A program made the position numbers and the translations under genes. Positions 1 through 34,484 of a stretch of DNA of 34,484 bases are shown in pieces. The notes beneath the pieces are model-generated. The model was given only the letters and a program-made list of their open reading frames with translations. It searched no databases and was not told the origin of the DNA. This DNA is from a virus, in the IMG/VR virus record IMGVR_UViG_3300032282_001229, positions 1 through 34,484 of that record; one strand, given 5' to 3'. Position 1 is the stretch's first letter. Every line of letters begins with the position of its first letter.

Positions 1-123
1 TGGAATTAAGATTGGACAGGATAGTAAAGATGACGAATGAGCAATTACAGGCTTTAGGAATAGATCCTAAATGGCTTGATGGTTTAAATGAAACCTTTGA
101 AAAGTATGAAATTAATACCCCAA
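1..123. repeat. Terminal direct repeat, left copy (circular closure)
   Basis: The first 123 bases recur without a mismatch as the last 123 bases of the window. The repeat begins inside the 3' end of a membrane-protein gene and ends inside the endolysin gene, so it has no gene boundary of its own. This is what an assembler leaves at the join of a circular or circularly permuted genome; a real packaged terminal repeat cannot be excluded from sequence alone. The unique genome length is then 34,361 bp. Confidence 0.95.
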
Positions 124-626
124 AGCGCCAGGCAGCTTTTATTGGTCAATGTGGGCATGAATCTGCCTCATTTAAAGTATTGGAAGAAAACCTCAATTAC
201 AGCGCCAAAGGTCTAGTTGCAACATGGCCCTCTAGATTTCAAAACATTGAATATGCCTCAGAATATGAGCGTAAACCTGAAAGAATTGCCAATAAAGTCT
301 ATGGTGGCAGAGCCGATCTTGGAAATACTGAGGATGGTGATGGCTGGAAGTTTCATGGAAGGGGTTTAATTCAGCTCACAGGGCGCTCAAATTACACAGT
401 ATGTGGGTTAGCATTAGGTAAGCCATTTGCAGAGCATCCTGAGCTTATTTTAGAGCCTGAGAACGCTTGTCTGTCTGCTGGCTGGTTTTGGAACAAAAGA
501 GGCTTAAATGCGTTAGCAGACAATGAAGATTGGACTACCATTACCAAGCGGATCAATGGTGGAACTATTGGTTTACAAGATCGTATTGATCGAACCCATA
601 AAGCTATGGACATACTAGGAGCATAA
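30..626 (+). CDS. GH19 chitinase-like endolysin
   Basis: A 198-residue peptidoglycan-degrading lysozyme of glycoside hydrolase family 19, the last gene of the lysis cassette. The family hallmarks are visible: GQCGHESASFKVLEENLNYS at about residues 39-58, with Glu44 and Glu53 as likely catalytic acid and base, and GWKFHGRGLIQLTGRSNY further on. No signal peptide or membrane segment is present, so the enzyme should wait in the cytoplasm for the upstream holins. ATG at 30 is preferred; a TTG at 12 in frame would add six residues. The start overlaps the end of the preceding membrane-protein gene by 11 bases once the genome is closed, which suggests translational coupling. The 5' end is repeated at 34391-34484. 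Confidence 0.93.
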   Translation: MTNEQLQALGIDPKWLDGLNETFEKYEINTPKRQAAFIGQCGHESASFKVLEENLNYSAKGLVATWPSRFQNIEYASEYERKPERIANKVYGGRADLGNTEDGDGWKFHGRGLIQLTGRSNYTVCGLALGKPFAEHPELILEPENACLSAGWFWNKRGLNALADNEDWTTITKRINGGTIGLQDRIDRTHKAMDILGA

Positions 627-628
627 AA

Positions 629-814
629 ATGCAAGAATCTAAAAAGCAACAAAAGCGTGAAGAATCTCAAGTTATTAAATTGCGTAATGCAGTTTATGAA
701 TTTGGCAAAGAACTTAAAAAACATGAGTCAGAGCCAATGAGTAAGGCGCATCCTGAGAAGTCTAAAGGATCAGATCAAAAAGATGCGCCTCTGCCAAATA
801 TGCGGAAATACTAA
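629..814 (+). CDS. Small charged hypothetical protein
   Basis: A 61-residue, Lys/Glu-rich, probably helical protein starting two bases after the endolysin stop, with AGGAG about 7 bases before its ATG. The N-terminal half looks like a short amphipathic or coiled helix (KKQQKREESQVIKLRN), the C-terminal half is polar and probably disordered. It is the last rightward gene: its stop overlaps the stop of the leftward operon's last gene, so this is the convergence point of the two transcription units. No function is recognised. A tiny spanin is unlikely because there is no signal peptide, lipobox or membrane segment. Confidence 0.7.
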   Translation: MQESKKQQKREESQVIKLRNAVYEFGKELKKHESEPMSKAHPEKSKGSDQKDAPLPNMRKY

Positions 815-1002
815 AGTTTTTTAAATTCCTGATCCATATCTTTAAGGGTAAACATACGGCTTTTAATCCAAGCGTAAGTCCATATCCTTAAAGCTACTGG
901 ATTGTGATTGAATACATCAGGAAAAGTTTCAAAAAACTGTCTTTCGCACTCATCTTCAGGAATAGCCATTTCTCCTGCAAAAGGGATCTGTTCAAAAATC
1001 AT
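811..1002 (-). CDS. Hypothetical protein, end of leftward operon
   Basis: A 63-residue soluble protein with an acidic, aromatic middle (ECERQFFETFPDVF). It is not recognised. The ATG overlaps the stop of the upstream gene as ATGA, a coupling arrangement used throughout this operon, and its stop overlaps that of the rightward gene ending at 814. The tight packing and intact frame are the main support for it being real. Confidence 0.6.
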   Translation of the reverse strand: MIFEQIPFAGEMAIPEDECERQFFETFPDVFNHNPVALRIWTYAWIKSRMFTLKDMDQEFKKL

Positions 1003-1205
1003 TTGAGCCTCACTACTTTAGCTTTACGCAATACAGCTTCATATTGCTGCTTGGCATGATCGTCTAGCTTTCGCAGAGGAAGATTCTGCCAATAGGCCCA
1101 TTTATCTCGATATTCTTGCTGTTCTGATGGAGGAGTCCAGCCGTTAAGTCTCCATCTAACAGTAATATCAGTTCCAGTAGCAGTCCAAATATGATCGTTG
1201 TCCAT
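999..1205 (-). CDS. Hypothetical protein with Trp-rich core
   Basis: A 68-residue protein starting MDNDHIWTATGTDITVRWR. The ATG at 1205 is chosen over an upstream in-frame TTG-type start because GGAGG lies five bases before it. The first half (WTATGTDITVRWRLNGWTPP) looks like short beta strands, and the second half is a charged helix. No family is recognised. It follows the secreted cysteine peptide by eight bases and is coupled to the next gene by ATGA. Confidence 0.65.
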   Translation of the reverse strand: MDNDHIWTATGTDITVRWRLNGWTPPSEQQEYRDKWAYWQNLPLRKLDDHAKQQYEAVLRKAKVVRLK

Positions 1206-1213
1206 AGAACCTC

Positions 1214-1345
1214 CTATCGGCAAATAGTAACCCATTGGCAGCCTCCTCCTCCACAGACATATTGCTGCCAACAATTTGCGTGTTGAGCCATTACAAAACC
1301 AACTACAAAAAATGCTGCTGTTGCTATAAGCGCTTTTTTAAACAT
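1214..1345 (-). CDS. Secreted four-cysteine mini-protein (43 aa)
   Basis: A 43-residue ORF with AAGGAGAATCACT directly before its ATG. Residues 1-20 read as a Sec signal peptide: KK at positions 3-4, a hydrophobic stretch LIATAAFFVVGFVMA, and a likely cleavage after Ala20. The mature 23 residues hold four cysteines (25, 31, 36, 42) in the symmetric pattern C-x5-C-GGGG-C-x5-C, with two tryptophans. This would suit a disulfide-stapled beta hairpin turning on the four glycines. No lipobox is present. It lies in the leftward early operon, between the SSB-tip protein and a 68-residue hypothetical gene. Export to the periplasm is inferred; the role is unknown. Confidence 0.75.
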   Translation of the reverse strand: MFKKALIATAAFFVVGFVMAQHANCWQQYVCGGGGCQWVTICR

Positions 1346-1356
1346 AGTGATTCTCC

Positions 1357-1611
1357 TTAAAATGGAATATCAGATTCAATATTAGATAAATCTACTGCTT
1401 TTGTTGGTGCTGCTCCTTTTTCTTCAGGCTCATTTAAGTAAGCAAGAATAGAACCTTCCTTCATAGCAAAAATAGGCAATGATTCTAGCTTCAACATTAA
1501 CCCATGTTTGGTTTCCATGACAATACCAATAGATTGATAGCGTTTTTTCATAGTGCCATCATCGCCTTTGAACTCTGATACTGCTGCTTTTACAAAATAT
1601 TTAATTGCCAT
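1357..1611 (-). CDS. SSB-like small protein with DIPF C-terminal tip
   Basis: An 84-residue protein. The N-terminal 60 residues alternate hydrophobic and polar (KRYQSIGIVMETKHGLMLKLESLP), as in a small OB-fold. The C-terminus is a low-complexity linker ending SNIESDIPF. An acidic tip closing on Asp-Ile-Pro-Phe is the signature by which bacterial SSB proteins recruit partners such as RecQ, RecO and PriA. The gene overlaps the YqaJ-type exonuclease by 11 bases and sits in the recombination module. A single-strand DNA-binding role is inferred; the OB fold itself is not proven by motif. A GGAG site precedes the ATG. Confidence 0.7.
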   Translation of the reverse strand: MAIKYFVKAAVSEFKGDDGTMKKRYQSIGIVMETKHGLMLKLESLPIFAMKEGSILAYLNEPEEKGAAPTKAVDLSNIESDIPF

Positions 1612-2251
1612 TTCTTTTCTCCATAAGATTTACTTCCACTTCTACTTCACTTAAAAATTGATTGATTTCTGCTTGCATAAACAAAATAAACTCAGAATCT
1701 CTAGGAATACGCACTATCAATAATTGGCTTCTTTCAGGCATCCTAGGATCAAAACTAACAAAATCGCACCATTTAGCGCCTGTAACTGCCATTTGAGCTT
1801 GCATCTGAATAATGTATTTTTCAGGAGGCTTATTGGCTTTTATGTAAGACCAATGCGTAGCAGAGTTTGGACATTTAATTTCAATAAGACCATCGTTTGC
1901 AACCAAGCCATCAGGAGAACAGCCAAAACCAGCGATAGTAGGATGATTGACAAAGGCAATCTGATCCACAAAATTGCCTGTCGCAACCTCATACGCAACC
2001 CTGGCTTGTGGTTCTGTTTGAGTTCCCCATTCCATTGCACCATTGGTATATGATTCCTCTATGGTCTTTGTAACTCGTTGCAAGGCAAGCTCAATCAGAT
2101 AGTTTCCTCGACTAGCTGAAGCACCTGATTTTGTCTTAGCCAATATATCAGCAACTCTAGAAGCTGTAACCTTTCCTAGGCGAAGTTGATGCCATTCAGC
2201 AGTTCCCTGTTGGACTGCTGCAACTCTATCTTCTGTAGTAAAAGTCGTCAT
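1601..2251 (-). CDS. YqaJ-like (lambda-exonuclease family) recombination nuclease
   Basis: A 216-residue nuclease of the YqaJ/lambda Exo branch of the PD-(D/E)XK fold. Seen in order: TAEWHQLRLGKVTASRV (residues 17-33), MEWGTQTEPQARVAYE with Glu80, CSPDGL with Asp114, EIKCP with Glu124 and Lys126, and a Gln-rich helix IIQMQAQMAV. These are the metal-binding and catalytic positions of the family. Such 5'-3' exonucleases produce 3' overhangs for an annealing protein, which is encoded just upstream in the same operon (2562-3101). It is coupled to its upstream neighbour by ATGA and overlaps the SSB-like gene downstream. Confidence 0.92.
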   Translation of the reverse strand: MTTFTTEDRVAAVQQGTAEWHQLRLGKVTASRVADILAKTKSGASASRGNYLIELALQRVTKTIEESYTNGAMEWGTQTEPQARVAYEVATGNFVDQIAFVNHPTIAGFGCSPDGLVANDGLIEIKCPNSATHWSYIKANKPPEKYIIQMQAQMAVTGAKWCDFVSFDPRMPERSQLLIVRIPRDSEFILFMQAEINQFLSEVEVEVNLMEKRNGN

Positions 2252-2427
2252 TTTTGTTCTTTCAATAGTTTTTCAGCATAATCAAATTCTTGTTTGTATT
2301 TAAGTTTCAACGCTTCTATTTCATCTTGTTGTTTTCGCAACATAACTGATGCTTTTAATAAACTCCATCTAGTGATTTTTTCATTTTTAGTAATATCTAT
2401 TTCGTCTGCTAATTTATATGCGTTCAT
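2248..2427 (-). CDS. Small helical hypothetical protein (59 aa)
   Basis: A 59-residue protein, almost wholly helical and charged, with a likely coiled-coil C-terminal half (QQDEIEALKLKYKQEFDYAEK). Both ends show coupling: its ATG shares one base with the stop of the upstream 29-residue gene (TAATG), and its stop overlaps the exonuclease start as ATGA. The LLKASVMLRKQQDEIEAL segment resembles short phage proteins with a LRxQxxxIxxLE helix, but no function is known to me. Confidence 0.72.
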   Translation of the reverse strand: MNAYKLADEIDITKNEKITRWSLLKASVMLRKQQDEIEALKLKYKQEFDYAEKLLKEQK

Positions 2428-2516
2428 TATTCAACCCAAATATAAAATAGAACAACTGCAATAAAAATCCAGCAAAGCAGTCCAGTTAAAGCAAAAAATC
2501 CAATTATGAAGCTCAT
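2427..2516 (-). CDS. 29-residue single-helix membrane peptide
   Basis: A 29-residue ORF that is nearly all transmembrane helix (FFALTGLLCWIFIAVVLFYI), with no basic residues before the helix and an acidic last residue. AAGGAGG stands seven bases before the ATG, one of the best ribosome sites in the operon, and the stop runs into the next start as TAATG. The ribosome site and couplings argue that this is translated. The function is unknown; inner-membrane peptides in early phage operons sometimes affect superinfection or host membrane enzymes. Confidence 0.62.
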   Translation of the reverse strand: MSFIIGFFALTGLLCWIFIAVVLFYIWVE

Positions 2517-2590
2517 TTCCGAGCCTCCTTTTCTCTAGTTAAAATTGCATCAAACATTGCTTTAAGCTCCCAATTCTGCTTTTTGAACAT
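2513..2590 (-). CDS. Possible 25-residue peptide overlapping the annealing-protein gene
   Basis: A short ORF in another frame that begins inside the 3' end of the annealing-protein gene and ends overlapping the next start as ATGA. The peptide (core NWELKAMFDAILTREKEARK) has a natural-looking amphipathic helix composition. An inner ATG at 2557 has GGAG upstream and would give 14 residues. It could be a real peptide, a coupling device, or a remnant of an older C-terminus of the upstream protein. Support is weak. Confidence 0.3.
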   Translation of the reverse strand: MFKKQNWELKAMFDAILTREKEARK

Positions 2591-3101
2591 CTTTGGCTGC
2601 TGAAATTGTGGCAACTGCTGATTTATCTTTTGCAAGGGCTTTATAGGCTTGAGCATATTTTTCCTTTAGTTCATCAATCGTTTCAGATAAATTGATAATG
2701 TTTACCCAATATTGAGTTAATTCTTTTAGATCAACTGGATCTTCATCAGGCAAATCTTCTCCGCTATAAATGTATAGCGCCAAACCATGTAGTGCTATTG
2801 CTTTGACTAAACAACGCTGCATGGCGGTATTTACAGCCATTGCATCAGGGTTTTGAATAGCTTTGTTTTGATTGTTAATGACAGGCATTTGAGCTGTCAT
2901 AGTTTTGCCAAAAGCGGTTACTGAGCAAAATACCATCAAAGTTTCAGCAAAGTAAACTGGATCACCATAAGTCCAAGTAGCTTGAGGATCTTGTTGGAGG
3001 AGCTGATCTACAGCCCATGACCATGACAGATAGGTAAATTTACCTTTTTTCTCTGTATGTTCGTTTACATTAATTTTTCGTAGTTCTAAAAATTTAGTCA
3101 T
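2562..3101 (-). CDS. DUF1071-type single-strand annealing protein
   Basis: A 179-residue annealing recombinase of the DUF1071 (Sak3-like) family. Seen: GKFTYLSWSWAVDQLL at 20-35, ATWTYGDPVYF, a beta region TAFGKTMTAQMPVINNQNKA, then NPDAMAVNTAMQRCLVKAIA and HGLALYIYSGEDLPDE at 105-120, the block I regard as most diagnostic. These proteins anneal complementary single strands produced by an exonuclease, here the YqaJ-like enzyme two genes downstream. ATG at 3101 is chosen because AAGGA precedes it; an in-frame upstream start at 3149 would overlap the preceding gene. The C-terminal 50 residues are a charged helix. Confidence 0.9.
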   Translation of the reverse strand: MTKFLELRKINVNEHTEKKGKFTYLSWSWAVDQLLQQDPQATWTYGDPVYFAETLMVFCSVTAFGKTMTAQMPVINNQNKAIQNPDAMAVNTAMQRCLVKAIALHGLALYIYSGEDLPDEDPVDLKELTQYWVNIINLSETIDELKEKYAQAYKALAKDKSAVATISAAKDVQKAELGA

Positions 3102-3111
3102 CACTTTTTCC

Positions 3112-3405
3112 TTAGTCGTTGATTTCATTTTCTGCTGCATCCTTGGCAAATCGCTCCATGTAATCCAAGGCCATCATCATTACTTTTCTACCAATTTGTT
3201 CGTAATCTTGAGTATCAATAATGGCTTGAAGTGCATCAGCTCGTTCTTTATCTAGATCTCCCATAGCCTCTGCAACTGCTTGGGTTGTTCTGTAATCGTA
3301 TTGAGCGCCTGGCTTCATTAGCTGCCAAGTGCGCTCCTCAATCTCATCAGAGCGATCATCGTAATCATTAGGCTCGTAGTAGGCATCAGCTCTATTCATT
3401 CCCAT
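3112..3405 (-). CDS. Acidic hypothetical protein (97 aa)
   Basis: An acidic, Tyr- and Asp-rich protein (YYEPNDYDDRSDEIEERTW) followed by a helical domain ending MALDYMERFAKDAAENEIND. AGGAGGG lies seven bases ahead of the ATG. It is not recognised. Its place directly upstream of the annealing protein suggests a helper in replication or recombination, or an early inhibitor of a host enzyme; acidic early phage proteins often mimic DNA, but nothing here proves that. Confidence 0.7.
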   Translation of the reverse strand: MGMNRADAYYEPNDYDDRSDEIEERTWQLMKPGAQYDYRTTQAVAEAMGDLDKERADALQAIIDTQDYEQIGRKVMMMALDYMERFAKDAAENEIND

Positions 3406-3406
3406 G

Positions 3407-3496
3407 TTAGAACCCTCCTAATAAGCCGTAGGCAAACATAGCGCCAAATGCTATTCCTGTTACTACAACTGCTATCCATTCAATAAATTGATTCAT
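3407..3496 (-). CDS. 29-residue single-helix membrane peptide, second of two
   Basis: A 29-residue ORF whose residues 5-27 form one hydrophobic helix (EWIAVVVTGIAFGAMFAYGL) with GxxxG/GxxxA-type small-residue spacing that could support helix packing. AAGGAG lies six bases before the ATG in the context AAGGAGTAAGTGATGA, which is shared with another gene of this operon. The stop ends one base before the next start. It is similar in length to the peptide at 2427-2516 but not in sequence. Confidence 0.6.
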   Translation of the reverse strand: MNQFIEWIAVVVTGIAFGAMFAYGLLGGF

Positions 3497-3506
3497 CACT
3501 TACTCC

Positions 3507-3701
3507 TTAAATTGTTTTTGGGAAAGAAAAATGGTCGGAAGATTCGCTAAAGCAATCCAATTTGCCATCTACATAAACAGCAAAAAAATTGGTTATTTTT
3601 AAAGCTAAATCAATAGCTTGATTGGTTGCAATACTGCAAGATTCGGCAGATTCAAATTGGGTAATAATTTGGCCATTTTTGTTGATTGCTTGGATTTTCA
3701 T
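3507..3701 (-). CDS. Small hypothetical protein (64 aa)
   Basis: A protein starting MKIQAINKNGQIITQFES, with an N-terminal beta hairpin pattern, a helix (TNQAIDLALKI) and a C-terminal strand. The ATG at 3701 is preferred because AAAGG precedes it; in-frame starts at 3716 and 3719 would add residues but lack a ribosome site. It looks like a compact alpha/beta domain. No family is recognised. Confidence 0.62.
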   Translation of the reverse strand: MKIQAINKNGQIITQFESAESCSIATNQAIDLALKITNFFAVYVDGKLDCFSESSDHFSFPKTI

Positions 3702-3750
3702 ATAATTGCCTTTCATCACTTTAAAAATGCCCCCTTTCAGAGGCTGTCAA

Positions 3751-3948
3751 TTAGTTAGTATAGCCTTGAGTTTTGCGAATTAATGTTGCAGCAGGAGCTT
3801 TAATTACTTTGGCTGAAAACTCAGCACCACTAGCAAATGGCAATGCTTGTTCCATCATGCCAGTTGCTTTGCGATCAGTAATTTCAAAACCATCTGCAAC
3901 CCAGTTTTCTGTTACTTCAAATTCCACAACCCATTTAAATGTTTTCAT
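3751..3948 (-). CDS. Small hypothetical protein near the early leftward promoter
   Basis: A 65-residue protein beginning MKTFKWVVEFEVTENWVADG, with beta strands at the start and a helical/loop C-terminus (FSAKVIKAPAATLIRK). The start at 3948 is set by TAGGAGTAAGTG before the ATG. It is the first well-supported gene of the leftward operon. FEVTENWVADGFEITD is a phrase I associate with short phage proteins of unknown role. No DNA-binding helix-turn-helix is visible, so it is not an obvious repressor partner for the regulator at 4123. Confidence 0.68.
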   Translation of the reverse strand: MKTFKWVVEFEVTENWVADGFEITDRKATGMMEQALPFASGAEFSAKVIKAPAATLIRKTQGYTN

Positions 3949-3957
3949 CACTTACTC

Positions 3958-4041
3958 CTAGACTTTGGTTAAAAAATTTACTGCATGGGTAAACTTTATC
4001 ATAAAAATCAACTTTGCAAATGTTTTTTTAAGTTTTTTCAT
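3958..4041 (-). CDS. Possible 27-residue basic leader peptide
   Basis: An ORF starting MKKLKKTFAKLIFMIKFTHA with AGGGA eight bases before the ATG; its TAG is immediately followed by the ribosome site of the next gene. It could be a leader peptide, a membrane-active basic peptide or a chance ORF in AT-rich DNA. It is the only reading frame between the early leftward promoter and the first sure gene. Confidence 0.35.
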   Translation of the reverse strand: MKKLKKTFAKLIFMIKFTHAVNFLTKV

Positions 4042-4069
4042 AGGTGGTTTCCCTAATACAACAGAATAA

Positions 4070-4099
4070 TTGATGCTTTTCATAATTTCATGCTAATAT
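4070..4099 (+). promoter_or_regulatory. Candidate early rightward promoter
   Basis: TTGATG at 4070-4075, an 18-base spacer ending TGC, and TAATAT at 4094-4099, which together form a sigma70-like promoter with an extended -10 element. It stands 23 bases before the ATG of the YdaS/Cro-like regulator, and GAAAGGA follows as ribosome site. The region 3949-4122 holds no other sure gene. Confidence 0.5.
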
Positions 4100-4106
4100 T
4101 TCTCAA
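4079..4106 (-). promoter_or_regulatory. Candidate early leftward promoter
   Basis: On the minus strand TTGAGA (complement of 4101-4106) is followed after 16 bases by TATGAA (complement of 4079-4084), a plausible sigma70 pair. It lies upstream of the entire leftward operon and overlaps the opposing rightward promoter, so the two may compete or share an operator. Confidence 0.35.
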
Positions 4107-4122
4107 CTTTGAAAGGAAAAGT

Positions 4123-4320
4123 ATGAATCCGATGGACTTACTAAAGATTGAGTTTGGGTCGCTTAAAGACCTGGCTGAAAAGCTCGATTTAAAGCCAAAT
4201 ACTGTGTATTTATGGGGTCAGAGCAACATTCCATTTAAGTATTTAAAGGCTATTGAGGAGCTTACAAACTACAAATTGACTAGAGAAATGCTTAGACCTG
4301 ATCTGTTTAAAAAGGACTAA
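4123..4320 (+). CDS. YdaS/Cro-like helix-turn-helix regulator
   Basis: A 65-residue DNA-binding protein. The helix-turn-helix is visible as GSLKDLAEKLDLKPNTVYLW, and the C-terminus carries LTREMLRPDLF, the ending typical of YdaS/Cro-like phage regulators. ATG at 4123 with GAAAGGA upstream is chosen; the in-frame ATG at 4090 lies upstream of and into the -10 element. It is the first gene of the rightward operon and is likely to bind the overlapping divergent promoters just upstream, repressing itself and the leftward genes. No partner CI-like repressor was found in the genome. Confidence 0.85.
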   Translation: MNPMDLLKIEFGSLKDLAEKLDLKPNTVYLWGQSNIPFKYLKAIEELTNYKLTREMLRPDLFKKD

Positions 4321-4322
4321 AA

Positions 4323-5090
4323 ATGAACTTTTACCCATTTCATATTGGGGATTATTTGAGTCATACCTCGCATTTGACTGATGAGGAGGATTTGGCTTAC
4401 AGGCGCATGATTGACCTTTATTACCAAACTGAAGAACCTTTTACTGATACAGCAAAACTGGCTAGAAAGGTTAGATCCAGCTTTGAAATAGTGGGTAGTT
4501 TGCTGCATGAGTTTTTTGTTTATGAGGATGATGCCTGGCATAACAAGAGAGCTGATGTAGAAATAGCTAAATACAAAGCTATGAAAGATGGGGGTCGCAA
4601 AGGCGCAGCATTAAGGTGGCATAAGGGAGGCGATACCCCCCCTATTACCCCCCCTAATCACTCCCTAATGCAAACCAAGAACCAAGAACCAAGAACCAAG
4701 AACCATATAACTACTACTCCTAAAGTCGTAACCCCTGAAGGGGTGTCAGTAGATTTATGGAATGATTTTTTGGTTTATAGGAAAAGATTGAAAGCTCCAG
4801 TAACAGATCGAGTTCTTGCAAGATTGATAAAAGAAGCTGAATTAGCCAAAATGCCATTAGATCAAGTGCTAGAAACCATCATTTTTAAGGGCTGGAGATC
4901 ATTTGATGCTACATGGATTCAACAACAGGCTCAGAAAGCCTCAGAAATGCCTCTAGGAAGCGATCAACAGATAGAGGAGGCATACAGAGTCGAATGTGGT
5001 GGAGATCCTCGTATGGCTCGTTTTAACAGCTATTTCGAGATGAAGAAATTTATCCTTGATCAGCGTGATAAAAAAAGGAAGGTGGCATGA
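4323..5090 (+). CDS. DUF1376 (YdaU-like) replication protein
   Basis: A 255-residue protein. The N-terminal 95 residues are a clear DUF1376 domain: NFYPFHIGDYLSHTSHLTDE, YRRMIDLYYQTEEPFT, ADVEIAKYK, and the helix end GRKGAALRWHK. A proline- and repeat-rich linker follows (TPPITPPNHS, then NQEPRTKN), and a C-terminal domain VDLWNDFLVYRKRLKAPVT similar to those on phage initiators. Family members sit where lambda O would be and are taken as replication initiators or helicase loaders. The gene lies three bases after the regulator and overlaps the methyltransferase start by four bases. The linker DNA carries direct repeats described separately. Confidence 0.85.
   Translation: MNFYPFHIGDYLSHTSHLTDEEDLAYRRMIDLYYQTEEPFTDTAKLARKVRSSFEIVGSLLHEFFVYEDDAWHNKRADVEIAKYKAMKDGGRKGAALRWHKGGDTPPITPPNHSLMQTKNQEPRTKNHITTTPKVVTPEGVSVDLWNDFLVYRKRLKAPVTDRVLARLIKEAELAKMPLDQVLETIIFKGWRSFDATWIQQQAQKASEMPLGSDQQIEEAYRVECGGDPRMARFNSYFEMKKFILDQRDKKRKVA
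4634..4744 (+). repeat. Direct repeats and hairpin inside the replication gene; possible origin
   Basis: Within the linker of the DUF1376 gene lie three elements. A C7 element TACCCCCCCTA occurs twice, 12 bases apart (C7 at 4636-4642 and 4648-4654). A 7-base unit AACCAAG is repeated four times in perfect tandem with a partial fifth (4673-4705). A hairpin ACCCC-TGAA-GGGGT follows at 4731-4744. In lambda-like phages the origin is an iteron array inside the initiator gene, so this cluster is a candidate origin. It could also be simple slippage in a disordered linker. Confidence 0.45.
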
Positions 5091-5878
5091 ATGAGTTGGC
5101 TCTTTTCGCAGGCGCTGGTGGAGGAATACTTGGGGGACATTTGCTTGGGTGGAGAACAGTCTGCGCTGTCGAATGGGAAGCCTATCCAGCAAGCGTATTG
5201 TGCGCCAGGCAAAATGACGGACTTTTGCCGAGTTTCCCAATTTGGGATGATGTTCAAACCTTTGACGGAAAACCTTGGAGAGGAATTGTTGATGTTGTAT
5301 CAGGAGGATTTCCTTGCCAAGACATCTCAGCAGCAGGAAGGGGGGGGGAATCGAGGCAGAGCGATCAGGAATGTGGAAAGAAATGGCAAGAATCATTAGC
5401 GAAGTTAGACCTAGATACGCTTTTGTGGAAAATTCCCCAATGCTCACTTCTAGAGGACTTGGAACAGTCCTTAGAGATTTGGCCCAAATGGGGTTCGATG
5501 CGGAATGGGGAGTGCTTTCCGCAGCCGATGTTGGAGCGAACCACAAAAGAGAGCGAATTTGGATTTGTGCCGAACAACGAAACTTTTTTTCATACCCCAT
5601 GCACAACAGGGATAGATGGAGGAAGCAACAGTCGAAAAGCCTTAAAGAAAAGAAAAGCAGAATGGCCAACACCATTAAGTTCGGAACACAAGGGCAATCA
5701 AAAAATTCGAGAGAATCGTCAAAATGGATTGACAGCGCTGGTTGGTGGAAGATTGAACCCAATGTGGGTCGAGTGGCTAATGGGGTGGCATTTGGGTTGG
5801 ACAGACTTAAAGCCATTGGAAATGGACAAGTGCCACTTTGTGCAGCAACAGCATGGAATTTGCTCAGAAAAAGATTAG
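5087..5878 (+). CDS. C5-cytosine DNA methyltransferase, unshifted frame
   Basis: The first 85 residues are an unambiguous cytosine-5 methyltransferase start: ALFAGAGGGILGGHLLGW (motif I, S-adenosylmethionine binding), VCAVEWEAYPASVL, and VVSGGFPCQDISAAG (motif IV with the catalytic Cys). At the G9 tract (5340-5348) the expected continuation is found in the -1 frame. The unshifted frame nevertheless stays open for 177 more codons and carries its own recognisable text: WPKWGSMRNGEC, EWPTPLSSEHKGN, and LNPMWVEWLMGWHLGWTDLK, all of which I know from C-terminal parts of other phage cytosine methyltransferases. As read it lacks motifs VI, VIII and X. The ATG overlaps the replication gene by four bases, and the stop abuts the next ATG. 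Confidence 0.8.
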   Translation: MNELALFAGAGGGILGGHLLGWRTVCAVEWEAYPASVLCARQNDGLLPSFPIWDDVQTFDGKPWRGIVDVVSGGFPCQDISAAGRGGESRQSDQECGKKWQESLAKLDLDTLLWKIPQCSLLEDLEQSLEIWPKWGSMRNGECFPQPMLERTTKESEFGFVPNNETFFHTPCTTGIDGGSNSRKALKKRKAEWPTPLSSEHKGNQKIRENRQNGLTALVGGRLNPMWVEWLMGWHLGWTDLKPLEMDKCHFVQQQHGICSEKD

Positions 5879-5886
5879 ATGAATGA
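5314..5886 (+). CDS. C5-cytosine DNA methyltransferase, C-terminal half in the -1 frame
   Basis: This frame continues the methyltransferase after the G9 tract: GGGIEAERSGMWKEMARII, VRPRYAFVENSPMLTSRG (motif VI, with the Glu that protonates cytosine), ADVGANHKRERIWICA (motif VIII), and LDRLKAIGNGQVPLCAATAW (motif X, which closes the S-adenosylmethionine site). Joined at the G run it gives a full-length enzyme of about 266 residues. Possible independent starts (TTG 5314) have no good ribosome site, so the half is probably made by -1 slippage, or the gene is disrupted, phase-variable, or one G was lost in the assembly. It overlaps the next gene by eight bases. Confidence 0.75.
   Translation: MPRHLSSRKGGGIEAERSGMWKEMARIISEVRPRYAFVENSPMLTSRGLGTVLRDLAQMGFDAEWGVLSAADVGANHKRERIWICAEQRNFFSYPMHNRDRWRKQQSKSLKEKKSRMANTIKFGTQGQSKNSRESSKWIDSAGWWKIEPNVGRVANGVAFGLDRLKAIGNGQVPLCAATAWNLLRKRLDE
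5340..5348 (+). other. G9 homopolymer: frameshift or phase-variation site
   Basis: Nine consecutive G residues just after the catalytic PCQ motif. One more G, or a -1 slip on GGG GGG, joins motifs I-IV to motifs VI-X in one frame. The reading then runs ISAAGRGGGIEAERSG, as the family expects. Runs of G of this length are classic slippage sites for polymerase and ribosome. Confidence 0.85.
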
Positions 5887-6070
5887 GGAAAAGTATCGGC
5901 ATCAATGCGCTGTTAGGCAGCTTATTATGTGGCGCAAAATTTGGGGTTTAAAGGCTTTTAGGGAATATATGCACAAGCATAAAGATAAGTTGGATTGGCA
6001 ATTAGTAAGGGATTTTGAGGATCAATGGATAAAAGGCAACAGAGCTGATGAAAAAGGAGAGTGGAAGTGA
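5879..6070 (+). CDS. Small basic hypothetical protein after the methyltransferase
   Basis: A 63-residue protein starting MNEEKYRHQCAVRQLIMWRK, rich in Trp, Arg and Lys and probably helical, ending in GEWK. Its ATG directly follows the stop of the unshifted methyltransferase frame and overlaps the end of the shifted one. I have seen similar short proteins with an RHxCEVRxxL core next to phage cytosine methyltransferases, but know no function. A DNA-binding or accessory role is only a guess from charge and position. Its end overlaps the next start as GTGA. Confidence 0.7.
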   Translation: MNEEKYRHQCAVRQLIMWRKIWGLKAFREYMHKHKDKLDWQLVRDFEDQWIKGNRADEKGEWK

Positions 6071-6399
6071 ATTTAGATAAATTAGATGAAAACAGAATTG
6101 AGGAAGCCTTAATAAAGCTGGCTATGACTGATAAAAATCATGCTGAGTGGTATGGGGAAATGAAATTTCTTGAAGAAGGCTTAAAACAAGCTGAAAGTCA
6201 TGCTTTTTTGCTTGCTGAAGGCACAGTAGCTGAAAGAACAGCTATCGCAAAATCTAGTGAAACCTATGCCAAAGCTGTCAAAGCGTGGACTGAAGGACTT
6301 AAAAGCTACAAATTTATAGATAATCAGCGAAACCATGAAATGCGGATCATTGATATTTGGCGAACTTTATCAAGTAATCGCAGACAAGGATCAATATGA
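6067..6399 (+). CDS. Helical hypothetical protein (110 aa)
   Basis: An all-helical, charged protein with an Ala-rich centre (EGTVAERTAIAKSSETYA) and a basic end (WRTLSSNRR). GTG at 6067 is the chosen start: AAGGAG stands seven bases away and the GTGA overlaps the previous stop; an in-frame GTG at 6061 would sit too close to the ribosome site. The layout, two long helices around a turn, resembles phage proteins encoded among recombination and replication genes, but the family is not identified with certainty. Confidence 0.7.
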   Translation: MNLDKLDENRIEEALIKLAMTDKNHAEWYGEMKFLEEGLKQAESHAFLLAEGTVAERTAIAKSSETYAKAVKAWTEGLKSYKFIDNQRNHEMRIIDIWRTLSSNRRQGSI

Positions 6400-6437
6400 A
6401 CAACATTCCCCATATCGTTAATACAGGAGCAAGCGTA

Positions 6438-6611
6438 ATGAATGACTATAGCCTTCCTTTACTTCAATTAAGAGATTTATCTAAAAAATATGAAGAAGCC
6501 ATGATGCAACGCAATAAAGATAAGGCTTATGAAATTAGCGTAGAACTGGTTGAAATGGCATTGAAACTATCGGATATTGCTCATGGTCGAAATGAAAATA
6601 AAGAAGTTTGA
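6438..6611 (+). CDS. Small helical hypothetical protein (57 aa)
   Basis: A protein starting MNDYSLPLLQLRDLSKKYEE, two charged helices (residues 8-25 and 30-48). AGGAG stands eight bases before the ATG at 6438. An in-frame ATG at 6396 overlaps the previous stop as ATGA and has AAGGA before it, so a 71-residue form is also possible. DYSLPLxQLRD is a phrase found in short phage proteins of unknown role. The gene overlaps the next one by 20 bases. Confidence 0.65.
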   Translation: MNDYSLPLLQLRDLSKKYEEAMMQRNKDKAYEISVELVEMALKLSDIAHGRNENKEV

Positions 6612-7020
6612 CCAAGATCTGCATGATAAATATGATCCTCCAGCTAGAGCTGCTGTAGCTGCCTGGATTGAAATGAAATGGGGATTACAGGCTTTGGGTA
6701 ATCCTGATAAATATGGAACAGACCTGATTGTTCATAGAAATGGCGCACCAGTTGGCTTTGCTGAAGTAGAAGTTCGCCAATGGAATCCTTATTGCCCTTT
6801 TGATACGATCCATGTTCCAGTAAGAAAAAAAGCTATGCTAGAAGCGCCTAAAACGCTGTTTTTTGCATTAACTCAAGATATGACTCATGCTTACTGGATC
6901 AAGGGTGAAGTAGCCCTAAATTATTCGTTTTGGGAAATGAAGGATGACACCAAGCATGAGCTTTACTATGATGTTCCGAAGAACTTATTCAAATATGTGG
7001 ATTTAACGGAACTTTTTTGA
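6592..7020 (+). CDS. Hypothetical protein, possible PD-(D/E)XK-like nuclease fold
   Basis: A 142-residue protein with a helix (ARAAVAAWIEMKWG) followed by KYGTDLIVHRNG and GFAEVEVRQW. A helix, an Asp strand and a Glu strand in this order is the core plan of PD-(D/E)XK nucleases, but the usual Lys of the (D/E)XK motif is replaced (EVEVR), so activity is uncertain. HVPVRKKAM and a beta-rich C-terminus follow. It lies directly before an HNH and a VRR-type nuclease. The ATG at 6592 is chosen; upstream ATG or TTG starts are possible. Confidence 0.6.
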   Translation: MKIKKFDQDLHDKYDPPARAAVAAWIEMKWGLQALGNPDKYGTDLIVHRNGAPVGFAEVEVRQWNPYCPFDTIHVPVRKKAMLEAPKTLFFALTQDMTHAYWIKGEVALNYSFWEMKDDTKHELYYDVPKNLFKYVDLTELF

Positions 7021-7304
7021 TGGCAACTGCAAAGGAAAAACAACATTATGCAAAACTGGCACGATTGGGCTGCATATTGTGTAGGCAAAATCAAGTTGCC
7101 GATACCGATACCGAAGTCGAAATTCACCATATTAGAAGATATGGAAACCCTAGAAGGCTTTCAGAGGCAATCCCACTTTGTATGTGGCATCACAGGCTTG
7201 GTAATTCCTCAGTTCACCAGCTTGGAAAAAAGTCATTTGCTAGATATTGGGGATTAAGTGAAGAAGATCTGCTTGAAAAAACAAAAGAGCTGCTAGATGA
7301 GTAA
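7020..7304 (+). CDS. Ref-like HNH nuclease
   Basis: A 94-residue protein with Cys-x2-Cys at residues 18 and 21 (LGCILCRQ), VEIHHIRRYGNPRR at 33-46 and IPLCMWHH at 51-58. This is the zinc-supported HNH core of the Ref family (phage P1 Ref is a RecA-dependent nuclease). Such genes lie in the Nin-like region of many lambdoid and related phages and are thought to act in recombination or repair. The start overlaps the previous stop as TGATG, and the end overlaps the next gene by eight bases. Confidence 0.82.
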   Translation: MATAKEKQHYAKLARLGCILCRQNQVADTDTEVEIHHIRRYGNPRRLSEAIPLCMWHHRLGNSSVHQLGKKSFARYWGLSEEDLLEKTKELLDE

Positions 7305-7590
7305 ATATGCCAGGCGAGTTGATGTAAACCAATCAGAGATAGTCCAAGCCTTTAAAGAGCTTGGTTGCTCTGTATTTGATTGCAGCAGAGTTGCTGGAGG
7401 GTTTCCTGATCTTTTGGTAGGCCGTAACAAAAAGACTGTATTGGTTGAGATTAAATCTTCAGAAAAAGCGACATTTACTCCAGCTCAAGAATTATTCATG
7501 CTTAACTGGAGAGGCTCAACTGTTGTTAGAATCAACGACATTGATGGTGCAATTCGTCTAGTTAAACTGCTTGACAATGCTAGTCAATAA
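7297..7590 (+). CDS. VRR-NUC-type PD-(D/E)XK nuclease
   Basis: A 97-residue single-domain nuclease. Catalytic residues are readable: GGFPDLLVG with Asp38, and VLVEIKSSE with Glu51 and Lys53, then TPAQELFML helix and a strand VVRINDIDGAIRLV. This matches the small phage VRR-NUC proteins, which are thought to cut branched DNA, as in Holliday-junction resolution. Together with the Ref-like gene just upstream it makes a DNA-processing pair at the end of the early region, before packaging genes begin. Confidence 0.85.
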   Translation: MSKYARRVDVNQSEIVQAFKELGCSVFDCSRVAGGFPDLLVGRNKKTVLVEIKSSEKATFTPAQELFMLNWRGSTVVRINDIDGAIRLVKLLDNASQ

Positions 7591-7617
7591 GGCAAAATAT
7601 AGCTTCAAACCCCATTT
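7571..7617 (+). promoter_or_regulatory. Candidate promoter with CAAACCCC box
   Basis: A perfect TTGACA at 7571-7576 is followed after 18 bases by AAATAT, a weak -10. Immediately downstream is TAGCTTCAAACCCCATTT (7600-7617), nearly the same as TAGCCTCAAACCCCTTTT at 17169-17186. Both boxes sit just before the ribosome site of a small gene. This may be where middle or late transcription restarts. Confidence 0.35.
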
Positions 7618-7632
7618 CTATAGGAGAAAAAC

Positions 7633-7851
7633 ATGGGCAAAATGGATTCTATGAAGGGTATTCCTTCAACAACTGGTGCTAAAGCTCCTGCTGGCGCAAC
7701 TTCTTCAGATAAAACTGGTGAGCGCATGGAGCGTAAAACTGGTGGTGTAGCAATGGGCAAAGAAGATGCTGTTGGTAGCGATAAGTTATTCAATACTGGT
7801 CGCACTTCAGGTATTTGCTACACTCATACTCGTGGTGAAAACGGCAAGTAA
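7633..7851 (+). CDS. Small Gly/Lys-rich hypothetical protein
   Basis: A 72-residue, low-complexity, probably disordered protein rich in Gly, Thr, Lys and Ala (MGKMDSMKGIPSTTG), ending with an ordered-looking FNTGRTSGICYTHTRGENGK. TAGGAG precedes the ATG. The first gene after the early nuclease pair, with its own possible promoter. I recall comparable short phage proteins ending in GICYxHxR near terminase genes, but no function is established. Confidence 0.68.
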   Translation: MGKMDSMKGIPSTTGAKAPAGATSSDKTGERMERKTGGVAMGKEDAVGSDKLFNTGRTSGICYTHTRGENGK

Positions 7852-7858
7852 GTAAAGC

Positions 7859-7895
7859 GAGAGCCTCTAATGCGTGAAGTTCATTAAAGGCTCTC
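7859..7895 (+). terminator. Strong intergenic hairpin without U tract
   Basis: GAGAGCCT (7859-7866) pairs perfectly with AGGCTCTC (7888-7895); after one mismatch, TAATG pairs with CATTA, leaving a nine-base loop. No run of T follows, so it is not a standard intrinsic terminator. It could be an attenuator, an mRNA-stabilising structure, or a processing site between two small genes. Confidence 0.4.
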
Positions 7896-7924
7896 TAACC
7901 AAAACAACTAACCTGAGGAGTTGT

Positions 7925-8227
7925 ATGGCTGATGTAAATTCTAAAGATGCTTGTAGTTCCTGTATATATTTTTTAAATACAGATAACGACTTTATTGGGT
8001 CTTGTAGAAGATTCCCTACTTACCAAAACAGACATAGTTCTGAATGGTGTGGGGAATTTGTCGTTGTTCCTCCCAATCCTGTATTTGAAACAATGGTTCA
8101 AGATATTGAAATTGCTTCTGAGATCAATGTGGTATTTGTTGAGGATAAGAAGGAAAAACGCAAAAAAGTGCTAGAAGAAGCTCAAAAAGTAGAGCCTAAA
8201 CCCAAAGGCAGACCTAAAAAGCTATGA
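7925..8227 (+). CDS. Four-cysteine zinc-ribbon-like hypothetical protein
   Basis: A 100-residue protein. Cysteines 10, 13, 27 and 42 (ACSSC, IGSCRRFP, EWCGEF) form a C-x2-C-x13-C-x14-C site likely to hold zinc. A charged tail ends in PKPKGRPKKL, an AT-hook-like basic stretch that could touch DNA. ATG at 7925 is chosen since GAGGAG precedes it; an in-frame start at 7874 lies inside the upstream hairpin. CRRFPxxxxxxxxxWCGEF is a recurring phrase in small phage proteins of unknown role. Coupled to the next gene by ATGA. Confidence 0.75.
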   Translation: MADVNSKDACSSCIYFLNTDNDFIGSCRRFPTYQNRHSSEWCGEFVVVPPNPVFETMVQDIEIASEINVVFVEDKKEKRKKVLEEAQKVEPKPKGRPKKL

Positions 8228-8535
8228 AACTCAAGCCCTTACAAGACAAGATCGTTGTAAAACCTGATACTAGGGTTCTATCTACAGTCCTGATTGTTGA
8301 AAATAAAGAAAAAGACAATATGGGAACTGTCGTAGCGGTAGGCCCTGGCAAAGTTATCAATGGTCGCAGACAAGAAATGCCTGTAGCAGTTGGTGATTAT
8401 GTTCGCTTTGGAACTATGGGAGATAACGAATACCTCAATTATTTTGAGTATTTTGAGGATAAAGAGCGTTATTTGGTAATGAGTTGGCAAGATGTTTGCT
8501 TTGCACAGGAGAATCCAAATGTTGAAATGGCTTAA
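8224..8535 (+). CDS. GroES-like co-chaperonin
   Basis: A 103-residue GroES-fold protein: KLKPLQDKIVVKPD at the start, a mobile-loop region, then GTVVAVGPGK, VAVGDYVRFG and YLVMSWQDVCFA, the order of strands in GroES/Hsp10. Phage co-chaperonins such as T4 gp31 replace host GroES so that GroEL can fold the phage coat. No GroEL gene is present, so it must work with the host's. The segment before strand three (STVLIVENKEKDN) would be the GroEL-binding loop, with LIV as its hydrophobic contact. Coupled by ATGA to the zinc-ribbon gene. Confidence 0.85.
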   Translation: MKLKPLQDKIVVKPDTRVLSTVLIVENKEKDNMGTVVAVGPGKVINGRRQEMPVAVGDYVRFGTMGDNEYLNYFEYFEDKERYLVMSWQDVCFAQENPNVEMA

Positions 8536-8818
8536 ATCTTTATTTTTTGATAAAGAACCTCATATAAAGCTAGATGAACCTCAAAAGAAAAGACCAAGAC
8601 TGTATAAACAAGCAACTGTCGTTACTAAAGGCGAACTACCAAAGGAGAAGAAAATGGCAACTAAACCTGGTTTGTATGCAAATATCCATAAAAAGCAGGA
8701 ACGAATCGAAAAACAAAAAGCTGCTGGAGGCAAAGTAGAAACAATGCGTAAGCCTGGCACTAAGGGCGCTCCTACAGCAGCAGCTTTCAAAGCAGCAGCA
8801 AAAACAGCAAAGAAATAA
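8519..8818 (+). CDS. Small basic protein with an internal start
   Basis: A 99-residue protein from ATG 8519 (GGAG eight bases upstream, inside the GroES gene). A second in-frame ATG at 8654 with AAAGGAG before it would give a 54-residue protein MATKPGLYANIHKKQERI..., which is the form I know from many phages just upstream of terminase. The first 45 residues (MLKWLKSLFFDKEP...) look like an added amphipathic segment. Both products may be made. The C-terminal part is Lys/Ala-rich and probably binds nucleic acid or a virion part; the role is unknown. Confidence 0.72.
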   Translation: MLKWLKSLFFDKEPHIKLDEPQKKRPRLYKQATVVTKGELPKEKKMATKPGLYANIHKKQERIEKQKAAGGKVETMRKPGTKGAPTAAAFKAAAKTAKK

Positions 8819-8820
8819 TT

Positions 8821-9099
8821 ATGGCTACTAAAAAACATGATAAGCCGATAGAGCATAAAACTGTAGGTAAAGGCAAAACCTATAACCCTACAGATAAAGG
8901 CGCTGGAATGACTGCTAAAGGTAGAGCAAAATACAACGCTAAGAACAATGCAAATCTAAAAGCACCAGCTCCAAACCCAAAGACTAAAGCTGATGCTGGT
9001 AGAAAAGCCTCCTTTTGTGCAAGGATGGAAGGAGTTGTTAAAAAAGCTAAAGGCCCTGCGGAAAGAGCCAAAGCATCACTAAAGAACTGGAACTGCTAA
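8821..9099 (+). CDS. Small basic protein, DUF6321-like
   Basis: A 92-residue, strongly basic protein with KGAGMTAKGRAKYNAKN in the first half and SFCARMEGVVKKAKGPAER...LKNWNC at the end, the two conserved blocks I associate with DUF6321. It has two cysteines and no membrane segment. The gene starts two bases after the previous stop and runs straight into the next one. Proteins of this type occur near terminase in phages of several proteobacteria; function unknown. Confidence 0.78.
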   Translation: MATKKHDKPIEHKTVGKGKTYNPTDKGAGMTAKGRAKYNAKNNANLKAPAPNPKTKADAGRKASFCARMEGVVKKAKGPAERAKASLKNWNC

Positions 9100-9252
9100 A
9101 TGCCTTTAACAAAATCAACTACTAAGCAAGCCTTTCAATCCAATGTGAAAGCAGAGTTGTCGGCTGGAAAAAAACCAGCTCAAGCAGTCGCTATTGCATA
9201 TTCTGTTCAAAAAGCAGCAAAAAGTAAGAAAACTAAACCAAAAAGGGTCTAA
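9100..9252 (+). CDS. Small basic protein, DUF6496-like (50 aa)
   Basis: A 50-residue ORF whose ATG shares a base with the preceding stop (TAAATG). The core KQAFQSNVKAELSAGKKPAQ followed by AVAIAYSVQKAA matches the short phage/bacterial DUF6496 pattern (xAFxxNxxxExxxGKPxxQAxAIAYS). The tail is Lys-rich. A third small basic protein in a row; a shared role in DNA condensation, capsid filling or packaging is conceivable but unsupported. Confidence 0.78.
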   Translation: MPLTKSTTKQAFQSNVKAELSAGKKPAQAVAIAYSVQKAAKSKKTKPKRV

Positions 9253-9254
9253 AA

Positions 9255-9461
9255 ATGAGTATTACGCTTAAAGATTTATCAATTCAGGATGTAGAGTTTA
9301 TGATTGGCGCTCTCTCCAAAGGGGAATATAGCTTAGTAGCTCCTGTCATTGATAAGATCAAAGTTCAAGCTATTCCTCAAGCTCATGCCATTTTGCAAGC
9401 AGAAGCAGATGCAAAAGCTCAAGAAATGGTAGAGAATACAGAAAAGCCTACTGAACAATAA
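9255..9461 (+). CDS. Small hypothetical protein before small terminase
   Basis: A 68-residue helical protein starting MSITLKDLSIQDVEFMIGAL with a tail rich in Ala, Glu and Gln. The pattern (short amphipathic start, helix-GEYSLVAPVIDKI-helix) resembles a small packaging-region protein that is common but unnamed. It begins three bases after the previous stop and ends one base before the terminase start. Confidence 0.65.
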   Translation: MSITLKDLSIQDVEFMIGALSKGEYSLVAPVIDKIKVQAIPQAHAILQAEADAKAQEMVENTEKPTEQ

Positions 9462-9462
9462 G

Positions 9463-9969
9463 ATGAATCAGCTAATGGAAGCAACTCCTATTCTGAAACA
9501 AACTTTTACAGTAAATGTAGAAGGGGAAGTTGTTGCTACAAATCCTGTAGGCAGACCTAGTAATTATGATCCCTCCTTTTGCGATAAAGTTATAGAACTA
9601 GGATCTAAGGGTAAATCCCTAGAACAGATCTCAGGAGCATTAGGGATTACTTATCGAACTTTATGCAACTGGAGAGATACTTACGAGGATTTTTTTCATG
9701 CCTTGGAAGAAGCAAAGGTCAGAGAGCTGATTTGGTGGGAAGATCATGCTCAAAGTTACCTTGTAGAACATAAGGATGGAGAGAAGTTGAATGTGGGTCT
9801 ATGGTCTAGATCAATGGCAGCAAGATTTCCTAAAAAGTATTCTGAGCGCATTAGACAAGAGCTAACTGGTGCAGAAGGCGCTCCATTACTCAAGAGCGTG
9901 GAAATTATGTTTATTGATGCCGAACCCACAAATGCCTTAGAGTTTGATGGAAACAAGTCAAAAGATTAA
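9463..9969 (+). CDS. terS: Terminase small subunit
   Basis: A 168-residue DNA-recognition subunit of the packaging motor. The helix-turn-helix is readable: GRPSNYDPSFCDKVIELGSK then SLEQISGALGITYRTLCNWR at about 54-73. A helical oligomerisation region follows (ALEEAKVRELIWWEDHA), and the acidic C-terminus probably touches the large subunit. Identification rests on the GRPSxYxPxxCxxV start typical for this family and on the overlap with the large terminase gene. A second ATG at 9475 is possible. Confidence 0.88.
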   Translation: MNQLMEATPILKQTFTVNVEGEVVATNPVGRPSNYDPSFCDKVIELGSKGKSLEQISGALGITYRTLCNWRDTYEDFFHALEEAKVRELIWWEDHAQSYLVEHKDGEKLNVGLWSRSMAARFPKKYSERIRQELTGAEGAPLLKSVEIMFIDAEPTNALEFDGNKSKD

Positions 9970-11233
9970 GGATGCAATTTCTAGGATTAGATTTCCTAAG
10001 AAATTTGAGGCACTTTTTAAGCCTGAAAAGACTCGATACCGAATATTCTATGGTGGTCGAGGAGGCGCTAAGTCTTGGTGCTTTGCTAGAGCCTTATTAG
10101 CCAAAGGAGTCAATAACCCTATGCGTATTCTATGCGCCAGGGAGTTTATGACCTCCATGAAAGACTCTGTTCATAAGCTGCTATCAGACCAAATCTATGA
10201 TCTTGGCATGGAATCCTTTTATGAGATCACTCAAAGCACCATTCGAGGCATAAACGGCACAGAGTTCATATTTGCTGGCATCAAGAACAATACCAACAAC
10301 ATTAAGTCTATTGAGGGGATTGATATTGCATGGGTTGAGGAAGCTCAATCTGTATCAGCTAATAGCTGGAATGTGCTTATTCCTACAATCCGTAAACAAG
10401 ACTCAGAGATTTGGGTCAGTTTTAACCCTGAATTGCCTACTGATGACACTTGGAAACGCTTTGTAGAGAATCCTCCTGAAAGCTCAATAGTCGTAAAAGT
10501 AAATTGGAATGACAATCCTTGGTTTCCTGAAACCCTTAATTTAGAGCGTTTATCTCTTAAACAAAGGGATATGAGCGCTTACAACAATGTATGGGAAGGC
10601 ACTACTAGAAATACAGTAGATGGCGCTATTTTTGCTAAAGAAATGGAAATGGCAGAGCTAGATGGTCGGATTACGACTGTTCCTTATGACTCTACTAAGC
10701 CTTGTCATGCAGTATTTGATTTGGGTTGGGCCGATAATACAGCCTGTTGGATCATCCAATTTGTAGGCTTTGAGATTAGAGTATTGCGTTATTTTGAAGA
10801 TAATCAAAAGACAATTCAGCACTACCTGGCATTGATGCAGACCTTTGGCTATATGTATGACACCATTTGGCTACCCCATGATGCTGCTGCCAAGTCGCTT
10901 GGAACTGGCAAATCCATTGAGGAAATTGTAAGAAGCACAGGAATGAAAGTGCAGATCTTAGACAGAGTTCCAGTTGTGGATTCAATTAATGCTGCAAGAA
11001 CTATATTTAATCGTTGTTATTTTGATAGAAAAAATACAGAAGAAGGTTTAAACTGCCTAAGACATTATCGCTATGATGTAGATGAGCATGGGACTTTTAG
11101 CCAAAAGCCTTTGCATGATATTTATTCTCATGGTGCTGATGCCTGGCGCTATATTGGGCTTATGGTAAATGAGCCTAAGAAACGGCAACCAGCTAAACAA
11201 AATTATGCTCCAGCAGGGAGTTGGATGGGATAG
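9947..11233 (+). CDS. terL: Terminase large subunit (Terminase_3/PBSX-like)
   Basis: A 428-residue packaging ATPase-nuclease. Walker A GGRGGAKS at 36-43, Walker B IDIAWVEEA at 125-133 with its catalytic Glu, and coupling motif SFNP at 158-161. The RNase-H-like nuclease has FDLGWAD (Asp258), LPHDAAAKS (Asp312) and HGADAW (Asp398). These place it in the Terminase_3 group, used by headful-type packagers, consistent with a P22-like virion. ATG at 9947 is preferred to the adjacent TTG; it overlaps the small subunit by 23 bases. It overlaps no portal codon, and the portal ATG comes three bases after its stop. Confidence 0.96.
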   Translation: METSQKIKDAISRIRFPKKFEALFKPEKTRYRIFYGGRGGAKSWCFARALLAKGVNNPMRILCAREFMTSMKDSVHKLLSDQIYDLGMESFYEITQSTIRGINGTEFIFAGIKNNTNNIKSIEGIDIAWVEEAQSVSANSWNVLIPTIRKQDSEIWVSFNPELPTDDTWKRFVENPPESSIVVKVNWNDNPWFPETLNLERLSLKQRDMSAYNNVWEGTTRNTVDGAIFAKEMEMAELDGRITTVPYDSTKPCHAVFDLGWADNTACWIIQFVGFEIRVLRYFEDNQKTIQHYLALMQTFGYMYDTIWLPHDAAAKSLGTGKSIEEIVRSTGMKVQILDRVPVVDSINAARTIFNRCYFDRKNTEEGLNCLRHYRYDVDEHGTFSQKPLHDIYSHGADAWRYIGLMVNEPKKRQPAKQNYAPAGSWMG

Positions 11234-11235
11234 AT

Positions 11236-13452
11236 ATGGCAGATTATCAAGATCAGGATTCAAGCGAAGATAGCAGAATCAATGATGCAAAGAAGTTCTT
11301 AAACCTTTGTAATGATGTAGATTCCAACAATAGAGCAGAGGCTTTAGACGATGTTCGCTTTTGCGCTGGAGATCAATGGCCTGTAGATGTGCAAAACAGC
11401 CGAGTTCTAGAATCTAGACCTTGCTTAACGATCAATAAGGTTGATGCCTATGTTCGTCAAATCTGCAATCAAATCAGACAACAAAGACCAAGAATCAAAG
11501 TTCAAGGAATGAATAATGAGGCTGATGCTAAGTTAGCTGAGATTCTAAGTGGTGTTTGCCGTCATATTGAGTATCAATCTTCTGCTGATGTAGCTTACGA
11601 TACAGCCTCTGAATATGCAGTCAAGATGGGATGGGGTTACTTCAGGGTAATGACAGACTACATATCTCCTGATTCTTTTGAGCAAGAAATCTACATTAGA
11701 CCTATAGATAATCCATTTACAGTCTATTTTGATCCTAATTCACAGCTTCCTGATGGCTCTGATGCAGAGCGCTGCCTAATCACTACTGTAGTGAGCAAAA
11801 AGACATTTAGGGCTATGTATCCTGGCAAGGATGACGGACAAGGCTTTACAAGTCGTGGAACTGGCGATTCAGACTCTGAATGGGTTACTAAAGAAGATGT
11901 TCGTATTGCTGAATACTTTTATACAGTCAGAACTCCAACAAAATTAGTTCTATTATCTGATGGCACAAGCGTATTTGAAGATGAGCTGCCTGATCCACAA
12001 GTTTTAACTGATGCAGGAATTGAAATTGTAGAAAAGCGTGATACCTATAAGAAGCAGATCAAATGGTGCAAGCTCACAGCAATGGAGATCCTTGAGGAGC
12101 GAGATTGGGCTGGTAAATACATCCCAGTAATTCCTGTTTATGGTCAATCTTGCATTATTGATGCAAAGCACAAGAAATTTGGTTTGGTTCGGATGGCTAA
12201 AGATCCACAGCGTATGTATAACTATTGGACTACAGCTTTAACTGAATCAGTAGCATTAGCTCCTAAAGCTAAATGGGTTATGGCAGAAGGTCAAGATGAA
12301 GGCCATGAGAATGAGTGGGCGCAAGCTAACATTAAAGCTATGCCTGTTTTGCGCTACAAGCAGACTGATACAGAAGGTAGAACAGCACCAGCTCCACAGC
12401 GCTTACAGCCTGAACCTCCTCCAGCAGGAATTGTTACAGCAACTCAAGGAATGTCTAATGACTTGATGACAGTAGTTGGCATCTATGATCCAAGCCAATT
12501 ACCTCAAGGCAATATGTCAGGCAAAGCTATTGCAGGACAACAACAACAAGTGGATATGGTGAACTTCCACTACTATGACAATTTGACTCGTTCTATTGCA
12601 TATTGTGGTCGTATTATTCTTGATTTAATTCCTAAGATTTACGATACAGAGCGTGTCATGCGGATTATTGGCGCTGATGAAAAACCTGAAATTATTACCT
12701 TAAATCAAAGAGTTACAACTGAAGAAGGGGTTGAAAAGATCCTCAATGATGTATCAGTTGGTCGTTATGATGTAGTAATGGATACAGGCCCTGGCTTTGC
12801 AACTAAGCGTGGCGAAGCAGTAGAAGCCATGATGACTTTGCTTGCTGCTGATCCAAACCTCATGCAGACTGCTGGAGATTTAATCTTCCGTAATATGGAC
12901 TTCCCTGGCGCTGAGATCATTGCTGATCGTATGGCTGCTGCTAATCCATTAGCTCAAGTTGATGAGAAATCAGACATTCCTCCACAAGTTCAGATGCAGT
13001 TGGCTCAGTCCAAACAGATGATTCAACAGTTGCAACAGCAAATGCAAGCTATGGGTATGGACATTAAATATGGTCAAACTGTTGCTGAAACTAAAGAGCG
13101 TGGATCTACAGCTCGTAAGCTCATGGAAGTTACTGCTAAAGCGCACAATACTGAAACAATGGCAGAAGTTAAAGTCAATGACCAAAATACTCGTTCAATT
13201 ACAAGCCAAAATAAGACTGAAATTGATGCGATTGTTAAGATGCTTATTGCCAATTTGGATACTTCAGCCATTAAAGCGGAACTGGATCGTAGAAATGAGG
13301 AGCAGTATGCCTTTGCTTTGCAAGCGCAACAGGATATAGATCAAGGTCAGAATCCATTGATGCAACCTCCTCAACAGCCTATGCAAACGCAACAACCTAT
13401 GCAACAATCTATGGAACAACAACCTCAACAAATGCCACAAGGAGTTCAATAA
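11236..13452 (+). CDS. Portal protein, P22 gp1-like
   Basis: A 738-residue portal. Recognisable text: NAKKFLNLCNDV-like start, DDVRFCAGDQWP, RPCLTINKVDAYVRQI and SEYAVKMGWGYFRV, all typical of P22-type portals. The body ends in a helical barrel and a Gln/Met/Pro-rich tail (QQPMQTQQPMQ) that could extend into the capsid, as the P22 barrel does. The ATG at 11236 (GGGA upstream) is preferred to a TTG at 11221 that would overlap the terminase. The portal forms the dodecameric vertex through which DNA enters and leaves and to which gp4- and gp10-like proteins attach. Confidence 0.93.
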   Translation: MADYQDQDSSEDSRINDAKKFLNLCNDVDSNNRAEALDDVRFCAGDQWPVDVQNSRVLESRPCLTINKVDAYVRQICNQIRQQRPRIKVQGMNNEADAKLAEILSGVCRHIEYQSSADVAYDTASEYAVKMGWGYFRVMTDYISPDSFEQEIYIRPIDNPFTVYFDPNSQLPDGSDAERCLITTVVSKKTFRAMYPGKDDGQGFTSRGTGDSDSEWVTKEDVRIAEYFYTVRTPTKLVLLSDGTSVFEDELPDPQVLTDAGIEIVEKRDTYKKQIKWCKLTAMEILEERDWAGKYIPVIPVYGQSCIIDAKHKKFGLVRMAKDPQRMYNYWTTALTESVALAPKAKWVMAEGQDEGHENEWAQANIKAMPVLRYKQTDTEGRTAPAPQRLQPEPPPAGIVTATQGMSNDLMTVVGIYDPSQLPQGNMSGKAIAGQQQQVDMVNFHYYDNLTRSIAYCGRIILDLIPKIYDTERVMRIIGADEKPEIITLNQRVTTEEGVEKILNDVSVGRYDVVMDTGPGFATKRGEAVEAMMTLLAADPNLMQTAGDLIFRNMDFPGAEIIADRMAAANPLAQVDEKSDIPPQVQMQLAQSKQMIQQLQQQMQAMGMDIKYGQTVAETKERGSTARKLMEVTAKAHNTETMAEVKVNDQNTRSITSQNKTEIDAIVKMLIANLDTSAIKAELDRRNEEQYAFALQAQQDIDQGQNPLMQPPQQPMQTQQPMQQSMEQQPQQMPQGVQ

Positions 13453-13862
13453 TGCCAAGAGAAATAGTTACCTCAGAAAATCGTGAGGAATATAACGATA
13501 AGAAGATGGCTCAAAAAGCTGGAAAACCTTCTTATGATGAACCTGATTACGACAAAATGAGCGCTGAAGCTAAAGAATTAGCGCTTCATGCTGATAATAC
13601 TGAGCATCTTTACAAATCTAGTCATATTCCTATTGTTAAAAATCTTCAAAAGAAGATGAAAAAAGGTCAATATGACCAAGGAAAAGCTCGTAAATTATGG
13701 TCTTATCATGCTGATCGTGCAGCTCAATCTTATGCAAAAGAACATGGAACTCCAAGTGTTCCTTGGCACAAAATGTTTACTCCTGAACATCGTAAAGAGG
13801 CTGCTGCTCATTTTGAAAGCACTCATCGAGATAAAGTTGAAGATGATACAAACTACAAGTAA
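13452..13862 (+). CDS. Hypothetical protein between portal and scaffold
   Basis: A 136-residue protein; the middle DNTEHLYKSSHIPIVKNLQ, KKGQYDQGKARKLWSYHADR and AQSYAKEHG make a helical domain seen in unnamed proteins of many phages and bacteria, often near structural genes. The first 40 residues are polar and disordered. Its ATG overlaps the portal stop (TAATG). The position hints at a head-related role, but no function is established. Confidence 0.75.
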   Translation: MPREIVTSENREEYNDKKMAQKAGKPSYDEPDYDKMSAEAKELALHADNTEHLYKSSHIPIVKNLQKKMKKGQYDQGKARKLWSYHADRAAQSYAKEHGTPSVPWHKMFTPEHRKEAAAHFESTHRDKVEDDTNYK

Positions 13863-13909
13863 TATTGTTTTACACAGTATTTAATGGTAAAAATGAATTG
13901 TTGTAAATC

Positions 13910-13930
13910 TACCAATGGATTCATTGGGTA
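13910..13930 (+). promoter_or_regulatory. Hairpin before the scaffold ribosome site
   Basis: TACCAATG and CATTGGGTA pair with one bulged G around a GATT loop in the 86-base gap between 13863 and 13948. No T run follows. GAGG for the scaffold gene lies ten bases further on. It might tune scaffold translation or mark an mRNA processing point. The rest of the gap is AT-rich and holds no clear promoter. Confidence 0.3.
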
Positions 13931-13948
13931 AAATCTTGAGGAAAACTC

Positions 13949-14905
13949 ATGGCAGAAGCACAAGTATTAGAAGCAAAACAGGCTGGTAATGTAGTCACTA
14001 GCGAAAATTTAACCGAATGGACTATGAATCGTCTTGGTTTAGCTGGCGAAGATGCTCCTATTGAGGCTGATGAAGTTGAGGAAACTCCTGAATCAGAGCC
14101 GATAGCAGATGACGAACAGAGTGAACAGGAATCAGAACCTGAAGGTAAAGCAACAGAGGAACGGAAACAAAATCCCAAACTCGAAAAGCGGTTTTCAGAG
14201 CTAACTAAAGCAAGGAAACAGGCAGAAGAAAACGCTGCCAAAGCCCAAGCTGAAAAAGAGCAACTGGAAGCAAGACTTAGGGAATATGAAGGTCGGCAAG
14301 CTCCACAGCCTCAAGTTGAGGAGAGTCCAATCGGCAGAGAACCTAGGGCAGATCAGTTTGATGATGCTTTTGAATATGCAAAGGCATTAGCGGAATGGTC
14401 AGCAGAAAAAGCGTTGTATGACAGGGATCAGCAAGATTTAAATCGTAAAGCCGAGGAAGAAAGACAGAAAGTCCTAAAGACTTGGTCTGAAAAGCTCGAA
14501 AAAGCGAAGCCAAATTTAACTGATTTTGACGATATAGTGAACTCTACTCAGATTGTCGTTAGCGATGATGTGAGAGATGCCATTGTTGAGTCAGATGTAG
14601 GGCCTGAGATTCTTTATCATTTAGCTAGTCTAGATGGCGAAGAAGCACAAAGATTCCAAGCATTGCCTGTAACTAAAGCGCTTAGAGAAATTGGGAAATT
14701 GGAGGCTCGTTTTGAGAAGCAAGAAGCTGCTCAAGAAGAAGCCGTAAGAAGTAAGCCTGTTGCTCAGAAGTCTAAAGCTCCTGCTCCTCTCAGCCCTATT
14801 AAGGCTACTGGAAGCGCAATGGAGAATCCTATAGGCTCAGATGGTGAGTTTCATGGATCATTCCAAGCGTGGAAAGCAGCTCGAAAAGCAGGGAAGATCA
14901 GGTAA
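13949..14905 (+). CDS. Scaffolding protein
   Basis: A 318-residue, acidic, mostly helical protein with a long coiled-coil region (KLEKRFSELTKARKQAEE through ARLREYEGRQ, about residues 73-112) and a basic, helical C-terminus (FQAWKAARKAGKIR). Scaffolds of P22-like phages have this architecture, with the C-terminal basic helix docking on the coat protein. Directly upstream of the coat gene, as in P22 (gp8 before gp5). No protease domain is visible. Identification is by composition, size and position rather than by a catalytic motif. Confidence 0.85.
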   Translation: MAEAQVLEAKQAGNVVTSENLTEWTMNRLGLAGEDAPIEADEVEETPESEPIADDEQSEQESEPEGKATEERKQNPKLEKRFSELTKARKQAEENAAKAQAEKEQLEARLREYEGRQAPQPQVEESPIGREPRADQFDDAFEYAKALAEWSAEKALYDRDQQDLNRKAEEERQKVLKTWSEKLEKAKPNLTDFDDIVNSTQIVVSDDVRDAIVESDVGPEILYHLASLDGEEAQRFQALPVTKALREIGKLEARFEKQEAAQEEAVRSKPVAQKSKAPAPLSPIKATGSAMENPIGSDGEFHGSFQAWKAARKAGKIR

Positions 14906-14934
14906 ACCCTAATTTCTTTTAAGGAAAAGAGAAA

Positions 14935-16164
14935 ATGAGTAATACTTTATTAACCATTAGCAAGATCACCAACGAAGCGTTGATGGTCTTGGAAAACGAA
15001 CTAACCTTCACTTCTGAAGTAGATCGTAACTATGATGACCAGTTCGCTGTAGTCGGTGCAAAGATTGGTAATACAGTCAATGTCCGCAGACCAGGTCGTT
15101 TTATTGGAACAACAGGCCCTGCATTGAATGTTGAAGATTTCAACGAAACTTCAGTTCCTGTAACTCTCTCAACCCAATTCCATGTGGATACACAATTCAC
15201 CACTCAGGACTTGGCTTTGAGCTTGGATATGTTCTCTGATCGTGTTTTGAAACCAGCAGTTGCCGCTATTGCCAACAAAATTGACTTAGACGGCTTAACA
15301 ATGGCTAAAAATGCTACCTACAACACAGTAGGAACAGCAGGAACTCCTCCAACTGGCTTGATTACATTCTTGAACGCTGGTGCTTACCTTGATTCTGAAG
15401 GCGCTCCTCGTGATGGTCGTAGATCAGTCATTATTGATCCATTCTCAAGCGCAACTATTGTTGATAGCTTGAAAGGTCTATTTGTGCCACAAGAAGCGAT
15501 TTCTACTCAGTATCGTAAAGGTCTGATGGGTCGTGACTCTGCTGGTATGAACTGGAAGATGGATCAAAACATTGTGAACCAAACTTACGGCTCTTTTGCT
15601 GGAACAGCTACAGTCAATGTGACTACAGCTACTGGCTTCTTGACAAGCGGTTGGGCTTCTAATGCAAACATCACTTTGACTTTGACTAACGCTGTTAGCT
15701 TGAATCAAGGCGATACATTCACCATTGCTGGTGTATATGCAGTAAACCCACAAAATCGTCAGTCTTATGGCAAGTTGCGTAACTTTGTTGTGAACACAGC
15801 CGTTAGCGGTTCAGGTGGCACAATTACAGTCAATGTATCTCCTGCTCCTATTTCTGCTGGTCAGTTCCAAAACATCAGCGTAACAAGTTCAGGCGCACAA
15901 GCTGTAGCGTTCTTCAACTCAAGCGGCACAACTAGCCCACAAAACATCCTCATGCACAAAAATGCGTTTACTCTCGCAGTAGCCGATCTTGAGTTGCCTG
16001 AAGGTGTTCATTTTGCTGGTCGTGCTTCCGACAAGGAAATTGGTCTGTCAATGCGTGTAGTTCGTCAATACACCATCAACAATGACTCTATTCCTACTCG
16101 TTTAGATGTTCTTTATGGTTGGGCTCCACTCTATCCTGAGTTGGCTTGCCGTATCGCATCTTAA
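14935..16164 (+). CDS. Major coat protein, P22 gp5-like
   Basis: A 409-residue HK97-fold coat of the P22 type. The start MSNTLLTISKITNEALMVLE, GNTVNVRRPGRF, FTTQDLALSLDMFSDRVLKP, and the C-terminal DSIPTRLDVLYGWAPLYPEL are characteristic. Residues about 225-330 are Thr/Ser/Val-rich strands (TVNVTTATGF, GGTITVNVSPAPI), corresponding to the surface insertion region of this coat family. Good AAGGAA ribosome site. It is followed by a small virion-type gene and a strong terminator, the usual sign of a highly expressed coat operon. Confidence 0.95.
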   Translation: MSNTLLTISKITNEALMVLENELTFTSEVDRNYDDQFAVVGAKIGNTVNVRRPGRFIGTTGPALNVEDFNETSVPVTLSTQFHVDTQFTTQDLALSLDMFSDRVLKPAVAAIANKIDLDGLTMAKNATYNTVGTAGTPPTGLITFLNAGAYLDSEGAPRDGRRSVIIDPFSSATIVDSLKGLFVPQEAISTQYRKGLMGRDSAGMNWKMDQNIVNQTYGSFAGTATVNVTTATGFLTSGWASNANITLTLTNAVSLNQGDTFTIAGVYAVNPQNRQSYGKLRNFVVNTAVSGSGGTITVNVSPAPISAGQFQNISVTSSGAQAVAFFNSSGTTSPQNILMHKNAFTLAVADLELPEGVHFAGRASDKEIGLSMRVVRQYTINNDSIPTRLDVLYGWAPLYPELACRIAS

Positions 16165-16190
16165 TTTTTGGACTAGAAAGGAACTAAATC

Positions 16191-16424
16191 ATGGCGAATC
16201 CAGGCCCAGCATCAACAGTATCAACAGTCTATTTATTCAATGGTAATGCCGCAGATGGTGTATCACTCGGTATTGCTACTGGCAAAATTGGCTTTTATGG
16301 CGAAACTCCAGTTGTTCAAGCTGCTGCAATTACTACTATTGCAACTAACGCAACTGGCACAGCGATTTCTACAGCAGTTAATAGCATCATTACTGCATTG
16401 CAGAATATCGGTGTAACAGCCTAA
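16191..16424 (+). CDS. Small Ala/Thr-rich protein after coat
   Basis: A 77-residue protein (MANPGPASTVSTVYLFNGN) with strands and an Ala/Thr-rich helix ending in ALQNIGVTA. It lies between the coat gene and the terminator, so it should be made at coat-like level. This suggests a small virion part, such as a decoration protein, but no family is recognised and P22 has no obvious counterpart. Confidence 0.68.
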   Translation: MANPGPASTVSTVYLFNGNAADGVSLGIATGKIGFYGETPVVQAAAITTIATNATGTAISTAVNSIITALQNIGVTA

Positions 16425-16440
16425 TTTATGTTGTAAAACT

Positions 16441-16475
16441 AAGCTCTCCCCCAAAAAGGGAGGGCTTTTTCTTTT
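16441..16475 (+). terminator. Intrinsic terminator after the coat operon
   Basis: AAGCTCTCCC (16441-16450) pairs over ten positions, with one G-T wobble, with GGGAGGGCTT (16458-16467) around a CCAAAAA loop, followed by TTTCTTTT. This is the clearest rho-independent terminator in the window. It would separate high coat expression from the glycosyltransferase and tail genes. Confidence 0.92.
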
Positions 16476-16490
16476 GTGAAGGAAAGAAAA

Positions 16491-17150
16491 TTGCATATCA
16501 CCATAGCAATACCAGCCTATACAGGCTCAGTCTATATGGCAACTATGAGATCCCTGGTTAATGATCTTGTAATGCTTGTATCGAGAGGCGATACATTTAC
16601 CCTTATTGATGACATAGGAAGCGCTTATATAGCCGATTGTAGAGGCGCTATAGCCTCCAATTTCCTTAAAACAGAATCAGATTGCCTTGTTTTTGTAGAT
16701 TCTGATGTAGCTTGGGAAAAAGGCGCTCTTTTAAGGCTTGTAGATCATCCTGTAGATTTAGTAGGTGGTGTTTACCCCTATCGAATTGATGAACTAGGAT
16801 TTCCAATTAAATACTTAGATAAACCTGAATTATGGGCAGATCCTGAAACAGGGCTTTTAGAAGTAGCTGCTATTGCTACAGGATTTATGAAGATTAGTCG
16901 TAACTGCTTAGAGAAATTAAAAGAAGCATATCCTGATCAGTATTACCATGATGGAGCTAAAGACAATCTGTTTTATGACTTTTTTGCTCATATTGCAGAA
17001 GGCGATAAGAAGTATGGAGAGGACTATTCTTTTTGTTTTAGATGGAGCAAAATAGGCGGTAGAGTATGGTGTGATCCTGAAATCAAAATGGGTCATACAG
17101 GAAATAAAACATTTGTCGGTCATTTCGGAAACTATTTGCGAAACCGATAA
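16491..17150 (+). CDS. Glycosyltransferase, GT-A type
   Basis: A 219-residue enzyme with the start ITIAIPAYTGSVYMATM, then CLVFVDSDVAWEKGAL with Asp70-Ser-Asp72, a DxD site for a metal and nucleotide sugar, and a C-terminal DYSFCFRWSKIGGRVWCDPE resembling GT2/Anp1-like proteins in phages. TTG at 16491 is preferred: AAGGAAAG stands before it, homologues begin at this point, and the alternative GTG at 16476 is at the end of the terminator's T run. It may glycosylate a virion protein or cell-surface sugar. It sits alone between coat and tail genes. Confidence 0.82.
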   Translation: MHITIAIPAYTGSVYMATMRSLVNDLVMLVSRGDTFTLIDDIGSAYIADCRGAIASNFLKTESDCLVFVDSDVAWEKGALLRLVDHPVDLVGGVYPYRIDELGFPIKYLDKPELWADPETGLLEVAAIATGFMKISRNCLEKLKEAYPDQYYHDGAKDNLFYDFFAHIAEGDKKYGEDYSFCFRWSKIGGRVWCDPEIKMGHTGNKTFVGHFGNYLRNR

Positions 17151-17168
17151 TATACGATTAAACTTAGG

Positions 17169-17186
17169 TAGCCTCAAACCCCTTTT
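17169..17186 (+). repeat. Second CAAACCCC box
   Basis: TAGCCTCAAACCCCTTTT lies just before the AAAGGAA ribosome site of the gene at 17199 and matches TAGCTTCAAACCCCATTT at 7600-7617 at 16 of 18 positions. Upstream, TTGCGA and TAAACT are 17 bases apart, a weak promoter. It may be a regulatory element at the start of the tail gene block. Confidence 0.35.
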
Positions 17187-17198
17187 AAAGGAACAAAA

Positions 17199-17429
17199 AT
17201 GACCTCAAATACCAAAGCCATTGGTGTATCTTTCGCAGATCCAAAACTAGACAGCATTACTCTTTCAACTGGTTTAGTTGAAATTCTTGCTCTTGATATT
17301 GCTATCACAGACAATGTAACCACTACAACATCTCCTGCAAACAGCTTGGCAGTTACTTCTAATGCTACAGGCACAGGCAAATTGTGGATGAGTGATGGTT
17401 CTAAGTGGCAACAACTAGCAGCTATTTAA
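17199..17429 (+). CDS. Small Thr/Ser-rich virion-type protein
   Basis: A 76-residue protein (MTSNTKAIGVSFADPKLDSI) with alternating strands and an ending LWMSDGSKWQQLAAI typical of the tips of small phage fibre or decoration proteins. AAAGGAA precedes the ATG. First gene of the tail block after the glycosyltransferase. No family is recognised; its composition and place point to a structural role. Confidence 0.62.
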   Translation: MTSNTKAIGVSFADPKLDSITLSTGLVEILALDIAITDNVTTTTSPANSLAVTSNATGTGKLWMSDGSKWQQLAAI

Positions 17430-17438
17430 GGATAAATC

Positions 17439-17792
17439 ATGTCATTAACAACAGTTGTTCGTTTAGCAGGAAGAACAACTGCCTTATCTGTTGCAGCTAC
17501 AGCTCATACTGCTGTTACTGTTTCAGCTACAGGCGGTAGTGTTCTAAGTAACTATGCAGCGTTTTTGAATACTGGCGCAAATACAGTAGCTATTGAGATT
17601 TCACCAACAGGAATTACGGCTGTTACAGCTAGTATTGCTGCTGATGGATCAACAGGCTCTTATATTCTTCCAGCATCTATGACTCAGCCCATTGTTTTAG
17701 CCACTCCAGCAAATGATTTTCAGGTTTCTGCTATTGGTTCGGCAGCAGGCCCTGCACTTGTATATATAACTCCAGTAAGCGATCAGTCTTAA
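17439..17792 (+). CDS. Beta-rich virion-type protein (117 aa)
   Basis: A 117-residue protein built of strands rich in Thr, Val, Ala and Ser (SVAATAHTAVTVSATGGSV). The second half (SYILPASMTQPIVLATP, FQVSAIGSA) ends with a beta strand and polar tip. The fold pattern is that of small decoration or fibre-base proteins. It starts ten bases after the previous gene. No specific function is assigned. Confidence 0.62.
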   Translation: MSLTTVVRLAGRTTALSVAATAHTAVTVSATGGSVLSNYAAFLNTGANTVAIEISPTGITAVTASIAADGSTGSYILPASMTQPIVLATPANDFQVSAIGSAAGPALVYITPVSDQS

Positions 17793-17815
17793 AAACTGTT
17801 CTAGAAGGATGATTT

Positions 17816-20335
17816 ATGACTAATCCAGCAGATTCATCTGTTCAGAATCTATTGCCTGTTCAGGCTTATTTCAATACGGATGGGTCATTTAATACTTTTA
17901 TTGGTCAAGGTCAGCCGTTCTATGCAACGGCAAATCCTTCTCAATCAGGTTTAACGATTACCAATAGCACTTTAAATAGCAGTCCTATTGGCAATACTTC
18001 TCCTTCTACTGGTGTTTTTACTAACATCAGCACAACTACTGGAACAATTTCAACTCAACCCATAGGCGCAACAGATATAGTCAATTTATTGGCTTTACAG
18101 TCTTATGCTGCTGGAATTAGTTGGAAACAACCTTGTGCGGTTGCAACATTAACAAATATTACTTTGTCAGGTTTGCAAACCATTGATGGCTATTTAACAT
18201 TAGATGGTGATCGAGTATTAGTTAAGAATCAATCAAATGCTGCTAATAACGGCATTTATTTGGCTTCTGCAAGCACTTGGACAAGATCTTTAGATGCTAA
18301 TTCATGGGATGAGCTAATTTCTGCTATTTCTTTTATTGAATATGGCACTCAAGCTGGTGGAGCTTGGTTTTGCACAGCAACACCTGGTGGAACATTAGGT
18401 GTAACTGCGGTAAATTGGTCACAATTTACAACTTCAGCAACTTATTCTGCTGGAACTGGTTTAACGCTTACAGGAACAGTATTTAGCATTACTAATACTG
18501 GTGTTCCTGCATCTACTTATGGATCTGCAACAGCAACTCCTGTATTTGCGGTAAATGCTCAAGGTCAAATTACTAGCGTTACCAATACCACTATTACTCC
18601 TGCAATCGGCTCTATAACTGGTTTAGGAACTGGAGTTGCAACATTCTTAACAACTCCTACTTCTGCAAATTTAGCAGCTATAGTAAGCGATGAAACAGGC
18701 ACAGGAGCGCTTGTATTTGCTACAAGTCCTACTTTTATTACTCCAGCTCTAGGAACTCCTGCAAGTGGCATTTTAAGCAATGCTACAGGGCTTCCTTTGA
18801 CTACTGGTGTTACAGGAACACTACCTATAGGAAATGGTGGAACTGGTCAAACAACGGCTTCTGCTGCGTTTAATGCCTTATCTCCAATTACTTCTGTTGG
18901 TGATCTTATTATTGGTAGCGGAGTTAATAGTGCAAGCCGTTTAGCTATTGGCACAAATAATACAGTTCTTACTTCTAATGGAACTACTGCTGCTTGGGCA
19001 GCATTGCCAGCAGCTATGGTCTATCCTGGCGCTGGAATTGCAAATTCAACTGGAACTGCATGGGGAACAAGTTATTCAACAACAGGATCAGGAACAGTTT
19101 TAGCTTTGGCAACTGGTGCAACATTAAATAATCCAATTACTAGCAACTATCAAGATTTTAGTAATGGCGCATCAACAACTTTAGCTGCTGGTCGTATGTG
19201 GTATGACGGAGTAACTGGCGCTTGGAATCTTGGAATGGGTGGTGGCAACATTACCCAACAAGTAGGAGAAGAACTGTTTGTTTACGGCAAAGCAAGCTCT
19301 GCTATTACCGATAGCCCATTACAAATTATTTACCAAACTGGAACAGTAGGAGCAAGCGGTGTTATTACTTTTGCACCTACTATTGCAGGAATTACAGATG
19401 GAACTCTTATTCTTGGTGTTGCTACAGAAAGCCTTGCTTTAAATGGTTTTGGCAGAATTACTTCTTATGGTGTAGTGCGTGGAATTACTACTAACGGAAC
19501 GGCTTTTGGTGAAACATGGGCTGATGGCGATGAAATTTATTACAACCCTGTAACTGGCAATCCAACAAATATAAAGCCAGTAGCACCTAATGTTAAGGTT
19601 TCTGTTGGAACTCTTATTAAAGCTGGATCAGGTGGATCAGGTTCTATTCAGGTAGAAATTAATCATGGTAGCGTATTGGGTGGCACAGATTCCAATGTTC
19701 AATTAACTAGCCCAACAAACGGCAATATTCTTACTTACGATGGTGGCAATGGTTATTGGAAAAATACCGATTTAACTGCTGGAACAGGAATTACTGTAAG
19801 CAAATCTGTCAATGGTGTATTAACAGTTGCAAGCACAGTAACTGCTGGACTTACGATAACAGACGATACAACCACTAATGCAACTCGTTATATTACCTTT
19901 ACAAACGCTACAAGCGGAACTATTACTGGCGAAAATGTTAGTTCTACCAAGCTCCAATACAACCCTTCTACTGGAACATTAAGCGCAACTAAATACTTGG
20001 GTGATGGATCTTCCTTAACTGGAATCGTATCAGGCGCAACAATTAGCAACGATACGACTACTGCAAGCAACCTTTACCCATTGTTTTCTTCTGCCACAAG
20101 CGGAACTCCAACGACAATTTATACAAGTAATGCAAAGTATTTGTATAAGCCAAACACAGGCGATTTATCTGCAAGCCAGGTAATAGCTTCTAATGGATTA
20201 GTTCTTAATAACGCTACTGTATCGGCAAGCTACACAATAGCCACAGGAAACAATGCTATGAGTGTTGGCCCAGTAACAGTTGCAAGCGGTCAATCAGTTA
20301 CAGTAAGTTCAGGTCAAAGGTGGGTGGTTCTATGA
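17816..20335 (+). CDS. Large tail fibre protein
   Basis: An 839-residue fibre composed almost wholly of short beta repeats. Motifs common in phage fibres are visible: TLSGLQTIDGYLTLDGDRVL followed by VKNQSNAANNGIYLA near residue 120-150, and LPIGNGGTGQTTASAAFNAL near the middle. The C-terminus, GPVTVASGQSVTVSSGQRWV, is a strand-rich tip. There is no cysteine-rich or enzyme motif, and no S74 domain; the protein may trimerise by itself or with its neighbours. It overlaps the next gene by four bases (ATGA), suggesting that the two make one fibre assembly. Confidence 0.82.
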   Translation: MTNPADSSVQNLLPVQAYFNTDGSFNTFIGQGQPFYATANPSQSGLTITNSTLNSSPIGNTSPSTGVFTNISTTTGTISTQPIGATDIVNLLALQSYAAGISWKQPCAVATLTNITLSGLQTIDGYLTLDGDRVLVKNQSNAANNGIYLASASTWTRSLDANSWDELISAISFIEYGTQAGGAWFCTATPGGTLGVTAVNWSQFTTSATYSAGTGLTLTGTVFSITNTGVPASTYGSATATPVFAVNAQGQITSVTNTTITPAIGSITGLGTGVATFLTTPTSANLAAIVSDETGTGALVFATSPTFITPALGTPASGILSNATGLPLTTGVTGTLPIGNGGTGQTTASAAFNALSPITSVGDLIIGSGVNSASRLAIGTNNTVLTSNGTTAAWAALPAAMVYPGAGIANSTGTAWGTSYSTTGSGTVLALATGATLNNPITSNYQDFSNGASTTLAAGRMWYDGVTGAWNLGMGGGNITQQVGEELFVYGKASSAITDSPLQIIYQTGTVGASGVITFAPTIAGITDGTLILGVATESLALNGFGRITSYGVVRGITTNGTAFGETWADGDEIYYNPVTGNPTNIKPVAPNVKVSVGTLIKAGSGGSGSIQVEINHGSVLGGTDSNVQLTSPTNGNILTYDGGNGYWKNTDLTAGTGITVSKSVNGVLTVASTVTAGLTITDDTTTNATRYITFTNATSGTITGENVSSTKLQYNPSTGTLSATKYLGDGSSLTGIVSGATISNDTTTASNLYPLFSSATSGTPTTIYTSNAKYLYKPNTGDLSASQVIASNGLVLNNATVSASYTIATGNNAMSVGPVTVASGQSVTVSSGQRWVVL

Positions 20336-20880
20336 GTATTGTTCTTCAATCTACTGGCGGTGGTTCAGTAACAATTAACGAACCTACTACTGCAAGTAAC
20401 TTTACACAGACACTTCCAGCCGCTACTGGTGATGTAATGGTTAGCGGTAATATGCCAGCGTTTAGTGCTTATCCATCTGCAAGTGCAACACCAACAAGCA
20501 ATGTATGGACAAAAGTGGCTTGCAATACAGAAGTTTTTGATACTAATAATTGTTTTGATAGCACTACAAACTATCGTTTTACTCCAACTGTTGCTGGTTA
20601 TTATCAAATTTCTGCAAGTTGTGATAATGGTGGAACTGGTTATACATCAGGATTAGCTGGAATATACAAAAATGGTTCTCTTTATTCAATTCTTGGCGGC
20701 CCATATGTTATTACAACAGGTTCACAAGAGTTTATAAGCGGTGGAACAACGCTAATTTATTTTAACGGAACAACAGATTATGTTGAATTTTATATGAGAA
20801 TTGTTGCAACAAGTGGAGCAACCATTTATGGCGGTGCGCTATACACTTCATTTTCAGGTTCTTTAGTAAGGACTGCATAA
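20332..20880 (+). CDS. Fibre-tip protein with C1q/TNF-like domain
   Basis: A 182-residue protein. A short N-terminal region shared with tail fibres (MSIVLQSTGGGSVTINEP, TLPAATGDVM) leads into a C1q-like jelly roll: FSAYPSASATPTSNVWTKV, a strand pair ending NYRFTPTVAGYYQISASC, GLAGIYKNGSLYS and TDYVEFYMRIVATSGATI. C1q-like modules in phage fibres form trimeric heads that bind receptors. The start ATG overlaps the large fibre's stop as ATGA; an in-frame start at 20320 is less likely. Confidence 0.8.
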   Translation: MSIVLQSTGGGSVTINEPTTASNFTQTLPAATGDVMVSGNMPAFSAYPSASATPTSNVWTKVACNTEVFDTNNCFDSTTNYRFTPTVAGYYQISASCDNGGTGYTSGLAGIYKNGSLYSILGGPYVITTGSQEFISGGTTLIYFNGTTDYVEFYMRIVATSGATIYGGALYTSFSGSLVRTA

Positions 20881-21041
20881 TGACTTTATACGAAAAAATC
20901 AAAGCAATTTACCCAAATATTGAAGATAAAGATTTTATGACTGTAATTATTTTGCAAAACGATTCAGACGGCAAAGGCGATTACATTGCTAAATGGGAAC
21001 ATCCTACACTAGCTAAACCTACTGCGGAGCAACTAGCATAA
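20880..21041 (+). CDS. XkdW-like small tail protein (53 aa)
   Basis: A 53-residue ORF: MTLYEKIKAIYPNIEDKDFM, then IILQNDSDGKGDYIAKWEHP and PTAEQLA. The phrase LQNDxDGxGxYIAKWxHPTLxxPT is typical for XkdW-like proteins encoded beside tail fibre genes. Both ends are coupled: TAATG with the fibre-tip gene before and with the next fibre gene after. It may help fibre assembly. Confidence 0.82.
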   Translation: MTLYEKIKAIYPNIEDKDFMTVIILQNDSDGKGDYIAKWEHPTLAKPTAEQLA

Positions 21042-22135
21042 TGCCATACGGAACAGTAAACGCTGATGTAATACAGACTTCTACTAGCGGTGGGATACTA
21101 GGTGCTGGTAACGCTTCTATTATGAAGAATCGCATTATCAATGGTGCAATGACAATAAATCAAAGAGGATATAGTGCTACACCAACAGTAGATCCAACAT
21201 ATACACTTGATAGATTTGCAGTTCGTTTATCACAATCTAGCAAATTTAGCGTAGCACAATCTTCTACTGCACCAGTAGGTTTTAATAATTCTTTGTTGGT
21301 TACTTCATCTTCTGCTTATACTTGTTTAACTGGCGATTTTTTTGCTTTATATCAAAATATTGAAGGTTTTAATACTGCCGACCTTAATTGGGGAAGTGCT
21401 AATGCCAAAACAGTTACTTTATCGTTTCAAGTTTATTCTTCATTAACAGGCACTTTTGGTGGTGTTTTAGCTAATGATGATAGCAGTAGAACATATCCAT
21501 TTAGTTACACAATTTCATCAGCTAACACTTGGACTACTATTTCTGTAACTATTGCTGGTGATACCACAGGCACTTGGCAAACAACAACAAGCACAGGAAT
21601 TGGAGTTCGTTTTAGTTTAGGTGTTGGAACTACTTATGGTGGAACTGCTGGTGCATGGACATCAAGCAATAAATTTGGTGTAACTGGTCAAGTCAATATA
21701 GTAGGAACAAACGGAGCAACCTTCTACATTACTGGTGTTCAACTAGAAGTAGGAAGTAGTGCTACTGGATTTGAGTATCGTCAGTATGGAACAGAATTAG
21801 CTTTGTGTCAGCGATATTATGAAAAATCTTATGGTATAGATGTTGTCCCTGCTACATCAACATTTACAGGTGCAGTTCATTATCAATGGGCTACTAGCAC
21901 AAACTCTATGGGTGCTTCTTGGACATTTAAAGTTGAAAAAAGGGCTACGCCAACTGTTACAACTTGGGATGCGACTGGTGGCGGAACTCCTACTTCTGGA
22001 ACAGTTTATAAAGGTGGCTATGCAAAAGCAGTTGCCAACAATACACCAAGCACAAGTCAAGGATATATTTCAACAACCGATTCTACAAGTGCGTCTGAAT
22101 TTGCATTTCAATGGGTTGCTTCTGCGGAGTTATAA
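21041..22135 (+). CDS. Tail fibre / receptor-binding protein (364 aa)
   Basis: A 364-residue protein whose frame is common in tail appendage proteins: KNRIINGAMTINQRGYSATP near residue 30, TYTLDRF, a jelly-roll carbohydrate-binding-like core (LLVTSSSAYTC...SFQVYSS), then YITGVQLEVGSSATGFEYRQ and ELALCQRYYEKSYG at about 250-270. The C-terminal 100 residues are another beta domain. The family occurs in fibres that bind surface sugars. Together with the neighbouring fibre genes it gives the phage at least four candidate receptor-binding proteins. Confidence 0.82.
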   Translation: MPYGTVNADVIQTSTSGGILGAGNASIMKNRIINGAMTINQRGYSATPTVDPTYTLDRFAVRLSQSSKFSVAQSSTAPVGFNNSLLVTSSSAYTCLTGDFFALYQNIEGFNTADLNWGSANAKTVTLSFQVYSSLTGTFGGVLANDDSSRTYPFSYTISSANTWTTISVTIAGDTTGTWQTTTSTGIGVRFSLGVGTTYGGTAGAWTSSNKFGVTGQVNIVGTNGATFYITGVQLEVGSSATGFEYRQYGTELALCQRYYEKSYGIDVVPATSTFTGAVHYQWATSTNSMGASWTFKVEKRATPTVTTWDATGGGTPTSGTVYKGGYAKAVANNTPSTSQGYISTTDSTSASEFAFQWVASAEL

Positions 22136-22137
22136 AA

Positions 22138-22404
22138 ATGTATAAATTAATGTTAGATAGAGATGGAAACGCTAATTGCGTTAAACGCATTGAAGATGGT
22201 GCATTTATTCCATTTGACCCAGACAACACAGACTACCAAGCCTTTAAAACTGCCGTATTAGATCAAGAACCTGGCGGTGCAGTTGTAGAAGATGGCGATT
22301 CATTTAGCATCAACGCTAATCCTAATGATTCCATCCTAGAAGATGCTGATGGAAATGTAATGACAATAGATGAAGCTAAAGCCTATGTAAGGACTTTGCC
22401 ATGA
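22138..22404 (+). CDS. Small tail-fibre-associated protein (88 aa)
   Basis: An 88-residue acidic protein starting MYKLMLDRDGNANCVKRIED, then GAFIPFDPDNTDYQAFKTAV, the phrase found in small proteins encoded between fibre genes and thought to help fibre assembly. The C-terminus ends VMTIDEAKAYVRTLP. The ATG at 22138, two bases after the previous stop, is chosen over an in-frame start at 22111 that overlaps the fibre gene. Coupled to the next gene by ATGA. Confidence 0.75.
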   Translation: MYKLMLDRDGNANCVKRIEDGAFIPFDPDNTDYQAFKTAVLDQEPGGAVVEDGDSFSINANPNDSILEDADGNVMTIDEAKAYVRTLP

Positions 22405-23240
22405 CTACAATAATTAACGGATCAAGCCCATCAATTACTTTTAGTGATAGCACTACACAATCAACTGCTGGAGTTCCTTTAACTGGTGGCAATATTACTG
22501 GTGATTTTAATGTTTCAGGTAATGTAGGTGTTGGAACTACTTCGCCATCATACAAATTAGATGCTGTTGTTACTGGCAATAGCATTAACAGTATTGTTGC
22601 TGCAAGAAATACAACTTCAGGAACTTCTGCTGGTTCTCAAATTCTTGTTGGTAATGATTCATCTAATGATTTATTGGTGTTAAGAGCATTATCTTCAACC
22701 TATACATCTTCAGGTGTTAATACTGCTAATGGTGCTTTAATCAGGGCTGGCGGTGCTGGTGGTATGACTTTAGCATCAACCGATGGCTCAGGGATTATAA
22801 ACTTTACAACTGGTGGCACAACAGAACGGATGCGTATTGATTCTAGTGGAAACTTGTATGTTTTAGGGATTTACAATAATCCTACTAGCGGTGGTGGTAA
22901 TGTTAGAGTTCAATCAAACGGATTGCTACAAAGAGATACATCATCACTTAAATATAAAAACAGTATTGAAAACGCTACTCATGGCTTAAATGAAGTTCTT
23001 GCGTTACGACCAGTTACATATAAAAGCAATACTGATGGCGATAAAGTTTTTGGCGGTTTAATTGCTGAAGAAGTAGATGCTGCAGGATTAACTGAATTTG
23101 TCCAATACGGAGAAGATGGTAGTCCTGATGCTTTATCTTATGGAAATATGGTTTCATTGGCATTTAAAGCTATTCAAGAACTAAACGCTAAAGTAGATGC
23201 ACAAGCATTAGAAATTGCGGAATTGAAAGCAAAACCATGA
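22401..23240 (+). CDS. Tail fibre with S74 self-cleaving chaperone domain
   Basis: A 279-residue fibre. A beta-strand stalk (GNITGDFNVSGNVGVGTTSP, GTTERMRIDSSGNL) leads to a peptidase S74 domain from about residue 181: SSLKYKNSIE, with Ser181 and Lys186 as likely dyad, then LNEVLALRPVTYK, FGGLIAEEVDAAG, DALSYGNMVSLAFKAIQELN. S74 domains trimerise the fibre, then cut themselves off at the Ser. The mature fibre would be about 180 residues. It is one of several fibres in this block; the stop overlaps the next start as ATGA. Confidence 0.9.
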   Translation: MTTIINGSSPSITFSDSTTQSTAGVPLTGGNITGDFNVSGNVGVGTTSPSYKLDAVVTGNSINSIVAARNTTSGTSAGSQILVGNDSSNDLLVLRALSSTYTSSGVNTANGALIRAGGAGGMTLASTDGSGIINFTTGGTTERMRIDSSGNLYVLGIYNNPTSGGGNVRVQSNGLLQRDTSSLKYKNSIENATHGLNEVLALRPVTYKSNTDGDKVFGGLIAEEVDAAGLTEFVQYGEDGSPDALSYGNMVSLAFKAIQELNAKVDAQALEIAELKAKP

Positions 23241-23548
23241 TTACCTATAAATGGTCAATTTTAGAAATATTTGGTGATCAGACGATTACTAAAGTTCGTT
23301 ATTTATTAAAGGCACAAGATGAACAAAATACTGTTGAAACTGAAGGAGAGCATACTTTCCTTGAAGGCACAATTACAAAGCCTATATCAGAAATTAAAGA
23401 AGATGATTTAACTCGCTGGATTGAGCAAGATACTACCCAAGATGAGCTAAACATCATAAAATTAAACCTAGAAAAGCAATTAGAAGCATTAAAAACAAGC
23501 AAAAAGATTGATTTTCCTTGGGAAACTGATACTTTTAACATTGGATAA
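23237..23548 (+). CDS. Hypothetical protein next to the S74 fibre
   Basis: A 103-residue protein with N-terminal strands (ITYKWSILEIFGDQTITKVRYLL) and a C-terminal helix (DELNIIKLNLEKQLEALKTS). A short beta domain with DLTRWIE at its end and a helical tail is typical of small phage proteins found with fibres or neck genes. Coupled to the S74 gene by ATGA. It may be a fibre chaperone or an adaptor, with no direct evidence. Confidence 0.62.
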   Translation: MITYKWSILEIFGDQTITKVRYLLKAQDEQNTVETEGEHTFLEGTITKPISEIKEDDLTRWIEQDTTQDELNIIKLNLEKQLEALKTSKKIDFPWETDTFNIG

Positions 23549-23551
23549 ATT

Positions 23552-24748
23552 ATGACCAAGCCGATTGACATTATCAGCAGATCGCTAAAAGATATTGGCG
23601 CTTTGGAAGCTGGAGAACAGCCTACAGCCGATGCAGCTTTAGATGCTTTTGAAATGATGAATGACCTCATAGACCAATGGTCAAATGAGGATATGATGGT
23701 TTTCAATATAACTGAGATCATATTTCCAGTTATTTCAGGACAAGTTCAATATACGATAGGCCCTGATCCATCTACAGCAAACTTCATTGGAGCTTCTTTT
23801 CCTGGCACTTTTTCAGGCAATGTATTGACTGTTACTGGCATCAATTCAGGAGCTGTAGCTCAAGGTCAATATCTTAAAGGCCCTGGCATTACTGCTGGAA
23901 CTCGCATTGTTCGCTCCTTAACTGGAGCTGGAGGCAATGTAAACGAACAAGGCACTTATTTGCTTAATATTGTTCAAGGCACTCAAACTCCAGTATTTAC
24001 AGGCTCAATATCAGGGACAACCCTTACAGTAACTGCGGTTACTTCAGGAGCTGTCAATATTGGTTCTGTTATTAGTGGAACTGGAATTACTGCTGGAACT
24101 ACCATTAGCGCTTTAATTAGCGGAACTGGTGGAACTGGAACTTATACAGTTAGCGCTTCTCAAACTGTAGCTTCTACAACTATTACAGGAACGATTGTTC
24201 CTACAACCATTACTGCTTACTATCAAAAACCATTAGGCATAGATTCTGCCTATGTAAGGGTAAACACTAGCTCAAATGGTCAGCCTATTGCTAATGGTGG
24301 TTTGGACTACCAAATGGCTGTTTTGGCTTTAGATAACTACAATTCTATTGGTCTAAAAACTTTAAATGGCCCTTGGCCTAAAGCTGTTTATTTCAATCCA
24401 AATGAACAATCAGGTAATGTATTTTTATGGCCTAACCCATCACAAGGCGAAGTCCATTTGTTTGCTCAAACCTTGTTTAGCAACTATGGCAATATGTATG
24501 ACGATATAGTGCTTCCACAAGGCTATTCAATGGCTCTCAGATGGTGTTTGGCAGAGCGTTTGATGCCTATGTATGGCAAAGCCTCTGCAACGCAAATACA
24601 GATGATTAATGCTTATGCTGCTCAAGCTAAAGCAACACTTAAACGAACCAATATGAAGCCAATGCAGACTGCTCAATTTGCTGATGCGATGCTTTCTAGC
24701 CGTCAAAAAGATGCTGGTTGGATTCTTAATGGTGGATTCTTTAGATAA
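23552..24748 (+). CDS. Tail accessory factor, P22 gp4-like, with inserted beta modules
   Basis: A 398-residue neck protein. The ends are gp4-like: [40 protein letters not shown] at the start, and [37 protein letters not shown] towards the end. P22 gp4 plugs the portal after packaging and is about 166 residues; this one is far longer, mainly through residues 84-214, where two tandem beta modules are inserted ([20 protein letters not shown] and [20 protein letters not shown]). The inserts likely stick out from the neck. Confidence 0.88.
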
Positions 24749-24757
24749 GGCTAAAAA

Positions 24758-26887
24758 ATGGCTGATTTTGGCTTTGTTGGTTCAGCTTATGAAGCTCCTT
24801 CCATCTATCAAGATGCACAGGAGTGCATAAACTTTAGACCTGAGATTGATCCTACTAAACCTCAAGGATCAAGAGGAGTTGTTGCGCTTTATCCAACACC
24901 AGGCTTAACCAATGTCGTAACACTTCAAACTGCTCAAGCAGTTAGAGGAATGAGGGCTATTTCAGGACAAGATTACCTTGTAGCGGTATGTGGCCCTTAT
25001 GTTTATGTAATGGGATCAGAATTTACGGCAACCATTATTGGTCAATTAAATACCTCAACAGGTCAAGTTGGCATTACTGATAATGGACTAAATGTCTATA
25101 TTGTAGATGGTTCAAATCGTTATACATGGCGCATTTCTAACCCAAATTCTGCTGTATTTGAAGGCACAATTAGCGGAACTACTTTAACTGTAACTAGGGT
25201 TCTTTCAGGAACTATTGCAGCAAGTCAGGCTCTATTTGGAGTAGGAATTTCTAATGAAACTGTTATTGTTTCAGGATCAGGAAGCACTTGGACTTTAAAT
25301 CAAAGTCATACTATTTCTACTGCTATTCGTATGAACTCAGCTACAGTAGCTGCGGTTATAACTGCTTCTATGGCATCCACTACCTTAACTGTAAGCGCTG
25401 TAACAAGCGGAACTTTGTATGTTGGACAGACTATTCAAGGTTCTACAGTAACGGCTAAAACCATTATTACTGCTTTAGGAAGCGGAACTGTTCTTAGCGA
25501 AACTATTGCTGCTGGCGGCACAGGATATGCTGTAAACGAAAATATTACTGTTTTAGGTGGTGTTTATGGCTCTAGTCCAGCTACTTATACAGTTACCTCT
25601 ATTGGCGGTTCAGGAGCTGTTACAGGGCTTACAAGGACTTTTTCAGGTCAATATACATCTAACCCTGCAAACAATGCCTCAACATCCTCAGATGGAAATG
25701 GAACAGGATTAACCCTTACTTTAACCTTTGGAACAGGAACTGGATCTACTGGTAACTATGTTATTAACAATAGCCAAACTGTTACTTCTAGGACTATGTA
25801 TGCGTTGAACTTTAGCGAATTGCCAGCTACAGATGGTGCATTTACAGGAGGATCTTCTGTTGATGTAGTGGATAACTACTTTATTTATAACAGACCTCAT
25901 ACTCAGCAATACGCATCTTCTGATCTGCTTTCCCCTATTACTTATGGATTGGCTTTTGCTAGTAAATTTACAGGGCCTGATGATCTTGTTTCATTGATTG
26001 TGGATCATGGTCAAATCTATTTATTAGGCGAAAAGACTTCAGAAGTATGGGCAGATATAGGAACTTTTCCATTTCCTTTCCAGCGCATCCCTGGCGCATC
26101 AAGCCAGCATGGAATAGCTGCTGAATTTAGTATGGCTCGATTTGGTAATTCTTTCGCTTATGTTTCAAGAAATGATCGTGGTCAAGCCGTTATTGTTCAG
26201 ATGAATGGTTATTTTCCACAACGAATCTCTACTCATGCAGTAGAAAATACGCTTGTAAATCAAGATATTAGCGATGCTATAGCTTATACATATCAATTAG
26301 AAGGTCATGAGTGCTATGTAGTGACTTTTCCAAGCCTAGATTTAACTTGGGTATATGACGGCTCTACTCAAATGTGGCATAAATGGCTTTGGTGCGATAA
26401 CCAAAACAATTACAAGCGCCACAGATCAAATTGCGCTGCCTTATTTCAAGGTTCAGTATTGGTAGGGGATTGGGAAAATGGGCAGATTTATCGTTTAGAT
26501 CCTGATAATTACACAGATAATGGTCAGCATATCCGTAGGATGCGTAGATGCCCTCACTTGGTAACAGACTTTCAAAGACAGTATTTTGAAGAATTGCAGA
26601 TTCAGTTTCAGCCTGGTGTTGGTTTACAAGGAGTTGAAACTTTTCCATTAGGTGATAACGATATTGGTATAAACCCTCAAGCTATGCTTAGATGGTCAAA
26701 TGATGGCGGTTCTACATGGTCAAATGAACATTGGGCTGGAATTGGCAAAGTTGGCAAATACCAAAATCGTATTATTTGGCGCAGATTAGGATGGGCAAGA
26801 GATCGAATTTATGAAGTAGTAGTTACTGATCCAGTTAAGGCGGTCATAGTATCTGCTAACCTAAAAGCCTCTGTAGGGGAAAATTAA
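24758..26887 (+). CDS. Packaged-DNA stabilisation protein, P22 gp10-like, with nested inserts
   Basis: A 709-residue hub protein. The N-terminus GSAYEAPSIYQDAQECINFR and the C-terminal half (VDHGQIYLLGEKTSEVWADI, PGASSQHGIAAEFSMARFGN, WSNDGGSTWSNEHWAG) match P22 gp10, which seals the portal and holds the tailspikes. P22 gp10 has about 472 residues; the excess is residues 134-346. That segment holds a TLTVTRVLSG module, a second TLTVSAVTSG module, and within the second a GGTGYAVNENITVLGG domain (about 244-328). The flanks read on as gp10 again at YALNFSELPATDG. Confidence 0.9.
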   Translation: MADFGFVGSAYEAPSIYQDAQECINFRPEIDPTKPQGSRGVVALYPTPGLTNVVTLQTAQAVRGMRAISGQDYLVAVCGPYVYVMGSEFTATIIGQLNTSTGQVGITDNGLNVYIVDGSNRYTWRISNPNSAVFEGTISGTTLTVTRVLSGTIAASQALFGVGISNETVIVSGSGSTWTLNQSHTISTAIRMNSATVAAVITASMASTTLTVSAVTSGTLYVGQTIQGSTVTAKTIITALGSGTVLSETIAAGGTGYAVNENITVLGGVYGSSPATYTVTSIGGSGAVTGLTRTFSGQYTSNPANNASTSSDGNGTGLTLTLTFGTGTGSTGNYVINNSQTVTSRTMYALNFSELPATDGAFTGGSSVDVVDNYFIYNRPHTQQYASSDLLSPITYGLAFASKFTGPDDLVSLIVDHGQIYLLGEKTSEVWADIGTFPFPFQRIPGASSQHGIAAEFSMARFGNSFAYVSRNDRGQAVIVQMNGYFPQRISTHAVENTLVNQDISDAIAYTYQLEGHECYVVTFPSLDLTWVYDGSTQMWHKWLWCDNQNNYKRHRSNCAALFQGSVLVGDWENGQIYRLDPDNYTDNGQHIRRMRRCPHLVTDFQRQYFEELQIQFQPGVGLQGVETFPLGDNDIGINPQAMLRWSNDGGSTWSNEHWAGIGKVGKYQNRIIWRRLGWARDRIYEVVVTDPVKAVIVSANLKASVGEN

Positions 26888-27126
26888 TGGCTAATCAGAT
26901 ATGGGGGCCAAGCCAAGATAATCCTTATCCACAGACTGATTTTATGGATGAGCAGACCAAAAGACCGACTAGAGCTTGGCAAATATTCTTTTCAAACTTG
27001 CTTAATTTCACTAGAACAGCGCCTTCAGCAACATCAGGAGGAGCTGTTTTACCAGCAAATCCTGTTGGTTTCATTGAAATTACAGTAAATGGCAAAATTG
27101 TTAAAGTGCCTTATTACAATGTCTAA
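26887..27126 (+). CDS. Small neck or tail protein (79 aa)
   Basis: A 79-residue protein starting MANQIWGPSQDNPYPQTDFM with a C-terminal beta hairpin (VGFIEITVNGKIVKVPYYNV). The strand text is close to other small P22-like virion proteins that end in 'GYIxVxxNGxxxxIPYF'. ATG overlaps the gp10 stop (TAATG) and the end overlaps the cupin-SET gene by eight bases. Probably a minor virion protein. Confidence 0.65.
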   Translation: MANQIWGPSQDNPYPQTDFMDEQTKRPTRAWQIFFSNLLNFTRTAPSATSGGAVLPANPVGFIEITVNGKIVKVPYYNV

Positions 27127-27952
27127 TATCCAAGTTATAACTGAACAAAAAGTGCAAGAGCTAGAAAAGCACTTTTTAAAAGAAAAGCAGGCTGATTGCC
27201 CTGTAAAGCATATATTTGCGCCTAATATCTACATTAGGGAAGTATTTATTCCAGCAGGAACATTTTCTATTGGGCATTATCAAACTACTAAGCATCTCAA
27301 TATTATGCTCAAAGGTAGAGTAACAATGGTCAATGAGGATGGATCTCATACAGAATTATCAGCTCCTCAAACCTTTGTTTCAAAGCCAGGTCGCAAAATA
27401 GGCTATATCCATGAAGATATGGTTTGGCAAAATGTCTATTCAACCAATGAAACTGAAGTTGAAAAGCTAGAATCAATGTTTCTTACAAAAAGCATTACTT
27501 GGCAAGAAAGCCAAAAATCACAGAAATTGTTGCTTACTTTAGATCATTCTTCTGATATTGCTGATTATTATTTAGCAATAGCAGAGTTTGGTTTTGACCA
27601 TGAAACAGTCAGAAAACAGACTGAAAACATGGAAGATCAAATTCCTATGCCTTTTGGTAACTACAAAATCATGGTAGCTAATTCAAGGATTGATGGCAAA
27701 GGTGTTTTTGCTACAGGCAATATTGAGCAAGGAGAAGTTATAGCTCCAGCTCGTATTGATGGCAAAAGAACTTCTGTCGGAAGATACACAAATCATTCAA
27801 AAAATATTAACGCAATCATGGTTTTAAGAGATAATGGCAATATTGATTTGGTAGCAAAAAAGGCAATAAATGGATGCCAAGGTGGTAATTTGGGCGAAGA
27901 AATTACTATTGATTATCGGCAAGCGTTGAGCCTTGCAATAAGGAGAGATTAA
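27119..27952 (+). CDS. Cupin-SET fusion protein (predicted lysine methyltransferase)
   Basis: A 277-residue protein. Residues about 30-115 form a cupin-like barrel (IYIREVFIPAGTFSIGHYQT, LNIMLKGRVTMVNEDG). Residues 182-268 are a SET domain: SRIDGKGVFATGNIEQGEVI, GRYTNHSKNINA (the Asn-His-Ser motif at the S-adenosylmethionine site) and LGEEITIDYRQAL. SET domains transfer methyl groups to protein lysines. The cupin metal ligands are not obvious. The gene sits inside the virion block, between neck and ejection genes, and overlaps its neighbour by eight bases. ATG at 27119 is preferred to an upstream in-frame start. Confidence 0.85.
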   Translation: MSNIQVITEQKVQELEKHFLKEKQADCPVKHIFAPNIYIREVFIPAGTFSIGHYQTTKHLNIMLKGRVTMVNEDGSHTELSAPQTFVSKPGRKIGYIHEDMVWQNVYSTNETEVEKLESMFLTKSITWQESQKSQKLLLTLDHSSDIADYYLAIAEFGFDHETVRKQTENMEDQIPMPFGNYKIMVANSRIDGKGVFATGNIEQGEVIAPARIDGKRTSVGRYTNHSKNINAIMVLRDNGNIDLVAKKAINGCQGGNLGEEITIDYRQALSLAIRRD

Positions 27953-28705
27953 ATGTCAGCAGTCGCAACAGCAATCGTAGGAGGCGCAGTTATTGGTGGT
28001 TATATGACCAGCCAAGCAGCTAAAAGCGCAGCTCAAACTCAAGCCGATGCAGCAGCTAGAGCGCAAGGTCAATTATTAGCAAGTGGCGAAAGAGCTGCTG
28101 ATGTTTATAATCCTTATGTAAATAAAGGAGTTACAGCTCTTAATAAAATGGCTGAAGATCCTTACTTTACTCAACAATTTACCAATAAAGATTTAAATGC
28201 TTATTTAGCTCCAGGCTATGATTTTAGATTGCGCCAAGGACAACAAGCTAATTTAATGGCCAACAATGTTAGTGGTGGCGCTGTAGGCGGCAATGCTTTA
28301 AAAGCGTTGCAAGATTATAGCCAAAACTTTGCTTCAGGCGAATATGGAACTGCATTTAATCAATTTCAAGCTCAAAGAAGCAATATTTATTCTAATTTGC
28401 AAAATATTGCAAATATGGGATTAACAGGATCAACTGGTCAAGCAAATGCAATGATTGGAACTGGAACTAATATTGCGAATCTTACTTCTGCTGGTGGAAA
28501 TGCTCAAGCTGCTTCTCAAATTGCTCAAGGCAATATTTATGGTGGTGTTGCTAATACTGCAGGAAATGCTGCTGCTTACTATGCTATGAATAATATGAAT
28601 CAACCAATTAATTCAACTCAAGCTGCAATGGGTGGTGGTGGCGGTGGTTCATTTACTCCAACTTCAGGCAATTCTTTTGCCGTTTCACCAGTTCAAGTAG
28701 CATAA
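27953..28705 (+). CDS. DNA ejection protein (P22 gp7/gp14-like position)
   Basis: A 250-residue protein with an Ala/Gly-rich hydrophobic start (AIVGGAVIGGYMTSQAAKSA), then YNPYVNKGVTALNKMAEDPY, YLAPGYDFRLRQGQQANLMA and NALKALQDYSQNFASGEYGT. This is a common phage ejection protein pattern in podoviruses: the helical, Ala/Gln-rich body is packed inside the head and enters the cell wall with the DNA. A Gly run (MGGGGGGSF) marks a flexible C-terminus. AAGGAG precedes the ATG. Confidence 0.82.
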   Translation: MSAVATAIVGGAVIGGYMTSQAAKSAAQTQADAAARAQGQLLASGERAADVYNPYVNKGVTALNKMAEDPYFTQQFTNKDLNAYLAPGYDFRLRQGQQANLMANNVSGGAVGGNALKALQDYSQNFASGEYGTAFNQFQAQRSNIYSNLQNIANMGLTGSTGQANAMIGTGTNIANLTSAGGNAQAASQIAQGNIYGGVANTAGNAAAYYAMNNMNQPINSTQAAMGGGGGGSFTPTSGNSFAVSPVQVA

Positions 28706-28715
28706 GGAATAAATC

Positions 28716-29975
28716 ATGCCAGCACTTAGTTCATTACCTGATGCAAGCATTTATGGAAATGCTCAAGCTCCACAAGCCATCCCTTTACAAGACTTAGTAA
28801 ATCTTGGAAGGTCTAATCTTGCTTTTCAAAGAGAAAAAGAACTTTATCAGCCTTCTATTGCTAAAGCTAAAGCAGAAACTTCTACTGCTGAAACTGGCGC
28901 TGAAAAAGCTAGAGCAGGACTTCAAAAGGATTATTTTGGAATTGCTGCTGATGAGGCAAATGCTTTAGTAGATGATCCAAGATTAGCTAAAGTTAATCCT
29001 AAAGATCATAAAACAGTAGTTGCTGCTGGTGATGCTTTAGTAAATGCTACAGACCGAATGATTAAGCAAGGAGTTCCTGCTCCTATGGCTCATACTATTA
29101 CAGCTAAATATTTTCAAATGCTTAATGATCCAAACCAAGCAGGAAATATTCGTCAGGATATGTTGAATTCCATTCAAGCTAGAATTGGCGCTTCAGGACA
29201 ACAAGCACTTCAAACTCCAGCTTACACAACCAATGCTGCTGGTGAAATTATTGGTCTTAAAACAGGGCCTAATCAGATTGTTTCACCAACTGAAGCTGGC
29301 GCTCCTGCAATTGCTCCTGTTCCTGCTGTTGGCGCTCCTTCTCAATTACAAAGTCAGTTTGCACCTAAAAGACTAAACCCAACTAGAGCTGATGTAGCAT
29401 TTGCAACAACTCCAGTAGAAATTGCCTCTAAAGATTTGACTCAAACTGTTGCTTTGGCGGCAGGAGCAGAGCCTAGAATTGCAACATTTCAAAATATCAA
29501 AAAACTTGCTCCTGAAGCATTTACAAGCACAGGCGGTGCTAGAAAAGAGTTGGCATCAGGTATTGCTCAAGCTATTGGAATTGATCTTTACACAGCAGAA
29601 AAGACTGCTACAGACGAATTGGCTAAAAATTCAGCAATGCTAACTTTAACTGGTGGCAATACTGATATGGCTCGTCAAATTGCTGAAGCAGCTAATCCTA
29701 ATAAAAAAATGACTGAAGGTGCTATTAAGTTAATGGCAGATCAACTTATTGGCATTGAACGCTTAAATCAAGCAAAAGCAAAATATCTTGGAAATGTTAC
29801 AAATCCTCAAGAATATCAACAAAAAATGAATACATTTAATCAAATAAATGATTATCGTATTTTCCAAGAAACAACTCCTCAAGAAGTTCAAAAGTTAAAG
29901 GCTTCTATGAGTCCTGATGAGCAAAGACGAATGGGTGAAAAGATTAAACTGGCTAAATCTCTTGGGTTGATTTAA
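28716..29975 (+). CDS. Ejection/internal virion protein (419 aa)
   Basis: A 419-residue, mostly helical, Ala/Gln-rich protein (EKELYQPSIAKAKAETSTAE; TEKTATDELAKNSAMLTLTG). No catalytic motif is seen. It lies between two recognisable ejection genes, the place of P22 gp20, and shares their composition, so a role in forming the DNA channel across the cell envelope is inferred. The C-terminal part (PQEVQKLKASMSPDEQRRMG) is a charged helix. Start two codons after a typical gap of ten bases. Confidence 0.72.
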   Translation: MPALSSLPDASIYGNAQAPQAIPLQDLVNLGRSNLAFQREKELYQPSIAKAKAETSTAETGAEKARAGLQKDYFGIAADEANALVDDPRLAKVNPKDHKTVVAAGDALVNATDRMIKQGVPAPMAHTITAKYFQMLNDPNQAGNIRQDMLNSIQARIGASGQQALQTPAYTTNAAGEIIGLKTGPNQIVSPTEAGAPAIAPVPAVGAPSQLQSQFAPKRLNPTRADVAFATTPVEIASKDLTQTVALAAGAEPRIATFQNIKKLAPEAFTSTGGARKELASGIAQAIGIDLYTAEKTATDELAKNSAMLTLTGGNTDMARQIAEAANPNKKMTEGAIKLMADQLIGIERLNQAKAKYLGNVTNPQEYQQKMNTFNQINDYRIFQETTPQEVQKLKASMSPDEQRRMGEKIKLAKSLGLI

Positions 29976-29977
29976 TC

Positions 29978-32314
29978 ATGGCTAATTTTGCTGATTTATG
30001 GGAAGCGCAGCCAGTTGATAGATTTGGCGGTTTGCATGAAGATATGTCTAGCAGACTTAGGGCTGCTAATGATGCTTGGCAAGCTAAAACAGGCAGAGAA
30101 TTGCCTTTAACTAGCGGAGCAAGATCAACTGAAGAACAAATACAGTTATTTGGAAAAAGAAAATCTAATCCTAATTTAGTTGCAAAGCCTGGCACTAGCT
30201 TGCATGAAAAGGGCATGGCTGCGGATATTTCTCCTGAAGTTCCTGCTGCATTTTTAGATCAATTTGGACTTCATAGACCATTTGGCTCTAAAGATCCAGT
30301 TCATGTTGAGATTAATCCTAAATCATCTTATACCCCTAAAGGCCCTTCAGTTACAGTTTCAGGCGCTCCTGCAAGCACTAGCTTTGCTGATTTATGGGAA
30401 TCTACTTCAGCAGCGCCAGTTAAATCAGAAGAACCAAAAACTATATCTGAAGTAGGTAAAAAATTTGGTAAAGAGGTTATGAAGCCTTTGTCTGAAATGT
30501 CTGTTCAAGATTGGAAAGATAAGAGTTTATTAGCTCCTGTTATTGAATATACAGCTTCAAGTATTGGAGTTCCTGGCTTTACTGAAGCAGATAAAAAGTC
30601 TGCCGAAGAAAAATTAATTAAAAAAGGTAAGAACTTTGTTGAGGGTGTCAGCAAATTTGTTGAAAGTCCAATAGAAACTACAAAACAAGCATTAAGCGCA
30701 ATTGCAGAGAATCCTGGTAAATTTGCTGGTGAAACTGTTAAAAGTGCAATTTATGATCCTGAACAGTTTGTTGCTATACCAGGTGGAGCTAAAGTTGTTG
30801 AAAAGTTATCTGAAGGTGGCGCAAAAGCTAAAGCAGTTCTTGGTGAAAAGTTAAATCAAGCATTTCCTAAGATGGAAGAAGTTAAGCCAACTCCTGTTGC
30901 TGGCGCACAACCAACTGTAGGTCAAGCGATTGAAACAACTAAAGTTCCTGTAGAACAAAGAATCATTACTGTTCCTGAAGAAATGCCTGTCAATCGTGCT
31001 GAAACTTCTCCTTTAAACACCAATGAATTAAGTTCAAGAGAGGAATTGCTAAGAAAAATTGGGTTGGAAGATATTAGAAATTCAGCATTAGTTGGCAATC
31101 CAAAAGAAGCTGCTTCACAATTTATTACTTCTCAAGCAGATCAAGGGCCTTATGCCACAGGAATGACCAATCAAATTAATCTTGAAAAGTCTGTTTTAGA
31201 CAATCATTTTAAGAAAATTCAAGATGAAACTGGTGGAACTGTTATTCGTCATGGAACTTCATTTCAAGAAGGCGATAAGATTAGAGTTGGCAAAACCATC
31301 AAAGATGCTTTGCAAGAAGGTTTTGAAGGTCATCAAGCAGGAACTAAAACTCTTTATAAAGAAGCTACAGAGAAACTTGGCAATAAACCAGTTGAACTTG
31401 GCAAATTTAATGATTTCTTAAAAATGGATGAAAATTTTGCATATCAAAATGAAAAAGGTTTGCAAACTGCCATCAATCAATTTACTAAAAGAAAACAATT
31501 TGTTGATGAAAATGGTAATTTAAAGCCACTAACAGTTGCTCAAGCTGAAGAAATTCGTCAATTTATTAACAAAAAATATCATCATGAAACTAAACAATTA
31601 GGCGGTGAACTTAAAGGATTGATTGATAAGGATGTATTTGAAACAGTTGGTGGCGAAACTTATGAAAAGGCTCGCAAACACTATCAAAAAGGTATTGAAG
31701 TTTATGATAATCCTAAAGCTGTAGGCGATTTGCTTGGGGATAACGGAGTAAATCAAAAGATTCCTGATGAAAAAGTTGCTGCTAAAGTAGTTACTTTGCC
31801 AAATAGCCAATTTGATCATTTATTTAACACTCTTGAAGCAGATGGTAAAACTGGAGCAATTAATCAAATCAAAACTTCTTTAGTTGAACAAATTAGAGAG
31901 GCTGGAACTAGCGCTAAAAATCAACCATTTAATTCAGTAGCTGCCGCAAAAGAAGCTGCCGATTTAAGCGAAAAATTAAAAACTGCATTTAAAAATGATC
32001 CAAAAGGATTAGAAGCAATTTATGATGGCATAGAAGCAGCAGATATTCTTTACATTCCAAATAAATATCCTGGAGCTGGTGTTCAAACTAATCTTTTACA
32101 AAATAAATTTGTAGATGTTGGTATTCGCAGAGCATTTGGTAGTGCTGGCGCTGCATTAGGTGGAACTGTAGCTGGCCCATTTGGAGCTGCTGGTGGTGCT
32201 GTAGCTGGAGAGGCTATTGGTGGAAAAGTAAGCGGTGGAGTTTCTGCATCTAAACAACAAAAAGCGCTTAAAAAAGAAATAAAAACTAATCTTAAAGACA
32301 TAGGCAAGGAATAA
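29978..32314 (+). CDS. Ejection protein with N-terminal M15 peptidase domain
   Basis: A 778-residue protein. Residues 20-113 form a D-Ala-D-Ala peptidase (M15) domain: LTSGARSTEEQIQLF, GTSLHEKGMAADIS (His76, Asp83) and DPVHVEI (His109), which supply the zinc ligands. The motif FADLWE occurs at 4-9 and again at 136-141. The rest is helical and Lys-rich with a Gly/Ala hydrophobic stretch near 735-760 (GAALGGTVAGPFGAAGGAVA) that could enter a membrane. The position matches P22 gp16, here with a wall-cutting domain added at the front. Confidence 0.85.
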   Translation: MANFADLWEAQPVDRFGGLHEDMSSRLRAANDAWQAKTGRELPLTSGARSTEEQIQLFGKRKSNPNLVAKPGTSLHEKGMAADISPEVPAAFLDQFGLHRPFGSKDPVHVEINPKSSYTPKGPSVTVSGAPASTSFADLWESTSAAPVKSEEPKTISEVGKKFGKEVMKPLSEMSVQDWKDKSLLAPVIEYTASSIGVPGFTEADKKSAEEKLIKKGKNFVEGVSKFVESPIETTKQALSAIAENPGKFAGETVKSAIYDPEQFVAIPGGAKVVEKLSEGGAKAKAVLGEKLNQAFPKMEEVKPTPVAGAQPTVGQAIETTKVPVEQRIITVPEEMPVNRAETSPLNTNELSSREELLRKIGLEDIRNSALVGNPKEAASQFITSQADQGPYATGMTNQINLEKSVLDNHFKKIQDETGGTVIRHGTSFQEGDKIRVGKTIKDALQEGFEGHQAGTKTLYKEATEKLGNKPVELGKFNDFLKMDENFAYQNEKGLQTAINQFTKRKQFVDENGNLKPLTVAQAEEIRQFINKKYHHETKQLGGELKGLIDKDVFETVGGETYEKARKHYQKGIEVYDNPKAVGDLLGDNGVNQKIPDEKVAAKVVTLPNSQFDHLFNTLEADGKTGAINQIKTSLVEQIREAGTSAKNQPFNSVAAAKEAADLSEKLKTAFKNDPKGLEAIYDGIEAADILYIPNKYPGAGVQTNLLQNKFVDVGIRRAFGSAGAALGGTVAGPFGAAGGAVAGEAIGGKVSGGVSASKQQKALKKEIKTNLKDIGKE

Positions 32315-32316
32315 TC

Positions 32317-33069
32317 ATGGCATCAGTTCTTTTATCCCCATACGGAATAGGTCAGCAATTTTTTGATGACAATGGAGTTCCTTTAGCTGGAGGCTTGATC
32401 TATACCTATCAAGCAGGATCTTCTACTCCATTAGTAACATATACAACCAATAGTGGAAATATTGCTAATGCAAACCCTATTGTTTTAGATGCTGCTGGTC
32501 GAGTTCCACAAGAAATTTGGTTGCTTACTGGCTTTTCTTATAAGTTTGTTTTGCAAAATGCAAATGCTGTCTTAATACAAACTTTAGACAATATTTATCC
32601 AATTCTGCAAAATGCTCCTGCATCAGCTCCAGCTATTCCTACTGGTTGTATTGTTTTATGGTCAGGATCTACTGGTTCTATTCCTGCAACTTGGTATTTA
32701 TGTGATGGAACAAACGGAACTCCTGATTTAAGAAATAGCTTTATTGTTGGCGCTGGTTCTACTTATGCTGTAAATGCTACTGGTGGAACTGCTGATGCTA
32801 TAGTTGTTTCTCATACTCATACGGCAACTTCTGTTGTTACTGATCCTGGACACGTACACCCACCATTATCACCAGCAGTGAATTTTTTAAGTTCATTAAA
32901 TTCAAGCCAAGTTGGAACAACTTCTAATTCGCAAGCAACACACGCAGCTACAACTGGTTCAGCAGTAACAGGAATTACTGTTGCAACAACCAATACTACT
33001 GCTGGTGTAAGTGGAACTAATGCTAATCTGCCTCCTTACTATGCTCTTGCTTACATTATGAAAGGCTAA
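32317..33069 (+). CDS. Tail fibre/spike with tailspike-type N-terminus and collar domain
   Basis: A 250-residue protein. Residues 1-100 resemble the head-binding domain of P22-like tailspikes: IGQQFFDDNGVPLAGGLIYT, LDAAGRVPQEIWL, YKFVLQNANAVLIQTLDN. From about 108 a tail-collar domain follows: GCIVLWSGSTGSIPATWYLC, DGTNGTPDLRNSFIVGAG, HTHTAT (a metal-binding His-x-His), and NLPPYYALAYIMKG at the end. Collar domains of this type form trimeric, metal-containing fibre tips. It is the last structural gene before lysis and could be the short fibre or the spike adaptor. Confidence 0.85.
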   Translation: MASVLLSPYGIGQQFFDDNGVPLAGGLIYTYQAGSSTPLVTYTTNSGNIANANPIVLDAAGRVPQEIWLLTGFSYKFVLQNANAVLIQTLDNIYPILQNAPASAPAIPTGCIVLWSGSTGSIPATWYLCDGTNGTPDLRNSFIVGAGSTYAVNATGGTADAIVVSHTHTATSVVTDPGHVHPPLSPAVNFLSSLNSSQVGTTSNSQATHAATTGSAVTGITVATTNTTAGVSGTNANLPPYYALAYIMKG

Positions 33070-33077
33070 GAGTGGAT

Positions 33078-33308
33078 ATGTCATTTGAACTAGATCCAGT
33101 TCGCTATGGGGTGTTGTGGAATACTGTAGAGAACAACGAAAAAAAGTTGGAAGAATTAAATCGAAAAATGGACAAAATGGAGTCCAAATTAGAGGAGCTT
33201 GTTGCACTTGCAAATAAGTCTAGAGGCGGTTTTTGGATGGGAATGGCTATGGTATCTGCCATTAGCGGAATTATTGGGTTACTTGGAAGCTATATCTCAA
33301 ACAAATGA
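33078..33308 (+). CDS. XhlA-like lysis membrane protein
   Basis: A 76-residue protein: a coiled-coil N-terminal half (NEKKLEELNRKMDKMESK) and one C-terminal transmembrane helix (WMGMAMVSAISGIIGLLGSY). This is the layout of XhlA-type proteins, which work with a holin in several phages. ATG at 33078 is taken; GTG at 33072 is in frame. It opens the lysis cassette, nine bases after the fibre stop. Confidence 0.68.
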   Translation: MSFELDPVRYGVLWNTVENNEKKLEELNRKMDKMESKLEELVALANKSRGGFWMGMAMVSAISGIIGLLGSYISNK

Positions 33309-33314
33309 TAATTT

Positions 33315-33767
33315 ATGGCAGACCAATTTGGATTTTCCGAAGGGGTCAAAACCCTAAGTAGTAGCATTGATTCTAGCCGTCAAGCATCAAAGCAACTAAG
33401 TAAAAGCATTGAAGGTATTCAGCAAGATGGTTTTGATGTAGCCCAAAAACAAGCTCAAGAAAGAATTAGAGCCAGGCGAGAAGCAGAATTAAAGAAAGAA
33501 CAGGCATTAATTAAGGCTCTAGAGTCTTGGAAACATAAGAAGCAAATAAGTGACGAAGAAGCAAAATTAAAAATAGATTTTGTTAAAAAGTATGGCGCTA
33601 AAGAATGGGAAGCAGTTTTAAAGATCAAGCTAGATATTGAAAACATGGAACGAAAAGACAACGAAGAATATCAGCATGATTTAAAAGCAGTTAGAAGGGT
33701 TCAGTTTTATTGTTTTGCAGTTGCAGCATTAATAGCTTGGTATTTAACTTGGGGTATTAAGGAGTAA
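33315..33767 (+). CDS. Tail-anchored coiled-coil protein in the lysis cassette
   Basis: A 150-residue protein that is almost entirely charged helix (QERIRARREAELKKEQALIK, KIKLDIENMERKDNEEYQHD) with one transmembrane helix at the very end (VQFYCFAVAALIAWYLTW). No signal peptide. With the helix at the C-terminus, the coiled coil would face the cytoplasm. It could be a holin partner or regulator; a spanin would need the coil outside, with the anchor first, so that is not favoured. No family is identified. Confidence 0.65.
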   Translation: MADQFGFSEGVKTLSSSIDSSRQASKQLSKSIEGIQQDGFDVAQKQAQERIRARREAELKKEQALIKALESWKHKKQISDEEAKLKIDFVKKYGAKEWEAVLKIKLDIENMERKDNEEYQHDLKAVRRVQFYCFAVAALIAWYLTWGIKE

Positions 33768-33769
33768 AT

Positions 33770-34174
33770 ATGTTTGGAATAGATGACATTATTGGCGCTG
33801 GATTAAAAATTATTGATAAGGTAATTCCTGATCCAGCAGCTAAAGCAGCAGCTCAATTAGAACTTCAAAAATTAGCTCAAGATGGCAAATTGGCTGAATT
33901 ACAAGCCGATATGAACGAAGCCAACAATATCTCAGATCGTTGGAAAGCAGATGCCTCCACAGATAGCTTTTTGGCTAAAAACATTAGACCTTTAACTCTT
34001 ATTTTTATTCTTTTGGCTTATTCATTTTTTGCGTTTATGTCTATGCTTGGGCATGAAACTAGAGGCGCTTATGTTGAGCTTTTAGGTCAATGGGGGATGC
34101 TCGTAATGACTGCCTATTTCGGAGGCCGTAGCCTTGAAAAAATTATGGAATCAAAGAATAAGGCTAAAGAATGA
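33770..34174 (+). CDS. Holin, GTA-type (3TM family)
   Basis: A 134-residue protein. An amphipathic start (GIDDIIGAGLKIIDKVIPDP) and a helix rich in Ala/Leu lead to DRWKADASTDSFLAKNIRPL, the phrase that marks the holin family used for gene-transfer-agent release. Two strong transmembrane segments follow (LTLIFILLAYSFFAFMSML and GQWGMLVMTAYFGGRSLEKI). It should form the membrane lesion that lets the endolysin reach the wall. Coupled to the next gene by ATGA. Confidence 0.87.
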   Translation: MFGIDDIIGAGLKIIDKVIPDPAAKAAAQLELQKLAQDGKLAELQADMNEANNISDRWKADASTDSFLAKNIRPLTLIFILLAYSFFAFMSMLGHETRGAYVELLGQWGMLVMTAYFGGRSLEKIMESKNKAKE

Positions 34175-34401
34175 TAAATAAAGAATCTGTGCCAGGCTTT
34201 GTAACTGTATGCGTAACAATTACCCTTTGTGTAGTTGTTTTGGGTATGGTGGGAACTATGGCTGCTGGTATGTTTGATGCAGACATTAGCAACGATAAAA
34301 TTTTTGAGGCAATTACTCCAGCATTTCAAACCATTATTGGTGGATTTATTGGGCTAATTACTGGAATTAAGATTGGACAGGATAGTAAAGATGACGAATG
34401 A
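34171..34401 (+). CDS. Two-helix membrane protein of the lysis cassette
   Basis: A 76-residue protein with two transmembrane helices (FVTVCVTITLCVVVLGMVGT and TIIGGFIGLITGIKIGQ) and a charged tail DSKDDE. The size and topology fit a second holin or antiholin. It overlaps the GTA-type holin by four bases (ATGA) and the endolysin by eleven across the circular join. The pairing of two different membrane proteins directly before the endolysin is typical of holin/antiholin pairs, but their order of action cannot be told. Confidence 0.72.
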   Translation: MINKESVPGFVTVCVTITLCVVVLGMVGTMAAGMFDADISNDKIFEAITPAFQTIIGGFIGLITGIKIGQDSKDDE

Positions 34402-34484
34402 GCAATTACAGGCTTTAGGAATAGATCCTAAATGGCTTGATGGTTTAAATGAAACCTTTGAAAAGTATGAAATTAATACCCCAA
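34362..34484. repeat. Terminal direct repeat, right copy
   Basis: Exact copy of bases 1-123. From 34391 it repeats the first 94 bases of the endolysin gene, so that fragment is not a second gene; it is the same gene met again after closing the circle. Confidence 0.95.
34391..34484 (+). CDS. Endolysin gene, 5' fragment repeated at the window end
   Basis: The first 31 codons of the GH19 endolysin in the repeated end, beginning at ATG 34391 (equal to 30) and cut off by the window end. Not a separate gene; listed so that the last bases are accounted for. Confidence 0.9.
   Translation, partial: MTNEQLQALGIDPKWLDGLNETFEKYEINTP

Follow-up and report, generated by a model that had tools for sequence, protein, structure and literature searches.

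That small exported phage proteins can confer superinfection exclusion is well documented. Among the closest described systems, Rtp45 is a superinfection-exclusion lipoprotein of ~6 kDa that carries a C30-C38 disulfide and a hairpin and adds a strand to LptD (PMC12685063), and Spackle of phage T4 is an early periplasmic protein with a disulfide that works in exclusion (PMC7677548). A small disulfide-closed hairpin is also the form of thanatin, which binds LptA (PMC11395501). Small exported phage proteins are already known; what is new at the locus described here is a 23-residue mature peptide of frozen sequence, predicted to fold into a hairpin and to be held by two putative disulfides.

The peptide gene and its operon

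The window, i.e., the whole stretch of DNA that was analysed, comprises 34,484 bases of an IMG/VR virus record and has a GC content of 39%. It encodes a P22-like portal and a three-TM holin, and its terminase is 65-67% identical to that of its nearest named relatives, the Manatee Spring podovirus-like genomes; a tRNA search of the window found none. A leftward recombination operon, spanning about 4,080 to 811 and diverging from a Cro/YdaS-like regulator, encodes in order a Sak-like protein, a RecE-like exonuclease, an ssb-like protein, the peptide and two small genes (Table 1). From this position relative to the regulator we infer that the operon is expressed early; a promoter scan found no more sites than in shuffles. 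No curated family matched the 84-aa ssb-like protein above threshold, and its putative function is read from its tail and position. Elsewhere in the window, two overlapping frames on the plus strand (5087-5878 and 5314-5886) resemble pieces of one DNA cytosine methyltransferase, which suggests a frameshift or a sequencing error.

The original prediction, made from the sequence of the window, placed a 43-residue ORF with four symmetric cysteines at 1214-1345 and named no strand; we confirmed this ORF and assigned it to the minus strand. The full peptide is MFKKALIATAAFFVVGFVMA followed directly by QHANCWQQYVCGGGGCQWVTICR, with cysteines at residues 25, 31, 36 and 42. The strong ribosome site that had been noted for it is an AAGGAG, and it shares bases with the stop codon of the ssb-like gene before it. 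The window contains the DNA pattern for C-x5-C-GGGG-C-x5-C a single time, and none of 100 shuffles contains it, so chance is not its expected source.

Table 1. Features of the leftward operon and its surroundings in the window
Feature	Position	Strand	Basis or remark
Endolysin gene	12-626		leftward operon converges on it
63-aa protein, last gene of the leftward operon	811..1002	-	
68-aa protein (S1), next downstream of the peptide gene	999..1205	-	
Gene of the exported, predicted hairpin peptide, 43 codons + stop	1214..1345	-	ORF, conserved family, core pN/pS 0.06
Mature peptide QHANCWQQYVCGGGGCQWVTICR, 23 residues	1217..1285	-	near-invariant core, AF2 strands
Putative signal peptide MFKKALIATAAFFVVGFVMA, residues 1-20	1286..1345	-	cleavage presumed from sequence
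Shine-Dalgarno AAGGAG	1353..1358	-	7 nt before ATG
84-aa ssb-like protein, acidic ..SDIPF tail, directly upstream of the peptide	1357..1611	-	position and tail
RecE/YqaJ-like exonuclease	1601..2251	-	phrog_149 1.5e-47, phrog_434 2e-28
Sak-like single-strand annealing protein	2562..3149	-	phrog_659 5.6e-43
Cro/YdaS-like HTH regulator	4090..4320	+	assigned by sequence appearance

Export of the peptide to the periplasm, which the original prediction had drawn from the window's own N-terminus, is supported by signal features across the family: nearly all of 69 distinct proteins begin with a K/R-rich start and a hydrophobic core, followed by an [AV]-x-[AG] motif before Q. At the presumed cut, position -3 is A or V (T in one protein) and position -1 is A (66 proteins) or G (3), and the mature part begins with Q in 68 of the 69. 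In the window, V-M-A precedes the presumed signal cut and H-A-N precedes C25. No lipobox was found in the family proteins listed, the presumed cleavage being before Q. A ribosome site is present at 77 of the 81 family ORFs.

AlphaFold2, given a 33-sequence alignment, placed a helix at residues 2-23 and strands at 25-32 and 35-42, with a mean pLDDT of 91 and a pTM of 0.42, the latter being low, as one expects of a protein with 43 residues. The mature peptide is thereby predicted to form a beta-hairpin, in keeping with the fold proposed from the sequence. The strand register of the model puts residue 25 opposite 42 and residue 31 opposite 36, which makes C25-C42 and C31-C36 disulfides geometrically natural; this geometry, together with the periplasmic destination, points to two nested disulfides. 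Loop changes among the members listed are limited to GPAG and GGAG in place of GGGG, as expected of a beta-turn.

Extent and conservation of the family

A scan of IMG/VR for the C-x5-C-GGGG-C-x5-C pattern returned 91 stretches, 78 of which were family members and 13 chance frames on translation; the cysteine spacing singled out by the original prediction thus led to a true family. It is carried by at least about 95-100 IMG/VR contigs and comprises, in the matches listed, at least 81 distinct ORFs, at least 70 proteins and at least 15 versions of the 19-residue core. Relaxed IMG/VR patterns yielded GPAG members in 17 contigs and GGAG members among the matches listed (a lower bound); one of these added members, YVPQCQQKYVCGPAGCRWITVCW (L233), is diverged. 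Family members share a signal peptide and an A-x-A before Q, then C-x5-C-G-x-x-G-C-x-W-x3-C near the C-terminus, and the window's peptide has all of these.

The four cysteines are invariant in 81 of 81 distinct ORFs, a constancy that, like that of the glycines, comes partly from search selection, because the patterns fix the cysteines and some glycines, and these counts are of sequences and not of independent events. With a pattern that leaves the outer two cysteines free, every member found still keeps them, and W, Q, Q, Y, V and T, which were unfixed in the first IMG/VR pattern, are as constant as the cysteines. We looked for frame disruption and cysteine loss and saw neither. In the 19-residue core pN was 0.043 and pS 0.675 (pN/pS 0.06), and in the 18 codons preceding it 0.322 and 0.517, respectively (pN/pS 0.62): the mature part is under strong purifying selection while the signal peptide drifts. 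An overlapping-frame or DNA-level constraint was ruled out, the synonymous sites of the core being near saturation (pS 0.67); since these sites vary freely, it is the peptide that is constrained rather than its DNA.

The family is without a name in every library searched, and one member is already deposited in UniProt. Searches of PHROGs, Pfam, NCBIfam and PADLOC gave no peptide match above threshold, tblastn against INPHARED phages gave no match at E <= 10, and tblastn against plasmids, using a composite query from several family members, gave weak signal-peptide matches only. In GTDB species genomes, an alignment scan returned 128 pattern stretches, none of them confirmed, and a pattern scan returned six matches, all judged to be chance reading frames on translation. 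No relative was found in the PDB by profile or by fold. The deposited member, A0A6J5MZB2 (UniProt/BFVD), comes from an uncultured Caudovirales phage and is a 43-aa protein listed as uncharacterised, without a name or function; it is 84% identical to the window's peptide over all 43 residues and has the same predicted fold. Its presence there tempers the assertion that the gene is too short for most gene callers, which otherwise holds in part.

An exchangeable slot behind ssb genes

Directly upstream of the peptide, 66 of the 81 loci carry an ssb-type gene from one of four families: the window's 84-aa type (31 loci), a 205-aa type with a DDDVPF tail (phrog_862; 17 loci), an 85-aa type (phrog_18154, 'single strand DNA binding protein'; 14 loci) and canonical SSB (4 loci), the 84-aa and 205-aa types being named ssb-like from tail and position only. 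Representatives of all four families terminate in '..PF stop', and the ssb/peptide junction contains CC-N-TT-Y-TA in 62 of the 66 loci, often with an AAGG ribosome site immediately after it. It is possible that these shared ssb-end nucleotides serve as microhomology for cassette exchange.

In close relatives without the peptide, the next gene often lies 9-16 bases past the same ssb end, and the 68-aa S1 gene stands directly behind ssb; such relatives lack the whole gene cleanly, rather than carrying a broken frame. On a tree of 77 exonucleases, the presence of the peptide needs at least 14 changes, as compared to 24.8 with shuffled labels, and 4 of these at least 14 changes are forced by well-supported branches. 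The peptide is therefore partly inherited, yet gained or lost often. Among the exonuclease relatives the slot is otherwise empty or taken by unrelated exported proteins or lipoproteins. Of these occupants, S3 is a lipoprotein, S6 an exported protein rich in Q and S8 an exported protein of 48 aa with two cysteines; they sometimes adjoin the peptide.

Several features of individual loci were recorded alongside. A 'PF-stop-Shine-Dalgarno' stretch (CCATTTTAAGGAG) is common to the 3' ends of several ssb families (window 1345-1370, L116, L108, L098 and L171). At the equivalent of window positions 1206-1356, L104, L137, L135, L139 and others carry small exported proteins, namely a lipoprotein with ..TECEGAGLRAVVITTKRSINGFTTDIPVEVTC.., a 48-aa QVITCKTPAGAVFVYSGYSCPPG peptide and Q-rich QTYVxNPxGY..PPSP proteins, and these occur alone or beside the hairpin peptide. 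Homology of the peptide with the S6 ('QTYVxNPxGY') and S8 ('QVITCKTPAG') proteins, suspected from the PAG/PQG turns of both, is not claimed: for S6 a profile comparison aligned the signal peptide only, and for S8 the profile alignment was signal-led and gapped, with 69% probability. In L054 (~1057, reverse strand) the peptide core and a membrane protein form one continuous frame; in relatives the membrane protein apparently lies on the opposite strand, several genes off. This fusion is probably an assembly chimera. In L026 the peptide region is present twice, in opposite orientations (1590-1643 and 3137-3190), which looks like an inverted-repeat assembly artefact.

The peptide is spread over many freshwater phages that otherwise differ. 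The window's portal was found in 12 of 29 long peptide-bearing contigs, while G001, G009 and G013 carry the peptide with a different 755-aa portal module, and G014 and G028 carry it with long-tail modules (a tape-measure-like and a tip-J-like protein), both kinds of module being assigned by reading the sequences; the portal of G028, found separately, is HK97-type. The same core thus occurs in P22-like podoviruses and in long-tailed phages, and its being common to unrelated virion modules makes a cognate virion target unlikely and a host-side target likely. As to the hosts, the sole hint is a weak one: in Limnohabitans phage DC33, a homologue of the neighbouring lipoprotein family, with 48% identity, is encoded last in an operon that converges on the lysis gene, which would place the hosts among freshwater Burkholderiales. 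DC33 itself (PQ492659.1; L256) is filed as Inoviridae; with its 39-kb record and endopeptidase lysis gene it looks like a tailed phage, and the taxonomy line may be wrong.

Candidate roles and comparison with known systems

Both faces of the hairpin are constant, the peptide accompanies unrelated virions and it is dispensable in close relatives, which together argue for a conserved host-side envelope partner and an accessory benefit. We propose, with a probability of about 0.45, that the peptide is a secreted stapled hairpin acting in the periplasm on a conserved component of the host envelope, and that the likeliest outcome is exclusion of competing phages. The peptide would be made from the leftward recombination operon, probably early. 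Cleavage behind A-x-A, which reads V-M-A in the window, would take off its 20-residue signal peptide, and oxidation in the periplasm would turn the remaining 23 residues into a two-strand hairpin with a four-residue turn (GGGG, GPAG or GGAG). There it would act on a conserved envelope component, most likely by binding the edge strand of a beta-protein in the outer membrane or periplasm, and would most likely exclude competing phages that share the hosts. Exclusion fits the way exported proteins replace one another in the slot, and it has precedents in Rtp45 and Spackle. Against it, a near-invariant sequence is unusual, as exclusion factors often diversify, and, in contrast to Llp and Rtp45, the peptide lacks a lipid anchor.

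The main rival to exclusion is that the hairpin inhibits a conserved envelope machine (e.g., Lpt or Bam) for other ends, aiding phage production or making the envelope easier to lyse; exclusion would then be no more than a side effect. The invariance of both hairpin faces and the carriage of the peptide by unrelated phages would point to a conserved host target under this reading as well, and thanatin is a precedent for the blocking of LptA by a small hairpin closed with a disulfide (PMC11395501). We nevertheless regard it as doubtful, considering that the peptide is not essential, close relatives being cleanly without the gene, and that thanatin is cationic whereas the peptide is nearly neutral.

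Spackle, an early disulfide-bearing protein of the periplasm and an inhibitor of the gp5 lysozyme (PMC7677548), raises another explanation, namely that the peptide inhibits a phage-encoded cell-wall hydrolase, either that of incoming virions or the phage's own endolysin, on whose gene the leftward operon converges. We consider this improbable. The same core stands beside unrelated virion modules, which makes such action less likely; moreover, of the 29 peptide-bearing contigs only 6 carry the window's putative ejection protein, and the endolysin type near the peptide varies.

Four invariant cysteines would also suit a redox- or metal-active peptide, whose cysteines bind metal or exchange disulfides with the Dsb system. 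The strand-turn-strand register, the pairing of the cysteines and the turn-type substitutions favour a structural staple instead, and the cysteines are hardly better conserved than the tryptophans, tyrosine, glutamines and valine, leaving little probability for this option.

The original prediction had likened the layout to protegrin and tachyplesin, and a membrane-active antimicrobial or lysis helper of that type would share with the peptide a (here predicted) two-disulfide hairpin and a four-residue loop between the inner cysteines, as in tachyplesin. The net charge of the mature peptide is, however, +1 in 78 of the 81 ORFs and +2 in the other 3, with basic clusters absent, which makes a cationic pore-former unlikely; its gene lies in a recombination operon and not beside holin and endolysin. 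Given this charge and the absence of a PDB relative, the functional likeness was not supported; because the peptide is not cationic, the resemblance is limited to layout, and we hold an antimicrobial role to be very unlikely. Least probable of all is a secreted signal between infected cells akin to the arbitrium peptide AimP, whose precursors are of the same length class as this small exported precursor, since no constant partner gene could serve as receptor (the commonest neighbour, at 45 of 81 loci, looks like a Cro-type regulator) and what is conserved is a structured segment of 19-23 residues rather than a short linear peptide.

Returning to action on a conserved envelope component with exclusion as the outcome, a bolder version can be stated, although as a whole it is rather unlikely: a nearly neutral, doubly stapled phage hairpin, independently evolved and reaching the periplasm from within the cell, would block a conserved outer-membrane assembly or LPS-transport machine by strand addition, and its cassette would pass between podoviruses and long-tailed phages via the ssb 'PF-stop-Shine-Dalgarno' junction. 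If a conserved envelope target is bound, the peptide would be a naturally selected, 23-residue, disulfide-stapled periplasmic ligand, and its partner, if found, would mark a site in the envelope of freshwater bacteria that is vulnerable or matters for exclusion. The apparent hotspot behind phage ssb genes, at which exported accessory proteins are swapped, in turn makes the functions of several further unnamed exported phage proteins testable.

Set against the known systems, the peptide resembles Rtp45, Llp and Cor in being a very small phage protein exported to the periplasm, here as judged by signal features. Unlike these lipid-anchored proteins, it has an A-x-A site before Q, two putative disulfides and no lipobox, and it has no PDB match by profile or fold to the solved superinfection-exclusion members. 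Spackle, too, is a phage protein exported to the periplasm, early and with a disulfide, but it is a 75-residue helical bundle with one disulfide and a virion lysozyme as its target, whereas the peptide is a 23-residue predicted hairpin that accompanies unrelated virions. With tachyplesin, protegrin and thanatin the peptide would share a hairpin with cross-strand disulfides; unlike these cationic peptides, it is nearly neutral, has C-x5-C strands, is encoded by phages and is made inside bacteria.
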